From positions 1 through 64,000 of the forward strand of contig WRBJ01000004.1 in assembly GCA_009784615.1 (NCBI GenBank): DNA of 64,000 nucleotides, written 5' to 3'. The DNA comes from Defluviitaleaceae bacterium (GTDB lineage Bacteria; Bacillota; Clostridia; Lachnospirales; WRAX01). Below, in pieces: positions 1 through 64,000 of this stretch. The position numbers and the translations under genes were made by a program. The notes under the pieces are model-generated. The model ran no database searches, had not been told where the DNA came from, and saw nothing but the letters and a program-made list of their open reading frames with translations. Within the stretch, counting starts at the first letter, position 1. Every line of letters begins with the position of its first letter.

Positions 1-113
1 AAGAAAACAGCTTGTCGGGGTGGGATTTCCCTAACAAAGCAATCCACCACGACAAGCCTCTCTCAGCCCTAAGACCTAAGTGTAGGATAACACACTTCAG
101 GTCTATTTGTCAA
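1..113 (-). ncRNA. Copy A of a repeated small-RNA-like element: promoter, dyad and terminator-like hairpin, read leftward; may continue off the window edge
   Basis: Minus strand: TTGACA (108-113), 17-18 nt spacer, TTATCC/TATCCT; imperfect dyad AGACCTAAGTGT..ACACTT(C)AGGTCT (72-104); hairpin 10-57 GCTTGTCGTGGTGGATT-GCTTTGTTAGGGA-AATCCCACCCCGACAAGC followed by TGTTTTCTT. Closely similar to 50542-50661. Confidence 0.65.
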
Positions 114-150
114 GCATATTATTATCAGTCTTAGCAGGCTGATTTTTTAT

Positions 151-1794
151 TTATCGTTGTGTACGGCTGAATATGCCTTCGCTGTCTATTGTGCCAAAGG
201 TTTCGTTGTTGTCGGTGAAGGTTAGGTTATAGCCGTCGAAGGTTAGTTGCCTTGTGTTAAGTTCTTCGTCTAATCCGAACAAAAAGCCGTTTTCAAAGCC
301 TTCATTAGTTACATCGCCGTGCATTATTGGGAAAATTTGTTGGAAGTGAAAGCGGCGTTGTAGGCTTAGCAAATGACCGTGTATTGCCCAGTCTACCCTT
401 GTTTGGCTTGTAATGCGTGGGTTTATTGACGAGCTGTTGTAGTTCCATTGCACGCCAAAAAGCCAAATATTGTCTTCGGGGATTATGCCCAGTTGGCTGG
501 ACTGCTCTACCAAATTACCTACTATTATATTATCGTATTTATCAATAAATTTAAGGCTTTGCACCTCTAGGACGAAGCCGAAGAAAAATATTAGGGTTGC
601 GGCGAAAGTTATGACGGTTTTAATAATTTTGATTTTGATAAAGCGTGAGGCAATCTCTGCAAAAATTGCCATACCTATGACGGCGTAGAAAAAGTTTCTC
701 ACCCAAATCCAAGAATCTGACAGTAGAAAGAAGATTGAAAAGGTGCTTGCGGTAAGGATAAATGCCGCCAATAGCGATAGCAATACATTTTTCTTTTCGA
801 TGGGCTTTTCTGATTTTTTGTCGAAAAAGATAAAAGTGGCGAGGATTAGCGAGAAGATGACGATTAGCACTGCAACGAAGGTGTGGCTACTAAAAAGGTC
901 GCTAATGCCCCAGCGTAGCGAGTTTGCTATGGTTGGACCTTGTTCGCGCACAAAGGTTGCGCCTATGCGTAAAAATACGGTTTGCACTTGAGCAAAAAAA
1001 CCGCTGTCTGGAGTTTCTGCACGCATGCCAAACCAGCCTACATTGCGGAAGATGTAGTAATGCACGCCGATGATTGCGGTGTTTAAAATTGGCCAAACGA
1101 ATAGCAATTTGTTTGTGATGGTTCTGCGGTGCAGTATTAGTACGCCCATTGATAGCACGAAGGAAAAGACTATGCCTTGCTCGTAGTAGCCTTGTGCTAA
1201 AATGCCGCACACCATTGCAACGCCAAACCAAACCCAATACCTTCCTTCTTTATAGATGAATTTTAGAATGGCGTATACGGCGAGTATTGCAAAAAATGCC
1301 GCAATTACAATGCGGGATGAGGCGGAAATCCAATAGGCAGATTCTGTTAGCGTTGGGTAGAAAGAGAAGAATATGACGGCGATTTTGCCCCATATGATTT
1401 TACTGCGGTCGAAGATTTTACCGAGCAATACAATGCTTATGAAGTGCATTATTACTATGGCTAGCAATACCCATTCGATATTGCCCCATAGGCGTGATAT
1501 GATGTAAACGTCGGTAATGCCAGCCAACGGGCGGTAGCCGAAGATGTTGAAGGGCACGATTACGTTTTGCCACAAATCCTCAGCCCATATAGAATAAACG
1601 CCGTATTGGTTGTAGTCGTCGGAAAAAAGGAAGTATCTAAACCCAAATGGGAAGTTTTTTACAAGCATAGCCACAAAAAGTACGGCGTAAAAAGCTATGT
1701 CGTTTTTGAAAAACCAAATAACTCTTTCTTTTAAAATGTTCATTTTTTGCCCTCGTTTCTCTTTAGTATGCAGTAAATATATCATTTTGCGCAT
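151..1794 (-). CDS. Polytopic membrane protein, glycosyltransferase-like, unknown function
   Basis: 547-aa ORF with many hydrophobic segments. Confidence 0.7.
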   Translation of the reverse strand: MRKMIYLLHTKEKRGQKMNILKERVIWFFKNDIAFYAVLFVAMLVKNFPFGFRYFLFSDDYNQYGVYSIWAEDLWQNVIVPFNIFGYRPLAGITDVYIISRLWGNIEWVLLAIVIMHFISIVLLGKIFDRSKIIWGKIAVIFFSFYPTLTESAYWISASSRIVIAAFFAILAVYAILKFIYKEGRYWVWFGVAMVCGILAQGYYEQGIVFSFVLSMGVLILHRRTITNKLLFVWPILNTAIIGVHYYIFRNVGWFGMRAETPDSGFFAQVQTVFLRIGATFVREQGPTIANSLRWGISDLFSSHTFVAVLIVIFSLILATFIFFDKKSEKPIEKKNVLLSLLAAFILTASTFSIFFLLSDSWIWVRNFFYAVIGMAIFAEIASRFIKIKIIKTVITFAATLIFFFGFVLEVQSLKFIDKYDNIIVGNLVEQSSQLGIIPEDNIWLFGVQWNYNSSSINPRITSQTRVDWAIHGHLLSLQRRFHFQQIFPIMHGDVTNEGFENGFLFGLDEELNTRQLTFDGYNLTFTDNNETFGTIDSEGIFSRTQR

Positions 1795-1959
1795 AATAAG
1801 TCAAGAAATATAAAGATGAGATTGTTTGTTAGTTGAAAGTGTGGTATAATGCAGTGTGGGAATTTTGCATTTTATTAAAAAATTTGCTTGCATTTTTTGG
1901 CGTGGTCTGTTATACTGAAACGTGAATTTTTTATAGAGATTGTAAGGAGGTGTAAATAG

Positions 1960-2175
1960 ATGGCTGCAAAATGTCAAATCAGCGGTAAAGGACCGCAAGT
2001 TGGGCATAGAATTAGTATGACAAGAAGCAAGGTTTCTAGGCGTGCTAAGAAAGTGTGGAAGCCTAATTTGAAGAAAGTTAGGGTGATGGACGCTAATGGG
2101 TCTATCCAAACTATGAAAATTTGTGTTAAAGAGTTGCGCAATTTGAAAAAATCCACTGAGTTTTCGAGGGTTTAA
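1960..2175 (+). CDS. rpmB: 50S ribosomal protein L28
   Basis: MAAKCQISGKGPQVGHRIS...WKPNLKKVRV; RBS AAGGAGG upstream. Confidence 0.9.
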   Translation: MAAKCQISGKGPQVGHRISMTRSKVSRRAKKVWKPNLKKVRVMDANGSIQTMKICVKELRNLKKSTEFSRV

Positions 2176-2177
2176 TT

Positions 2178-3338
2178 ATGTCTAAAGCTGACAAAATTAA
2201 GATTTTATGCGTTTTTGGAACACGACCAGAGGCTGTGAAGATGGCACCGCTTGTAAAGGCTTTGCAAGCCTCTGACGTGGTGGATTGCGTTGTTTGTGTT
2301 TCGGCACAGCATCGTGAAATGCTTGATATGGTATTGGATATTTTTGACATAATACCCAATTATGATTTGGATATTATGACAAAAAATCAGGATTTGGCGC
2401 AGATAACGACAAAGACCCTTAATGGGCTGATGGATGTTATTGGTGATGTTATGCCTGATTTAATGCTGGTTCACGGTGATACCACAACCACTATGGCGGC
2501 ATCGCTTGCGGCTTATTATGCAAAGGTGCGTTTGGGTCATATTGAGGCTGGGCTTCGCACGCATAATAAATTTGCGCCTTATCCAGAGGAGTTAAACCGA
2601 CGTATTGTTGGTGTTTGTGCTGATATACATTTTGCACCGACCATTACGGCTAGGGATAATCTTTTGGCGGAAAATGTGCGGGCTGGAAGCATTTTTGTTA
2701 CGGGCAACACCGAGATTGATGCTGTTGCGTTTGTAACAAAAGATGACCACAAATTTAAAAACGATATGCTTAAAAATTTTGATTTTGCGGGAAAGCGTGT
2801 TATAACAATGACGGCGCATAGACGTGAAAATTACGGCAAACCCTTTGAAAACATTTTTAATGCGGTTTTGCGGATTGCAGACGATTTTGATGATGTGGAA
2901 GTTGTGTATCCTGTACATCCTTCGCCTGTTGTGCAGGGGTCTGCGCAAAAAATGCTGTCTAACCATCCAAAGGTGCATTTGATTGACCCGCTGGATGTGG
3001 ATGACTTGCAGAATTTGATGGCGAGGTCGCATTTGGTTTTGACAGATTCTGGTGCGTTGCAAGAAGGTGCGCCGTATCATAATAAACCTGTGGTGGTTTT
3101 GCGGGAAGTTACTGAGCGACCCGAAGGGTTAGCCGCAGGATGTTTGGTGCTTGGCGGGGTAGATGAGCAAACCATTTACATTGCGACCGCAAGGCTGTTA
3201 AACAATGATGTGATGTATAGTGATATGTGTAATGCCAAAAACCCTTTTGGGGATGGTTTGGCTTCGCAGAGGATTTTAGAAAGTATTTTGTATTATTTTG
3301 GCAGGACAAGCCAAAAACCGAATGAGTTTAACACATAG
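2178..3338 (+). CDS. wecB: UDP-N-acetylglucosamine 2-epimerase (non-hydrolysing)
   Basis: FGTRPEAVKMAPL, HGDTTTTMAASLAAYYAKVRLGHIEAGLRT, LTDSGALQEGAPYHNKPVVVLREVTERPE. Confidence 0.93.
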   Translation: MSKADKIKILCVFGTRPEAVKMAPLVKALQASDVVDCVVCVSAQHREMLDMVLDIFDIIPNYDLDIMTKNQDLAQITTKTLNGLMDVIGDVMPDLMLVHGDTTTTMAASLAAYYAKVRLGHIEAGLRTHNKFAPYPEELNRRIVGVCADIHFAPTITARDNLLAENVRAGSIFVTGNTEIDAVAFVTKDDHKFKNDMLKNFDFAGKRVITMTAHRRENYGKPFENIFNAVLRIADDFDDVEVVYPVHPSPVVQGSAQKMLSNHPKVHLIDPLDVDDLQNLMARSHLVLTDSGALQEGAPYHNKPVVVLREVTERPEGLAAGCLVLGGVDEQTIYIATARLLNNDVMYSDMCNAKNPFGDGLASQRILESILYYFGRTSQKPNEFNT

Positions 3339-3354
3339 GAAAGAGGGCAAAAAA

Positions 3355-3867
3355 GTGGGTCTATCACGTGAAACAAAGGGTTTCCTAAAAGGCATACTTA
3401 TATTCTCTGCGCTGGGTGCTGTTATCGGTTTTTTTGTTGTGCCTTCTGCAGTAGATGCACGGAATTACTTTCAAATTATTCAATTTGATATTCCATTTTT
3501 TAGATTACCTTCAAATATAAGCTATGTTATTGGCGTAGTCGTTGGTGCGGTTATGGCGGCGGTTAAATGCCTTTTGTTGGAGGTGGCCGTAAACAAAGCG
3601 TTAAAAATGGAAAGCAAACAAAAAGCGTCAATGTATATGCGTGCGGGTTATCTTCCACGCTTTTTGCTCACGGGATTAGCATTATTTGCATCCGTGATTT
3701 TTATTGGTTTTTTTGGTATAATCGGGGCGTTAATCGGCACAATGTCGCTTACACTCTCCGCCTATATAGTAGGGCTTTTTGAGCGTAGAAACCGCAAAAA
3801 GCCCAAGATGTCTGCACAAGATGTAGACAAAATTTTAGAACCCAAATCCGAAGGAAAGGAGGAATAA
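3355..3867 (+). CDS. atpI: ATP synthase subunit I-like membrane protein
   Basis: Small polytopic membrane protein immediately upstream of atpB; GTG start at 3355 preferred (AGAGGG upstream) over the longer ORF call at 3298. Confidence 0.6.
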   Translation: MGLSRETKGFLKGILIFSALGAVIGFFVVPSAVDARNYFQIIQFDIPFFRLPSNISYVIGVVVGAVMAAVKCLLLEVAVNKALKMESKQKASMYMRAGYLPRFLLTGLALFASVIFIGFFGIIGALIGTMSLTLSAYIVGLFERRNRKKPKMSAQDVDKILEPKSEGKEE

Positions 3868-3868
3868 T

Positions 3869-4564
3869 ATGTTTGATATCCAAGCTTATGGGCGATGGAA
3901 CATTACCGATAATATTTGGATTAATATTACAGACACCACCATTTCTACATGGATTGTCGGCGCGGTTTTAATAGCTTTAGCGATAATTGTTCGCATTAAA
4001 ATGAAAAAATTTAAACCTGTACCCGAATCGAGGTTTCAAAATATCATAGAGGCTTTGGTAGAATTTTTTGACAACCACGTAACGTCGATTATGACAAAGA
4101 AATATGCGCATTTTGGGGCTTGGTTCTTTGGCATTTTCCTATTTTTGCTGTTGTCAAATATTAGCGGTATATTTGGAATGCGTCCTGCCACGGCAGACCT
4201 TGCGGTTACTTTCCCGATAGCGTTTATCACCGTTATTTTAATGCAGGTTATGGGCATACGTTACAATATGAAAAAAGGCGAATATATACGCGAGTTTTTC
4301 CGTCCTGTGTTCATCTTTTTCCCGCTTAACGTAATAAGTGACCTTTCACGTTCTGTGTCCCTTAGCTTGCGTTTGTTTGGTAATATGTTTGGCGGTTTAG
4401 TGCTTATGGGATTGGTGTACGCGCTTTTCCCACGGGTTCTTACCATAGGCATTCCGGGCTTTTTGTCGCTGTACTTCGACCTTTTCGTCGGTGCATTGCA
4501 TGCCTTTATCTTCATCACATTATCAATGTATTTCTTGATGATGAAAGCTCCGCAAGAGGAGTAA
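3869..4564 (+). CDS. atpB: F0F1 ATP synthase subunit a
   Basis: SLSLRLFGNMFGG motif with conserved Arg; operon position. Confidence 0.95.
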   Translation: MFDIQAYGRWNITDNIWINITDTTISTWIVGAVLIALAIIVRIKMKKFKPVPESRFQNIIEALVEFFDNHVTSIMTKKYAHFGAWFFGIFLFLLLSNISGIFGMRPATADLAVTFPIAFITVILMQVMGIRYNMKKGEYIREFFRPVFIFFPLNVISDLSRSVSLSLRLFGNMFGGLVLMGLVYALFPRVLTIGIPGFLSLYFDLFVGALHAFIFITLSMYFLMMKAPQEE

Positions 4565-4646
4565 TAAAATTGCGGTTTTGTCCGCACTAACAATTTTGGC
4601 AACACCAATTTATAATAAACTTTCAAAATTTTAGGAGGAAGAAAAA

Positions 4647-4982
4647 ATGTTTAATCAAGAATTTTCAGCTGTTGCTACAACTGCTGCCAGCGTTATGAGT
4701 GGCGCTGACCCTGTATCATCTATTATTGTTGCGTCAATTTTTGCCGCTGCTATCGCTGTTTTGGCTGGTATGGCACCATCTTTTATGCAAGGTTATACCG
4801 CTGCCCGTGCTGTTGAAGCTGTAGGTCGTCAACCGGAAGCTGCTGGCCAAATCCGTTCTACAATGATTATCGGTGGTGTATTGGCTGAAACAGGTGGTGT
4901 ATATGGTCTTTTGGTATCTATGTTGATGATTTTCGTAAACCCATTTGTTGATATGTATGTTGAAGCAATGAGAGCACTCTAA
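4647..4982 (+). CDS. atpE: F0F1 ATP synthase subunit c, Na+-type ligand signature
   Basis: MQGYTAARAVEAVGRQPEA...GGVLAETGGVYGLL; Q48/E81/T82/Y86 spacing equals Ilyobacter Q32/E65/S66/Y70. Confidence 0.95.
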   Translation: MFNQEFSAVATTAASVMSGADPVSSIIVASIFAAAIAVLAGMAPSFMQGYTAARAVEAVGRQPEAAGQIRSTMIIGGVLAETGGVYGLLVSMLMIFVNPFVDMYVEAMRAL

Positions 4983-5034
4983 GATTCTAGAAACTAGACT
5001 AGCTGCTAGACACTAGAAGAGAGGAGGTTTTGAG

Positions 5035-5613
5035 TTGCTTAACAACTTACTTAATACGTTAAACCCTGCTGTGCTTACTGCTGATGCTGCTGATGTTTTT
5101 CCGCGTGTTATGGGTTTGGATGCGAATATGGTCTACGACTCTATCTTCACTGCAATAAACGTCATTGTTATTGTGCTTGTTTTGTCGTGGTTGCTTTATA
5201 AACCTGTACGCAAGTTTCTAAACGACCGTAAAGAACGCATTGCGGCAGACCTTGCAGAAGCCGCAACAAATAAGGCAGATGCAGAAGAAAAACGCACTTT
5301 GTATGAAGGCAAGTTGATTGCTATTTCATCCGAACGTGATGATATTTTGGAATCTGCAAGAAAAGCTGCTGGCGAAAGAGAAACAGAAATTATTAATGGT
5401 GCCAATAGTGAAGCCGCTGTTATTATAGAGCGTGCCAAACTGGAAATTGAGCGTGAGCGTGAAAAAGCACGTGATGAAATGCGTACCCAAATTGTGCAAG
5501 TGTCTGCATTGATGGCTGAGAAATTGCTTGGCGGTGGTATGGACGAAGGTACAAAAGATAAGATTTTAAACGAAGCAATTGCTGAATTGGGGGATGCCGT
5601 ATGGAGCAAATAG
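5035..5613 (+). CDS. atpF: F0F1 ATP synthase subunit b (TTG start)
   Basis: N-terminal TM then charged coiled coil; GAGGAGG RBS; operon position. Confidence 0.93.
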   Translation: MLNNLLNTLNPAVLTADAADVFPRVMGLDANMVYDSIFTAINVIVIVLVLSWLLYKPVRKFLNDRKERIAADLAEAATNKADAEEKRTLYEGKLIAISSERDDILESARKAAGERETEIINGANSEAAVIIERAKLEIEREREKARDEMRTQIVQVSALMAEKLLGGGMDEGTKDKILNEAIAELGDAVWSK

Positions 5614-6170
5614 CCGTATTGCGCTACGCCAAAGCGTTGTTTGAAATAGCCGTAGAAAAAAATGCGGTGGATGAATATAATATTGCCGCAAGAGGTATTT
5701 TGGAAATAATTAATACCGACGAAGAGTTTGCGGCTGTTATAAACCATCGTTCGATTGCTGCTGACGAAAAAATGGCAACTATGACAGCAATTTTTAAAGG
5801 CAAAATTCCTGAAGATTTTTTAGGTATTTTTGCGTTATTGTTTAAGCGTGGTCGCCAAAGCGAATTAATAGGTGTGCTAGAGCGTTTTGAAGTTCTTTAT
5901 AAAGAACATAAGCGCATAGCTATTGCCAAAATTACTTCTGCTGTGGAATTGCCGCCGCATAAATTAGCGGAAATTTCTGCACAGCTTACACAAAAAACTG
6001 GCAAGACAATTGAATTTGAAAAGATTGTTGACCCTACGTTAATAGCTGGTTTTAAGGTAGAGGTTGATGGGCATATATTTGATGCTACAACCAAGTACCA
6101 GATTGCACAGCTTACAAAACAGTTGATGGCAGGCAGGCTTATGCCAGTTACTGCATCATCAGACATTTAA
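5601..6170 (+). CDS. atpH: F0F1 ATP synthase subunit delta
   Basis: RYAKALFEIAVEKNAV...; overlaps atpF. Confidence 0.93.
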   Translation: MEQIAVLRYAKALFEIAVEKNAVDEYNIAARGILEIINTDEEFAAVINHRSIAADEKMATMTAIFKGKIPEDFLGIFALLFKRGRQSELIGVLERFEVLYKEHKRIAIAKITSAVELPPHKLAEISAQLTQKTGKTIEFEKIVDPTLIAGFKVEVDGHIFDATTKYQIAQLTKQLMAGRLMPVTASSDI

Positions 6171-6173
6171 TAA

Positions 6174-7796
<1,623 letters not shown>

Positions 7797-7809
7797 GGAG
7801 GTGCGTTAA

Positions 7810-8685
7810 ATGGCAACAATGCGTGATATTAAAGGGCGTATACGTTCCGTAACCACCACCAAAAAAACCACAAAGGCTATGAACCTAGTATCTTCTGCCA
7901 AAATGGCAAGGGCTAGGGGCAAGCTAAATGCGGCAAACCCTTATTTTAAGTTGGTTCGCAGAGCTATTAGCGAAATTTTGCATACAGAAGTGGCAACGAT
8001 GGAACATCCTGTTTTTGAAGGTGAACGTGAAATTAAAAAGACATTGGTTGTTGTTATTGCCAATGACCGTGGGCTTTGCGGCGGCTATAACGCCAATGTT
8101 ACAAAATTGGCGGCAAACCTTGCTGTGCGGTTGACTAACGAAGGCAAAGAAGTTGCATTTTTGACCATAGGCAACAAAGCAAGAGATTTTATGCGTCGTG
8201 CCGGCGGAAATATTATTGCCCAATATAATGGGATTTCTGAAAGCCCAACTATAGAAGATGCTAGGGAAATCATTGCTGATATTTTAAGTAAATACGAAAA
8301 CGAAGAATGTGATGAAGTTTTTGTGTGTTTTACCGAATTTAAATCGGCGATATCCTATATTCCGCAGTCTTTGCGCTTTTTACCTATGAGTCCCAAAGAT
8401 TTTACGGTTGAAAAAGGCCGTGATATGAGCATTATGAAGTTTGAGCCTTCTGCTAAAGAGGTTTTGGGCTATGCCATACCAAAATATTTAGGTACAGCAA
8501 TGTACGAATGTATGATAACATCTGCCGCTTCTGGACAAGGTGCGACGATGACGGCAATGGATTCTGCTACAGAAAATGCAGAAAACATAATAGGCGACCT
8601 TACGTTAATGCTTAACCGTGTGCGCCAAGCCGCTATTACGCAAGAGATTTCGGAAATTGTAGGCGGAGCAAACGCCCTTGAATAA
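7810..8685 (+). CDS. atpG: F0F1 ATP synthase subunit gamma
   Basis: MRDIKGRIRSVTTTKKTTKAMNLVSSAKM; RQAAITQEISEIVGGANALE C-terminus. Confidence 0.97.
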   Translation: MATMRDIKGRIRSVTTTKKTTKAMNLVSSAKMARARGKLNAANPYFKLVRRAISEILHTEVATMEHPVFEGEREIKKTLVVVIANDRGLCGGYNANVTKLAANLAVRLTNEGKEVAFLTIGNKARDFMRRAGGNIIAQYNGISESPTIEDAREIIADILSKYENEECDEVFVCFTEFKSAISYIPQSLRFLPMSPKDFTVEKGRDMSIMKFEPSAKEVLGYAIPKYLGTAMYECMITSAASGQGATMTAMDSATENAENIIGDLTLMLNRVRQAAITQEISEIVGGANALE

Positions 8686-10098
<1,413 letters not shown>

Positions 10099-10113
10099 AG
10101 GAAGGTGTTGCAA

Positions 10114-10551
10114 ATGGCAGAAAGAAGTAAAAAGTTTCGCCTTAGAATTGTAACACCCGCCAAAACATCTATTGATAAAGATGTTGATATGGTGATTATG
10201 CAAACGATTGACGGGCAGATTGGTGTGTTAAGTGGACACGAGCCGTTGACAACTGTTTTGGACGTTGGCACATTGCGCTATTATGACGATGAAAAAATTG
10301 AGCGTGTAGCGCTTTTGGGTGGTTTTGCAGAAATTAGCCAGAAAGAGGTTGTAATTCTTGCTGATATTGCAGAACATCCAGATGAAATTGATGCCGAGCG
10401 TGCAAAACGTGCGGAAGAAAGGGCTCGTAAACGTATTAAAGACCAAGCTGAGGGGCTGGATTATTTACGTGCAGAGCTTGCCTTGCGCAAATCGCTTGTG
10501 CGTCAACAGCTTGTAAGCGGACCGCTTACAAGCGAAAAAACAAAAGCATAG
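10114..10551 (+). CDS. atpC: F0F1 ATP synthase subunit epsilon
   Basis: FRLRIVTPAKTSIDKDVDMVIMQTIDGQIGVLSGHEPL; ATG at 10114 with AAAGGAAGG RBS preferred over GTG at 10105. Confidence 0.93.
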   Translation: MAERSKKFRLRIVTPAKTSIDKDVDMVIMQTIDGQIGVLSGHEPLTTVLDVGTLRYYDDEKIERVALLGGFAEISQKEVVILADIAEHPDEIDAERAKRAEERARKRIKDQAEGLDYLRAELALRKSLVRQQLVSGPLTSEKTKA

Positions 10552-10560
10552 ATAAATTGA

Positions 10561-10592
10561 AACAGGCGACTAATAAGTCGCCTGTTGTTGTT
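10561..10592 (+). terminator. Rho-independent terminator of the atp operon
   Basis: Perfect 11-bp stem AACAGGCGACT-AATA-AGTCGCCTGTT then TGTTGTTTTA. Confidence 0.9.
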
Positions 10593-11084
10593 TTAGGGTC
10601 TGTTTTTTAGATTATGGTATTCTTTTGATACTTGACTGGTAAAATCTGATGTTTGTATCATTAGTGCTTTAAAAACGATACCAACGATGATAATACCAAA
10701 CCCCCAGCCTGCTATAACCCATCCCGGCCAGAAATGCCTATCATCTGTAAGAAAAAACCAAATAGCCACCAAAAGGATGTTGATAGTAAAATAAAGACCA
10801 ACGAGGGCTTTGAAGATGGTTTTAAGTATAACCCGTCTCTTTGCCAACCGCATCAAGTAAGTGTCTTTGGCACTGCCAAGATGCGATATGTGGGCATCTA
10901 GCACCTTCTGCTCTACATCGTCGTCTGTGTCGGCATTTTCCATTCCTTCAAAAAAGCGGATTGCTTGTTGGTTATCGTCAACCCAATAAGCACGTTGTTG
11001 TTTTACAAGCTGAATTGCCCGTCGTGTGTAGGTTGTGCCGATTTTTAGATTTTCCGAATTATATAATGCAACTTTGTTTTCCAT
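10593..11084 (-). CDS. Hypothetical protein with two C-terminal TM segments
   Basis: 163-aa ORF with good RBS (aaggagaaagcaATG on minus strand). Confidence 0.6.
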   Translation of the reverse strand: MENKVALYNSENLKIGTTYTRRAIQLVKQQRAYWVDDNQQAIRFFEGMENADTDDDVEQKVLDAHISHLGSAKDTYLMRLAKRRVILKTIFKALVGLYFTINILLVAIWFFLTDDRHFWPGWVIAGWGFGIIIVGIVFKALMIQTSDFTSQVSKEYHNLKNRP

Positions 11085-11218
11085 TGCTTTCTCCTTTACA
11101 TATTTAATATTTTAGATACGTCCGCTGTTTTTTAGTATGAGTAACCGACTTCATACCTTTGGGTGCCGCCCCACAAAATTGGTATCTATTAATAAATACG
11201 TAAATAAAGCTACAAAGT

Positions 11219-11704
11219 TTATTTTTTCTTAGACTTCTCTTTGGCTTTTTTTGGCTTTTCTTTTTTGGCTTGCTTTAGTTCGTATTGGGTTTTTGCGCCT
11301 TTTACGCTTACTATGTATATGCCGGCAAGCTCTACGTGGAAGGTTTTTTTAACATCTAGTGCACCAAAAACAGTTTTGTCGCACATTAGCGTGATAATTT
11401 GCGGACCTATTTTTGCTTTAACAAAATACATTTTTGTTAGCTTTGCTGTCTTTGGCAAATTGTCTGTGACCATTTTTGGCAATTGCACATTTGCGGCTTT
11501 ATCGTGTTTTTTGTCTATTACATAAATTTGTGCGGGTTGTTTATTTTTTGCCACCATATCTTGTTGTTGAGTATAGCGTTTTGATGCCCAGCGGTTTAAA
11601 AAATAAAGACCGACACCAATTGCCGCCAAAACCGCCAAAACAATTAACATTATATCTAACCAACCAAAACCTGTCATTTTATAAATCGCTCCCATTCTTT
11701 TCAA
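11219..11704 (-). CDS. Hypothetical membrane-anchored protein, Lys-rich C-terminus
   Basis: 161-aa ORF; N-terminal TM (DIMLIVLAVLAAIGVGLYFL), KKAKEKSKKK tail. Confidence 0.6.
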   Translation of the reverse strand: MKRMGAIYKMTGFGWLDIMLIVLAVLAAIGVGLYFLNRWASKRYTQQQDMVAKNKQPAQIYVIDKKHDKAANVQLPKMVTDNLPKTAKLTKMYFVKAKIGPQIITLMCDKTVFGALDVKKTFHVELAGIYIVSVKGAKTQYELKQAKKEKPKKAKEKSKKK

Positions 11705-11822
11705 AGTAATATTCCAGCATTATAACAGAATTGTTACAGTTTGTCAAAGGAAAATTAAAAACTTTACAGAGAATTGGCTTTATGATATAATTAACGCTTG
11801 CGGCTGCAATAAATTAAAGGGG

Positions 11823-13619
11823 ATGGTAACAATTTTATTTAAACGATTAGGACAGATGACGAAGGGGCATTTGTGGCAGGGCGTTTTGGCTTGGTTGTGC
11901 CAAGCTGGCTCGGGATTTTTTAACCTTCTTTTTGTGCCTTTGATTCTGGCGATTATCTTTGACAATGTTTTGCAAAACGAACCCATCCAAAACCATACGA
12001 TGGTTATGTGGTTCGTAAATTTGTTTGGCGGGGTAGAAGGCTGGCAAGAAAATATTTGGTTGGCGGCGGCGGCGCATTTAACAACTGCATTTTTAATTGC
12101 TTGTTTTGTGTTTGGGCGACAAAGACTTATTTCGATGTTTAGTGAAAACACCGCAAAACGTATGAAAGACAGACTGTATGACCATATTCAAAAACTGCCT
12201 TACAACTATCACGTTCACGCACAAACAGGCGATTTGATTCAACGTTGTACATCTGATGTGGAAACAACACGTCGTTTTTTATCTCAACAAACTATTGAAA
12301 TTGCTAGAGCGATATTTTTTACTACAGCGGCTTTGATAATGATGATAAGCCTTAATAGAACGCTAACTTTTGTAACATTCGCATTTATGCCAGTTATTTT
12401 CCTTTTTTCGTATATCTTTTTCAAAAAGGTTAAACGTGTATTTAAAATGCAAGATGAAAAAGAGGGCGAGCTTACTACGGTTTTGCAGGAATCTATCACA
12501 GGTGTACGTGTTGTACGTGCTTTTGGACGAGCAAGGGTCGAGGTAGACAAGTTTGTAGAAAAAAACAACGAATTTAAGACATTGCAGTTTAGACAAATGA
12601 AGTTTTTGGCGTGGTTTTGGTCTGCGTCTGACCTTTTGTGCTTTGCGCAAATTGTTACAACATTTGTTGTTGGTATTTATCTTACCCACAGCGGCGATTT
12701 GACAATGGGCGGTCTTATTGCATTTAACACTGCTGCTTGGCAAATGGTTTGGCCTATACGTCAGTTAGGGCGTGTTATGAGTGGTTTTGCGACTATGCAG
12801 GTTGCTATAGACCGTATTTATGAAGTGCTTGACGAGCCAGCGGAAAAAGATACACCAGGTGCTATTGCTCACGATTTGCGTGGTGATATTGTTTTTGATA
12901 ATGTGCAGTTTGCGTATGGTGATAGCCGTCAGATTTTTAATGGCATTAGTTTTACTGTTAAAAAAGGCGAAACCATATCGGTTTTGGGTGCTACGGGCAG
13001 TGGTAAATCTACGCTAATGCTTTTGTTGCTACGTCTTTATGACTATAAAGGCGGGTCTATTACTGTTAACGGTAAAGAGTTGCGTACAATATCGAAAGAG
13101 CATTTGCGCAAGGCTGTAGGTATTGTTTTGCAAGAACCTTTCTTATACTCCCGTACTATTAAGAATAATTTGGAAATGGCGAAGGAAGATGTTAGTCAAG
13201 ACGAAATGTTTGACGCAACACGAACGGCTTCTGCACACGGGTTTATTAAGGAGTTTGAAGAAGGTTATGACACAATGGTTGGCGAGCGAGGCGTAACGCT
13301 GTCTGGCGGGCAAAAACAACGTGTGGCTATTGCTAGGACTTTAATCAAAAATAGTGAGATGTTGATTTTTGATGACAGCCTCTCTGCCGTGGATACAGAA
13401 ACAGACGCACAAATTCGTGATGCTTTGTCAAAACGCAACAAAGATGTTACGACATTTATTATATCACAACGCATTACAACACTAATGAATGCCGACCGTA
13501 TTTTTGTTATCGAAGAAGGCAAGTTGGCGGATGTTGGCACGCATAGCGAGCTTATTGAACGTGATGGGCTTTATAAGCGGATTTGGGATATACAGTCTAT
13601 GTTGGAAGCGGAGATGTAG
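11823..13619 (+). CDS. ABC exporter half-transporter (TMD-NBD), non-canonical catalytic residue
   Basis: [33 protein letters not shown] (D in place of the catalytic E). Confidence 0.93.
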   Translation: MVTILFKRLGQMTKGHLWQGVLAWLCQAGSGFFNLLFVPLILAIIFDNVLQNEPIQNHTMVMWFVNLFGGVEGWQENIWLAAAAHLTTAFLIACFVFGRQRLISMFSENTAKRMKDRLYDHIQKLPYNYHVHAQTGDLIQRCTSDVETTRRFLSQQTIEIARAIFFTTAALIMMISLNRTLTFVTFAFMPVIFLFSYIFFKKVKRVFKMQDEKEGELTTVLQESITGVRVVRAFGRARVEVDKFVEKNNEFKTLQFRQMKFLAWFWSASDLLCFAQIVTTFVVGIYLTHSGDLTMGGLIAFNTAAWQMVWPIRQLGRVMSGFATMQVAIDRIYEVLDEPAEKDTPGAIAHDLRGDIVFDNVQFAYGDSRQIFNGISFTVKKGETISVLGATGSGKSTLMLLLLRLYDYKGGSITVNGKELRTISKEHLRKAVGIVLQEPFLYSRTIKNNLEMAKEDVSQDEMFDATRTASAHGFIKEFEEGYDTMVGERGVTLSGGQKQRVAIARTLIKNSEMLIFDDSLSAVDTETDAQIRDALSKRNKDVTTFIISQRITTLMNADRIFVIEEGKLADVGTHSELIERDGLYKRIWDIQSMLEAEM

Positions 13620-13641
13620 CTGATTATGGTCAACATTTCAT

Positions 13642-13673
13642 TAGTCAAATGCACAAAGTTGTGCATTTGACTA
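13642..13673. repeat. Perfect 15-bp inverted repeat with 2-nt spacer
   Basis: TAGTCAAATGCACAA-AG-TTGTGCATTTGACTA. Confidence 0.9.
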
Positions 13674-13680
13674 GCTTGGC

Positions 13681-13812
13681 ATAGAAAATATTTTTGCTGA
13701 TACCGTTTTGCGAAATGCACGAAGTCAATACGTTCTAGAGAAAATTGGCTTTGTATGAACTCATAACGATGCCAATTTTAAGCATTATGTTTTTCCAAAA
13801 GGAGGGAATTAA
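13681..13812 (+). pseudogene. C-terminal remnant of a GNAT-family acetyltransferase
   Basis: Frame from 13681: IENIFADTVLRNARSQYVLEKIGFV*THNDANFKHYVF, a GNAT motif-B-like end with an in-frame TGA and no N-terminal part. Confidence 0.6.
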
Positions 13813-15672
13813 TTGAATCATTTTGAAGAGCAAGAATATAATAAGGGGTTTGATGCAAAGGTTTGGAAGAAGCTCTTGCAGTTTTGTATGCGTTATAAGG
13901 GTATATTTTTTGTATTGTTTTTGTCTGCGGCATTGTTGGCGGTGGCTGGTGCTGTTTATCCTATGATGGTGCGCTATGCTATTGATAATTTTGTTGATTT
14001 GCAGTTTGTGGAAGCTACAGGCGAATATGTTCGCAATTTGGACGGCTTGCCAAGGTTTATTGCATTTTTAGGCGGATTAATGGCTTTTCAGGCTGTATGT
14101 GTTTTTGTGTTTATTTATACAGCGGGCAAAATTGAAAACTATGTAGCAGCGGATGTGCGTGAGGCGACTTTTCATCACATACAAAACCTATCGTTTACTT
14201 ATTTTGACAATACCCCAACGGGCTGGATAATGGCACGTTTAACGTCCGACACACACGGCATTGGCAATATTTTGTCTTGGGGCTTTTTGGATGTTGTGCA
14301 TAGCATTTTTATGCTTATATTTTATATTGTATTTATGTTTATTATCGACTGGCGTTTGGCTTTGGTAATGCTTGCTATTATGCCGATTTTAGCCATAATA
14401 TCCATATATTTTCAGCGAATATTGCTAAAAGCACATCGCGAAAGCCGCAAGAAAAATTCAAAAATTACAGCAAGTTATAACGAAGGCATTACGGGTGCAA
14501 AAACTACAAAGACGCTTTTGCGGGAATACCGCAATTATGAGGATTTTATGGGCTTAACGGGTGCTATGCGCAAGGCTTCTGTGCGTGCGGCTACTATTTC
14601 TGGGTTATATTTTCCTATAGTTTTGTCATTTGCTGGTATTGCGGTTGCAATTATTTTAGGGCAGGGCGGTACTTGGGTAATAGCTGGCGGTACATTTACC
14701 TTTGGAACATTGACGGCTTTTATGCTTTATGCAGGGTCTATGAGCGAACCGATAAGCCAGATTGCAAGGGTAATGAGCGAAATGCAGGGTGCGCAAGCGT
14801 CGGCAGAGCGTACAATTTCTTTACTTGAAAGCACGCCTGATATTGTGGATAGACCTGATGTTATCGAAAAATACGGTGATTTTGAAAACCCAAAACCCGA
14901 AAATTGGGAAGAAATTGAAGGTCGTATTACTTTTGATGATGTAACATTTAGATATAAGACTGGCGAGCAGGTTTTGTCACATTTTAGTTTAGATGTTAAG
15001 CCCGGCGAAAAAATTGCATTGGTTGGTGAAACGGGTAGCGGTAAGTCAACAATAATTAATCTTTTATGTCGTTTTTACGAACCTGTAGAAGGTTGTGTGC
15101 TTATTGACGGAGTGGATTACCGTGAACGCTCGCAGATATGGTTACAGTCTAATTTGGGCTATGTTTTGCAGGCTCCGCATTTATTTTCGGGCAGTATTCG
15201 TGAAAATATCCGCTATGGAAACCTTGAAGCCACCGAGGATGAAATTATCGAAGCGGCAAAAACTGTGGACGCTTATGACTTCATTACCAAAATGGACAAA
15301 GGATTTGACAGCGATGTTGGGGAAGGTGGCAACCGCCTTTCTACAGGGGAAAAGCAGCTTATTTCTTTTGCTCGTGCTATAATTAAAAATCCTGCGATTT
15401 TTGTGCTTGACGAGGCTACGTCGTCTATTGATACGCAAACTGAAGCGAAAATTCAAGCGGCTATTTTTAAGATTTTGGAAGGACGTACATCTTTTATTGT
15501 GGCGCATAGGCTGTCCACAATACGCCATTGCGACCGCATTTTGGTTATTGATAACGGCAGAATTTTAGAGCAGGGGACGCATAGAGAGCTACTTGCGCAA
15601 AAAGGGCATTATCATAGTCTTTACACCAATCAGTTTAAAAAAGAGGAACTGGAAAAGCAGTTGCGTAATTAA
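13813..15672 (+). CDS. ABC exporter half-transporter (TMD-NBD), partner of 11823-13619 (TTG start)
   Basis: [33 protein letters not shown]. Confidence 0.93.
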   Translation: MNHFEEQEYNKGFDAKVWKKLLQFCMRYKGIFFVLFLSAALLAVAGAVYPMMVRYAIDNFVDLQFVEATGEYVRNLDGLPRFIAFLGGLMAFQAVCVFVFIYTAGKIENYVAADVREATFHHIQNLSFTYFDNTPTGWIMARLTSDTHGIGNILSWGFLDVVHSIFMLIFYIVFMFIIDWRLALVMLAIMPILAIISIYFQRILLKAHRESRKKNSKITASYNEGITGAKTTKTLLREYRNYEDFMGLTGAMRKASVRAATISGLYFPIVLSFAGIAVAIILGQGGTWVIAGGTFTFGTLTAFMLYAGSMSEPISQIARVMSEMQGAQASAERTISLLESTPDIVDRPDVIEKYGDFENPKPENWEEIEGRITFDDVTFRYKTGEQVLSHFSLDVKPGEKIALVGETGSGKSTIINLLCRFYEPVEGCVLIDGVDYRERSQIWLQSNLGYVLQAPHLFSGSIRENIRYGNLEATEDEIIEAAKTVDAYDFITKMDKGFDSDVGEGGNRLSTGEKQLISFARAIIKNPAIFVLDEATSSIDTQTEAKIQAAIFKILEGRTSFIVAHRLSTIRHCDRILVIDNGRILEQGTHRELLAQKGHYHSLYTNQFKKEELEKQLRN

Positions 15673-15835
15673 TGCTTGTTATTTTTTACAGTATTGTTAT
15701 ATTATATAAAAAAAGTGTTATTAATAGGGTGGCAGATTGTTGCCCTATTTTTATTGATTTTTGTGTTGCCAAGATGTAAATATTGTGTTATAATTGATAT
15801 GTTACCAAAATCTTACTTCCTAGGGGGAGAATATT

Positions 15836-17596
15836 ATGCAAATGTATTGGAATTTGGACGATTTGTACACGTCTTTTGAATCGCCAGAGTTTTTAGCGGA
15901 TTTTGAGGCGGTAAAGCCTACTATTGCCGAATTTACGGCTTGGGCGCAAGAGAATTTTGCCAGCACAGATAATGCGGGCGAAAAGTTAACCGAGTACATC
16001 AACAAGCTAAACGGCAACAAAACTTTTATGAAGATGATTGTTTTTTGTATGCTTCATATTTCGGCAGATGATGACAACCAAGCCGCAAAGCGTTATATGG
16101 GGCAATTGCAAATGGGGCTTGCCGCTATGGCTACACCTCGTGTATTGTTTCAGTCATATGTGGGCAAACTGGACAATTTGCAAGAGCTAATTGACAAATA
16201 CCCCGTTTTAAAAGAGCACGAGTTTATTTTAAATGAAATTAAATCTAAAAACCAATATTTGCTTAGCGAAAAAGAGGAAGTTGTTTTTGCTAAAATGCGC
16301 ACCACGGGCTCTACCGCTTGGAATGATATGAAAGAGGCATTATGTGCCACATTAATGATACCTGTTGTGGTTGAAGGTGAAGAAAAAGTTTTACCGCTTA
16401 CTGCCATCCGAAATATGGCATATGAAGCTAATGCCGAAACCCGCAAAGCCGCATACGAAGCCGAGATTAAGGGCTATGAACAAATTGAAAAAGCTGTTGC
16501 AGGCGCATTAAACGCTATTAAGGGCGAAGTTATTACAAATGCAGATATGCGTGGTTATGACAGCGTTTTGCAGATGACTTTGGTTGAAGCTAGAATGGAA
16601 AAAGAAACCCTTGACGCTATGATTGGCGCAATGGAGGACTTTTTGCCGACCTTACGCCGTTATTTCAAGAAAAAAGCTGAAATTTTGGGACATAAGGATG
16701 CTTTGCCTTGGTATGATTTGTTTGCGCCTGTAGGTAAAGTGGAAATGAAATTTAGCTACGAAGAAGCCTGCGACTTTGTTTTGGAAAACTTCTATAAATT
16801 TAGCCAAAAATTAGGAGATTTTACAAAATACGGTTTGGAAAATGGTTGGGTTGATGCGCCTGTGCGTAAAGGCAAGCGTGGCGGTGCTTTTTGTGTAAAT
16901 ATTCACGCAATAGGGCAAAGTCGTGTTCTTCTTAACTTTGATGGCTCTTTTAGTGATGTCACTACTTTTGCACACGAATTTGGACACGCCTATCACGGAG
17001 ATTGCTTAAAAGAAAAATCAAATCTAAACAGCAATTATACTATGCCTATTGCCGAAACCGCTTCAAACTTCTGCGAAACAATAATATTTAACGCCGCCGT
17101 TGCTAATGCTAGTGATGATGAGAAATTTGTATTGCTAGAAGGCGCAATTTCTGATGCTTTGCAGGTGGTTGTTGATATTTATTCACGTTATTTATTTGAA
17201 ACAAAATTGATTGAAAAGCGCAAGCAAGGACCATTGTCTGTCGAAGAAATTAAAGAATTGATGTTACAAGCACAAAAAGATGCTTATGGTGATGGGCTTG
17301 ACCACAAATGTTTGCACCCTTATATGTGGATTAACAAACCGCATTATTACTTTGCAGAGCGTAATTTCTATAATTTCCCATATGCTTACGGTATGATGTT
17401 TAGCCAAGGCTTGTATGCACAGTATCTTATCGAAGGCGATAGCTTTATTGAAAAATATGATAATTTGCTTGCGGCTACAGGTTCTGCTTCGCTTGAAGAA
17501 GTGGGAGATTTGGCAGGAATTGATGTACGCAAAAAAGATTTTTGGGTTAATTCGTTGAAGTTGGTTGAAGAAAAAGTAAACGAGTTTTGCAAATAA
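15836..17596 (+). CDS. M3 family oligoendopeptidase
   Basis: FAHEFGHAYHG zinc motif, M3-type architecture. Confidence 0.9.
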   Translation: MQMYWNLDDLYTSFESPEFLADFEAVKPTIAEFTAWAQENFASTDNAGEKLTEYINKLNGNKTFMKMIVFCMLHISADDDNQAAKRYMGQLQMGLAAMATPRVLFQSYVGKLDNLQELIDKYPVLKEHEFILNEIKSKNQYLLSEKEEVVFAKMRTTGSTAWNDMKEALCATLMIPVVVEGEEKVLPLTAIRNMAYEANAETRKAAYEAEIKGYEQIEKAVAGALNAIKGEVITNADMRGYDSVLQMTLVEARMEKETLDAMIGAMEDFLPTLRRYFKKKAEILGHKDALPWYDLFAPVGKVEMKFSYEEACDFVLENFYKFSQKLGDFTKYGLENGWVDAPVRKGKRGGAFCVNIHAIGQSRVLLNFDGSFSDVTTFAHEFGHAYHGDCLKEKSNLNSNYTMPIAETASNFCETIIFNAAVANASDDEKFVLLEGAISDALQVVVDIYSRYLFETKLIEKRKQGPLSVEEIKELMLQAQKDAYGDGLDHKCLHPYMWINKPHYYFAERNFYNFPYAYGMMFSQGLYAQYLIEGDSFIEKYDNLLAATGSASLEEVGDLAGIDVRKKDFWVNSLKLVEEKVNEFCK

Positions 17597-17617
17597 TACA
17601 ATATCTTACTGAAAATG

Positions 17618-17648
17618 CCGCTGTGGATGATATAATCATTCACAGCGG
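17618..17648. repeat. 14-bp hairpin (one G-U pair) between two M3 peptidase genes
   Basis: CCGCTGTGGATGAT-ATA-ATCATTCACAGCGG; no following T tract. Confidence 0.75.
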
Positions 17649-17704
17649 AGATTTCCTATGCTTTGTATCTGAAGAATCAAACATAAATTTTGGGAGGAAA
17701 ATAA

Positions 17705-19516
17705 ATGTCCGAATTAAAAACAAGAGAACAAATTGCGCCAGAGTTTAAATGGAATATCGCAAGCATTTTTGAAACAGATGAAGCGTGGGAAGCGCAAGCA
17801 GAAGCTATACCCGCAATGCTTGGCGATTTTAAAAAGTATGAAGGAAAGGTAACCGAAAGCGGCGAAACGCTTTTAGCTTGCCTTGAAGCCGCTGGTGTCA
17901 TAGAAAAGGCAACGTATCACGTGTTTTTGTACGCTGGGTTAAAAGGTGATGAGGACACGGCTAATCCAAAATACCAAGGTATGCGTGACAAATCAAGAGG
18001 CTTAGCAACACAAATGTCTGCCGCAACCAGCTTTCTGCAACCAGAAATTGTCGCCGCAGGTGAAGAAAAAGTAGCAAAATGCGTTGCATCAATAGCGGGG
18101 CTAGAGCTATATAAACATTACTTTGCCGATATTTTCCGTGAACAAAAGCATATTCTAACACCCGACAAAGAAGAAATTATGGCGAAAGCAGGCGAGGTCG
18201 GCAATGCTTCACATATGATTTATAATATGATTACACAAACAGATATGGTGTTTGGCAAGGTTACAGATAGCAACGGCAAAGAATATGAGGTTACCAACGG
18301 AAGCTATGGCAGTCTAATGCAAAGCACAGACCGCATATTGCGCAAAAATGTACAAGAACTATATTACGACACACATATTAAACAAAAAAACACAATTGCA
18401 GAAGCCTATAATTACGCTGTAAAAAATGATAATTTTGTGGCTGGCGTTCGTAATTACGATTCTGCACTTGCTCACGCATTGTCAAACTACAATATCCCAA
18501 AAGATATTTATACCAACCTAATTAAAACAATTGGTGACAATATCCATCTTTTCCACCGCTATTTAGAGCTTCGCAAGCGCTGTCTTGGTGTTGATACGCT
18601 AGAATTTCACGACATTTACGCACCAATGGTTAAAGATGCTGATGTAAAAATGAATTGGGAAGAAGCCAAACAAGCCGTTTATGAAGGCGTTGCCGCATTG
18701 GGTAAAGAATATCAAGAGCTTATTAAAAAATGCTACAGCGAAAATTGGATAGACGTGTACGAAAACAAAGGCAAAGCAACGGGCGCATACAATTGGGGCT
18801 CTTATGGTATGAAGCACCCATTTGTGCTAATGAATTATGACGATACAATTGGTGATATGTTTACTCTTGCTCACGAGCTTGGCCACGCTATGCATAGTCA
18901 TTATACACATAGCAACCAACCACAGGTTTACGGGCATTACACCATATTTTTAGCAGAAATTGCATCCACTGTAAACGAGGCTTTGGTTATGGAGCATATG
19001 CTTGCAAACACTGACCCTGTGGCAGAAAAAACTAAATATTGTTATCTGCTTAACGAGTTTTTAGAAGGTTTTAAAGGAACCATCTTCCGACAAACAATGT
19101 TTGCAGAATTTGAAATGCTAACACACGAAATGGCGGAGCGTGGCGAACCATTAAATAGTCAGTCGTTAAACAATCTATACAAATCTTTGCTTGAAAAATA
19201 TTTTGGTGATAAAATTGTTATTGATGACCGCATTGTTTACGAATGGAGCCGTATACCGCATTTTTATCGTGCTTTCTATGTATACCAATATTCAACAGGT
19301 TATGCTTCTGCTATGGCTTTTTCTAAGGCGATACGTGAAGAAGGTGCGCCTGCTGTGGAGAAATATTTAGGCTTGTTAAAAAGCGGTTCGAGCGATTATT
19401 CAATAGAGCTTCTTAAAAAAGCGGGGCTTGATATGACAACACCTGCGCCAATACAGGCGGCAATGGATGTTTTTAAAGATATTCTTGACCGTTTTGAGAG
19501 GGCTTTAGAAAATTAA
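17705..19516 (+). CDS. pepF: Oligoendopeptidase F (M3B)
   Basis: LAHELGHAMHSHYTHSNQPQVYGHYTIFLAEIASTVNEALV. Confidence 0.93.
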   Translation: MSELKTREQIAPEFKWNIASIFETDEAWEAQAEAIPAMLGDFKKYEGKVTESGETLLACLEAAGVIEKATYHVFLYAGLKGDEDTANPKYQGMRDKSRGLATQMSAATSFLQPEIVAAGEEKVAKCVASIAGLELYKHYFADIFREQKHILTPDKEEIMAKAGEVGNASHMIYNMITQTDMVFGKVTDSNGKEYEVTNGSYGSLMQSTDRILRKNVQELYYDTHIKQKNTIAEAYNYAVKNDNFVAGVRNYDSALAHALSNYNIPKDIYTNLIKTIGDNIHLFHRYLELRKRCLGVDTLEFHDIYAPMVKDADVKMNWEEAKQAVYEGVAALGKEYQELIKKCYSENWIDVYENKGKATGAYNWGSYGMKHPFVLMNYDDTIGDMFTLAHELGHAMHSHYTHSNQPQVYGHYTIFLAEIASTVNEALVMEHMLANTDPVAEKTKYCYLLNEFLEGFKGTIFRQTMFAEFEMLTHEMAERGEPLNSQSLNNLYKSLLEKYFGDKIVIDDRIVYEWSRIPHFYRAFYVYQYSTGYASAMAFSKAIREEGAPAVEKYLGLLKSGSSDYSIELLKKAGLDMTTPAPIQAAMDVFKDILDRFERALEN

Positions 19517-19519
19517 CAA

Positions 19520-19556
19520 CATTAAAAAAGGTGGTAACCTACCGCCTTTTTTAATG
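19520..19556. terminator. Bidirectional Rho-independent terminator
   Basis: CATTAAAAAAGGTGGTA-ACC-TACCGCCTTTTTTAATG. Confidence 0.9.
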
Positions 19557-19629
19557 CGAAAAAACTTGCAAAACCCTGTTTGTTTTGGTAGAATGAAGCT
19601 ATACTAATTTTTGTGAGGTAGATTGTGAT

Positions 19630-20340
19630 ATGTATAGATATTTAACGGTTACAGCAATTGTGGTTGCGGCGGGTAATGGCTCACGTTTTGGCGAAGGCTT
19701 GCCTAAACAGTTTTTGATGTTGGGCAATATGCCTGTTTTGGGGCATAGTTTGATGGCGTTTGACAAAAATACTTATATAGACAGGATTGTTATTGTGGTT
19801 TCGCAAGAGCATTTGATGATGTGTGAAGATATGGTAGAACAATTGCGGCTTGTTAAACCTTGCGATGTGGTTGTTGGTGGCGCAAACCGTCAAGAATCTG
19901 TACGCAATGGGCTTTTACAACTTGACGAAAAATGTATGGATGGCATTGTGCTAGTGCACGATGGCGCAAGACCTTTTGTGGAAGGCGAGGATGTTTACGC
20001 ATTGCTTTCTGCGGCATATGACTATCAGGCGGCAACGCTTGGTTTGCCTGTTACGGATACAATAAAAGTAGCTGATTTTGAAATGAGCATTGAAAAAACC
20101 TTGCAACGTGATAATCTTTTTACAGTACAAACGCCGCAGGCTTTTAAGGCGGATGTACTGATAAAAGCGCACAAACAAGCAAAGGAAGCAGGACGCACAA
20201 AATCTTGTTATGACGATTGCCAATTGGTAGAAAAAACTGGCATTGCACCAAAAATTGTAACAGGAAGCCCAAATAATATAAAAATAACACACGCAGTTGA
20301 TATTCATATAGCAAGAAGTATTTTAGAGGGGGAAAAATAG
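19630..20340 (+). CDS. ispD: 2-C-methyl-D-erythritol 4-phosphate cytidylyltransferase
   Basis: AIVVAAGNGSRFGEGLPKQFLML, HDGARPF, VTDTIK, TPQAF. Confidence 0.93.
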   Translation: MYRYLTVTAIVVAAGNGSRFGEGLPKQFLMLGNMPVLGHSLMAFDKNTYIDRIVIVVSQEHLMMCEDMVEQLRLVKPCDVVVGGANRQESVRNGLLQLDEKCMDGIVLVHDGARPFVEGEDVYALLSAAYDYQAATLGLPVTDTIKVADFEMSIEKTLQRDNLFTVQTPQAFKADVLIKAHKQAKEAGRTKSCYDDCQLVEKTGIAPKIVTGSPNNIKITHAVDIHIARSILEGEK

Positions 20341-21447
20341 ATGAAAAAAAGATTTGTTGCAAGCCTTGTTGCCATTTCTACCTTGACGGCTGTTTTTGTA
20401 GCTGTAACGGCTGTTTTGGTTGCCAATGCAGGTGGAACTTGGTGGATACCAACGGTTAGCGGTGTTGTTTTGTTGGGTATTATTAATGGGCTTGGCTCTA
20501 GTTTATTTCAGAATATCAATATATCTATAAATAATACAAAAAATCTTACCGAAAAGGTCGCAAGAGGTGATAATTTAAGCCGCTTAGACTTAGCGGCTAG
20601 TGATGATACATTCGATGAAATTAATGCAAATTTAGAGCAGATTTCTGCTGAAATTACCAGTTTTAAAGAAGCTGATAAAGTTGCACAAAAACAGATTTCA
20701 GAACTATTAAGCGATATTGGAATTATTAATGATGCGGTTGACAAAATTGTGGCGGGAGAAGCACGCATTAATGTCGGCGGTATTGGAATGAATCAAAGAC
20801 GTGCAAATTTGCAGACTTTAGAGAATTTGATAAAGCATTTGCAATTGGTGCAAAATGATATGAATGCAATTTTCTTATCTGCAAAATCTGGTAATCTTGA
20901 TAATTATGTTGCAGTAGATAAATATAAAGGTAAATGGAAAGAAATTGCAGCAAATGCAAATGAAGCAAACAATATTGTTTCAGCTGTTGTAACTGATGTA
21001 AACAATGCGCTTGCAAAGCTGGCAAAGGGGGACTTGTCGGCAAAGATGACAGTAGGCAATATTGGCGATTATCAAAAACTGCGCAATCAGTTTAATTCAA
21101 CAACAGCGGCATTGTCGAAGTATGTTAACGAAACACATAACTCATTAGGCAATCTTAGGGCAAATTCACAGCCAATGGGCGATTTTCCGCAGGATTTTGG
21201 AAAGATTAGGGATGCTATTGTTGCGGCCTCCGAGCGCTTGGATAATGACGGCGATGGTGGGCGGAAAGGGTCGGCTGTTCCTACAAAGATAATGCCAAAA
21301 ACAATGCCGATTGTGGAGAAGGTGGCGGACAAACCTAAAACAAGCGGTGCTGCGTCATTTAATCGTATGTCGGGTGCATATAAGCCCAAAGTATCATCGC
21401 AAACAGGCACGCACGATTTTTTAAAGAATGACTTTGGGAAGTATTGA
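20341..21447 (+). CDS. HAMP-domain, MCP-like membrane protein without an obvious signalling/output domain
   Basis: N-terminal TMs, HAMP-like segments (LAKGDLSAKMTVGNIGDYQKLRNQFN), no MCP hairpin motif; ends KNDFGKY. Confidence 0.6.
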   Translation: MKKRFVASLVAISTLTAVFVAVTAVLVANAGGTWWIPTVSGVVLLGIINGLGSSLFQNINISINNTKNLTEKVARGDNLSRLDLAASDDTFDEINANLEQISAEITSFKEADKVAQKQISELLSDIGIINDAVDKIVAGEARINVGGIGMNQRRANLQTLENLIKHLQLVQNDMNAIFLSAKSGNLDNYVAVDKYKGKWKEIAANANEANNIVSAVVTDVNNALAKLAKGDLSAKMTVGNIGDYQKLRNQFNSTTAALSKYVNETHNSLGNLRANSQPMGDFPQDFGKIRDAIVAASERLDNDGDGGRKGSAVPTKIMPKTMPIVEKVADKPKTSGAASFNRMSGAYKPKVSSQTGTHDFLKNDFGKY

Positions 21448-21505
21448 TACTAATCCTAATTTAAAATCCTGTTTTAAAGTGGGTTAGTGTGATGAGGATG
21501 AATAA

Positions 21506-23041
21506 TTGAAGCGTGTTTCGTTCAAAGAACCTATAACATTGATTTTTGGCGTAATTTTGGCGGTTTTATCTGCCGCTATTTGTATGCAGATAATGGGGCA
21601 ATTGGGTACCGCACCAAACACATCGCTAATTGGTGCGGTTTTGATAATGATAGTGGCAAAAATACCGCTTGGTATGGTCAGGCTCTTAAAGAATGTCGAG
21701 CGGCAGAATTATGTGCTTTCTATCGCATCTTCAGCAGGCTTTACGGCGGCAAATTGTGGCTTTGTGGCAATAGCAACAGTTTTTATTATGGGACGCAATG
21801 ATTTGATTGTACCTATATCTTTTGGCGTGCTTTTTGGTAGTATGATAGCTGTTTTTGCTATGGGTCGGCTGTTTGATACAAAGGTTTTTCCTGCCCGTGG
21901 CGCTTGGCCTATGGGTGTCGCCGTTGCAACCGCCTTGCAAGCAGGCGATGAAGGCGGCAAAAAGGGATGGCAGTTGTTGCAGGGGCTTGTTTTTGGAGCG
22001 GTTCTTAGTTTTTTTGGCATACCTGCGGCGGGCATTGGTATCGCTTTTATAGCAAATATGCTAACAATGGTGGCTTTAGGTATTGGTATGATTTTGCGGG
22101 GATATTCGCAGTATATATTTGGCGGATTTGATATAGGGCAGAGCAATATTGCGCAAGGCATTATGATTGGTGCAGGGGTTGTTGCATTAATACAAATAAT
22201 AAGAGTTATTAAAAATCCTAATAAAGCGGAGCGAGATTATAAAAATATTGGAAATGATAGGGAAACAAGAAAGGCCTTAATTGGTTCTGTGGGTTTGTTT
22301 GTTATTGGTGCGGTTCTAGTTGCGCTTATAACAGGTGCATTTAGTGATATGGGCATCGGTATGTCTGTTTTATGGGTAGTTTTTGCGGGTGTTACGGCAG
22401 TTGTTACAATGGTGCTGACGGGTACGGCTTCAATGCATTCAGGTTGGGGGCCTGCTTTTGCAGTGGTAACAATATGCCTTACAATAGGTATGTTAATAGG
22501 CTTTTCGCCTGTAGCTTTGGCGGTATTGGTAGGTTATATAGGTGCGGTTGGTATGCCGTTTGCAGACACAGGAATAGGTTTAAAAGCAGGCTGGATTATA
22601 CGCGGCGAAGGCGTAGACCCAGAAAATGAACGCTATGGACGGCGGCAACAGGTCATTATCAAGCAGTTTGGCGTAGTTATTGGCGTTGGTATGGCGGTTG
22701 TTTTTGGCGTAATGCTTGCAAATAACGATATTTTGCCGCCTATGAGTGTTTTTTACGCAAGCAAGACGGCAAGCACCGTTAGTCCCGAATTAATATGGGA
22801 ATTAGTCATTTGGGCGATACCTGGTGCAATTTTGCAATTGGTTTTTGGCAACAAAAGCGTTGGACTAATGCTTGCTACGGGATTGTTGATAAATAACCCA
22901 ATTTTTGGCATAACATTGCTTGCGGCGATTGGCTTGCGGCTTATTATAGGTACGAAGCATACAGCGGTGCGGGCTCCTGGCTTAATTGCGGGCGATGGGC
23001 TGTTTGGCTTTGGTGCAAATATTTTTAGGGCATTCTTTTAG
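21506..23041 (+). CDS. OPT-family oligopeptide transporter-like protein (TTG start)
   Basis: Polytopic; [41 protein letters not shown]. Confidence 0.75.
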
Positions 23042-23058
23042 ATATGGAGGAAAATGCG

Positions 23059-25323
23059 ATGAATAAGAGGATTTTTAAGATAGAAGGTATGACTTGTGCG
23101 TCCTGTGCGAAGTCTATTGAGCGTACTGTGCGGCGCATTGAAGGTGTTTCGGTTGGTGATGTTAATTTTGCAACTGAAAAATTGACTTTAGAATATGATG
23201 CGGCGGTTGTTTCTGTGGTTGCTATTATTGAAAAGGTTAAGAAGGCGGGTTTCGAGCTATTAGAGGAAGAGTCTGCCGACAAAGAGGCATTGCGCAAACA
23301 AGAAGAAATTGCGGGGTTACGTAAAAGGTTGATAGTTTCAGCTATTTTTACCTTACCGTTATTTATTATCGCAATGGGACCGCACGCATTGCATTTGTTT
23401 GGTCGCCCTGATGTACATCATTGGATTTTACATAATTTTGCGTGGCAAAACACGGTTATACAGCTTGCTCTTACATTGCCCGTGGTTATTGTAAACTGGA
23501 AAATTTACACACGTGGTTTTAATGCTTTGTTTGTAAAGCGTAGCCCAAATATGGACTCGCTTATTGCAAAAGGCACTGCGGCGGCTTTTGTATATAGTCT
23601 TTATTTAACGGGCGCAAATATTTTTGCGGGTGCGAATTATGAACCTTTCTATGAAATTGTTGGTGTAATTTTAACGCTTATTGTTATGGGTAAATTTATG
23701 GAAGCTGTGGCAAAGGGCAAAACAGGCGAAGCGATTAAAAAGCTGATGAGGCTTGCGCCAAAGACGGCGAAAGTTGTGCGTAATGATGAAGAAATTGAAG
23801 TGCTTATTGACGAGGTTGTCGTTGGTGATGTAATCATTGTTAAGCCAGGCGAAAAAATGCCTGTGGATGGTGTAGTGATAGAAGGTGCGACAAGCGTTGA
23901 TGAATCTATGCTAACTGGCGAATCTATGCCTGTTTCAAAAGGTGTTGGTGATGAGATAATAGGTGCTAGTATCAATAAAAATGGCTCTATTAAGTATAAT
24001 GCGACGAAGGTTGGCAAAGATACTGCGTTATCACAAATTATTAAATTGGTTGAAGAAGCGCAGGGTAGTAAAGCCCCAATTGCGGCACTTGCAGACGCTA
24101 TCAGCGAGAAATTTGTACCCGCCATTATCATCATAGCTTTTGTTAGCCTTGCTGGCTGGTTTTTCTTTGGCGGTGATTTTATTGCGGCTAATGCTAATGG
24201 TGAGCCAAGTACGATTTGGTTTGCTATGTGTATTTTTATTGCAATACTTATTGTGGCTTGTCCTTGTGCTTTAGGGCTTGCAACACCAACGTCTATTATG
24301 GTTGGTACGGGCAAAGGCGCGCAAAATGGTGTGCTGATTAAAAGTGGAGAATCTCTTGAAACAGCGTATAAAATCAAAACAGTGGTATTGGATAAAACAG
24401 GCACGATAACTGTTGGCAAACCGCATGTTACGGATATTGTGGTTTTTGGAAATTATTCACAAGAAGAAATTTTGCGTTTTGCGGCTTCGGCAGAAAAGCG
24501 TTCGGAACATCCTTTGGGTGAGGCAATAGTCAATAAGGGTATTGAAGATGGTTTGGAGCTTATCGAGGTTGAAACCTTTACATCCATAACAGGACAGGGG
24601 ATTGAGGTTGTTATTGAAGGTAAGTTTGTACAAATTGGAAATATTCGATTGATGGGCGATAAAATGAGGTCGGATGAAAAGTGTAAAGCGGATGGTCTAG
24701 CAGAGCAAGGCAAAACGCCGATGTATATGGCAATAGACGGCGAAATTGCGGCGATTATTGCTGTTGCTGATATTATAAAACCCGATAGCCGTGAAGCTGT
24801 GGAAAAGTTGCAATCTATGGGTATTGAGGTAATAATGTTGACGGGCGACAATGCCCAAACGGCGGCGGCTGTGGCGAAAGATGCTGGTATTGCACAGGTT
24901 ATTGCAGAGGTTTTGCCAGGGGATAAAGCGCAGACCATTAAAGATTTACAGACGAGTGGCAAAAAGGTTGCAATGGTGGGTGACGGCATTAATGATGCGC
25001 CAGCTTTGGTGCAGGCGGATGTTGGCATTGCCATTGGCGGCGGTACGGATATTGCAATGGAATCTGCGGATATTGTATTAATGCGTGGAAATTTAACGTC
25101 GGTTGCATCGGCAATTACACTTTCCCGCAAAACTATTAATAATATTAAGCAAAACTTGTTTTGGGCATTTTTCTATAATGTGCTATGTATTCCTGTTGCT
25201 ATGGGCGTTTGGTTTTTGTTTGGAGGACCGCTGTTAGACCCGATGATTGCGGCGATTGCTATGTCTTTATCTTCGGTGTCGGTATTATTAAATGCTTTGC
25301 GTTTGCGGAGGGTTAAAATATGA
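23059..25323 (+). CDS. copA: Copper-translocating P-type ATPase
   Basis: [15 protein letters not shown] domain, [31 protein letters not shown] at 23045 supports ATG 23059. Confidence 0.93.
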
Positions 25324-25838
25324 TAGCCAGCGAACGTAGGGAAAAGATTTTGGAAGCGATAAAACAAAGCAATATGCCGATTAGCGCAAGCACTTTGGCG
25401 CAGGATTTTGGCGTTACAAGACAGGTTGTTGTGGGTGATGTTTCGTTATTACGTGCGGCTGGCAATGAAATTATTGCTACGGCAAGGGGATACATTTTTC
25501 CTACTGTAAAAAGCATTAATCAATTTTTAGGCACAATTGCTTGTAAGCACGATATACAAGACACGCATAAAGAGTTGCAGACTATTGTAAGTTTGGGCGC
25601 AACGGTTATAAATGTTACGGTAGAGCACGAATTGTACGGTGAAATAACGGGTAATTTGAATATTAGCACCCACAAAGATATTGATGAATTTTTTGGGCGG
25701 GTAAATTCGTCAAAAGTGCGACTTTTGGCGGATTTAACAGATGGTGTACATCTACATCAAATTGCCTGTCGTGATAAAGAGCATTTTGAACAATTGCAAA
25801 AGGCTTTGGAAGTAGAGGGCGTTTTATACAAAGATTAA
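25320..25838 (+). CDS. niaR: Niacin-responsive repressor (HTH_11 + 3H domain)
   Basis: [43 protein letters not shown]; His-rich 3H-type C-terminus; ATGA overlap with copA. Confidence 0.85.
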
Positions 25839-25847
25839 AAATAATGC

Positions 25848-25896
25848 TTGACAAGAAAAAGTTCCTATGATATACTATACATATGTCTTGACACAT
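25848..25896 (+). promoter_or_regulatory. Sigma-A promoter plus candidate NiaR operator of niaX
   Basis: TTGACA-17-TATACT (25848-25876); imperfect palindrome ATGTCTTGACACAT (25883-25896) at the expected start site. Confidence 0.7.
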
Positions 25897-25913
25897 AATA
25901 GGAGGGATTTTTT

Positions 25914-26474
25914 ATGGAAGTATCAAAATACCACAATCATATTTTTAAGATTGTTTCGGCGGGGCTGTTGATTGCTATTGGTATGATTATACCGTTGTTT
26001 TCGCCTTTGCAGTTTGTTGTAGAACCTGCGTCTTATACGCTTGGCGTGCATATACCAATATTTATTGCGATGTTTATATCGCCAAAGGTAGCTTTTGCGG
26101 TAGCGGTTGGCACAACGCTTGGTTTCTTGTTTCGTGGGTTGCCTATAACTATTGTCATACGTGCGGCTAGCCATATTTTGTATGCAACGGCAGGGTCTAT
26201 GTATTTGGCCCGTATTGACAAAATTGCTTTCAAAGGTTTTAAATTGCGGGTTTTTTCTTTTATAATTGCAATTGTTCACGCTGTAGCTGAAACTGTCGCA
26301 ATTTTAGTGTTTTATATTGCCACGGGTTTTCCTGCCAATCAGGGTGCGTTGTGGGTTTTCGGTTTTATTGGACTTGGTACGGTAATACACAGTATGGTGG
26401 ATTTTGAGCTGGCTAATGTTATACGGCGGGCTTTGCAAATGCAACCGCATTTTAGGCAGATGATAAAGTCGTAA
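25914..26474 (+). CDS. niaX: ECF transporter S component, niacin type
   Basis: S-component-like membrane protein directly downstream of niaR with its own putative operator. Confidence 0.75.
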   Translation: MEVSKYHNHIFKIVSAGLLIAIGMIIPLFSPLQFVVEPASYTLGVHIPIFIAMFISPKVAFAVAVGTTLGFLFRGLPITIVIRAASHILYATAGSMYLARIDKIAFKGFKLRVFSFIIAIVHAVAETVAILVFYIATGFPANQGALWVFGFIGLGTVIHSMVDFELANVIRRALQMQPHFRQMIKS

Positions 26475-26488
26475 AAAGAGATGTTGCT

Positions 26489-26710
26489 TTACGATGATTT
26501 ATTTGTAAAAAATAAAATTAGCGGTGTTCCTATAATGAACAAGCCTGCTATTGCACCTAACATAATCGGCAATCCAAATGATGCACCATCAGGGTTGCCG
26601 CTTGTTGTCCACGCCAAAACAAGTGCCGATATGGCAAATGCCGAGCCGATTATGAAGCCGATTATTAGTATTGCACCCTTAATACTTTTCTTTTTACTAT
26701 TGTTATCCAT
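26489..26710 (-). CDS. 73-aa small membrane protein
   Basis: MDNNSKKKSIKGAILIIGFIIGSAFAIS...; GGAGGAGCATATG RBS; shorter start than the 179-aa ORF call. Confidence 0.65.
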   Translation of the reverse strand: MDNNSKKKSIKGAILIIGFIIGSAFAISALVLAWTTSGNPDGASFGLPIMLGAIAGLFIIGTPLILFFTNKSS

Positions 26711-26738
26711 ATGCTCCTCCGAAGTTAAAATAAAGCCG

Positions 26739-26764
26739 CCCAAAACTAACTGGGCGGCTGTTTT
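26739..26764 (-). terminator. Rho-independent terminator
   Basis: AGCCGCCCA..TGGGCGGCT stem, T-rich on the 3' side. Confidence 0.8.
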
Positions 26765-26771
26765 TGTTAGA

Positions 26772-27311
26772 TTAAGCAGCTGGCTTGGCTTTTGGTTTTT
26801 GAGCAAAAGACAAGAATTTTTGTAAATGCAGGCCGATATGTATGCCTGTAAAATAAAATGCTGCCCAAGAAGTAATTGTGTGCCAAAAAGAGATTGTAGA
26901 GCTTGGACCATATGGCGTGATACCGACAGTGCCAGAGGCAATAAGGGATGTTGGACCGACAGAAACACCAGTGCTAAGACCCCACAAGATGCCTGTGATG
27001 ATAGATGCAGACATTGTGATGCAAACAATAATCATCATAAAGAATTTTGCTTTTGTTGCGGCATTTGCTTTAGCCCATGCTTTTGCAGTGCCTGTGAGCC
27101 ATTTGAAGTTAAGAGCGATGTGTATGATGAAAAGCACGGCAAGAATGCAACCAAATAGCATATGCCAAGTTACAAAGTGCCAATTCCATCCTAAAAACTC
27201 CCAAGCTCTGCCGATGTCGGCGTGTCTTGCCAAATACGGCGTAAGCATAAGACCGATAAGGCAGATGAACATCAAAATGTCCTTGATTAAGCTAAAACGC
27301 TTAACATTCAT
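26772..27311 (-). CDS. DUF4405-like, cytochrome-b-like membrane protein
   Basis: WHFVTWHMLFGCILAVLFIIHIALNFKW; His-containing TM helices; RBS supports ATG 27311. Confidence 0.7.
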   Translation of the reverse strand: MNVKRFSLIKDILMFICLIGLMLTPYLARHADIGRAWEFLGWNWHFVTWHMLFGCILAVLFIIHIALNFKWLTGTAKAWAKANAATKAKFFMMIIVCITMSASIITGILWGLSTGVSVGPTSLIASGTVGITPYGPSSTISFWHTITSWAAFYFTGIHIGLHLQKFLSFAQKPKAKPAA

Positions 27312-27533
27312 TTGAAATTCCTCCATTTCAAATACGAGCATAACGCTCGAAAATAATATAATGTAAGTATTGTATCATCTAAGACAAGATATGTCAATAG
27401 TTTATCAATAATTTTTTTCAAATTTTTTTCAAGATTATTACAAAGATGTTTCAGTGGCGTGATTTTTGTAGGCTTGCTTTTTTATTTAAAAGGGTGTATA
27501 ATGACTAAATGTTTTGGTGATGGGGAGGTTCTT

Positions 27534-28913
27534 ATGGAAAATCACAATAAATATTATATAGAAAAATTGGCGCAGATTAATGCGGCGGCAGGGATAGAAA
27601 AACCCACGGCTTGCGTGGTTACATATGGATGTCAAATGAATGCAAGAGATAGCGAGAAGTTTTCAGGTATGCTTTTTGAGATGGGATACGATTTGACAAA
27701 TGATGAGCAAGCGGCGGATTTAGTTATTTTTAACACCTGTTGTGTGCGTGAAAATGCGGAAAATAAGCTGTATGGAAATTTGGGTAACCTGAAAGAAAAA
27801 AAGCGTGCAAACCCGCATTTTAAGATAGTTTTGGCGGGATGTATGATGCAACAAGATATTGTTGTTGATAAAATAAAACAATCGTACAATTTTGTTGATG
27901 TTATTTTTGGTACGCATAATATATATCGCTTTCCCGAGCTATTGTATAGCCATTTTGAAACGGGTGACAGCATTGTGGATGTTTGGGAGAACGCTACAGA
28001 GATTGTGGAAGATTTGCCTAGTTTGCGCGAATATCCTTTTAAAGCAGGGGTAAATATAATGTATGGTTGTAATAATTTTTGCACATACTGCATTGTTCCG
28101 TATGTTCGTGGTAGGGAAAGAAGCCGTAAACCCGCTGATATTTTGGCTGAAATTAAGGTTTTGGCGGCGAATGGTGTTACAGAGATTATGCTTTTGGGGC
28201 AAAATGTTAATTCGTACGGTATTGGTTTGGAATGTGGCACTACCTTTGCGCAGTTATTGTATATGGTAAACGATGTGGAAGGTATAGCTAGAATACGATT
28301 TATGTCCAGCCATCCGAAGGATATGACAGATGATGTTGTCTTTGCAATGCGTGATTTACCTAAGGTGTGCAAGATGTTGCATTTGCCTTTTCAGGCGGGG
28401 TCCAGCCGTCTTTTGAAGCTGATGAACCGTAAACATACCAAAGAATGGTATATTGATTTAATTGACCGTGTAAAGGCTAATATACCTGATATTGCGCTTA
28501 CAACAGATATTATGGTGGGTTTTCCAGGTGAAACTGAGGAGGATTTTCAACATACCCTTGATGTGGCACGACACGTACGTTTTTCTAGTGCTTTTACATT
28601 TATTTACAGTCGACGACACGGTACCCCAGCGGATTTGATGGAAAACCAAGTGGATGAAAATGTTGTGAAAGATAGGTTTAATAGACTTGTGACAGAGGTT
28701 AATGCAATATCGCTAGAGCTTAATGAAGGGCGTGTTGGTAAGACACTTTCTATTCTTGTTGAAAGCGAAGGCAAAAATGGCGTGCTAAACGGGCGTGCGG
28801 ATGATGGGTCTTTAGTGCATTTTGAGGGCGATAAGGCTTTGATTGGGAAGTATGTGGATGTGAGAATAACCGAAGCAAAGACTTTTTATTTGATAGGAGA
28901 GCAAGTGCAATGA
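27534..28913 (+). CDS. miaB: tRNA-2-methylthio-N6-dimethylallyladenosine synthase
   Basis: TYGCQMNARDSEKFSGML, YGCNNFCTYCIVPYVRGRE, TRAM domain. Confidence 0.95.
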   Translation: MENHNKYYIEKLAQINAAAGIEKPTACVVTYGCQMNARDSEKFSGMLFEMGYDLTNDEQAADLVIFNTCCVRENAENKLYGNLGNLKEKKRANPHFKIVLAGCMMQQDIVVDKIKQSYNFVDVIFGTHNIYRFPELLYSHFETGDSIVDVWENATEIVEDLPSLREYPFKAGVNIMYGCNNFCTYCIVPYVRGRERSRKPADILAEIKVLAANGVTEIMLLGQNVNSYGIGLECGTTFAQLLYMVNDVEGIARIRFMSSHPKDMTDDVVFAMRDLPKVCKMLHLPFQAGSSRLLKLMNRKHTKEWYIDLIDRVKANIPDIALTTDIMVGFPGETEEDFQHTLDVARHVRFSSAFTFIYSRRHGTPADLMENQVDENVVKDRFNRLVTEVNAISLELNEGRVGKTLSILVESEGKNGVLNGRADDGSLVHFEGDKALIGKYVDVRITEAKTFYLIGEQVQ

Positions 28914-29170
28914 CGATTTTTGAAGAAAAGGCAAAAGAGCTTGCGGATGATATTTTGCGGTCGGAATTATCAAAGGATTTTGCGGATGCGCAAGCGGCGG
29001 CAGAAGCTAATCCTGATGATGAAGCAGCTATGGCAGAATTTTTGCAATTGCGAACCGAATATTATAATTTAATAAACTCTGTTTTGGCTACCATTAAGTC
29101 GGTTTTAGGTGATGTGCCGAAAAAATCTTGCTGTGGCGGCGGATGTTGCCGCAAGGGAGGCGAGCAATGA
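28910..29170 (+). CDS. YlbF/YmcA family protein with Cys-rich tail
   Basis: YlbF-like helical sequence ending KKSCCGGGCCRKGGEQ; between miaB and mutS as is ymcA in B. subtilis. Confidence 0.75.
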   Translation: MTIFEEKAKELADDILRSELSKDFADAQAAAEANPDDEAAMAEFLQLRTEYYNLINSVLATIKSVLGDVPKKSCCGGGCCRKGGEQ

Positions 29171-31698
29171 GATATTCGCCGATGATGCGACAATATTTGG
29201 AAATAAAGGACAAACATAAGGATAGAGTGTTATTTTTTAGACTTGGTGATTTTTACGAATTGTTTTTTGGTGATGCGCAGATTGGTGCAGATGTCTTGGG
29301 CTTGACTTTAACAAGCCGAGAATCTGGTGATGGTAAGATTTTGATGTGTGGGATGCCACATCACGCCGCTATAGAATATATTGAAAAATTGGTACAAGCG
29401 GGATATGATGTTGCTGTTTGCGAACAAACTGACGAAGAAAAAGATGGGATTATGCGGCGTGAAGTTGTGCAGATTTATACAGCAGGCACGATGTTTTTGC
29501 AGAACGACAAATGCAACTACGTGATGTCTATTTGCCTTTATAATAAAGCGTTTGGCGTTTCTTATTGTGATGTATCTACAGGTGAATTTTATACAACAAG
29601 CATTAAAAATTTTGAAAATCTTGTTGATGAAATTTTGAAAGTTAGTCCGAACGAAATTATTACTTGCCCTGATTTTGCGAATGGTTTTGATATTGAGAGT
29701 ATAATTAAGATTAAGCCAAAAACAATACAATCTTGGGAATTTTTAGCACATAAGGCTAACAAAAGGCTTTGCGGACATTTTAATGTGGCTAGCTTGTCGG
29801 TCTTTGGCGTGGTACCGAAAGCGGCGGTGCTTGCGGCTGGCGGACTTTTGGAGTATTTAAAATATACCCAGTTAAATTCGTTGTTACATATTAATAGAAT
29901 CACACCATATAATAATGATGCTTTTATGGCATTGGACAAGTATACAAGACGCAATTTAGAATTATTTGAAAACCTTGCTGATAGAGAGTTAAAAGGCAGT
30001 TTGTTATGGGTGCTAGATGAAACACAAACGGCGATGGGCGGCAGATTATTGCATAAATGGCTATCGCAACCGCTGATGAATATTGACGAGATAAAATCAC
30101 GTCAGGAAGCTATAAGAGAATATAAAGAGCATAGCGGATGGCTTGAAAGTGTACGCAGCAATCTAAAGAATATTGCAGATTTGGAGAGATTTTGCGCAAA
30201 GATTGTATATAAGCGTGTTAATGGGCGGGATTTGTTGGCTTTGCAAAAATCTTTAAGTGCTATACGCGATTTGTTTATGGGTGAAAAACCTATAAAATCT
30301 AGTTTGAACAGATATTTGTTTGAAGAAGCAGATGCCTTAGATGATATTTTTAATTTGATTGATGGAAAAATTTTGGATAATGTAAGTAATGCGATAGATG
30401 AGGGCGGGATTTTTGCATATGGCTACAATGCAGAGTTGGATACTGCAAAAGTTCGGCAAAACCAGCTTTATGGACAGTTGGCTCAATATGAAGCTAAGTT
30501 AAAAGAAGAATTGAACATCAAAGGCTTAAAAGTGGGTCAAAACAAGGTTTTTGGGTATTACATTGAAGTTCCTAATTCGCAAAAGGCAAGGGTTTCTGCA
30601 GATTTTATATCACGTCAAACTTTGGCGAATGCACAGCGATATTCCAGCGAAACTCTAAAGCAGATAGAAATAGATATTTTAACAGCTACTGAAAGTGTTA
30701 TTAATCTGGAATGTGCTTTGTTTATGGTGCTTCGTAACGAAATTGTCAAAAAGGTACCGTGCATACAACAAACGGCGCATATGCTTGCACATATTGATGT
30801 TTTGCAGGCATTAGGCAAAATTGCAAATGATTATAATTACATACAGCCAAATGTTACGAATGGCGGGATAATTGAAATCCACGATAGCCGTCATCCTGTT
30901 ATCGAGCGTATCTTTGAAGGTTTTGTGCCTAATAATGTTTATTTAAATGACACTGACAGTAAAATTGCGATTATAACAGGTCCCAATATGGCGGGCAAAT
31001 CTACATTTATGCGACAGGTGGCTTTATGCGTTGTTATGGCACAGATGGGTAGCTTTATACCTGCAACAGCCGCTAATATAGCGGTTTGTGATGCGGTATA
31101 TACCCGTGTTGGTGCGGCGGATGATTTAAGCCGTGGACAGTCCACATTTATGGTGGAAATGAGCGAAGTTGCCTATATTTTGGGTAACGCTACGGCTTCG
31201 AGCCTTGTTTTGCTTGACGAGGTTGGGCGTGGAACAGGGACGACAGATGGGCTTGCAATTGCAATGGCGACCATTGAACATATTGACGAGAAAATCGGCG
31301 CAAAAACGTTGTTTGCAACACATTATCACGAATTGGTTGCAGCTGAAAGTAAGATTGAAAGTGTTTATAATTTATCTATGGAAATTGACAAAGACGGCGA
31401 TAGTATTAAGTTTTTGTGGAAAGTGGTTATGGGTGGAACAAACAATAGCCACGGTATATATGTAGCTAAAATGGCAGGTTTGCCAAGTGAATTGGTAGAG
31501 CGTTCGCAACAGATTCATACAAAACTTGCAATGCGTGGCGCATTTGATGATGATGCCTTTGATATTGAACGTGTGCCTGAATATGCGGCGGTTAAAGAGC
31601 AAGTTAAACGCTATCGCCTATTTTTGGAAGAATTGGGTGCTATGCAAATTGAGAATGTTGAAATTAAACGAGTTTTGGATGATATGCGTAAGGTGTGA
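29167..31698 (+). CDS. mutS: DNA mismatch repair protein MutS
   Basis: GDFYELFFGDA, GPNMAGKSTFMRQVAL, DEVGRGT; ATG at 29167 overlaps the previous stop. Confidence 0.97.
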   Translation: MRYSPMMRQYLEIKDKHKDRVLFFRLGDFYELFFGDAQIGADVLGLTLTSRESGDGKILMCGMPHHAAIEYIEKLVQAGYDVAVCEQTDEEKDGIMRREVVQIYTAGTMFLQNDKCNYVMSICLYNKAFGVSYCDVSTGEFYTTSIKNFENLVDEILKVSPNEIITCPDFANGFDIESIIKIKPKTIQSWEFLAHKANKRLCGHFNVASLSVFGVVPKAAVLAAGGLLEYLKYTQLNSLLHINRITPYNNDAFMALDKYTRRNLELFENLADRELKGSLLWVLDETQTAMGGRLLHKWLSQPLMNIDEIKSRQEAIREYKEHSGWLESVRSNLKNIADLERFCAKIVYKRVNGRDLLALQKSLSAIRDLFMGEKPIKSSLNRYLFEEADALDDIFNLIDGKILDNVSNAIDEGGIFAYGYNAELDTAKVRQNQLYGQLAQYEAKLKEELNIKGLKVGQNKVFGYYIEVPNSQKARVSADFISRQTLANAQRYSSETLKQIEIDILTATESVINLECALFMVLRNEIVKKVPCIQQTAHMLAHIDVLQALGKIANDYNYIQPNVTNGGIIEIHDSRHPVIERIFEGFVPNNVYLNDTDSKIAIITGPNMAGKSTFMRQVALCVVMAQMGSFIPATAANIAVCDAVYTRVGAADDLSRGQSTFMVEMSEVAYILGNATASSLVLLDEVGRGTGTTDGLAIAMATIEHIDEKIGAKTLFATHYHELVAAESKIESVYNLSMEIDKDGDSIKFLWKVVMGGTNNSHGIYVAKMAGLPSELVERSQQIHTKLAMRGAFDDDAFDIERVPEYAAVKEQVKRYRLFLEELGAMQIENVEIKRVLDDMRKV

Positions 31699-31706
31699 TT
31701 TTGGAT

Positions 31707-32594
31707 ATGAAAAAGATACTAATTATAGGTGGAGCGACGGCGACGGGCAAGTCTGCGGCGGCTATTAGGATAGCGCATAGGCTTGGCGGCGAGGTTATTT
31801 CAGCAGACTCTATGCAGATATATCGTGGTATGGATATTGGCACGGCGAAACTTGTACCCGATGAAATGCAAGGCATACCACACCATTTAATTGGTGAATT
31901 AAACCCTGATGACACCTACAATGTTGCGGTTTTTAAGGACATAGCGAAGCAGCGTATTGACGAAATTTACGCTAGGCAAAAAATACCGATTATATGCGGC
32001 GGTACAGGTTTTTACATTAATGCATTGTTGTATGATGTGGATTTTTCGCAGAATGAAGCAGACCATATATATCGCCAAAAATTAGAGAAAATGCATATTG
32101 ATGAACTTTGGGATATATTGCGGAAAATTGACCCAAAAGCTACAGAAATGATTGATAAAAACAATATAAAACGTGTTGTACGTGCAATTGAATATCACAA
32201 TACAACAGGCGGTAAAATTTCTGAACACAACGAACGTGAAAGGGCAAGAAGTCCCGCTTATGAGGCACAGATTTTTGTGCTTAATACCGAGCGTGATAAG
32301 CTATACGAACGTATTAACTGCCGTGTGGACGATATGGTTGCACAAGGATTGGTGGCGGAGGTGCAAGGGTTATTGGATAATGGCTATGCCTCAAATCTTG
32401 TATCAATGCAAGGTATTGGATATAAAGAGATTGTGAAGTATTTGAACAAAGAGTATGATTTGGATAATGCAGTTTCCGCTATAAAGCAAGCTACCAGACA
32501 TTTTGCAAAACGGCAGATTACGTGGTTTAAACATCAATTGCCGCAGGCTATATGGATTGATATTAATAAACAAGAAGTGGAGGATTTTTTATGA
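31707..32594 (+). CDS. miaA: tRNA dimethylallyltransferase
   Basis: GGATATGKSAAAIRIA, ISADSMQIYRGMDIGTAK, GGTGFYINALLY. Confidence 0.95.
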   Translation: MKKILIIGGATATGKSAAAIRIAHRLGGEVISADSMQIYRGMDIGTAKLVPDEMQGIPHHLIGELNPDDTYNVAVFKDIAKQRIDEIYARQKIPIICGGTGFYINALLYDVDFSQNEADHIYRQKLEKMHIDELWDILRKIDPKATEMIDKNNIKRVVRAIEYHNTTGGKISEHNERERARSPAYEAQIFVLNTERDKLYERINCRVDDMVAQGLVAEVQGLLDNGYASNLVSMQGIGYKEIVKYLNKEYDLDNAVSAIKQATRHFAKRQITWFKHQLPQAIWIDINKQEVEDFL

Positions 32595-33001
32595 ACAAAC
32601 AAATTCTAGAAAAGGCAAATGCAATTATTGCAAAATGCGATAGCGCGAGTTTTGGTGTTATTGACGAATCGGGTTACCCTTCTGCTTCTGCGGTTTCTTT
32701 GTGTTACCCGCAAGATGTTTTGGAGGTTTATTTTACTACGAGTCTTGATTGCAACAAAACAAACCGCATTAGAGCAAACAGCAAAGCAAGCATAAATTTT
32801 TTTACAGATAGCGACAACATCACGCTTGTAGGTGTTGCAGAAATTTTGACAGACCAAGAGAGCAAAAGCAAATATTGGCAAAGCTGGTTTAGCCAAATTT
32901 ATGGTGACGAAACAAATCCTGATTATTGTGTAATTAAGTTTACGACACAAAGAGTATCTTTTTGGATTGGAAACGAAGGCGCAGAATTTGACATAAAATA
33001 G
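32591..33001 (+). CDS. Pyridoxamine 5'-phosphate oxidase-like flavin-binding protein
   Basis: SASFGVIDESGYPSASAVSL...VEVYFTTSLDCNKTNRIRANSKASI; PNPOx-like fold pattern. Confidence 0.7.
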   Translation: MNKQILEKANAIIAKCDSASFGVIDESGYPSASAVSLCYPQDVLEVYFTTSLDCNKTNRIRANSKASINFFTDSDNITLVGVAEILTDQESKSKYWQSWFSQIYGDETNPDYCVIKFTTQRVSFWIGNEGAEFDIK

Positions 33002-33013
33002 AGGAGAATTTTT

Positions 33014-34306
33014 ATGAATACAAGAGATATTTATTTTGAAAAATTTGGCATTAAGCCAGAGATTTTTGAATTTGTTGACGAGGTCGCAAAAGCGGCTGAA
33101 CCACGCTTTCGCGAGGTAGAGGATATTGCAGAATATAACCAAGCAAAAGTTTTGGCGGCTTGTGTTAAAAATGGTTTAAGCGAGGCACATTTTGCAGGCA
33201 CAACAGGCTATGGCATTGGCGACATTGGGCGTGATGTGATGGAGGCAATTTACGCCGATACCTTTAACGCCGATGTTGCCTTGGTGCGTATGCAGATTAT
33301 TTCTGGCACGCACGCCTTGTCTACGGCATTTTTTGGCTCGTTGCGCTATGGTGATGAATTGGTTTACGCCACAGGTCAGCCGTATGACACGCTTCATAGG
33401 GTTATTGGCATTACACCAACAAAAGGCTCTTTAATTGAACACGGCGTGGTTTACAGACAGATTAATTTGCTTGCTGATGGTGGCATAGATTATGATACAT
33501 TGGGTAAAACAATTAACGAAAAAACAAAGGTTGTTGCTATCCAACGCTCTAAAGGTTATAGCTTCCAAACGGGCTTTCCTATTGCGGAAATTAAGAAAAT
33601 CTGTGAATTTGTAAAAAATATCCGCAAGGATGTTTTGGTGATGGTTGACAATTGCTACGGCGAGTTTGTAGAGCGTTTGGAGCCTACAGAGATTGGCGCA
33701 GATGCAATTGTTGGCTCGCTTATCAAAAATCCGGGCGGCGGTATTGCACCAACGGGCGGCTATATTGCAGGTGGTCATACTTTTGTAGAAAATGCGGCAC
33801 GTTGCCTATTTTCGCCTAGTATGGGTATGGCGCAAGGCGCAACATTAGGGCAAAACAAGCCTATGTTGATGGGCTTTTTTCTAGCACCGTCAATGGTTTG
33901 CGCTTCCGTTAAAACCGCTATATTGTTTGACGAAGTGTTTAGCAAAATGGGCTTTAAAACATCGCCGCCGTCAAGTGTTACTCGCACAGACACGCCGCAG
34001 GTTATACGCCTTGGCTCTGCCGAAAAAATGATTGCATTTTGCCGTGGTATACAAAAAGCAAGCCCGGTAGACTCTATGTTTGACCCAGAGCCGTCTTTTG
34101 AAATGCCAGGCTATGCCGACCCGCTTATTTCTGCCGCTGGCGCATTCACCCAAGGCTCTACAATAGAATTATCGGCTGATGGTCCTGTTCGTCCGCCGTA
34201 TGATATATATGTGCAAGGTGGCTTGACGTGGCACCACGGCAAATTGGGTACGATGATGGCTTTAAACCAGCTATATATCGAAAATCTTGTTAAATTGCCA
34301 AAATAA
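33014..34306 (+). CDS. Methionine gamma-lyase family (YnbB/aluminium resistance-like) PLP protein
   Basis: ISGTHALSTAFFGSLRYGDELVYATGQPYDTLHRVIG; VDNCYGEFVE; GSLIKNPGGGIAPTGGYIAG. Confidence 0.88.
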   Translation: MNTRDIYFEKFGIKPEIFEFVDEVAKAAEPRFREVEDIAEYNQAKVLAACVKNGLSEAHFAGTTGYGIGDIGRDVMEAIYADTFNADVALVRMQIISGTHALSTAFFGSLRYGDELVYATGQPYDTLHRVIGITPTKGSLIEHGVVYRQINLLADGGIDYDTLGKTINEKTKVVAIQRSKGYSFQTGFPIAEIKKICEFVKNIRKDVLVMVDNCYGEFVERLEPTEIGADAIVGSLIKNPGGGIAPTGGYIAGGHTFVENAARCLFSPSMGMAQGATLGQNKPMLMGFFLAPSMVCASVKTAILFDEVFSKMGFKTSPPSSVTRTDTPQVIRLGSAEKMIAFCRGIQKASPVDSMFDPEPSFEMPGYADPLISAAGAFTQGSTIELSADGPVRPPYDIYVQGGLTWHHGKLGTMMALNQLYIENLVKLPK

Positions 34307-34342
34307 CTAAAGTTCGCAATCAAGGGGATTTTTATTAGCTTG

Positions 34343-34687
34343 TTACCTTGCTTTATTTGAAATACGCCATCCTAATAAATACAAAATCGGCCAAATAAAT
34401 AGGGTTAAGTGAAAAAGACCCATATCAAAAAAACCTATGCCTATCACGACATCAACAATTGAAATTGATGATAGTAAGATGACCATAATTAAAATGGTTT
34501 TTCTTGATTTGGAAAAAATTCCAAAAATGCCAGCGATAATGAAAGCGGTTGATGTTGATATTGAGCTTATAATTCTAAGACCGTAATCCGAGCTTGTAAT
34601 GTTGAGCAAATCGACCGCCAATGCAAATCCTCCAAAAGCAACCATCACTATTGATATTGCGATAAATAATACATTTTTACGCTTCAT
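34343..34687 (-). CDS. Small 4-TM membrane protein
   Basis: 114-aa hydrophobic ORF, divergent from a TetR regulator. Confidence 0.6.
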   Translation of the reverse strand: MKRKNVLFIAISIVMVAFGGFALAVDLLNITSSDYGLRIISSISTSTAFIIAGIFGIFSKSRKTILIMVILLSSISIVDVVIGIGFFDMGLFHLTLFIWPILYLLGWRISNKAR

Positions 34688-34708
34688 CTCTCTATTCCTC
34701 CATAAAAA

Positions 34709-34752
34709 ATACTAAGTTTGAAATATTATTTTTAATATTTCAAACTTAGTAT
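34709..34752. promoter_or_regulatory. Perfect 19-bp inverted repeat, candidate TetR operator 1
   Basis: ATACTAAGTTTGAAATATT-ATTTTT-AATATTTCAAACTTAGTAT; overlaps the -10 of a leftward TTGACA-17-TATACT promoter (34748-34776). Confidence 0.75.
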
Positions 34753-34775
34753 AACATTGTTTTTGTGCCTTGTCA

Positions 34776-34811
34776 ACAAATTTGAAAAATTATTTTATGT
34801 TTCAAATTTGT
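34776..34811. promoter_or_regulatory. 12-bp inverted repeat, candidate TetR operator 2
   Basis: ACAAATTTGAAA-N12-TTTCAAATTTGT; overlaps the -35 region of the tetR promoter (TATAAT 34823-34828). Confidence 0.7.
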
Positions 34812-34849
34812 AAAGTTTGTGATATAATTAAGGCAACCAAAAGCGAGGT

Positions 34850-35434
34850 ATGGGTATGAACAAATATGAGCAGACAACGGAAAAGAAGAAGAAAGCGATT
34901 GTAGATACCGCAATGGATTTATTTGCAAACAGAGGGTTTGCCGATGTAAGTATTAAAGAGATTGCGGAAACCGCCAATGTATCGCAAGTGTCTATTTACA
35001 ATTATTTTGGAAGCAAAGAGGCTTTGGTGGCAAAATGTGCCGATATTGTAATGGCGGATGTCTTGCAAAAATCAAGGGATATTTTGCAAATGGATATTGA
35101 TTATTTGAAAAAAATCGAGATGGCTCTTAGTTTTTCCTTCGTAGGTATTAACCTATCAGTTTCAGAATATTTTACACAAAAAGCACTTAGCGACCCAACA
35201 CTAATGGGTTTGCTTTCAAAAAATATAGACGAAAGCAAAAGGGTTATTTTTCGTGAATATATCGAATTAGGCAAAGAAGAAAATATTATTGATAAATATA
35301 TACCAACAGATGTATTGTTGCATTTCTTGGATGCTGTTAATATTATGGGGAAAAAATTGGAATTTAATGATGATATAACCGAAACAATCAAACATATTCA
35401 TCATTTAGTTTTATATGGTGTTATTGGAAAATGA
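34850..35434 (+). CDS. TetR/AcrR family transcriptional regulator
   Basis: IVDTAMDLFANRGFADVSIKEIAETANVSQVSIYNYFGSKEALV. Confidence 0.9.
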   Translation: MGMNKYEQTTEKKKKAIVDTAMDLFANRGFADVSIKEIAETANVSQVSIYNYFGSKEALVAKCADIVMADVLQKSRDILQMDIDYLKKIEMALSFSFVGINLSVSEYFTQKALSDPTLMGLLSKNIDESKRVIFREYIELGKEENIIDKYIPTDVLLHFLDAVNIMGKKLEFNDDITETIKHIHHLVLYGVIGK

Positions 35435-35435
35435 T

Positions 35436-35481
35436 AAATACGCTTGTGCAAACGCAATGACGCATTTGCACAAGCGTATTT
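35436..35481. terminator. Bidirectional terminator
   Basis: Perfect 17-bp stem AAATACGCTTGTGCAAA..TTTGCACAAGCGTATTT. Confidence 0.88.
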
Positions 35482-36947
35482 TATATGCCTTTAAAGACTG
35501 TGATATTGTGCAACAATTTGTCTTGCGGCCCTTGAAAATTCATTGTGTATTGCTGCATTGTTTTAATGTAGTCGAATGTTGGCTGGTCTATTTGTTCGCC
35601 AGGGGCGATTATTGGTATGCCAGGAGGATAGGACAAGGCGGCTTCGGCACACACCCTTCCTAGAGATTGCGTAAATGAGATTATTTCGGTTTCGTAGTCT
35701 GCAAAATGAGCTTGGCGTGGGGTCAGTATCATTTTTGGTGTCGGTGGTGCAGAGTTTGGTATTGTGATGTTTTGCGGGGAATACTCCGCAAAAACCGCAC
35801 GACAAGCGTTAATTAGTGCATCGGCGGTTTGTTGGGTATCGCCTATAGTGAAAAGGGCTAAAACACCAAAGAAAAAGGACATTTCCAATTCGATATTATG
35901 CGGGGCTTTACGCAAATCACGTATTAACTGTTTGCCTGTTATGCCCATTTCTTTGCTTGAAATTACTAGCTTCGTTGGGTCATAGCCGTCTATTGTCATT
36001 ACCTTGCAACCTTCTATTTTGTTTAGCTCGTGACGGGCGTAATTTGCTAGGTCTATGGCGTTTTGCACGTGCTTACGCCCGTTTAAAGCCATTTCTCGCC
36101 TTGATGTGTCTAGGGAAGCCAATAGAATATATGAGGGTGATGTGGTTTGTAAATATGCCAGTATTGTACGGATTTTGTGGCGTTGCAATGGTTTTTTACC
36201 ACGCATCACACGCTCTGGATTGCGCACAAAAAGCATTGAGGATTGCGTCATCGAGCCCGCCATTTTGTGTGTGGAAGAAGCCGATATATCTGCACCCGCT
36301 GACATTGCGGAAATTGGCAAATCTTCGTGGAAATATATATGGCTTCCATGTGCTTCGTCTACCAAAACAAGCACATCGCGTTGCTTACAAATTTCTACTA
36401 TCTCCTGCAGTTCTGACACAACACCGAAATAGGTTGGGTGTACCAAAAAAACCGTCACAATTTCAGGGTCACTATCAAGTGCTTTTTGCACATCAGCGGC
36501 TTTTAATCCCAAGGCAAAATCCCATTCATTACTATGTTCCGGTTCTATATAAACAGGTATTGCGCCTGTGATTATAAGTCCGGCTAATACAGATTTGTGT
36601 ACATTGCGTGGTATAAGTATTTTGTCATTAGGGGCGCAAGCCGCCATTATCATTGCTTGCACGCCGCCCGATGTGCCATTGATTAAAAAATACGCATCAT
36701 CTGCACCATAAGCGTCTGCGGCAAGAATTTCCGATTCTAAATAAGAGCCAACGGGATTGTGAAAATGGTTAAGGTCACTTGTTAGCGTAAGGTCGATTTT
36801 TAAGGTATTTTCGCCAAGATATTGTTTAAAGGCAGGGTCGCAAAAATTGCCCTGCTTATGAGCCGGTACGTGAAAAGGTACAATTCCGTCGGTGTTATAT
36901 TTTAGTAAAGTTTCAAAAAGCGGGGCTTTTGTATGGTCTAGTTTCAT
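35481..36947 (-). CDS. Orn/Lys/Arg decarboxylase family PLP enzyme
   Basis: VPAHKQG, LINGTSGGVQAMIMA, VDEAHGSHIYFH, SSTHKMAGSMTQSSML. Confidence 0.9.
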   Translation of the reverse strand: MKLDHTKAPLFETLLKYNTDGIVPFHVPAHKQGNFCDPAFKQYLGENTLKIDLTLTSDLNHFHNPVGSYLESEILAADAYGADDAYFLINGTSGGVQAMIMAACAPNDKILIPRNVHKSVLAGLIITGAIPVYIEPEHSNEWDFALGLKAADVQKALDSDPEIVTVFLVHPTYFGVVSELQEIVEICKQRDVLVLVDEAHGSHIYFHEDLPISAMSAGADISASSTHKMAGSMTQSSMLFVRNPERVMRGKKPLQRHKIRTILAYLQTTSPSYILLASLDTSRREMALNGRKHVQNAIDLANYARHELNKIEGCKVMTIDGYDPTKLVISSKEMGITGKQLIRDLRKAPHNIELEMSFFFGVLALFTIGDTQQTADALINACRAVFAEYSPQNITIPNSAPPTPKMILTPRQAHFADYETEIISFTQSLGRVCAEAALSYPPGIPIIAPGEQIDQPTFDYIKTMQQYTMNFQGPQDKLLHNITVFKGI

Positions 36948-36957
36948 TATTTTCTCC

Positions 36958-38379
36958 TTATGGCAATTTTCTATCAGGGTCTGGGTATACTTTTTCCATA
37001 CCGTATTTGTTACGTTTATCTATTGCTCGGATAATTGGTATCATTATCATACAAACAAAACCTGCAGCTAGACCGTTGTTATATAGGTTTTGCCCCCAGT
37101 GGAAGTAGGCAATGCTTGTAACAAAGCCGAAATGTACCATACCAATTAGCAAGCCCCAACGCCATCCAAAAAAGCGTACGGCGGGCGAAAGACAGGTTCC
37201 CCAAAAGGCGGCTGTCCATATGGCGTGTGCTGTTGCACCTGATGTAATGTATACCAAAAAATCTATATCTGCAGCGAAAAAATAGGGATTGATGAAATAG
37301 CGCACAATGCCGCCAAGAAACACGCCGCCAATGATAACAGCGGCGTTTGCAACGGTTTTGCCAAAACCACCCCAGCCAACCATAGATATAATTGCGCCAA
37401 CGATAAGCCCGTTAAGATGAATACCACCAAGACCTAGCGTAACAAGCAGTGCCAATATGCCCAAAAATCCTTTGGCTAGATAAACTACGCCACGGTCATA
37501 TTTTGCATAAAAATTGTTTAAATATGTAGTTTCGCTTGCTTTTAAGTACAAAATTTGCTTGATATTGCGAAGCGAGCCGCCGGAAGCAAATCCAACTACT
37601 AAAAAGAACACGGTAAGCATTATTATGTATATATAAAGCTCACGATTATAATATCCGCTACCAGGGCCAATATTCCACATTGTATTGCTAACGGGCCCAA
37701 ATTGCTCTACGCCCATTGTGCTGTACAAAAGAGCCAATGCAATTGCTATCAAACCTGCGCCCCAGCCTACATTGTAAAGATTTAACCCTTCGTGGCTTTT
37801 GCGGGTAAACACCGACATTGCGTTGATAATAAAGCCAAAGAACAAGCCCATTAGTGCACCCAATATTATACCACCGTTTACGCCTATAATTGCTGTAATT
37901 TCGGGTATAAATGCGGGTTGGCTTACAACGGGAGCAAGACAAAGGCTGTAAATAGCCATTGTTACATTGTTTTTATACGGTTGTTTTACAAAAAGACTGT
38001 AAAGATATGCGCCAAAAAGTATAGGGAAGGTGTTAAGAGGATTTTTGCCCATTAGTCCAAAGCCCAAAGCGAGGGCAAGTGCCGCCATTTGCGGACCAGA
38101 GCCTTCAAGGCGTGCAAATTTTAATGCACCTAAGGATAAAAATGCCGTAAGCCCCGCATTAACAAAAGCAGGACCAACGCCCGCAAGCGCAACATAATCG
38201 GTAGCTAAAAGAGCGGGGCTTGTTAAGATAACCCATAGCCCATCCAAAATATGCATTAGCCCATCCGAGCCGTGTTGTAAAAACGCCACAATAAAGCCAT
38301 ATGCAATGGTTATAACAAGCAAAGCACCCCATACTTTATAGGCTGTAAAAAGTTTAATATTTGTGTTTTGTGCGACCAT
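36958..38379 (-). CDS. DUF1576-like polytopic membrane protein
   Basis: Polytopic; pattern resembles the DUF1576 family; ATG 38379 preceded by GGGAGAATG. Confidence 0.65.
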   Translation of the reverse strand: MVAQNTNIKLFTAYKVWGALLVITIAYGFIVAFLQHGSDGLMHILDGLWVILTSPALLATDYVALAGVGPAFVNAGLTAFLSLGALKFARLEGSGPQMAALALALGFGLMGKNPLNTFPILFGAYLYSLFVKQPYKNNVTMAIYSLCLAPVVSQPAFIPEITAIIGVNGGIILGALMGLFFGFIINAMSVFTRKSHEGLNLYNVGWGAGLIAIALALLYSTMGVEQFGPVSNTMWNIGPGSGYYNRELYIYIIMLTVFFLVVGFASGGSLRNIKQILYLKASETTYLNNFYAKYDRGVVYLAKGFLGILALLVTLGLGGIHLNGLIVGAIISMVGWGGFGKTVANAAVIIGGVFLGGIVRYFINPYFFAADIDFLVYITSGATAHAIWTAAFWGTCLSPAVRFFGWRWGLLIGMVHFGFVTSIAYFHWGQNLYNNGLAAGFVCMIMIPIIRAIDKRNKYGMEKVYPDPDRKLP

Positions 38380-38521
38380 ATCATTCTCCCTTAAAAAATG
38401 TCTAAATGCATTATAATACATATGGCGATAAGTTTCAATATAATTTTGTCAATTTTTGCTTGATTTATTTTGGCGGGGGATGTATAATAATCTCAATGCG
38501 TTTGGGATTTGGAGGGTCGAA

Positions 38522-39367
38522 ATGAAAAATATTTTGGTTAAGAATATCAGTGAGCTTGTTGATGTGGATTTAAATGTGTTAAATCGGCACGAATTGCGGG
38601 CTATTGTGGATGTGATGTTAGAATTAATAGGCTACCCCGAACCCGAGCTACGTGATGGTCTTGTTTATCCTTTTTTAGAGGAAGTAATTTCGCAAGAAAT
38701 TCTTTCGCCGCAGGATGCTGTCGAAATTTTATATATATGTATGGACGAAAACCATTTGTATTATAAATTGGGCGGTATTTGTGATTCTGTTTTTAAACGG
38801 GCTTTTTGTTGTCTTATAATTGCTGCTATTTTAGACGCTAATACAAAGCGCAAATTTTTGTCTGTGGATGCTTTGGATGAGGTTTTTATTAAAGTTCTTG
38901 ATTATTTGGAAAAAGAGAAAGACGTACGAGGCTATGTCGAGGGCAAAGGATGGGCGCATGCAATGGCACACGGTGCGGATATGTTGCAGTGCTTGGTGCT
39001 TAACCCACAAATTGACAGTGACAAATATCCTGATGTCTTATCCACTATAGAGGTATGCTTGTTTAAAGATACTGCAACGTATATAGACCAAGAGGAGGAG
39101 CGTTTTGTAGGTGTTGTACGAGCTATGATGGATAAGGGATTGCAAGGCGATGTATTAGAGCGTTGGATACAGCTATTATTATCCCGAATGGCTAATCTTT
39201 ACGCCGCCGAAGGATTTTCTTATAAATATTATCGTGCGAATGTTAATGTTATAAACTTTTTAAAGGCATTGTATTTTAACCTTAAAAAAGACGGTGACCG
39301 TCTTAAATTGCGTGTCTTTATATATGAAAGTATTAAAAAACTGCAAAAGCTATATTCTGCGTCGTAA
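38522..39367 (+). CDS. DUF2785-like protein
   Basis: ELRAIVDVMLELIGYPEPELRDGLVYPFLEE; GKGWAHAMAHGADMLQ. Confidence 0.7.
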   Translation: MKNILVKNISELVDVDLNVLNRHELRAIVDVMLELIGYPEPELRDGLVYPFLEEVISQEILSPQDAVEILYICMDENHLYYKLGGICDSVFKRAFCCLIIAAILDANTKRKFLSVDALDEVFIKVLDYLEKEKDVRGYVEGKGWAHAMAHGADMLQCLVLNPQIDSDKYPDVLSTIEVCLFKDTATYIDQEEERFVGVVRAMMDKGLQGDVLERWIQLLLSRMANLYAAEGFSYKYYRANVNVINFLKALYFNLKKDGDRLKLRVFIYESIKKLQKLYSAS

Positions 39368-39391
39368 AACCGCTTTGTTGTGTTAAAAACA

Positions 39392-39429
39392 TAAATAAAG
39401 GGGACGTTGAACCACGTCCCCTTTATTTA
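39392..39429. terminator. Bidirectional terminator
   Basis: TAAATAAAGGGGACGT-TGAACC-ACGTCCCCTTTATTTA. Confidence 0.9.
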
Positions 39430-40605
39430 TTATCTAAACCAAATATGAAAAATACGTTTTGTCATATCAGTAAAGCCTGCTTTTTCTATTGCTTCCTCGG
39501 TTATTAGGCTGGTGCGTCCTATTTCTTCGCCTTCGTAGGTATATATTATTTCACCTGCAATTGTGCCTTGTGGGGCTGGTGCGGAGATATTGTCGTGTAT
39601 TATTATTTCTGCGGTAAGCTCGCTATTGTTGCCTTTTTCGGTTACATTGCTTATTAGCTCTTGTACCATTACGGCGGCGGTTGGTGTTGCACCTTTTGCA
39701 ACAGGCACTTCGCCAACTACTGTACCCGCTAATTCGCCTTTAACAACCTTAAAATTAGCAAAGCCATAATCCAGCATTTTTTTAGTTTCCCCAAAACGTA
39801 TATCGGACGTATTTGCGCCCATTATTACGGCAATAAGTTCCATATCGCCACGTACTGCGGTTGCGGATAAGCAATATAACGCTTCGCCTGTAGAGCCTGT
39901 TTTTAAGCCCGTTGTTCCTGTGTATTGACGCACCAGCTTGTTGGTGTTGGTCAACCCAAATTCACTTTCGCCACGGGGCGTTTTGTGAGTTATTGTGTCC
40001 ATCCATATGGTTGCTTTTTCGGTTACATCGGGGTGTTTTGTGATAAGCTCGCGGCTCATTATTGCAATATCTTTTGCGGTAGTAAAGTGTCCTTGTGTGT
40101 CAAGACCACAAGCGTTTCTGAAAGATGTGTCGCTCATACCCAATTGTTGCGCTCTTTTATTCATCAAATCAACAAAACTTTCTTCACTGCCCGAAATAAA
40201 CTCGGCTAAGGCAACGGCGGCATCGTTTCCGCTGGCTATTACCACGGCCTTTGTTAAATCACGCACAGTTTGTTGCTCGCCCGGCTCTAAAAAAATTTGG
40301 CTACCACCCATACTTGCAGCGTGTTCGCTTGTGGTTACAATATCGTCCCAGCTAATGCGGTTTTGGGCAATTGCTTCGTATATTAAAAGCATTGTCATAA
40401 CCTTTGTAACTGAAGCTGGCGCAAGACGGTCTGTTGAGTTTTGCTCGAAGATAATTTCGCCACTTGATGCTTCCATTATCACGGCGGCTTTTGCGTCTAT
40501 TGTTAACGCTAAAGGTCCACGGCGGTCTGAAGCCATCGCCGCTGTTGGTGCAAGCATTGCTATTATTAATGCCGCTGATAAGATTTGGATTATTCTTCGT
40601 TTCAT
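39430..40605 (-). CDS. dacF: D-alanyl-D-alanine carboxypeptidase (active-type PBP)
   Basis: Signal peptide; intact APASVTKVMT (SxxK), IASGNDAA (SxN), LKTGSTG (KTG). Confidence 0.9.
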   Translation of the reverse strand: MKRRIIQILSAALIIAMLAPTAAMASDRRGPLALTIDAKAAVIMEASSGEIIFEQNSTDRLAPASVTKVMTMLLIYEAIAQNRISWDDIVTTSEHAASMGGSQIFLEPGEQQTVRDLTKAVVIASGNDAAVALAEFISGSEESFVDLMNKRAQQLGMSDTSFRNACGLDTQGHFTTAKDIAIMSRELITKHPDVTEKATIWMDTITHKTPRGESEFGLTNTNKLVRQYTGTTGLKTGSTGEALYCLSATAVRGDMELIAVIMGANTSDIRFGETKKMLDYGFANFKVVKGELAGTVVGEVPVAKGATPTAAVMVQELISNVTEKGNNSELTAEIIIHDNISAPAPQGTIAGEIIYTYEGEEIGRTSLITEEAIEKAGFTDMTKRIFHIWFR

Positions 40606-40705
40606 TTTATTCGCTCCTTTGATTTCGGTTTTTAATAGTATTTTCATTTATGCTTTGACAAATCACGGAAATTTTTGTATAATGCTTAGGGTTGGAGATG
40701 ATGAG

Positions 40706-41167
40706 ATGAACATTGTGTTGCATAATCCTGAAATACCGCATAACACAGGCGCAATTGGGCGAACCTGTTTGGTTGCGGGCGCAAGGTTACATTTGATACA
40801 TCCTTTAGGGTTTATTCTTAGCGAAAAGCACCTTGCAAGGGCAGGAATGGATTATTGGGACAAAGTGGATGTAACTGAATACATTAATTTTGACGATTTT
40901 TTGATGAAAAATAAAGGTGCAAGAATATTTTTGGCAGAAACAAAAGGCTCTATTCCATACACACAAGCCAAATTTAAAAAGGACGATTTTATCGTGTTTG
41001 GTTGCGAAACGAAGGGTTTGCCAGATTGGATGTTGGAGCGTTACATTAACCGAATAATTAGTGTTCCTATGAAAAATGATAGCAGGTCGTTAAATTTAAG
41101 CGTAACTGTGGGTATAATTCTTTATGAAGCCTTACGTCAGACGGGTTTTGATGATTTGAGATTATAA
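40706..41167 (+). CDS. trmL: tRNA (cytidine(34)-2'-O)-methyltransferase
   Basis: MNIVLHNPEIPHNTGAIGRTCLVAGARLHLIHPLGF; FGCETKGLP. Confidence 0.92.
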   Translation: MNIVLHNPEIPHNTGAIGRTCLVAGARLHLIHPLGFILSEKHLARAGMDYWDKVDVTEYINFDDFLMKNKGARIFLAETKGSIPYTQAKFKKDDFIVFGCETKGLPDWMLERYINRIISVPMKNDSRSLNLSVTVGIILYEALRQTGFDDLRL

Positions 41168-41182
41168 ATTACGGAGGATAAT

Positions 41183-43048
41183 ATGTGCGGATTTATAGGT
41201 TTTACAGGCAATAGAGAAGATAGAGAGCAAGTGACAAAAGATATGAATTCAAAAATATACCATCGTGGACCGGATGGTGAAGGATATTTTTTTGACAACA
41301 ATATAAATTTTGGTTTTAGACGGTTGTCGTTTTTAGATTTAACACACGGCAATCAGCCTATGACGACCGAATGTGGGCGATACACAATTATGTTTAACGG
41401 CGAAATTTATAATTATCGTGCTTTGCGGTCTAGGCTAGAGGAAAAAGGGCGGACTTTCACCACAAAATCTGACACAGAAGTGATTTTGCAGATGTATGTA
41501 GAATATGGCGTGCATATGCTTAATCAACTGCGAGGTATGTTTGCTATAGTGATATACGATAAGCAAACAAGCGATATTTTTGCCGCCCGCGACCATTTTG
41601 GCATAAAGCCGTTTTATTATAGTATATTTGGTGGCGAATTGCTTTTTGGGTCAGAAATTAAAGGCTTGCTTGAACATCCTGATTGTGAAAAAAACGTAAA
41701 CCACGCCGCATTGTCAGGATATTTGGCTTTTCAATATTCGCCGCTTACAGAAACTATGTTTAAAGACATACACAAGCTACAGCCCGCACATTTCCTACGC
41801 TTTAGCGGCGGCAAGCTGACAATAGAGCGTTATTGGCAGGCAGAATTTGCACCTGCAAAAGTTTCTCGCAATAAGAAAAAAGCTCAAGAACAATTGGAAG
41901 CCGCAGTGCGTGAAATTGACGAAGTTTTGGGAGAATCTATCGACCTGCATTATAATATGAGCGATGTAGAGATAGGGTCGTTTTTATCAAGCGGCGTGGA
42001 CAGTTCGCTTATTGCAGCACGTTTTGACGGCGAAAAAACTTTTACAGTCGGCTTTGATTATGATGGATATAATGAGATTGAATATGCGCAAGAATTATCA
42101 AAAGATATGGGGCTGACACATCACAGCCGCCTTATAACAACAACAGAATATTGGGATAATTTAGGCAAAATACAATATCATATGGACGAACCTTTAGCAG
42201 ACCCAGCGGCGGTTGCGCTGTATTTTGTGTCCGAAGAAGCTCGTAAGCACGTTAAAGGCGTGTTAAGCGGCGAAGGAGCAGATGAATTTTTTGGTGGATA
42301 TAATATTTATCAAGAACCAAGGTCTTTACGCCCTATGAAGGTTTTCCCTAAATTTGTACGCCGTGGGCTTGGGGCTGTTGCGAAAAAATTACCTGCTTTT
42401 AAAGGGCGCAATTATTTTATACGTGCTGCACAACCAGTCGAGCAACGCTTTATAGGTAATGCGTATATGTTTACAGAAGCCGAGCGTAAAGAGTTGCTTA
42501 AAGAAAAGGACTTTGTATCTGCGGCAGAAATTACTGCGCCATATTATGCAAAAACAAAAGGATATGACGATGTTACAAAAATGCAATATATCGATATTCA
42601 TATGTGGATGGTTGGTGATATTTTGCTAAAGGCTGACAAAATGACGATGGCGCATTGTTTAGAAGGGCGCGTACCTATTTTGGATAAAGAGGTTTTTGCA
42701 GTGGCGGCAAAACTTCCAACAAAATTCAGGGTAACAAAAAAAGAAACAAAATATGCTTTTAGATTAGCGGCGGCAAAATATCTTGACGAAAAATGGTCAA
42801 AAAAACGTAAATTGGGCTTTCCTGTACCCATACGTCTTTGGTTGCGGGAAAGTGAGTATTACGCTCGTGTAAAAATGGCGTTTGAATCCAAAGCGGCGCA
42901 GGAGTTTTTTAACACGGACAAGCTGGTGGCATTGCTTGATGCGCATAAGTTAAATAAGGCAGACAATAGCCGTAAAATTTGGACATTGTATATGTTCTTA
43001 TTATGGCATAAGGAATTTTTTGGTGATTGTGATGGCAATGAATGTTAA
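41183..43048 (+). CDS. asnB: Asparagine synthase (glutamine-hydrolysing)
   Basis: MCGFIGFTG N-terminal Cys, SSGVDSSLIA, LSGEGADEFFGGY. Confidence 0.95.
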   Translation: MCGFIGFTGNREDREQVTKDMNSKIYHRGPDGEGYFFDNNINFGFRRLSFLDLTHGNQPMTTECGRYTIMFNGEIYNYRALRSRLEEKGRTFTTKSDTEVILQMYVEYGVHMLNQLRGMFAIVIYDKQTSDIFAARDHFGIKPFYYSIFGGELLFGSEIKGLLEHPDCEKNVNHAALSGYLAFQYSPLTETMFKDIHKLQPAHFLRFSGGKLTIERYWQAEFAPAKVSRNKKKAQEQLEAAVREIDEVLGESIDLHYNMSDVEIGSFLSSGVDSSLIAARFDGEKTFTVGFDYDGYNEIEYAQELSKDMGLTHHSRLITTTEYWDNLGKIQYHMDEPLADPAAVALYFVSEEARKHVKGVLSGEGADEFFGGYNIYQEPRSLRPMKVFPKFVRRGLGAVAKKLPAFKGRNYFIRAAQPVEQRFIGNAYMFTEAERKELLKEKDFVSAAEITAPYYAKTKGYDDVTKMQYIDIHMWMVGDILLKADKMTMAHCLEGRVPILDKEVFAVAAKLPTKFRVTKKETKYAFRLAAAKYLDEKWSKKRKLGFPVPIRLWLRESEYYARVKMAFESKAAQEFFNTDKLVALLDAHKLNKADNSRKIWTLYMFLLWHKEFFGDCDGNEC

Positions 43049-43247
43049 TTGCGTAAATCCTGGTTCCAATGATATGGGTTATTGCTTTGGAGAAGCATAT
43101 GATAAGGTTGCAAGGATGTTTCCGTCAGGACGCTGGGGTACGCCAAATGATACAGCCGATTTGCTCTTATTTCTGCATAGTGATTATGCTAAATGGATAA
43201 CGGGACAGGTTATAGCAAGTGATGGCGGCGTTAAAGAAAACTGGTAA
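43020..43247 (+). pseudogene. C-terminal fragment of a short-chain dehydrogenase/reductase
   Basis: MNVNCVNPGSNDMGYCFGEAYDKVARMFPSGRWGTPNDTADLLLFLHSDYAKWITGQVIASDGG; Rossmann N-terminus and YxxxK region absent. Confidence 0.8.
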
Positions 43248-43292
43248 AATGTAGAGCGACCTATGGTTGCCCGTTGGGGGATTGATGATGAT

Positions 43293-43829
43293 ATGAATTT
43301 TGAAGATGTGTTTGCTAAATATCAAAAATTAATATATAACTTGTCGCGGCGGATTATGGGGAATGACGAAGATGCACAGGATATAACGCAAGAGGTCGCA
43401 ATTAAGGTGTATCGCAATTTGCATAAATGCAAAGGCGAGGATTTTGTAGCGGCTTGGATTAGCAAAATTACGCATAATACCTGTATGGATGCATTGCGCA
43501 AGCGTAAGGGCAAATTTACATCATCGCTTGATGATACGGTAGGCTTTGATGACGGCGAGGTGCAAGTACAGATTGAAGACGAGGCAATAGGACCCGAAGC
43601 ATTGTTGTTGCAAAAAGAGCTAAATGCGCAGATTGAAACGGCTTTGTTAAAACTATCTACCGAATATCGCACCATTGTTATATTACGTGATGTTAATGGG
43701 TATAGCTATGAAGAAATAGCCGAAATTACGGGTCTGCCAGAAGGAACGGTAAAATCCCGTCTTTTTAGAGGGCGTTCAAAATTGAAAAATATTTTGCTAC
43801 GGGAACAAAACCAAAGCGATTTGCGTTAG
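43293..43829 (+). CDS. RNA polymerase sigma factor, sigma-70/ECF family
   Basis: MGNDEDAQDITQEVAIKVYRNLHK; YSYEEIAEITGLPEGTVKSRLFRGRSKLK. Confidence 0.92.
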   Translation: MNFEDVFAKYQKLIYNLSRRIMGNDEDAQDITQEVAIKVYRNLHKCKGEDFVAAWISKITHNTCMDALRKRKGKFTSSLDDTVGFDDGEVQVQIEDEAIGPEALLLQKELNAQIETALLKLSTEYRTIVILRDVNGYSYEEIAEITGLPEGTVKSRLFRGRSKLKNILLREQNQSDLR

Positions 43830-43848
43830 TAATATAGAGGTGAGTTTG

Positions 43849-44565
43849 ATGAAGAATTGGGACGAAGTTTTGTCGTTATATATTGATGATGTGTTGGACG
43901 AAAAACAAAAAGCCGATGTGGAGAAAGAGCTTGCCGCCTCGGCTGTTGTGCGTGTAAAATATGAAAACCTGCTAATAGTAACACAAACGCTAAACACTTT
44001 GTCAGAAGTAGATTTGCCCGAAGGTTTAGCCGACCGTATTTTATGGAACACAACTGCAAAGCACACACAAAAAGCAAAAAGCCGTAAAGCTCAGTGGATA
44101 ACCCGCATTGCAAGCTATGGCACGGTTGCGGCGGCAGCTTTATTGTTTGGGTTTTATTTTGGTATAAACCGTGACGATAGTGGGCTTTATACACCCGAAG
44201 CTGACGAGTATTCTAGTATTGAAATGACAGCGTCTTTAGATATTAGCGAAGATGCTGAATTTGGCGGGTTTGAACCTATAGGCGTTAGACTATTTTCTGA
44301 TGAAAATTTTGAATACGTAACAGATGCCGAAATTCAAGCCGAAGCTAGAACACTTGTAGCACCCGTAACTGCAAATGTGCAAATGACGGCATTGTCCAAC
44401 GAAATCACATTTTTTGTTAATGATATTCAAGAAGCAATAAATTTCTTTGCCTTAACATTTGACGGTTTTCAAATTGTCAGTCAGCGTGGCGATGCTTTTG
44501 CTACGGTTGAAGTGCCAGCAGAAGACAATGGAACGCTTTTAATACATTTGATGAAAATTGAATAA
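43849..44565 (+). CDS. Putative membrane anti-sigma factor
   Basis: Follows the sigma gene; N-terminal LSLYIDDVLDEKQKADVEKELAAS, single TM. Confidence 0.7.
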   Translation: MKNWDEVLSLYIDDVLDEKQKADVEKELAASAVVRVKYENLLIVTQTLNTLSEVDLPEGLADRILWNTTAKHTQKAKSRKAQWITRIASYGTVAAAALLFGFYFGINRDDSGLYTPEADEYSSIEMTASLDISEDAEFGGFEPIGVRLFSDENFEYVTDAEIQAEARTLVAPVTANVQMTALSNEITFFVNDIQEAINFFALTFDGFQIVSQRGDAFATVEVPAEDNGTLLIHLMKIE

Positions 44566-44646
44566 AGGGGCTTGTAATTTTTTGGTGTATATGTTATAGT
44601 AAAGATTGTGAGAATTTTAAACGAAAAATCGAAAGGAAAGTTTACA

Positions 44647-45654
44647 ATGGCTAAAAATCATCAAGCAACAAGAAAAGATAATTCAATTAAAATTGCAGTA
44701 ATAATTTTTATTGCATTTATTGTAATTGTGGGTGCGGCACTTTTCATCAACAACCGTAGTTTAAGCTGGGTTGCGTCGGTGGATGGCGAACGTATACCTA
44801 TGGCACATTTTTGGTATCAATACGACCGCACTGCGGAACAGCTATGGGAATTTGCGTGGATGCTACAACCAGGTGATGTGGAAGAAATAGCACTTGGCGG
44901 TCTTGTTGACCTTTACGCAGTTACTGCGCGTGCTGACGAGTTTGGAGTAGAGCTTACCAGAGAACAAATAGATATGGCTAGAAGCGATGCAACCGCTATT
45001 CGTGCCCATATGATGATTGACGGGGATGATATTATCCGTCAAATGGGCTTTACACGTTCCTCTTTTTATAGCTTTGTTGAGATGATGGCACTTTATAGTG
45101 CTGTATATGACACAATTGCTTCACGTCGTGAGGTTACTGAGCAAGAATTTATTGACGGCATTGCGGCATATATTGAAGAAAATGCGCAAGAATATCGCAA
45201 TCCATTTGCGCACATTGTAGAAACTGAAACCGAAGAAGAAGCAGAGGTTTTGCGTGAACGTATTTTAGCTGGTGAAAGCATTACAGATATTATGCTAGAA
45301 TTGAACGAAGAAGCAAATACAACAAGTGTGCACGTATCAAACACAAATTTTTTTGCAGAAACTTGGGAAGAAGCTCATTTTATGAACGAAGGGGATATTT
45401 CGCTTGTTGTTCCGCTTGCAAATGGAATGTTTGGTGTGTATCAAATTGAACGTATTGAGTATGACGAAATAGATGAAGAAGCCGTTAGAGAAACTGTTGA
45501 AGCGCAAGTGCGACACGCTCATTTTAGAGAATTTGCTAATATGTGGGCAGAGCAAGCCGAAGTTGTGCGAAATACAAGGGTTTTACCATACCCACAACCG
45601 TCAGATTTTGAAGTTGATTGGGATATAGAAGACAGTTTGGAGCAAGGCGAATAA
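44647..45654 (+). CDS. Membrane-anchored SurA/PrsA-like protein (peptidyl-prolyl isomerase-like)
   Basis: N-terminal TM; SurA_N-like [15 protein letters not shown]..., parvulin-like [25 protein letters not shown]. Confidence 0.6.
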
Positions 45655-46523
45655 TGGAATATATTGTAAAAGCCGAGCAGTTGGTGTATGAATATTCGCC
45701 ACCTACCAGTGACGATGAAAAAGCCGAATCTCAAGCCCCAATACTTGCGTTAAACGGTATTGATATTAACATTAAAAAAGGTGAATTTTTAGCCATTTTA
45801 GGGCATAATGGTTCGGGAAAGTCCACCTTTGCAAAGCATATTAATTGTTTGTTGCAACCCACATCGGGGACGATGTGGGTTAATGGCATTTCTACAGCAA
45901 ACGAGGATATGGTTTGGGAGATTAGACAATCTGTCGGTATGGTGTTTCAAAATCCTGATAATCAGATAATTGCAACTATTGTAGAGGAAGATGTTGCATT
46001 TGGTCCCGAAAATTTGGGCGTGCCGCCTGCTGAAATTCGCAAACGTGTTGACGAGGCTTTAGCAACTGTTGGAATGACTGAGTTTGCAGGTAATCCACCC
46101 CATCATCTTTCTGGCGGACAAAAGCAACGTGTGGCTATTGCGGGCATACTTGCAATGCGACCCGACATTATTGTGCTTGACGAAGCAACGGCAATGCTTG
46201 ACCCTAATGGGCGCAAAGAGGTTATGAAGGTTGCGAAACAGCTTAACACGGACGAAGGTATTACCATTGTATTTATAACACATTATATGGATGAAGCGGC
46301 GCAGGCGGATAGGATTATTGTTGTGTCTGACGGCAAAATTGCGATGGAAGGTTTACCAAGCGAAGTTTTTTCTCGTATAACCGAACTTAAAAAGATTGGG
46401 CTTGATGTGCCTCAGGCGGCAGAGATTGCATATAAATTGCGTGCAAAAGGCGTTAATTTGCCAAAAAGCATAGTAACAGGCGAACATTTAGTAGAGGAAT
46501 TGGTAAAATGTCGATTGAGCTAA
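45654..46523 (+). CDS. ecfA1: ECF transporter ATPase A1
   Basis: [32 protein letters not shown]. Confidence 0.93.
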
Positions 46524-47359
46524 AAGATGTGTGTCATACGTATTCAAAGGGTTCGACCTTTGCGAAAAATGCATTGAATAATATAAATTTAACAATAGAA
46601 AGCGGCGATTTTGTCGGGCTTATCGGACATACTGGTTCTGGCAAATCTACATTGGTGCAACATTTAAATGCGCTTTTAAAACCACATAGCGGGCATATTT
46701 TTATTGATGGTGAAGATATTAATGCTGACAAATCCCGCCTTAAAGCCATTCGTAGCAAAGTTGGCTTGGTTTTCCAATATCCAGAACATCAATTGTTTGA
46801 TATGACTGTCTATAAAGATGTATCGTTTGGACCTAAAAATGCAGGTCTTAGCGGGGAAGAAATTAAAGAACGTGTAGAATCTGCACTTACAATGGTTGGA
46901 ATAATGCCCGATATGTATGAAAAATCACCTTTCGAGCTATCTGGTGGACAAAAACGTCGTGTGGCTATTGCGGGCGTACTTGCAATGCGCCCAGAGGTGC
47001 TGGTGCTTGACGAGCCTGCCGCAGGGCTTGACCCACGTGGACGTGATGAAATATTAAATCAAGTAAAAAAAATGCACGAGGGACTTCAAATTACAGTAAT
47101 TTTAGTATCGCACAGTATGGAAGATATTGCACGCCTAGTAAACCGTATTTTGGTTATAAACAAGGGCGAAATTGTGTTAAGTGGCACGCCGACAGAAATT
47201 TTTGCACAAATTGAACAGCTTGAGGCGATTGGGCTGTCCACAACGCAATCTGCTTACATCGCAAGAGATTTGCGCAATAAAGGTTTCAACTTGCCAGAGA
47301 ATATTTTCACCGTGGACGTTGTGGTTGATGCTGTATTGAGTGAATTGCAAGCGAGGTAA
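46508..47359 (+). CDS. ecfA2: ECF transporter ATPase A2
   Basis: [53 protein letters not shown]. Confidence 0.93.
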
Positions 47360-47364
47360 ATGTG

Positions 47365-47618
47365 ATGGAAATGACGTTTTGCACTTTTGATGAAGTGGAT
47401 AATGCTTTGCTAAAATATGTTGTAATTGTAGCAAAATATGATGATGTATGGATTTGGTGTAAAAACCCAAAACGTGGCTAGGAGTTACCTAGCGGCAAAA
47501 CAAGCTAGAAATTAGCGAAATTGGGTTTTTTGACGGTATACCACAGGAAGAATTGTCGTTTCCTTTGTATCATAACAGGCACTTTAAAAAGGTTATAGAG
47601 GTACTTAATTTATGCTAA
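47365..47618 (+). pseudogene. Degraded Nudix hydrolase gene, Nudix box deleted
   Basis: N-part LLKYVVIVAKYDDVWIWCKNPKRG* (47365-47481), C-part in another frame NKLEISEIGFFDGIPQEELSFPLYHNRHFKKVIEVLNLC* (47499-47618). Confidence 0.7.
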
Positions 47619-48430
47619 AAGTAACAATTGGACAATATTACCCCGCCGATAGCTTTATACATCGGCTTGACCCGCGTATGAAACTATTTTGCACAATGGC
47701 ATTTATAGTGTTCATCTTTTTTGTAAACAATTTTTTGGGTTATGCAATGGCTTTTGTATTTATAGTAACAGTAATTGCTGTGTCAAAGGTACCTATAAAG
47801 TTTCTTTTGCGGGGCTTAAGGGCGATTTTTTTCATTGTAATTTTTACGGCTGTGCTTAATATATTTTTCACGGCGGGCGAAACTGTTGTTTTAGATTGGT
47901 GGATTTTTCGCATAACGCTGGAAGGCTTGTTAAATGCAGGTCGTATGGCTTTACGCCTTGTTATGCTTATTATCGGTTCGTCTATTTTAACACTTACAAC
48001 AACGCCAATTCAGCTAACGGACGCTATCGAATTTTATTTAAAACCGCTTAAAAAAATAGGCGTGCCAGCGCACGAAATCGCTATGATGATGACTATTGCG
48101 TTGCGTTTTATACCTACCCTTATTGAAGAAATGGATAAGATAATGAAAGCGCAAATGGCACGCGGTGCAGATTTTGATACGGGTGGTATTGTTAAAAAAG
48201 CACGTAGCCTAGTGCCTTTGTTGGTGCCGCTGTTTATATCGGCTTTCCGCCGTGCCGAAGATTTGGCATTAGCAATGGAATCTCGTTGTTATCGCGGCGA
48301 TGTAGGACGCACACGTATGAAACAAATGCGTTTTGCAAGTCGAGATTTTGCGGTTTTTTGCGTGATACTGGTTTTTGTGGCAATGGTTTTTGTGCTTAAT
48401 TATATTGCGGCATTATACGGGATTTGGTAG
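47612..48430 (+). CDS. ecfT: ECF transporter T component
   Basis: IGQYYPADSFIHRLDPRMKL; MARGADFDTGG; downstream of ecfA1A2. Confidence 0.93.
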   Translation: MLKVTIGQYYPADSFIHRLDPRMKLFCTMAFIVFIFFVNNFLGYAMAFVFIVTVIAVSKVPIKFLLRGLRAIFFIVIFTAVLNIFFTAGETVVLDWWIFRITLEGLLNAGRMALRLVMLIIGSSILTLTTTPIQLTDAIEFYLKPLKKIGVPAHEIAMMMTIALRFIPTLIEEMDKIMKAQMARGADFDTGGIVKKARSLVPLLVPLFISAFRRAEDLALAMESRCYRGDVGRTRMKQMRFASRDFAVFCVILVFVAMVFVLNYIAALYGIW

Positions 48431-48445
48431 AGAAAGGGTGATTTT

Positions 48446-48880
48446 ATGCAATGGTTTGAGGTGTTTGATAAAGAAAATAAGCCAACGGAAGAACAAATAA
48501 AAGAATTTGTTAATATGAAATTATGGTTGGATTTAGAGAGTTTTTTGCAACAAGAATGTAAAATTAAGTCCAAGATAGCACATAGTGGTTGCGCTATGGA
48601 TGGTGGACTTTGGAAGGGCTGGAATGTAAAGTATGCAAAAAGCGGCAAGGCATTATGCACACTTTATCCAAAGCAAGGGTATTTTTTGCTATTAATGCCA
48701 ATTGGGGCAAGTGATATGAGTGAAGCAGAAATGATAATTGCGACTTGCTCTGAATATACGCAAAACCTATTTAATAAAACAAAAGCCGGAAAAACCGGCA
48801 AATCGCTTGCTTTCGATGTTAAAAGCGAGGAAGTTTTAGACGATATAAAAAAGTTGCTTTTGATTAGAGCGAAAATATAG
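48446..48880 (+). CDS. DUF3788-like protein
   Basis: 144-aa ORF with the DUF3788-type pattern GLWKGWNVKYAKSGKALCTLYPKQGYF. Confidence 0.7.
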   Translation: MQWFEVFDKENKPTEEQIKEFVNMKLWLDLESFLQQECKIKSKIAHSGCAMDGGLWKGWNVKYAKSGKALCTLYPKQGYFLLLMPIGASDMSEAEMIIATCSEYTQNLFNKTKAGKTGKSLAFDVKSEEVLDDIKKLLLIRAKI

Positions 48881-48892
48881 AGCATATGCTTT

Positions 48893-49669
48893 TTAGCGTG
48901 ACATAAGCCATCTTAATTGATGAAGCTCGCAAAAACAACTGCCTATGCATCTGTCCCACCAAATAGTGCCAATTGCGGCTATATAATGTTCGATTATATA
49001 TTCGGGTGCATTAATGTATTGTAAAAAATCAATTTGAATTTGCAGTGCTTCTTGCTCTATGTCAAATCTTGAAAAATTTATAGTGTCCGCAAGGATATTT
49101 CTTGCGGCAGAGCTATGGTCTACTGCCTGCGAACCTATCACTACAAAGGCATCCCAAGCTAAATCAGTTTGATTATCAAAATGTTCAAGCAAGGTGTTGT
49201 AAAGCTCGTAAAATTGTCGTGAATGTACAGCATAATGCACAATTTGACTTGCATATTCGTAAACGGGACTTTCGTAAACTGGGTGGTCTACAACATATGT
49301 CGGGGCTTCAGTGAAGGAATAAAGACCACTATCTAATTCGCCCTCCTGTGAAACGGTATGCAAATAACGCACGACTTTTTCGTACATCTCAGGATGTTTT
49401 TGCCTTATAAGTCCCAAAGCCAAACGGGTGTTTCTTGTAAATTGTGCATTGCCTTCAATTGTTACCCGCTCCCAATTTCCTACGCTAACCTCAGGAATAT
49501 TCGGAACAAAAAAATCGGGGTTTAAGGCATAAAATTCTGCCAATTGCTCCTCGACAATTGCAATTACTTCTTCCCTTATTTCCTCGACTGCCGCATCTAT
49601 CATTGCGCAAGCAGCCAAAATAACAATTGTAAGTATTAAAATTATTGATAAAATTGCACGTCTTAACAT
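48893..49669 (-). CDS. Putative lipoprotein, unknown function
   Basis: Lipobox-like LAAC after a hydrophobic signal. Confidence 0.6.
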   Translation of the reverse strand: MLRRAILSIILILTIVILAACAMIDAAVEEIREEVIAIVEEQLAEFYALNPDFFVPNIPEVSVGNWERVTIEGNAQFTRNTRLALGLIRQKHPEMYEKVVRYLHTVSQEGELDSGLYSFTEAPTYVVDHPVYESPVYEYASQIVHYAVHSRQFYELYNTLLEHFDNQTDLAWDAFVVIGSQAVDHSSAARNILADTINFSRFDIEQEALQIQIDFLQYINAPEYIIEHYIAAIGTIWWDRCIGSCFCELHQLRWLMSR

Positions 49670-49732
49670 TTTACGACACCCCCATTATTATATTATATCA
49701 TTATTTCAAATGATGTCAAGGAGAATTGTGCA

Positions 49733-50473
49733 TTGGGCATATTATTTACAATAGCATATAATGGTACAAGATATTGCGGATGGCAATCTCAGACCAATGC
49801 CGTGTCGGTTTATGACACTTTGCAGGCGGCTTTGGTGAAGGTTTTGGGGATGGATGATTTTTCGCTTTTGGGTGCAAGTCGTACAGACTCTGGCGTACAT
49901 GCTTTGGGGCAACGTGCGCATTTGCGCTCTAATTATCCTATTAAAATACCTGCCGAAAGATTACCGCACGCCTTAAATTCTGCATTGCCAAAGGATATTT
50001 CAATACTTGGCGCAACTATGGTAGATAACCAATTTCATCCAATAAACGACGCAAAGTCAAAAACATATTCGTATAAAATTTATAACCACTTGCAAAGAAA
50101 CCCGCTTTTATGGGATTTTTCTGCTTATATCCCAATGACATTGGATGTAGAAAAAATGCAGGCGGCTTGTGCGTATTTTATTGGCAAGCACGATTTTGCG
50201 GGGTTTTGCAGTGTTGGGTCGGTCGTAACATCTACTGTGCGAGAAATATTTTCGCTTGAAATTATCAAGGATGGGCATTTATTAGAAATCTTAGTAAATG
50301 GTAATGGTTTTCTTTATAATATGGTACGGATTATTACGGGGACTTTGGTTGCTGTTGGCGTGGGCAGAATAAGCCCCGATGACATACCCGACATCATTAA
50401 ATCGGGCGAGCGTAAAAGGGCTGGTAAAACAATGCTACCGCAGGGCTTGACGCTTGTTGAGGTGTTTTATTAG
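49733..50473 (+). CDS. truA: tRNA pseudouridine(38-40) synthase (TTG start)
   Basis: YNGTRYCGWQSQ, GASRTDSGVHALGQ. Confidence 0.95.
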   Translation: MGILFTIAYNGTRYCGWQSQTNAVSVYDTLQAALVKVLGMDDFSLLGASRTDSGVHALGQRAHLRSNYPIKIPAERLPHALNSALPKDISILGATMVDNQFHPINDAKSKTYSYKIYNHLQRNPLLWDFSAYIPMTLDVEKMQAACAYFIGKHDFAGFCSVGSVVTSTVREIFSLEIIKDGHLLEILVNGNGFLYNMVRIITGTLVAVGVGRISPDDIPDIIKSGERKRAGKTMLPQGLTLVEVFY

Positions 50474-50484
50474 ATATAACACAA

Positions 50485-50518
50485 AGCCACCGTAATTATA
50501 ACGGTGGCTGTTTTTATT
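50485..50518 (+). terminator. Rho-independent terminator of truA
   Basis: AGCCACCGT-AATTATA-ACGGTGGCT then GTTTTTATT. Confidence 0.9.
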
Positions 50519-50541
50519 ATTTTGGTATTTTAATTAACTGC

Positions 50542-50661
50542 TTGACAAATAGACCTAAGTGTGGTAACATCTACTTAGGTTCGTGAGGACTTAGAAGTTT
50601 GCTTGTCGTGGTGGAACGCTTTGTTAGGGGGTTCATTACCACGACAAGCATTTTCTTCTTT
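50542..50661 (+). ncRNA. Copy B of the repeated small-RNA-like element (promoter to terminator)
   Basis: TTGACA (50542-50547)-17-TAACAT (50565-50570); dyad ACCTAAGT-N12-ACTTAGGT (50553-50580); hairpin 50601-50649 GCTTGTCGTGGT..ACCACGACAAGC then ATTTTCTTCTTT. Confidence 0.75.
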
Positions 50662-50821
50662 CCGTTCTGCTCCCTTCGGGTCGAGCATAATCATAATACA
50701 CCATTTAGCGAATTTTGTCAAGGGCTTTTTTATTTTGCTGTATATTGTTACTATATTTAAAAGTTTTTATCAAAAAAGCAATAGCACTATGCTATTGCTT
50801 TTTGTGTTTAAAACCTATGTC

Positions 50822-51208
50822 TTACTTTTTATCACGGATTTCTTGTACATATTTTGCTACTTCGGCAGCGGTCATTAGTACAAAGAAAAGCACAAAGACG
50901 GTCAAGCCGTTTTGGAAAAGATTTGTAAAGAAACGACCAAACATTGTAATGTTAAAAACGACAGATAATGTAACTTGCCAAGCGTTGATAAGGTTTAGCA
51001 AAAGACCCAAAATAAGCTGAACCCACGCCATTAGCTTTAATGCACGTGTCCAAAAGTTTAGTCCGCTGTTTTTAAAAATATCGGTAAAACTGGTTTTTAA
51101 AGCAGAGCCAAATGCACCTTGTGCTTTTGGAACAGGCGGCGGATAATGCCCCTGCTGTGGTGTTGGAATTGTTTGGGTTGGTTGACCCACATTGTTTTGT
51201 TCTGACAT
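50822..51208 (-). CDS. Hypothetical membrane protein with Pro/Gln-rich N-terminus
   Basis: 128-aa ORF with two TM segments. Confidence 0.6.
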   Translation of the reverse strand: MSEQNNVGQPTQTIPTPQQGHYPPPVPKAQGAFGSALKTSFTDIFKNSGLNFWTRALKLMAWVQLILGLLLNLINAWQVTLSVVFNITMFGRFFTNLFQNGLTVFVLFFVLMTAAEVAKYVQEIRDKK

Positions 51209-51257
51209 AATATCACCTCATAAAATTTGTTTATTTAATTGTATAGCCAGTTTTTGA

Positions 51258-51842
51258 TTATCTTCGCATATAATCATTTGCATTTTTATGTTGGCTTGGA
51301 TGATTTGGGCGTTTTGAATTAAAAATATCAACCACACTTTGGATACCATTATTTGATAAATATGGTAAATAAGGCTCGACAAAACTCCAATTTCCTGTTC
51401 TTTGGATTATGTCTATTGCTCTCATATCAGCTTCAACTTGGGATAATGTAGATGGGTCATCAGAATATCCGCCGCTATAAACACCTGTTCCATCCCACGC
51501 TTGGGGTTGCTGGTTTGTACTACTATTTGTGTTAATGTTTGCATTGCCTCTCATAGTTAGGTTGATTGAACTGTCTGTTGGGTTCCAATCCACGATGAAA
51601 TTCATATATTCCAACAATTCCCTAAGCGGCATATACGTTTGCATATTTGTTTCGCCTTCTTTTAGTATAGAAACCAAAGGGCTTTCAAGCGGCACTTCTT
51701 GACCATAAAAATATACTTTTGAAGAATTGAATGACGCTGATTGTATCCCATCGCCCAACGAACCAACTGCAAACACTGTTGTAATACCAATTGAACCTAA
51801 CAAAAAGCCTATAATGATGCTTTTAATGTCGATTTTTTTCAT
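51258..51842 (-). CDS. Secreted protein with a copper-amine-oxidase-N-like (stalk) domain
   Basis: Signal/TM; YMPLRELLEYMNFIVDWNPTDSSINLT. Confidence 0.65.
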   Translation of the reverse strand: MKKIDIKSIIIGFLLGSIGITTVFAVGSLGDGIQSASFNSSKVYFYGQEVPLESPLVSILKEGETNMQTYMPLRELLEYMNFIVDWNPTDSSINLTMRGNANINTNSSTNQQPQAWDGTGVYSGGYSDDPSTLSQVEADMRAIDIIQRTGNWSFVEPYLPYLSNNGIQSVVDIFNSKRPNHPSQHKNANDYMRR

Positions 51843-51913
51843 TTTGCCCTCCGTATTTCTATAAACCCATAGGGCGGACAATTTAATAGCCACCCTATGG
51901 GTTTAACAATTGG

Positions 51914-53338
51914 TTATTCTTCTTCGTTTTTTGGTCCTAGCTTGTTGCCTAAAATGCTGATTAAGTCAATACCTGTAAGGGCTTCGACGGTTTGCGGCAG
52001 GGTTGCCATAATGTCTGTAACATAGCCCGATACCTTTGATGCACCTGCGCCTTTTTGACCACCTGGAGCACTGTCGATAACAACAATTTTTTCAGTTTTA
52101 GACAGAGGCTCGGATACGTTTTTAGCAATTTCTGGCAAACGTTCGATAATCATTTGTGTTACAGCGGCATCATTATATTGCTTAAATGCTTCGGCTTTCT
52201 TCATCATCGCCTCGGCTTCAGCCATACCACGTTCACGTATAATGTCGGCTTCAGCCATACCTTGCGCACGATTAGATTCTGCTAAAGAAGCACCTTCCAT
52301 ACGTATGCCTTCGGCACGGGCAGTTGCGACGGAAATTTCTTTATACTTCGCAACGTCAGCTTCTTTTTCAAGTTTATATTTTTGAGCGTCAGCTTGTTTC
52401 ATAATGGTTGCTTGTAGCTCTTTTTCTTGACGGATAACCTCTTGCTCTGCAAGCTCTATTTCTTTTTGTTTACGTATAATTTCTACCTGCATTTGGGTTT
52501 CTGTCACTTCTTTTTGGGTTTTGTTGCTTTCAATTTCGTAAGCAAGGTCGGCAACCGCCTTTGATGTTTCTTGGTCTTTGCGGAAGGCTTGCACTTTTAG
52601 CTCTTTGCTTTTCATAGCTTCTGCAACCTGTGTTTCGGCGATAAGGCGGGCTTCTTCGCCTAGGCGGCTTGCTTCTGCTGTGCGTATTTTTGTTTCTTTT
52701 GCGGCTTCCGCTTCGGCGATTTGGGCATCACGTTTTACCTCGGAAATACGCTTTTTACCTAACGCCGCCAAATAGCCGTTTTCGTCAGAAATATCACGGA
52801 TGGTAAAGGCTTTAATTTCTAGCCCCATTTCGGATAAATCTTGTGCGGCTGTACCTTGTACTTCTGAAGCGAATTTTTCACGGTCACGGTAAATTTCTTC
52901 TACTGTTAGTTTAGAGATAATCTCACGCAATTTACCCTCTAAAACATAACGGGAAATTTCCTCAATAACAGAGATTGTGCGACTTTCAGAACCACGGTTA
53001 AATTGCTCCATAGCGGCAAGAATAGACTCTTTGTCGCTTTTGATTTTGATGACGGCAACGCCGTCGGCAGAAATCGGTACGCCTTGCGATGCCATTGCAC
53101 CCAAAATGCGCACTTCAATCTTCATATTTTCTAAAGAGATTTTGTCCGTGCGCTCTAGCACGGGGATAACAAAGCCACCGCCACCGCTAATTACACGCTT
53201 TTTTAAGCCTGTAACAATCATTGCCTTATCCTGTGGTACCTTTTTCCAAAAAGAAAGGAAAATGATGATGACCAAGAAAGCAACGGCAAGGATAATACCG
53301 ATAATTACCCAGTTTTGGGCATCCATAAATTCTGGCAT
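51914..53338 (-). CDS. Flotillin-like SPFH/band 7 protein
   Basis: KKRVISGGGGFVIPVLERTDKISLENMKIEV; repetitive A/E-rich coiled coil. Confidence 0.92.
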   Translation of the reverse strand: MPEFMDAQNWVIIGIILAVAFLVIIIFLSFWKKVPQDKAMIVTGLKKRVISGGGGFVIPVLERTDKISLENMKIEVRILGAMASQGVPISADGVAVIKIKSDKESILAAMEQFNRGSESRTISVIEEISRYVLEGKLREIISKLTVEEIYRDREKFASEVQGTAAQDLSEMGLEIKAFTIRDISDENGYLAALGKKRISEVKRDAQIAEAEAAKETKIRTAEASRLGEEARLIAETQVAEAMKSKELKVQAFRKDQETSKAVADLAYEIESNKTQKEVTETQMQVEIIRKQKEIELAEQEVIRQEKELQATIMKQADAQKYKLEKEADVAKYKEISVATARAEGIRMEGASLAESNRAQGMAEADIIRERGMAEAEAMMKKAEAFKQYNDAAVTQMIIERLPEIAKNVSEPLSKTEKIVVIDSAPGGQKGAGASKVSGYVTDIMATLPQTVEALTGIDLISILGNKLGPKNEEE

Positions 53339-53371
53339 AGTTTATTACCTCCATTAAATTATTTTTTTATT

Positions 53372-53881
53372 TTACACCTCTTTAGGTCTTACGTGATATG
53401 TGTTTTTTTCGATATAAACAATATCAACTTCAGTACCACGGATTATTTGGTTGCCATCTTCACTTTTTGCGGGACCTGATACTATTTTTTCGTTTACGGT
53501 GTAGGTTATTTTGCCATAACCACCTTGTTGTATGGTTTCGGTTACTTTCGCAGTCCTGCCTATCATCGACTGTTTTTCGTGAGTATTGGTGTTTTGCCAG
53601 CGTTTAAGCGGTATAAGGACGAAGCGAAAAAGCAAGAAGGTAAGCAAAAGCCCGCCCAGTGAAGCAATGATTATTGTCAGATAAATGTCTAAAAAGCGAT
53701 AGAACATAAGCCCAAGCCCGCCAAAGGTGCAAAGGAAAAGAGCGATAAAAATGGGTTTAAAAGGGCTGGTTGCACCCGTGTCAAAATCTACGTCAAGCGC
53801 ACCAAAAACCTGGCCAAAAAGCATAGTAAGCACAACAAAACCCGTGCCAACGCCAAAACAAATGAAAAATGCAGTAATCAT
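53372..53881 (-). CDS. NfeD-like (YuaF-type) membrane protein
   Basis: C-terminal OB-like IGRTAKVTETIQQGGYGKITYTVNEKIVSGPAKSEDG; directly upstream of flotillin. Confidence 0.8.
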   Translation of the reverse strand: MITAFFICFGVGTGFVVLTMLFGQVFGALDVDFDTGATSPFKPIFIALFLCTFGGLGLMFYRFLDIYLTIIIASLGGLLLTFLLFRFVLIPLKRWQNTNTHEKQSMIGRTAKVTETIQQGGYGKITYTVNEKIVSGPAKSEDGNQIIRGTEVDIVYIEKNTYHVRPKEV

Positions 53882-54003
53882 AATAATTCCCCCTACATTA
53901 GTATTATGCAAAATACTTACATTAACATTCTATCACAAAAACATTGCAATTGCAAATATTAAATGATAAAATATAGAATAGAAAATACAAAGGATGGAAA
54001 AGT

Positions 54004-55443
54004 ATGAGAGAATTAAGTTTGCTAACGGATTTTTATCAGCTTACTATGATGCAGGGGCATTATCTTTCGGGGCGTGCTGATGTACCTTCGGTCTTTGAAA
54101 TGTTTGTGCGTAATAACCCTGCTGGCGGCGGTTTTTCAGTATTTGCAGGACTTGAGCAATTTGTGGAATATATAGAGAATTTGCGGTTTAATGATAGCGA
54201 TATTACCTATTTGCGTGGACTTGATATGTTTAATGAACAGTTTTTGGAATATTTGCGTGATTTTAAATTTACAGGCGATATTTATACTTTACAAGAAGGC
54301 AGTGTATTTTTCCCCGACGAGCCTGTTATTGTGGTAAAAGCTGGCATTGCGCAAGCCAATTTTATAGAAACGGCATTGCTTAATATAATAAACCATCAAT
54401 CGTTAATTGCTACAAAAGCGGCTAGGGTTTGCTATGCGGCAGGCTCTAATGTAATGGAATTTGGTACACGCCGTGCACAAGGTCCCGATGCCGCCGTTTT
54501 TGGCGCAAGGGCGGCTGTTGTCGGCGGTTGCATAGCCACAAGCAACGCTCTAGCTGCCAAGCGTTTTGACATACCTGTGCGTGGCACACATTCACATTCG
54601 TGGATAATGTCTTTTGATTGCGAATTAACAGCATTTAGAGCCTACGCAGACGCTTTTGCGGATAGATGCGTTCTTTTAGTAGATACTTATGACACATTAG
54701 CAAGCGGTATTCCCAATGCGATAAAGGTTTTCGGCGAACTTAAAGCAACTGGAAAATTACAGGCATATGGCATACGCCTTGACAGCGGCGACTTTGCCTA
54801 TTTGTCTAAAATGGCTCGCAAAATGCTTGATGATGCAGGCTTTACTGACGCATATATCACAATAACAGGTGATTTAGATGAATATTTGATACAAGAATTA
54901 AAATTGCAGGGTGCAAAGGTTGATTATTGGGGTGTTGGTACTAGGCTTATCACATCAAAAGATGCGCCCAGTATGGGCGGCGTTTACAAGCTAACAGCTC
55001 TTGAACAAGGCGGCAAAATGATGCCAAAAATTAAATTAAGCGAGAACCCCGAAAAAGTTACGACACCAAGCACTAAACGACTTTGGCGCATTTACGATAA
55101 AACAACGGGTATGATGAAAGCAGACTATATTACACTAGAACACGAAGGAGTGGACGAAAATACCGATTTAACACTATTTGACCCCAAAGCACCATGGAAG
55201 AAAATGTATTTAAAGGTGGGCGATTTTACAGCAAGACAAATGTTGACACCAATATTTAAAAATGGAAAATGTGTATACAAATCGCCGCCAATTAGCGAAA
55301 TAGCGGCGTATTGTAAAGCAGAACAAGCAACTCTATGGGAAGAATACCGCCGTTTGGTAAACCCGCATATAATGCCTGTCGATTTGTCGCAAGAACTGTA
55401 CGACCTTAAACAACAAATGATTTGGGACGCAAGACATAGTTAA
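54004..55443 (+). CDS. pncB: Nicotinate phosphoribosyltransferase
   Basis: LLTDFYQLTMMQGHY, EFGTRRAQGPDAA, GTHSHSW, YGIRLDSGDFAYLSK. Confidence 0.95.
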   Translation: MRELSLLTDFYQLTMMQGHYLSGRADVPSVFEMFVRNNPAGGGFSVFAGLEQFVEYIENLRFNDSDITYLRGLDMFNEQFLEYLRDFKFTGDIYTLQEGSVFFPDEPVIVVKAGIAQANFIETALLNIINHQSLIATKAARVCYAAGSNVMEFGTRRAQGPDAAVFGARAAVVGGCIATSNALAAKRFDIPVRGTHSHSWIMSFDCELTAFRAYADAFADRCVLLVDTYDTLASGIPNAIKVFGELKATGKLQAYGIRLDSGDFAYLSKMARKMLDDAGFTDAYITITGDLDEYLIQELKLQGAKVDYWGVGTRLITSKDAPSMGGVYKLTALEQGGKMMPKIKLSENPEKVTTPSTKRLWRIYDKTTGMMKADYITLEHEGVDENTDLTLFDPKAPWKKMYLKVGDFTARQMLTPIFKNGKCVYKSPPISEIAAYCKAEQATLWEEYRRLVNPHIMPVDLSQELYDLKQQMIWDARHS

Positions 55444-55493
55444 ACATAACCCCTAAATAAAGGTTACCCGAGGTAGTTAGATATATAAAACAA

Positions 55494-55516
55494 AAAACGC
55501 CTTTCGGCGTTTTAGT
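55494..55516. terminator. Bidirectional terminator
   Basis: AAAACGCC-TTTC-GGCGTTTT. Confidence 0.85.
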
Positions 55517-56375
55517 TTGTTGTGCTTAAAATGCTATGCGGGTTTATTGCCGTACCGTCATTTTGCACGTTAAAGCCTACGTGATAACCCAATGCGGCAG
55601 TAAAGATGGACGGCGCACCCACATTGCCAATAATTTGCCCACGACTTACTACATCACCAATAGCCACAACGCTTTCTGCGTCTAGCTGTCTGTATGTAGT
55701 CAGCCAGCCATTACCGTGGTTGATTACTACAGTATGCCCATCACGAGCGGTAGGGGTAACTTCCATCACAACACCCGATGCGGCGGCTCGCACAGCATCG
55801 CCACGGCTCGCACGTATAGAAATGCTGTCGTTAGTGCGCCATTGGTCCATTGTGATGTCGAAGATATGGGATTCTGGGCTAAAGTCCATTACAATTTCGC
55901 CCAAAATAGGCCAATGCATATCGTCGCCTGTGTTAAACGCTGTAAAGCTAGGTCCAGATGGTACCAATGCTTCCTCATAAGGCACAAATTCTGCTTCTTG
56001 CGCAATGTCCGGCTCGTATGCTGTTGGTTGTTCGCCCTGTTGCGGCTCAGTTTGCGGGGCTGTGCTTGGGGGCACTTCTGGTTCTTGCGGCACACCGCTT
56101 TGTATTGTGCCGTTATCATCCCTCTGTGGCGTAGTATTTTGCGGTACGCTTGGTGTGGTTTGTGTTGGAACTTGTACCACAGGCACATCTTGCGTGCCAC
56201 CTACGGGTAATGTTATCTCTGCGGTGTTAAAACCGCTGTCATCACCAGAGCCAGTACCTATCAAGCTATAATACCCAATAGCCACCGCTAACACCAAAAG
56301 CCCGCCCAGTGCCGAATACATCGCCACATAAAAGCCTTTTCCTCTTGCTTTCACATTCTTTGGTTTTTCTGCCAT
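55512..56375 (-). CDS. M23 (LytM)-like membrane protein with degenerate zinc motifs (SpoIIQ-like architecture)
   Basis: Single TM, Pro/Gln-rich linker, LytM fold GDAVRAAASGVVMEVTPTARDGHTVVINHGNGWLTTYRQL; GYHVGFNV where HxH is expected. Confidence 0.8.
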   Translation of the reverse strand: MAEKPKNVKARGKGFYVAMYSALGGLLVLAVAIGYYSLIGTGSGDDSGFNTAEITLPVGGTQDVPVVQVPTQTTPSVPQNTTPQRDDNGTIQSGVPQEPEVPPSTAPQTEPQQGEQPTAYEPDIAQEAEFVPYEEALVPSGPSFTAFNTGDDMHWPILGEIVMDFSPESHIFDITMDQWRTNDSISIRASRGDAVRAAASGVVMEVTPTARDGHTVVINHGNGWLTTYRQLDAESVVAIGDVVSRGQIIGNVGAPSIFTAALGYHVGFNVQNDGTAINPHSILSTTN

Positions 56376-56526
56376 TTTGTGTAAACACCTCCGTGATATA
56401 TTATTGCCCCAACCAATATTTTCTTATGCACAATATGGAAATCTTTTTTTCACAAACGAGCAAAAAATTTGACAACCATCCAGTGCTTTGATATAATGAT
56501 GACATCAAATACTTTGGAGGGTTGTT

Positions 56527-58032
56527 ATGGAGCAAATTGTTAAAGATTTTCAGGCGTTTTTGGAAGAAATGCGTATGTACGGACAAGCTGCAAGCATTAT
56601 GAGCTTTGACGCACAGACCGTTGCACCAAAGGCAAGCATTGGCATACGTGCAAAGCGTAGCGGCTTTTTTAGTCAAAAGATGTTCGAGATGGCAACGGGC
56701 GAAAAAATGAAGGGCTTTTTGGATGCGTTAAAGCCATATTTAGGCGAGCTTGATGATGTTGTTACTGCACAATATCGCAAAGCAAAAAAGGCTTACGATG
56801 ACGGCACAAAAATTCCCGCAACACTTGTAAAAGAATTTAGTGAACTAAAAGCAAAAGGTAACCAAGCGTGGGAAAAGGCTCGCAAAGATAATGACTTCGA
56901 TGCCTTTGCACCATATTTGGAACAGATTGTAGCAAAACAAAAAGAGGTTATTAATTATCGCATTAAAGACGGTCAGCATCCATATGATGTGGTTTTAGAT
57001 GATTTTGAAGAAGGTATGACAATTGCAATTTATGACGAGTTTTTTGCAAAATTGCGTGAAACAATAGTGCCTTTATTAAAGGCAATTGTAAATTCGGACA
57101 AAAAGATTGATAATGCATTTATGCACGAATATGTCGATATTGAAACGCAAAGAAAGCAAGCAAAATTTATTGCAGAAAAAATTGGTTACGACCTTGACCG
57201 TGGTTATTTGACAGAGGCAACACATCCGTTTTGTAGCGGTAGCCACCGTACAGATGTGCGCATAACCACACGTTATGACGAAAACGATTTTGTAAGCAGT
57301 TTTTACAGCGTTCTGCACGAATGCGGACACGCCATCTACGAGCAAAGCATAGGCGACGATATTGCAGAAACGGCTCTTTCACGCGGAACATCAATGGGTA
57401 TTCACGAATCCCAGTCGCGCTTTTACGAAAACTGTATCGGACGTAGCCGCCAGTTTTGGCAATATATCACTGACGAGCTAAAAGGGTATTTACCGGAAAG
57501 TTTTGCAAATGTAGTGCCAGAGCAGTTTTTTGAAGCAACTAATATAGTTAGCCCTTCATTAATACGTGTCGAGGCGGACGAGCTTACATATTCTTTGCAC
57601 ATTATGATACGTTATGAGATTGAGCGTATGCTGTTTAACGGCGAGATTGATGTTAAAGATTTGCCTGCGTTGTGGAATAAAAAGTATGAAGAATATCTAG
57701 GCATCACCCCGCCAAACAATACCCTTGGCGTGTTGCAAGACATACATTGGTCTTGGGGATTGTTCGGATACTTTCCAACATATGCTCTAGGTAGCGCATA
57801 TGCCGCACAGTTTTTGGCGTATATCCGCAAAGAAATGGACGTGGATGCTCTTATCACTAAAGGTGATTTTGCCGCAATAACCAAATGGTTAAACGAGAAA
57901 ATCCACATACACGGAAGCAAATATACCCCAACCCAGTTAATGGAAAAAATGGGCAGCGAACAACTAAATGCAGACTATTATACCAATTACCTTAAAAACA
58001 AATATGAAGCAATTTACAATGTAAAAATATAA
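56527..58032 (+). CDS. Carboxypeptidase M32 (Taq-type)
   Basis: HECGHAIYEQ, ESQSRFYENCIGRSRQFW; promoter TTGACA-17-TATAAT upstream. Confidence 0.93.
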   Translation: MEQIVKDFQAFLEEMRMYGQAASIMSFDAQTVAPKASIGIRAKRSGFFSQKMFEMATGEKMKGFLDALKPYLGELDDVVTAQYRKAKKAYDDGTKIPATLVKEFSELKAKGNQAWEKARKDNDFDAFAPYLEQIVAKQKEVINYRIKDGQHPYDVVLDDFEEGMTIAIYDEFFAKLRETIVPLLKAIVNSDKKIDNAFMHEYVDIETQRKQAKFIAEKIGYDLDRGYLTEATHPFCSGSHRTDVRITTRYDENDFVSSFYSVLHECGHAIYEQSIGDDIAETALSRGTSMGIHESQSRFYENCIGRSRQFWQYITDELKGYLPESFANVVPEQFFEATNIVSPSLIRVEADELTYSLHIMIRYEIERMLFNGEIDVKDLPALWNKKYEEYLGITPPNNTLGVLQDIHWSWGLFGYFPTYALGSAYAAQFLAYIRKEMDVDALITKGDFAAITKWLNEKIHIHGSKYTPTQLMEKMGSEQLNADYYTNYLKNKYEAIYNVKI

Positions 58033-58039
58033 CAAACAA

Positions 58040-58075
58040 AAAGGACGCTATTATCAGTTTAGCGTCCTTTATTTA
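58040..58075. terminator. Rho-independent terminator
   Basis: AAAGGACGCTA-TTATCAGTT-TAGCGTCCTTT then ATTTATTT. Confidence 0.88.
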
Positions 58076-58143
58076 TTTCATTATCGAACTTTTTATTAAA
58101 TTGCTCGCTTCCGCTCTCTGCAAAGCATCAACATACTTTTGAG

Positions 58144-58923
58144 CTAAAATCCTTTATAGCCGTTAAATCCTAGCAAAAACAACGCTAAAACAAATGAACC
58201 ATTTTTTGAACTGGCAAGTTTACCTAATTCATCTATAACGGTGTCGCAAGGTATCGTAACACTTGCCATTTCTGACACAACCTTGTTAATGGTTTTTGGC
58301 AACTGCATACATATTTGATAGAATGCGTTATCTTGCCCCGTAACCAAAGCATAAAATTCGTCAATGCTCATACGCCTAATTCGGCGATGTTGCCTTTTTT
58401 GACCGTCAACAGTAACCACCCACGTGATGTCTTGGGATTTTTTAGCAATAACCTCTACCAGCAGACAAGCACAATCATCATCGTTAAGCAATTGCGATTG
58501 CATTTTTATGTATGTTTTTGCCGAAGATGACGAGTTCATTGTATTGTGTTTATTTTTTATTTCAACAAAAACGCTTTTTATTCTATCGCCAGTCGAAAGC
58601 AGTATGCCGCCTTCTTTTGCAAAAATCACATCCCACCCGTTTTGCGGTACTTCACAATCTTTGAAATATTGAAAAATTCGTTGGTGAAAATATCCAACAT
58701 CATTGTTATTTGACTTATCTCGTTGGCGAAAAATTTCATTCTTTACGATTTCTTCCCAAGTAAAACCATAAACGCTTTTATCAAAAATAAGTTTTACAGG
58801 GTCTATTATATTTTTATTAAATTTTTTCAAGTCAAAAGGCAACAACCTATCACCATATTGACGTATCGTATCCTCAATATGCTTCTTAAAATCTTCCTCT
58901 TTTATGAAGTTCAAATTCCACAT
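58144..58923 (-). CDS. Type II restriction endonuclease, Eco47II/Sau96I-like
   Basis: FDLKKFNKNIIDPVKLIFDKSVYGFTWEEIVKNEIFRQRDKSNNNDVGYFHQRIFQYFK; adjacent to a 5mC methyltransferase; family recalled from memory. Confidence 0.8.
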   Translation of the reverse strand: MWNLNFIKEEDFKKHIEDTIRQYGDRLLPFDLKKFNKNIIDPVKLIFDKSVYGFTWEEIVKNEIFRQRDKSNNNDVGYFHQRIFQYFKDCEVPQNGWDVIFAKEGGILLSTGDRIKSVFVEIKNKHNTMNSSSSAKTYIKMQSQLLNDDDCACLLVEVIAKKSQDITWVVTVDGQKRQHRRIRRMSIDEFYALVTGQDNAFYQICMQLPKTINKVVSEMASVTIPCDTVIDELGKLASSKNGSFVLALFLLGFNGYKGF

Positions 58924-59930
58924 TGTAAACCCTCCAGACCTTTATATATCTCTTTCCCAATTTCGTATGCCAAAAGTGGCGGCACAGCGTTTCCAATTTG
59001 TTTATATTGCGAACCTACACCGCCGCAAAAACGCCAGTCATCAGGAAACGATTGTATGCGAGCATTTTCTCGAATAGTAAAAGGTCTTGCTTCGTCAGGA
59101 TGGCAACGCTCGGTTTGTTTTTGTGATGGAGATGTCAAAACAGTAAGGGATGGCTCGTCCATACTCATTCGTCGCAAAATTCCCGTTTTGCCGCCGCCTA
59201 AATACCAACTACCTTTCATATATTCTTTTGCAGTATCTTCGGGTATATCCCGCCAATACCCGCCTGGTGGCACTATTTCAAATAATTCACGCTTGTGGCT
59301 AGAATATTGCGAACCGGCACTAAACGGCACATTTTCCAAAACATCACGCAACACAGGTTTATATATGTGCTTATCAGGAAAAACAACATTAATGCTATCC
59401 GCAAGGTCTTTGCGAACACCAATCATAATCAGCCGTTCGCGTTTTTGCGCCACACCATAATCCCACGCATTTAAAACTTTTGACTGCACATTATAGCCTT
59501 CTTGTGCAAAAATATCAGATATTATTTTAAAGGTTTGCCCTTTATTATGCGAAACTAGACCTCTAACATTTTCAAAAAGAAAGGCTTTGGGTTGTAATTT
59601 GTGCAAAAAAACAGCGTAGTGATAAAATAATGTACCACGGGCATCTTCCAAACCCAATCCTTTACCTGCATAAGAAAAAGACTGGCAAGGCGCACCGCCA
59701 GACAACAAGTCAAGCTCATCTTTGGCAATATTGAAATAATCTTCCAAATCCAAAGATGAAATATTAGCAATATCCTCATTTATTACATTCCAAATTGGGC
59801 GGTTTGTTTTTAGTGTATTTGCGGCATCTTTGTCTATTTCGATAAGGGCTATGCTTTCAAATCCCGCCATTTCAAGTCCCAAAGCAAGTCCGCCCGCACC
59901 CGCAAAAAGCTCTATAGTCTTAAACCTCAT
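58911..59930 (-). CDS. DNA (cytosine-5)-methyltransferase
   Basis: ELFAGAGGLALGLEMAGF, GGAPCQSFSYAGKG, ENVRGL; overlaps the endonuclease gene. Confidence 0.95.
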   Translation of the reverse strand: MRFKTIELFAGAGGLALGLEMAGFESIALIEIDKDAANTLKTNRPIWNVINEDIANISSLDLEDYFNIAKDELDLLSGGAPCQSFSYAGKGLGLEDARGTLFYHYAVFLHKLQPKAFLFENVRGLVSHNKGQTFKIISDIFAQEGYNVQSKVLNAWDYGVAQKRERLIMIGVRKDLADSINVVFPDKHIYKPVLRDVLENVPFSAGSQYSSHKRELFEIVPPGGYWRDIPEDTAKEYMKGSWYLGGGKTGILRRMSMDEPSLTVLTSPSQKQTERCHPDEARPFTIRENARIQSFPDDWRFCGGVGSQYKQIGNAVPPLLAYEIGKEIYKGLEGLQCGI

Positions 59931-60088
59931 TACGAGCCATTCCTTACTAGAAATAAAACGATAAGTACAATTAAGATAGAAACAAGCGTAAAGGGATTAA
60001 GGCGTGGACGTTGGTTTGTTATGCGGTCGCTACGTTCTTGCAGGCGGCGGCGCAGGCGGTCGGCTTGGGTTTCGTTGTCATTTCGCAT
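59930..60088 (-). CDS. 52-aa single-TM protein, not in the ORF track
   Basis: MRNDNETQADRLRRRLQERSDRITNQRPRLNPFTLVSILIVLIVLFLVRNGS; AGGAGG RBS; TAATG overlap with the methyltransferase start. Confidence 0.7.
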   Translation of the reverse strand: MRNDNETQADRLRRRLQERSDRITNQRPRLNPFTLVSILIVLIVLFLVRNGS

Positions 60089-60097
60089 TTTTACCTC

Positions 60098-61456
60098 CTA
60101 AAACGGTGCAAATTGGTTTGGTGTGTAATTTTCAAAACGCACTTGGTCGTTGATATATCGCAACTCTACCGTACCTGTAGCACCGTTTCTTTGTTTTGCT
60201 ACTATAATCTCGGCTATGCCTATTTTTTCACTATCCCTATTATAGTATTCGTCACGGTAAATAAAGCATACCAAATCGGCATCCTGCTCTATTGCGCCAG
60301 ATTCACGTAGGTCTGACAAAATTGGACGACGGTCAGAGCGTGCTTCGGGCGCACGTGATAGTTGCGAAAGAGCTATAATCGGCGCATTCATCTCTCTTGC
60401 CAAAGCCTTTAAGCTACGTGAAATCTCCGAAATCTCTTGCTGGCGGTTTTGCGGACGCCCTTCGCCGCCTGACATTAGCTGTATATAATCAACAATTATA
60501 AGCGATAAACCCTGTTCGGACTTTAATTTACGGCATTTAGAACGCATCTGCGACACTGTTATGCCTGGCGTGTCATCTATGTAAATTGGTGCGGATGATA
60601 TTGTCGATAAAGCCTCAGCTATATCATCCCAATCCTTTGGTTCTAATTGCCCTGTACGCAACTTGTTCGCCTGCACACGACTTTCTGCTGACAAAAGGCG
60701 GTTTGCAAGGGATTCCTTGCTCATCTCTAAAGAAAAGATTGCGCAAGGTGCGTTGTTTTTAATGGCGGCATTTGCGACCATATTAAGCGCAAGGGCTGTT
60801 TTACCCATTGATGGACGTGCCGCAATCAAAATTAAATCGGACGGATGAAAACCTGCCGTCATTGTGTCAAGGTCAATAAAACCAGACGGCAAACCCGTTA
60901 CGGCAGAGCCTTGCGTTGCCGCTTGCTCTATAACCTCCATCGCTATTGTCAATGCTTCGTGAATATGCACAAAGCCCGATGTGTTGCGCCTTTGCCCTAT
61001 TGCAAATATTATAGCTTCGGCATTATCCAAAATAGCGTCGGTGGCTTTAATGCCCGCAAAGCTGTCTTCTTGGATAACCCCTGCCGCAGAAATAAGGCGG
61101 CGTAATATAGATTTATCTAATACTATGCGTATATATTGCTTTATGTTTGCAGATGTAGAAACGTCCGAAGCGATTGCCCCCAAAGCCGCAATACCACCGA
61201 CTTTTTCAAACACATCCCGCTCTTCCAAACTATTTTTAAGCGTAATTAAATCCACAGGTCGCCCTGTGTTATATAAATCTAAAAAAGACTGGAAAATCAA
61301 GCGATAATCCAAACGGTAAAAATCGTCAACCCGCACATTTTCTGCGGCTGTTACCAATGCTTCGTTGTCAAGCATCATAGACGACAAAAGCGCAAGCTCT
61401 GCCGCTTCATCCCTTGGCATTTTACGTATTTCTTTATCTAAAATTTGCTCGTCCAT
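60098..61456 (-). CDS. dnaB: Replicative DNA helicase
   Basis: MPRDEAAELALLSSMMLDNEA, ARPSMGKTALALNM, DYIQLMSG. Confidence 0.96.
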   Translation of the reverse strand: MDEQILDKEIRKMPRDEAAELALLSSMMLDNEALVTAAENVRVDDFYRLDYRLIFQSFLDLYNTGRPVDLITLKNSLEERDVFEKVGGIAALGAIASDVSTSANIKQYIRIVLDKSILRRLISAAGVIQEDSFAGIKATDAILDNAEAIIFAIGQRRNTSGFVHIHEALTIAMEVIEQAATQGSAVTGLPSGFIDLDTMTAGFHPSDLILIAARPSMGKTALALNMVANAAIKNNAPCAIFSLEMSKESLANRLLSAESRVQANKLRTGQLEPKDWDDIAEALSTISSAPIYIDDTPGITVSQMRSKCRKLKSEQGLSLIIVDYIQLMSGGEGRPQNRQQEISEISRSLKALAREMNAPIIALSQLSRAPEARSDRRPILSDLRESGAIEQDADLVCFIYRDEYYNRDSEKIGIAEIIVAKQRNGATGTVELRYINDQVRFENYTPNQFAPF

Positions 61457-61471
61457 ATAGCCTCCGTAATC

Positions 61472-61915
61472 TTACAGCGGTTTTATTACTAAAGAAATAA
61501 TCGCCGTTACATCGGTATGAAGGCGGGCTTCGGCTTTATGCTCTCCCAATGTTTTAATTGCTTCTGGGATTGTTATTTTTTTACGGTCAACATCAACGCC
61601 AGCCGCCGCCAAAGCCTCGGCAATTTCTTTATTGGTTACCGACCCAAACAGTTTTTCGCCGCCGCCTGTTTTCAGCGCAAGCTCTATGGTTTTACCCTCT
61701 AGCACGGTTTTCAATGCTTTTGCGTCTTCCAAATCTTTTGCACGCCCTGCGGCTTCACCTGCCAGCTTGCGCTCTAAAGCCGCCAAATTAGCCTTATCTG
61801 CCACAACAGCTAATTTTTTTGGTAATAAAAAATTGCGAACATACCCATCAGCCGCTTCCAACACTTGGTTTTTTTTACCTACATTTTTAACGTCTTGTAA
61901 TAGAATAACCTTCAT
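61472..61915 (-). CDS. rplI: 50S ribosomal protein L9
   Basis: MKVILLQDVKNVGKKNQVLEAADGYVRNFLLPKKLA. Confidence 0.96.
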   Translation of the reverse strand: MKVILLQDVKNVGKKNQVLEAADGYVRNFLLPKKLAVVADKANLAALERKLAGEAAGRAKDLEDAKALKTVLEGKTIELALKTGGGEKLFGSVTNKEIAEALAAAGVDVDRKKITIPEAIKTLGEHKAEARLHTDVTAIISLVIKPL

Positions 61916-61928
61916 AAATAATTGCTCC

Positions 61929-63344
61929 TTATTTTCTAAATTTATACTTTTGATGTTTCTTTTTTTCTCTAATTTTATTGCGCAATAGAAAGTATGCTAT
62001 GGTTAAAAGTGCGCCGACAGATATTGCCGCAATCCAATACGGCACAGCAGAACGGGAAAAGAAGGTGCTAATAACCCAATCTGTATAATAATTTATATCA
62101 CTGGCTGTACTACGCTCTTGTACATCACGTGCGGCGTGTATTGTGGTAGAATTTAACACTTCACCATCCAAAATATAATCAACTCTGCCTAACTCTTGCC
62201 CTTCTTCTATTGACGGCACAACCAACCATTCGTCTTCATATTGAACAGTAACATCATCCAACCAACTAACCTGTGCTGTAATACTGTCGGCTTCTATATG
62301 CGATAAAAACTGTGTAAACTCTGGCTCATACAAAAAAACTTCCAAATATTCATCTTCACCAAGGCGTGGGTTTTGTATGCCAATATGCGCAATATCGGCA
62401 ATTAGCGTGCGATGTGCAAAATTATCAAAACCGTGGTTAAAAAGATTATGCGCATCCCGCCAGCGTGTTGGTTCGTCATTAATAAAAGGCGAGTTCATTG
62501 TAACCACGATAAGATTAATATTGGCACGCATAGCACTTGCCACAAGCACATCGCCCGCAAGGTTTGTACGCCCTGTGCGCAAGCCGTTTGCACCTGCAAA
62601 AAAGTTTGCACCAGCGTGCAAAAGGTCATTGGGGCTGCGCCAAGAGCGGTTTACAAGCGACGGATTTTGTGCATTTATGGCTTCAGGCAAATTTTCCCGC
62701 AAATTTGTACCTGCCATTGCTCCAGAAAAAGCAGGCAATGCCGCAATTTCAGCGATAGTTGGTATTGACATTGCGTGGCGGGCTATTTGTGCCATATCAT
62801 ATGCCGTGGTTGTATGGTTTTGATGATGATAACCGTGAGGATTAATAAAACGGCTGTTTTGCGCACCCAGTTCTGTTGCACGCTCGTTCATCAGTTCAGC
62901 AAAATATTGCTGTGCCTGCACAAAAGACATATCAAATTCACCAGAAACAACCCGTGATACATTTAATGCTACAATATTAGCCGTGTCATTGCCTGCACCA
63001 ATTAGCATACCACGAAGCAAATTAATACCAAGTATAGCCTCGCCAATTTCGTGATGATTGCGGGCAGAATCAAAAGGCAACGACGACACCTCGTTACCAG
63101 CAATGTAAATTCTATCCATATCTAAATGCTCGTAAGCCAAAATTGCTGTTAATATCATAGTTGTTGCCGCAGGAAACATACGTTGATGTTCGTTTTGGGC
63201 GTACAAAATACGACCGCTGTCACTTTCCATCAAAACAAAAGCAGGTGCATAAATAACAGGCTCTGCAAATACTTGTATATTAAGAGATTTTAAAACTAAT
63301 AAGAACACAAAAAACACAAAGAAAAACTGTCTAAACCGCTTCAC
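61929..63344 (-). CDS. D-alanyl-D-alanine carboxypeptidase-like protein, catalytic motifs degenerate
   Basis: S11 fold with signal peptide, but FPAATTMILTA, IGAGNDTA, GLRTGRTN replace SxxK, SxN, KTG. Confidence 0.85.
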   Translation of the reverse strand: MKRFRQFFFVFFVFLLVLKSLNIQVFAEPVIYAPAFVLMESDSGRILYAQNEHQRMFPAATTMILTAILAYEHLDMDRIYIAGNEVSSLPFDSARNHHEIGEAILGINLLRGMLIGAGNDTANIVALNVSRVVSGEFDMSFVQAQQYFAELMNERATELGAQNSRFINPHGYHHQNHTTTAYDMAQIARHAMSIPTIAEIAALPAFSGAMAGTNLRENLPEAINAQNPSLVNRSWRSPNDLLHAGANFFAGANGLRTGRTNLAGDVLVASAMRANINLIVVTMNSPFINDEPTRWRDAHNLFNHGFDNFAHRTLIADIAHIGIQNPRLGEDEYLEVFLYEPEFTQFLSHIEADSITAQVSWLDDVTVQYEDEWLVVPSIEEGQELGRVDYILDGEVLNSTTIHAARDVQERSTASDINYYTDWVISTFFSRSAVPYWIAAISVGALLTIAYFLLRNKIREKKKHQKYKFRK

Positions 63345-63477
63345 TTTTTACTCCTCATTCCTAAATCATAATTACTATTTTAAATATATCACATACCAAA
63401 TCTTTTGTCAACATACCTATCGTTTATCTTATCAAACTGGGGGTCGTTTCAGTTTAAAAACTTTTTTGAATATGCTG

Positions 63478-63595
63478 TTGACAAAAAGACAAAATATGAT
63501 ATAATTGGATTTAAATTAAATAAAATTAACAGGCGGTGGCGAGTTGGGAGTTGGGTTTTGCCGCCCTCGTCTGCATAAAAAAGAGGAGATGAAAA
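63478..63595 (+). promoter_or_regulatory. Promoter and G-rich structured 5' UTR of an MCP gene
   Basis: TTGACA-16-TATAAT (63478-63505); GGCGG(63532)/CCGCC(63561) and GGCGAG(63538)/CTCGTC(63566) helices; RBS GAGGAG. Confidence 0.55.
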
Positions 63596-64000
63596 ATGTT
63601 AGCCAATCTAAAAATTAGAAGCAAGCTGATGTTGGGTTTTGGCTTTTTGATGGTTGCTATTGTGGTCATAATCGTGTTCGCAATAATCGCTATGAACCGT
63701 CTTAACCAAGATGCCGTCTATGTTATCGAAGGTCCTTACGAACGCTATACAATCGCCCGCTCTATCGAACGTAATATGATAGACGCACGCCGTATTGTAA
63801 ACCGTGTTTCCATTTACGGCTCTTCAAATCCACCAAACCTTGTGGGTATCAATGCTCAAATTGCGGCTCGTGACGCTACCCGTACCCGTGTGCAAGAGCA
63901 AATTAACGCTTGGCGCAACTCTAATATAAACGACGACCGTGTTAATGGTGATGCAACGTTGCTAAACAACCGTGTTACACTTGCAAACCAATTGGAAGCG
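63596..64000 (+). CDS. Methyl-accepting chemotaxis protein, N-terminal part (truncated by window end)
   Basis: MLANLKIRSKLMLGFGFLMVAIVVIIVFAIIAMNRLNQD...; 4HB_MCP-like sensor domain. Confidence 0.8.
   Translation, partial: MLANLKIRSKLMLGFGFLMVAIVVIIVFAIIAMNRLNQDAVYVIEGPYERYTIARSIERNMIDARRIVNRVSIYGSSNPPNLVGINAQIAARDATRTRVQEQINAWRNSNINDDRVNGDATLLNNRVTLANQLEA

Follow-up and report, generated by a model that had tools for sequence, protein, structure and literature searches.

Two copies of a repeated element

The DNA analysed here, a stretch of 64,000 nt referred to as the window, contains two copies of a repeated element: copy A at the left edge on the minus strand, and the complete copy B on the plus strand (Table 1). 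They share a common start, as the initial annotation had stated; the window contains exactly two occurrences of TGCTTGACAAATAGACCT, at 99-116 (minus strand) and 50539-50556 (plus strand), for a chance expectation of 0.07 matches at up to three mismatches. The reverse complement of positions 1-116 also agrees with the sequence given there, the dyad of copy A contains one bulge as claimed, and the neighbouring gene (~151-1743, minus strand) is membrane-protein-like when judged by eye. The stretch folds far better than shuffled sequences (z = -4.8, 0/200 shuffles as good).

The element does not end at position 113, where it had been delimited; this is contradicted by complete copies, which extend ~75 bp further, as far as a second promoter in the opposite orientation. 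Contig C4 begins at window position 1, and its first 123 bases are identical to the start of contig C13, which means that the assembly broke within the repeat. The right part of copy A, including the second promoter, is missing because the window edge is the contig end. The greater length of the element, its second promoter and the role of the hairpin tip as its fast-diverging part could not have been seen in the initial annotation. In the source genome (G000), the starts of contigs C4, C13, C14, C16, and C38 fall within copies. Since several contigs end in this way, the assembly conceals more copies and right halves.

Table 1. Features of the two copies in the 64,000-nt window. P_L and P_R, promoters of the module; R1, covariance model of the module.
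Feature	Position	Strand	Evidence
Copy A, left part of module	1-116	-	sequence; R1 match, E = 5.0e-15
Copy A, P_L -35 (TTGACA)	108-113	-	sequence; consensus match only
Copy A, P_L -10 (TATCCT), spacer 18	84-89	-	sequence; placed by alignment with other copies
Copy A, dyad arm within promoter spacer	92-104	.	sequence; dyad statistics
Copy A, dyad arm 3′ of -10	72-83	.	sequence; dyad statistics
Copy A, RNA hairpin 5′ arm	44-57	-	fold; covariation; strand bias
Copy A, variable tip ATTGCTTTGTTAGGGAAAT	25-43	-	tip search; also at C13:25-43
Copy A, RNA hairpin 3′ arm	10-24	-	fold
Copy A, T-rich tract 3′ of hairpin, cut at contig end	1-9	-	sequence; family statistic
Terminator-like hairpin and T-run beside copy A	124-148	+	sequence
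Copy B, complete module	50539-50725	+	sequence; R1 match, E = 7.9e-19
Copy B, P_L: TTGACA 50542-50547, 17 nt, TAACAT 50565-50570	50542-50570	+	sequence
Copy B, dyad: arms 50551-50560 and 50573-50582	50551-50582	.	sequence; dyad statistics
Copy B, RNA hairpin: arms 50601-50614 and 50639-50649; tip 50615-50634	50601-50649	+	
Copy B, T-rich tract	50650-50661	+	sequence
Copy B, P_R: -35 TTGACA 50721-50716, 17 nt, -10 TATTAT 50698-50693	50693-50721	-	

Anatomy of the complete module

Complete copies measure ~190 bp and contain two convergent near-consensus promoters, P_L and P_R, which denote promoter consensus matches rather than mapped transcription starts. With TGCTTGAC placed at the left, P_L consists of TTGACA, a spacer of 17-18 nt, and a -10 element. 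It overlaps the dyad, with the left arm in the spacer and the right arm downstream of the -10. After a short linker comes a hairpin of ~13 bp in the stem and ~20-21 nt in the tip, and then a T-rich tract in 90/115 copies (versus 36% of control windows). The predicted P_L RNA is ~74 nt long (65-83) and ends in the hairpin. P_R occupies the right end and is directed leftwards, back through the module and often into a small gene, commonly an AbrB-like one. It deviates from the consensus at a mean of 0.8 of 12 positions (3.5 on the control strand), and has three mismatches or fewer in 112/114 copies, as opposed to 34 on the control strand. In copy B, P_R faces P_L, and the copy has neither a linked gene nor an outward terminator-like hairpin.

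Copy number and distribution

The element had been described as repeated, and copy counts with R1 gave 23 copies in the source genome, for which genome-wide statements rest on searches and selected stretches; the first 18 bases of copy A occur there 21 times at up to two mismatches. R1 matched 9 of 16 family genomes (77, 23, 11, 11, 9, 8, 1, 1, and 1 copies), numbers that are minima given the incomplete assemblies; L107 may be a misplaced contig. With stricter filters, no match was found in ~130 other genomes of the order. A scan of a collection with a DNA pattern returned matches mainly in MAGs named Defluviitaleaceae bacterium (G013, G011, and G015), which we take to be of termite-gut origin. 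Rfam searches with the window and four member loci (the loci at E up to 0.5) yielded nothing at gathering score on the module, and a literature search of titles and abstracts found no description of this module family, which is apparently undescribed.

A link to phages was considered for the lone match on a viral contig (L147), which lies in a phage-like region with no adjacent AbrB-type gene and was taken as chance. The pattern matches L142 and L144 were likewise taken as chance from taxonomy.

In the source genome, a second dispersed repeat of MITE-like appearance (CGTCATTGCGAGG ... GAAGCAATCC) adjoins many module copies, namely in the flanks of L001, L005, L007, L009, L011, L012, L013, L016, L018, and L020. 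It is absent from the 64,000-nt window.

Hairpin and dyad are constrained differently

Structured RNA tolerates G-U pairs solely on the transcribed strand. Counted on the P_L strand, the outer pairs of the hairpin comprise 125 G-U versus 6 A-C combinations. The hairpin is more stable as a P_L-strand fold in 106/115 copies, and double changes were detected at 12 of the 13 predicted stem pairs. Together these observations indicate that the P_L transcript is the structured RNA; judging from the strand bias, the hairpin is selected in this RNA.

For the dyad, pair counts over 117 copies revealed no strand bias (17 G-U versus 19 A-C). Its arms covary: in 91% of diverged pairs from the same 117 copies, arms taken from one copy pair better than arms swapped between copies. 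The initial annotation had preferred a DNA operator to an RNA hairpin at this position, and the covarying arms, the lack of strand bias, and the location of the left arm in the P_L spacer bear this out. The dyad is probably a DNA palindrome acting as operator for a putative DNA-binding protein. Its fold energy slightly favors the P_L strand (75 versus 32).

Genes linked to the module

Using a script, we detected a nearby ORF with a Shine-Dalgarno-like sequence on the P_R-transcribed side in 71 of 122 copies; a few of these ORFs may be due to chance. The linked ORFs start mostly 20-56 nt past the P_L side and are oriented outwards, which would make the module the leader of their transcripts from P_R. 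Many encode AbrB-family proteins, single or tandem, with starts ~35-55 bp from the module, and all seven complete tandem-AbrB genes found in the source genome adjoin a module copy. The four AbrB-like proteins submitted scored 33.6-47.3 bits against TIGR01439 (cut-off 28.3), and many linked proteins exceed the curated cut-offs of AbrB/MazE-type models (TIGR01439, PF04014). In Pfam and NCBIfam scans, the AbrB-like representatives matched AbrB, MazE, MraZ, and SpoVT models, with no match to a SymE model. The AbrB genes beside many copies may supply the linked regulator that the initial annotation suggested looking for, but other copies precede unrelated genes. These encode (i) small proteins without Pfam hits; (ii) proteins with a copper-amine-oxidase N-terminal domain; and (iii) Cys-rich proteins.

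Proteins of 60-81 aa are encoded directly behind modules in G013 (L064, L066, L217, L219, L223, L224, L227, and L228); those scanned had no Pfam hit. At ~10 copies of the source genome, copy A included, an outward terminator-like hairpin replaces the gene when judged by eye (six by script pattern). The hairpin and T-run beside copy A, which stand where its gene would be, would end RNA arriving from P_R. At L056 (G011:C8, from ~1046), a module beside an AbrB gene has its dyad seemingly interrupted by a palindromic insertion of ~110 bp (TACCAATTCC ... GGAATTGGTA).

Hairpin tips diverge between paralogues

Nine within-genome pairs, not independent of one another, are at least 97% identical over promoter, dyad, linker, and lower stem, and their tips agree at only 43-68% of positions, compared with a shuffled baseline of 48%. 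The four-fold sites of the linked genes are much closer: (i) L090/L094, 21/21 identical, tip 50%; (ii) L064/L079, 21/21 identical, tip 57%; (iii) L090/L091, 91%, tip 54%; and (iv) L081/L095, 94%, tip 64%. The tip is nearly random between paralogues whose four-fold sites are 90-100% identical. Over 54 pairs, positional identity is 0.93-1.00 in the stem, drops to 0.26-0.61 across the tip, and returns to 0.85-1.00 beyond it. Some more distant pairs have closer tips (L073/L087, 0.88; L087/L088, 0.87). Two contig-end pairs, A with C13 and C16 with C38, have identical tips, so that the separation of paralogues is not absolute.

The tip centre carries a loose motif, ~TYTKYNRRG (5.3 bits versus 3.8 in shuffles). 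Two further candidates were rejected: the YUNR loop motif was not enriched (52 versus 50.7 expected), and inversion of the loop between the stem arms, plausible by eye in a few loops, gave a mean reversed-loop identity no higher than the shuffled baseline.

Hairpin tips are conserved in two pairs of orthologues

The modules L222 (G013) and L233 (G011) share a neighbouring gene, PurL-like from our reading of its sequence, whose products are 81% identical over 1229 aa with four-fold sites at 42%. Of 20 tip positions, 17 are the same in both. The outer left neighbour is also common, yet the gene directly behind the module differs. With outer neighbours and module orthologous and the inner gene different, one coding sequence was apparently replaced, from its start codon onwards, beside a module that remained in place.

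A second orthologous pair, L216/L240, is partly syntenic and has similar tips (0.74). The common gene (72% over 298 aa), which reads as DAHP-synthase-like, is accompanied by one gene inserted in one of the genomes. L213/L239 were rejected as orthologues; distant left neighbours are common, but stems, tips, and adjacent genes differ, pointing to different units. Although two orthologous pairs are a small number, the direction of change is opposite to that of drift, tips having diverged between paralogues and been kept between orthologues.

A cis-antisense reading and its rivals

The layout of the convergent promoters and the strand of the hairpin would be compatible with a putative antisense RNA opposite a protein's mRNA, of the kind found in type I toxin-antitoxin systems. 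We give a probability of roughly 0.5 to complete copies being cis-antisense regulatory modules with locus-specific recognition tips. In such a module, transcription from P_R would produce the mRNA for the gene past P_L, its leader spanning the entire module. P_L, opposing P_R and overlapping the putative protein-binding dyad, would yield the hairpin RNA of ~74 nt as an exact complement of part of that leader. Pairing of this RNA with the mRNA would lower expression, perhaps assisted by polymerase collision. The hairpin tip would make the first contact, and its divergence among paralogues would let each RNA recognise its own leader. The likely binder of the dyad in AbrB-linked copies would be the AbrB protein, and copies A and B, with no obvious target gene in the expected place, may be stand-alone or decayed versions. 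Transcription, pairing, repression, and AbrB binding are steps that we infer; sequence statistics support both promoters, selection of the hairpin on the RNA strand, dyad symmetry, tip divergence between paralogues and, in two pairs, tip conservation between orthologues.

A search of the genome with the tips of copies A and B found only the own locus (for A also its twin) and one match with three mismatches, no more than in the reversed-pattern control; this fits action in cis. Several observations count against the cis-antisense reading: copies A and B without an obvious target, the identical tips of the contig-end pairs, the small number of orthologue pairs, and the common loose motif in the tip centre, which would lower specificity. 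More tentatively, the tip might be an address tag, with selection keeping paralogue tips different and orthologue tips alike, and with each locus silenced mainly by its own RNA.

It is unlikely that the module is an ordinary 5′ regulatory region made up of promoter, operator, and a hairpin (of terminator or leader type) with an unconstrained, drifting loop, perhaps in a mutation-prone cruciform or subject to conversion between copies. Terminator loops are usually unconstrained, and the frequent T-rich tract would suit such a hairpin. However, the tip has a centred motif and, in most closely related paralogue pairs, has changed more than the linked genes' four-fold sites. Were the loop drifting or prone to mutation, divergence would be expected in paralogues and orthologues alike, yet orthologue tips are conserved despite saturated four-fold sites.

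We attach still lower probability to P_L RNAs acting in trans as small RNAs, the tip of each reaching a different distant mRNA. Variable tips on a constant scaffold and copies such as A and B, with no gene in the expected place, would be expected of such RNAs. Against this, the search with the tips of A and B, through which short seeds would escape, found no genome matches above its control, and the layout of P_R and antisense RNA is kept in nearly all copies.

An attenuator or riboswitch in the P_R leader RNA, formed by dyad and hairpin and with P_L incidental, is improbable. Both elements lie ahead of the gene, and transcription from P_R would cover the whole module, but the G-U excess and the greater stability place the hairpin on the P_L strand, and the dyad lacks a strand bias in its pair counts and, by fold energy, leans slightly to P_L.

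The least probable reading is a passive MITE incidentally carrying promoters, an option raised in the initial annotation as a small MITE with promoter and terminator: despite the high, lineage-specific copy number and CTTGACA in inverted orientation at both ends, the inverted ends are two -35 boxes, unit borders in G013 track the stop codon of the gene and the outer edge of P_R, the hairpin is under RNA-level constraint, and two exact convergent promoters are kept. The ends of copy A that had been called weakly inverted-repeat-like correspond to the P_L -35 region at one end and the RNA hairpin's 3′ arm at the other rather than to transposon termini. Inspection of selected flanks by eye revealed no target-site duplications. 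No empty site was obtained, the truA locus of a same-genus genome (G001) being non-syntenic downstream and uninformative.

Comparison with known systems

In Escherichia coli, SymE is a LexA-controlled toxin of the AbrB superfamily; the 5′ end of its mRNA is complementary to the cis-encoded small RNA SymR, whose promoter lies within the symE ORF (PMC1891008). The module resembles this system as described there in pairing an AbrB-type gene with a predicted cis antisense RNA to the mRNA leader. Unlike the described arrangement, P_L lies outside the ORF and has its own dyad; further differences are that the linked proteins match classical AbrB models and not the SymE family, that copies number in the dozens, and that many linked genes are not AbrB genes. 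AbrB/MazE-type DNA-binding proteins (TIGR01439, PF04014) occur here in tandem and single forms with a module in front. As the linked AbrB proteins lack a SymE match and toxicity is only hypothetical, we do not file the module as a type I toxin-antitoxin system.

The type I systems Ibs/Sib and Ldr/Rdl occur on the chromosome as repeats, each with an antisense RNA encoded in cis; the overlap of Rdl is with a long 5′ leader and spares the start codon, and Sib RNAs use target recognition domains (reviewed in PMC4147584). The module is likewise a repeated chromosomal unit with a predicted cis antisense RNA, in up to 77 copies compared with the five Sib and four Rdl RNAs given in that review (PMC4147584). 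It differs in having convergent promoters with a dyad operator and in linked genes that are not, as a class, small hydrophobic toxins. Copy control of plasmid pMV158 combines the CopG repressor with a short antisense RNA, RNAII, acting on one message, according to the account in PMC4485353. The module would work in a similar way, but it is chromosomal, present at many loci, and lacks a replication gene.

If the cis-antisense reading is right, a lineage-specific, highly amplified regulatory module stands ahead of genes for small proteins that are AbrB-like, secreted, or unknown. In plasmid copy-control systems, compatibility can depend on the recognition loops. If the tip were an address tag, the modules would parallel plasmid incompatibility groups, but on the chromosome and at a scale that we have not found described, with the further twist that the linked gene would be exchangeable while the module stays (L222/L233). 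They would also form a naturally occurring collection of antisense RNAs that share one scaffold and differ mainly in the recognition tip, and their evolution could reveal the rules by which antisense RNAs achieve specificity or cross-talk. Even on a weaker reading, a tip that outpaces synonymous sites in paralogues and is kept in orthologues needs explanation.

Elsewhere in the window, a 107-nt direct repeat (46107-46213 and 46937-47043, 78% identical) lies upstream of an EcfT-like gene, perhaps reflecting two related transporter ATPase genes.

Follow-up and report, generated by a model that had tools for sequence, protein, structure and literature searches.

A multi-copy hairpin element with two facing promoters and a hypervariable loop: possible chromosomal antisense control cassettes in Defluviitaleaceae

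Two copies of the element in the window

The window analysed here, a stretch of 64,000 nucleotides from a Defluviitaleaceae bacterium, carries two copies of a short repeated element. Copy B lies between truA and an open reading frame on the minus strand, whereas copy A is cut by the start of the contig. An earlier note on this DNA had described copy B as a self-contained small-RNA unit with a promoter, a dyad, a 12-bp stem, a mini-helix and a U-rich tract, and had placed a second copy on the minus strand at 1-113. We found all of these features, and copy A as well, at their coordinates, but the unit is not self-contained: the element is one half of a convergent promoter pair. The features are:

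50542-50570, plus strand: antisense promoter of copy B, -35 box TTGACA (50542-50547), 17-bp spacer, -10 box TAACAT (50565-50570); seen in the sequence and kept in nearly all copies
50553-50580: dyad ACCTAAGT (50553-50560), N12, ACTTAGGT (50573-50580), lying over the -10 box; candidate operator, both arms covarying across copies
50577-50661, plus strand: predicted antisense RNA of copy B, about 85 nt, its 3' end being the hairpin and U-rich tract; deduced from the promoter position and the terminator-like hairpin
50593-50659, plus strand: outer helix AGAAG (50593-50597)/CTTCT (50655-50659), weak in copy B, with the 3' arm inside the U-rich tract
50601-50649, plus strand: inner hairpin with 12-bp stem GCTTGTCGTGGT (50601-50612)/ACCACGACAAGC (50638-50649), drawn from sequence and covariation
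50613-50637, plus strand: hypervariable apical region with mini-helix GAAC/GTTC (50614-50617/50631-50634) and loop GCTTTGTTAGGGG
50650-50661, plus strand: U-rich tract after the inner stem
50693-50721, minus strand: opposing (mRNA-side) promoter of copy B, -35 box TTGACA (50721-50716), 17-bp spacer, -10 box TATTAT (50698-50693); at a comparable position in 95 of 100 copies
1-113, minus strand: copy A, truncated by the start of the contig; -35 box of the antisense promoter at 113-108, dyad at 73-103, hairpin with arms at 41-57 and 10-27 around a loop at 28-40
124-150, plus strand: terminator-like hairpin for the opposing transcript of copy A, where other copies have a gene; a similar hairpin stands beside other gene-less copies

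The outer helix encloses a U-rich internal segment and is stronger in other copies than in copy B (GGACTGGGAAT/ATTCCCGTCC; ACTTGTA/TACAAGT). The opposing promoter is kept in copy B, and that of copy A would fall past the end of the contig. Five contigs of this genome start within the element (C4:1, C13:1, C16, C38 and C14, window 1-113 among them). Since the loops at the starts of C4 and C13 are identical, as are those of C16 and C38, the assembly probably broke on repeated copies.

A dispersed family with facing promoters and adjacent genes

Searching the genome of the window at the DNA level gave 19 copies. The earlier note had proposed a covariance-model search for homologs; a model built from 16 of these 19 copies recovered 23 in the same genome and about 100 across the family, with 102 copies entering the family alignment. 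The copies are spread over 9 of the 16 family genomes examined (5 of 11 genera), and one genome, G013, holds about 52. No copy was found in the incomplete (68%) genome of G001, which belongs to the same genus as the window, so that the element may be patchily distributed even inside a genus. Beyond the family, scans of 395 genomes from the order and 392 from the class yielded just five weak single matches (about 30-35 bits), which are not counted as members; such scans score only a few candidates in each genome, and weak copies may escape them. The promoter motif was absent from the viral contigs searched and present in five public contigs, four of them named Defluviitaleaceae Lab288P1bin54 and the fifth Emb289P1bin130. 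Judging from isolate names and from a paper that reportedly deals with genomes assembled from termite gut (PMC7024585), rather than from a direct match to the window, the carriers appear to be termite-gut bacteria. The earlier note's impression that this is not a known Rfam family held: Rfam 15, at gathering and relaxed thresholds, gave no match in the window and no family at the element in six loci (E up to 1). Nor did we find the element described in the literature searched, most subscription journals lying outside that search.

At the far end of the element, facing the dyad promoter, a second promoter of the form TTGAC[AGT]-17/18-near-TATAAT is present in 95 of the 100 copies with enough sequence to test (mean score 12.5 versus 9.2 for shuffled sequence). 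The two promoters, both strong and of the sigma-70 type, stand about 140-220 bp apart. In G011, G013, G014, G015, G004 and at least seven copies of the window's genome, a strong ribosome-binding site and start codon follow the dyad promoter at a distance of about 20-65 nt. The predicted opposing transcript would pass the hairpin and the dyad before reaching this gene, giving an mRNA whose 5' UTR is about 180 nt long; as far as promoters can be recognised from their letters, the dyad promoter lies inside this leader and its transcript would run opposite to the mRNA. Because the opposing promoter would drive the neighbouring gene through the element, the hairpin RNA would be antisense to the 5' UTR of that gene. 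Hence the earlier reading as a small regulatory RNA family stands as regards a real, structured family; it does not stand as regards a stand-alone unit, the RNA being complementary to the 5' UTR of the opposing transcript.

Most intact copies have a short gene just past the element. The majority of these genes encode regulators with single or tandem AbrB/MazE-fold domains (MazE/AbrB family matches), others a copper-amine-oxidase N-domain protein, a zinc-ribbon-like protein or small proteins without a Pfam match. Close paralogues of the adjacent genes differ on average at 0.26 of synonymous versus 0.03 of nonsynonymous sites, which indicates purifying selection and thus real coding genes. In five loci of G004 (L094, L100, L105, L151 and L153) the AbrB-type genes are disrupted by premature stop codons or have no usual start codon, and the promoters and hairpins are still intact. 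On the mRNA strand of L085, L025 and others, TTTGTCAAG, the complement of the antisense -35 box, can pair with CTTGACAAA directly upstream of the ribosome-binding site, at variable spacing. The inner half-sites of the dyad differ among gene subfamilies within G013, which would fit subfamily-specific regulators.

About 13 of the 23 copies in the window's genome, A and B included, have no gene. Around nine of them adjoin a short terminator-like hairpin in its place, mostly AATCAGCCTG..AAGACTGAT, and their loops are diversified too. Decay after duplication, action in trans and selfish spread might each account for such copies. Close copies resemble each other approximately as far as the end of the gene on one side and, on the other, for up to about 50-460 nt beyond the right edge of the modelled core, the flanks being otherwise unrelated; whole cassettes have thus been copied, with sharp limits, into new locations. 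A dispersed repeat, CTGGATTGCTTCGGGGTTC...CGTAGGAACGTCCCTCGCAATGACGG, often adjoins the element (right flank of L012, L013, L016 and L022; left flank of L009 and L010).

Covarying stems and a hypervariable loop

All 25 modelled base pairs have changed on both sides among the 102 aligned copies, and 94% of cells are paired, in an alignment that leans towards the structure because it was fitted to it. None of 500 shuffles reached the observed level of covariation, and sliding the partners by one column lowered pairing to 40-51%. Stem arms taken without fitting, GCTTGTCGTGGTGG, GCTTGCCTG, CACGCTGGGTGG, GTGCGTGGGG and TTGCCTGTCTG, each face their own complement. The structured non-coding unit of about 80 nt proposed earlier, with a dyad over its promoter and a covarying stem, is thereby borne out. 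Read from the sequence, the RNA has a stable stem-loop with a probable terminator, the U-rich tract following the inner stem.

The strand of this RNA can be approached through isolated non-Watson-Crick pairs, since an A.C pair on the antisense strand is a G.U pair on the other. Under strand-neutral scoring the hairpin stems contain 22 G.U versus 6 A.C pairs on the antisense strand, a contrast whose p-value is only indicative because the copies are related and the counts not independent. The dyad shows no G.U strand bias under the same scoring. These strict counts replace a looser one (95 versus 13) that was inflated through internal-loop mispairing, and a count on the model-fitted alignment, which leans to the strand of the model, was not relied on.

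In subfamily alignments no part varies as much as the apical region, and promoters, dyad and stems are almost unchanged. The earlier note had reported a conserved identical loop: it is indeed shared by copies A and B and three others, but family-wide the loop is the least conserved part. Among pairs of copies from one genome that have a flank identity of 92% or more (21 pairs), mean loop identity was 0.67, compared with 0.95 in the right linker and 0.54 for shuffled loops; as loop identity in gapped alignments saturates near 0.5, no rates can be read from these numbers. Of 21 pairs of close paralogues, 17 diverged more in the loop than at synonymous sites (for L125/L134, loop difference 0.53 and synonymous difference 0.10), although this contrast is smaller than that against the flanks. 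Every full-length copy within a genome has a distinct loop, an observation that is partly ascertained, since assembly collapses copies with identical loops.

Possible functions and comparison with known systems

We consider it somewhat probable that the element is a chromosomal, multi-copy cis-antisense control cassette that acts like plasmid countertranscript RNAs and carries a copy-specific loop. The opposing promoter would produce an mRNA with a long leader followed by the short gene, commonly encoding one or two AbrB/MazE-fold domains. From inside this leader the dyad promoter would produce a short hairpin RNA that ends in a U-rich tract and is complementary throughout to a stretch of about 75-130 nt in the leader. 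The mRNA might then be repressed by pairing initiated at the loop, by transcription collision, or by both. A regulator bound at the dyad might set antisense output, and one of the family's own AbrB-type products is a possible candidate. Against this reading, the ribosome-binding site lies outside the antisense RNA. A switch at this site was also considered and rejected, folding giving a weak and inconsistent change in accessibility (0.40 free versus 0.30 bound). As stems are kept while loops diverge, each copy would recognise mainly its own message, and as the loop differs in almost every copy, each may control only its own gene. A further point against the cassette, and the main unexplained one, is that gene-less copies have diversified loops too, for which control of a private gene would not account.

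These gene-less copies, which are many, speak for an action mainly in trans, in which a constant scaffold would aim a variable seed loop at other mRNAs and copies without a gene would be the pure form. CUUU, common in the loops, can pair with AAAG of Shine-Dalgarno sites, and 11 nt overlapping the ribosome-binding site of a small lipoprotein-like protein (L216:16472, G000:C29) are exactly complementary to loop CTTTGTTAGGG, a match not above chance in the sample tested. In that sample, 463 kb of the own genome with 408 gene starts, own-genome loops reached a mean best match of 8.87 nt to start regions, compared with 8.22-8.75 for loops of other genomes and 8.1-8.7 for shuffled loops, so that no clear enrichment at ribosome-binding sites was seen. 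The conserved opposing promoter and the adjacent gene would also be left unexplained, and we regard trans action as the main role as rather unlikely.

A function of the sense strand, as an attenuator or riboswitch in the leader of the downstream genes with a secondary antisense promoter, would account for the fixed 5' UTR position before several gene families, and the dyad can fold in the mRNA as well. Such a reading appears quite unlikely to us, because the G.U pairs lean to the antisense strand, nearly every copy has a near-consensus antisense promoter, and hypervariability is not expected of a ligand-binding core. Dispersed copies, unrelated flanks, sharp limits of similarity, the spread of gene-less copies and contigs that break inside the element might all be expected of a palindromic miniature mobile repeat without regulatory role, in which quasi-palindrome repair during replication would yield covarying stems while loops drift. 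However, two opposed near-consensus promoters are kept across genera, the U-rich tract is on one strand only, the G.U pairs are biased by strand and loops diverge faster than synonymous sites. We therefore judge a mere mobile repeat very unlikely.

Beyond cis-antisense control of single genes, it is conceivable, though tentative, that up to tens of orthogonal antisense switches operate per cell over AbrB-type factors, their loops being held different by diversifying selection. This would be comparable to plasmid incompatibility groups inside one chromosome, in one lineage of gut bacteria. The orthogonality of antisense pairs has been studied mostly with plasmids and engineered attenuators. If the reading is true, the new RNA family would be a natural case of many coexisting antisense RNA-target pairs with specificity in the loop, and about 100 natural loop variants on shared scaffolds would form a dataset for antisense orthogonality. 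It would also point to an expansion of AbrB-type regulators in uncultured Clostridia that is apparently controlled by RNA.

Among known systems, the closest architecture is that of ArrA in Bacillus subtilis. This antisense RNA lies opposite the dnaA 5' UTR, ahead of the open reading frame, and its promoter is repressed by DnaA, a transcription factor and itself the product of the regulated gene (PMC12112137). There too the antisense RNA covers a 5' UTR, but ArrA is a single locus with a demonstrated repressor, while the regulator at the dyad is only proposed here. To our knowledge, ArrA has no multi-copy family or variable loop. The Ibs-Sib type I toxin-antitoxin repeats of E. coli are likewise multi-copy, with paralogous antisense RNAs that carry recognition domains (PMC4147584). 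Sib RNAs, however, cover the open reading frame and ribosome-binding site of small toxic proteins, whereas here the antisense RNA would reach the leader alone and the genes mostly encode predicted DNA-binding proteins. A type I system with a small hydrophobic toxic peptide was accordingly set aside, most target genes matching AbrB/MazE-fold families. We also rejected plasmid replication control, as the copies are scattered over genome contigs before AbrB-type and other genes, with no rep gene as target.

The plasmid countertranscript RNAs (pT181, CopA, I-complex RNAI) nevertheless share with the element a convergent antisense promoter in an mRNA leader, a short stable stem-loop RNA and specificity in the top or interior loop rather than in the stem (PMC10724649, PMC3753616). 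With IncK RNAI, it is changes to the top and interior loops, not to the stem, that alter compatibility (PMC10724649), the same split between constant stem and variable loop as seen here, and mutations in the pT181 hairpin gave orthogonal pairs (PMC3753616). Unlike these RNAs, the element is chromosomal, reaches tens of copies per genome and has a dyad over its antisense promoter. What is new is hence an RNA family with chromosomal multiplication, an association with AbrB-type genes and a hypervariable loop, the type of control itself being already known.
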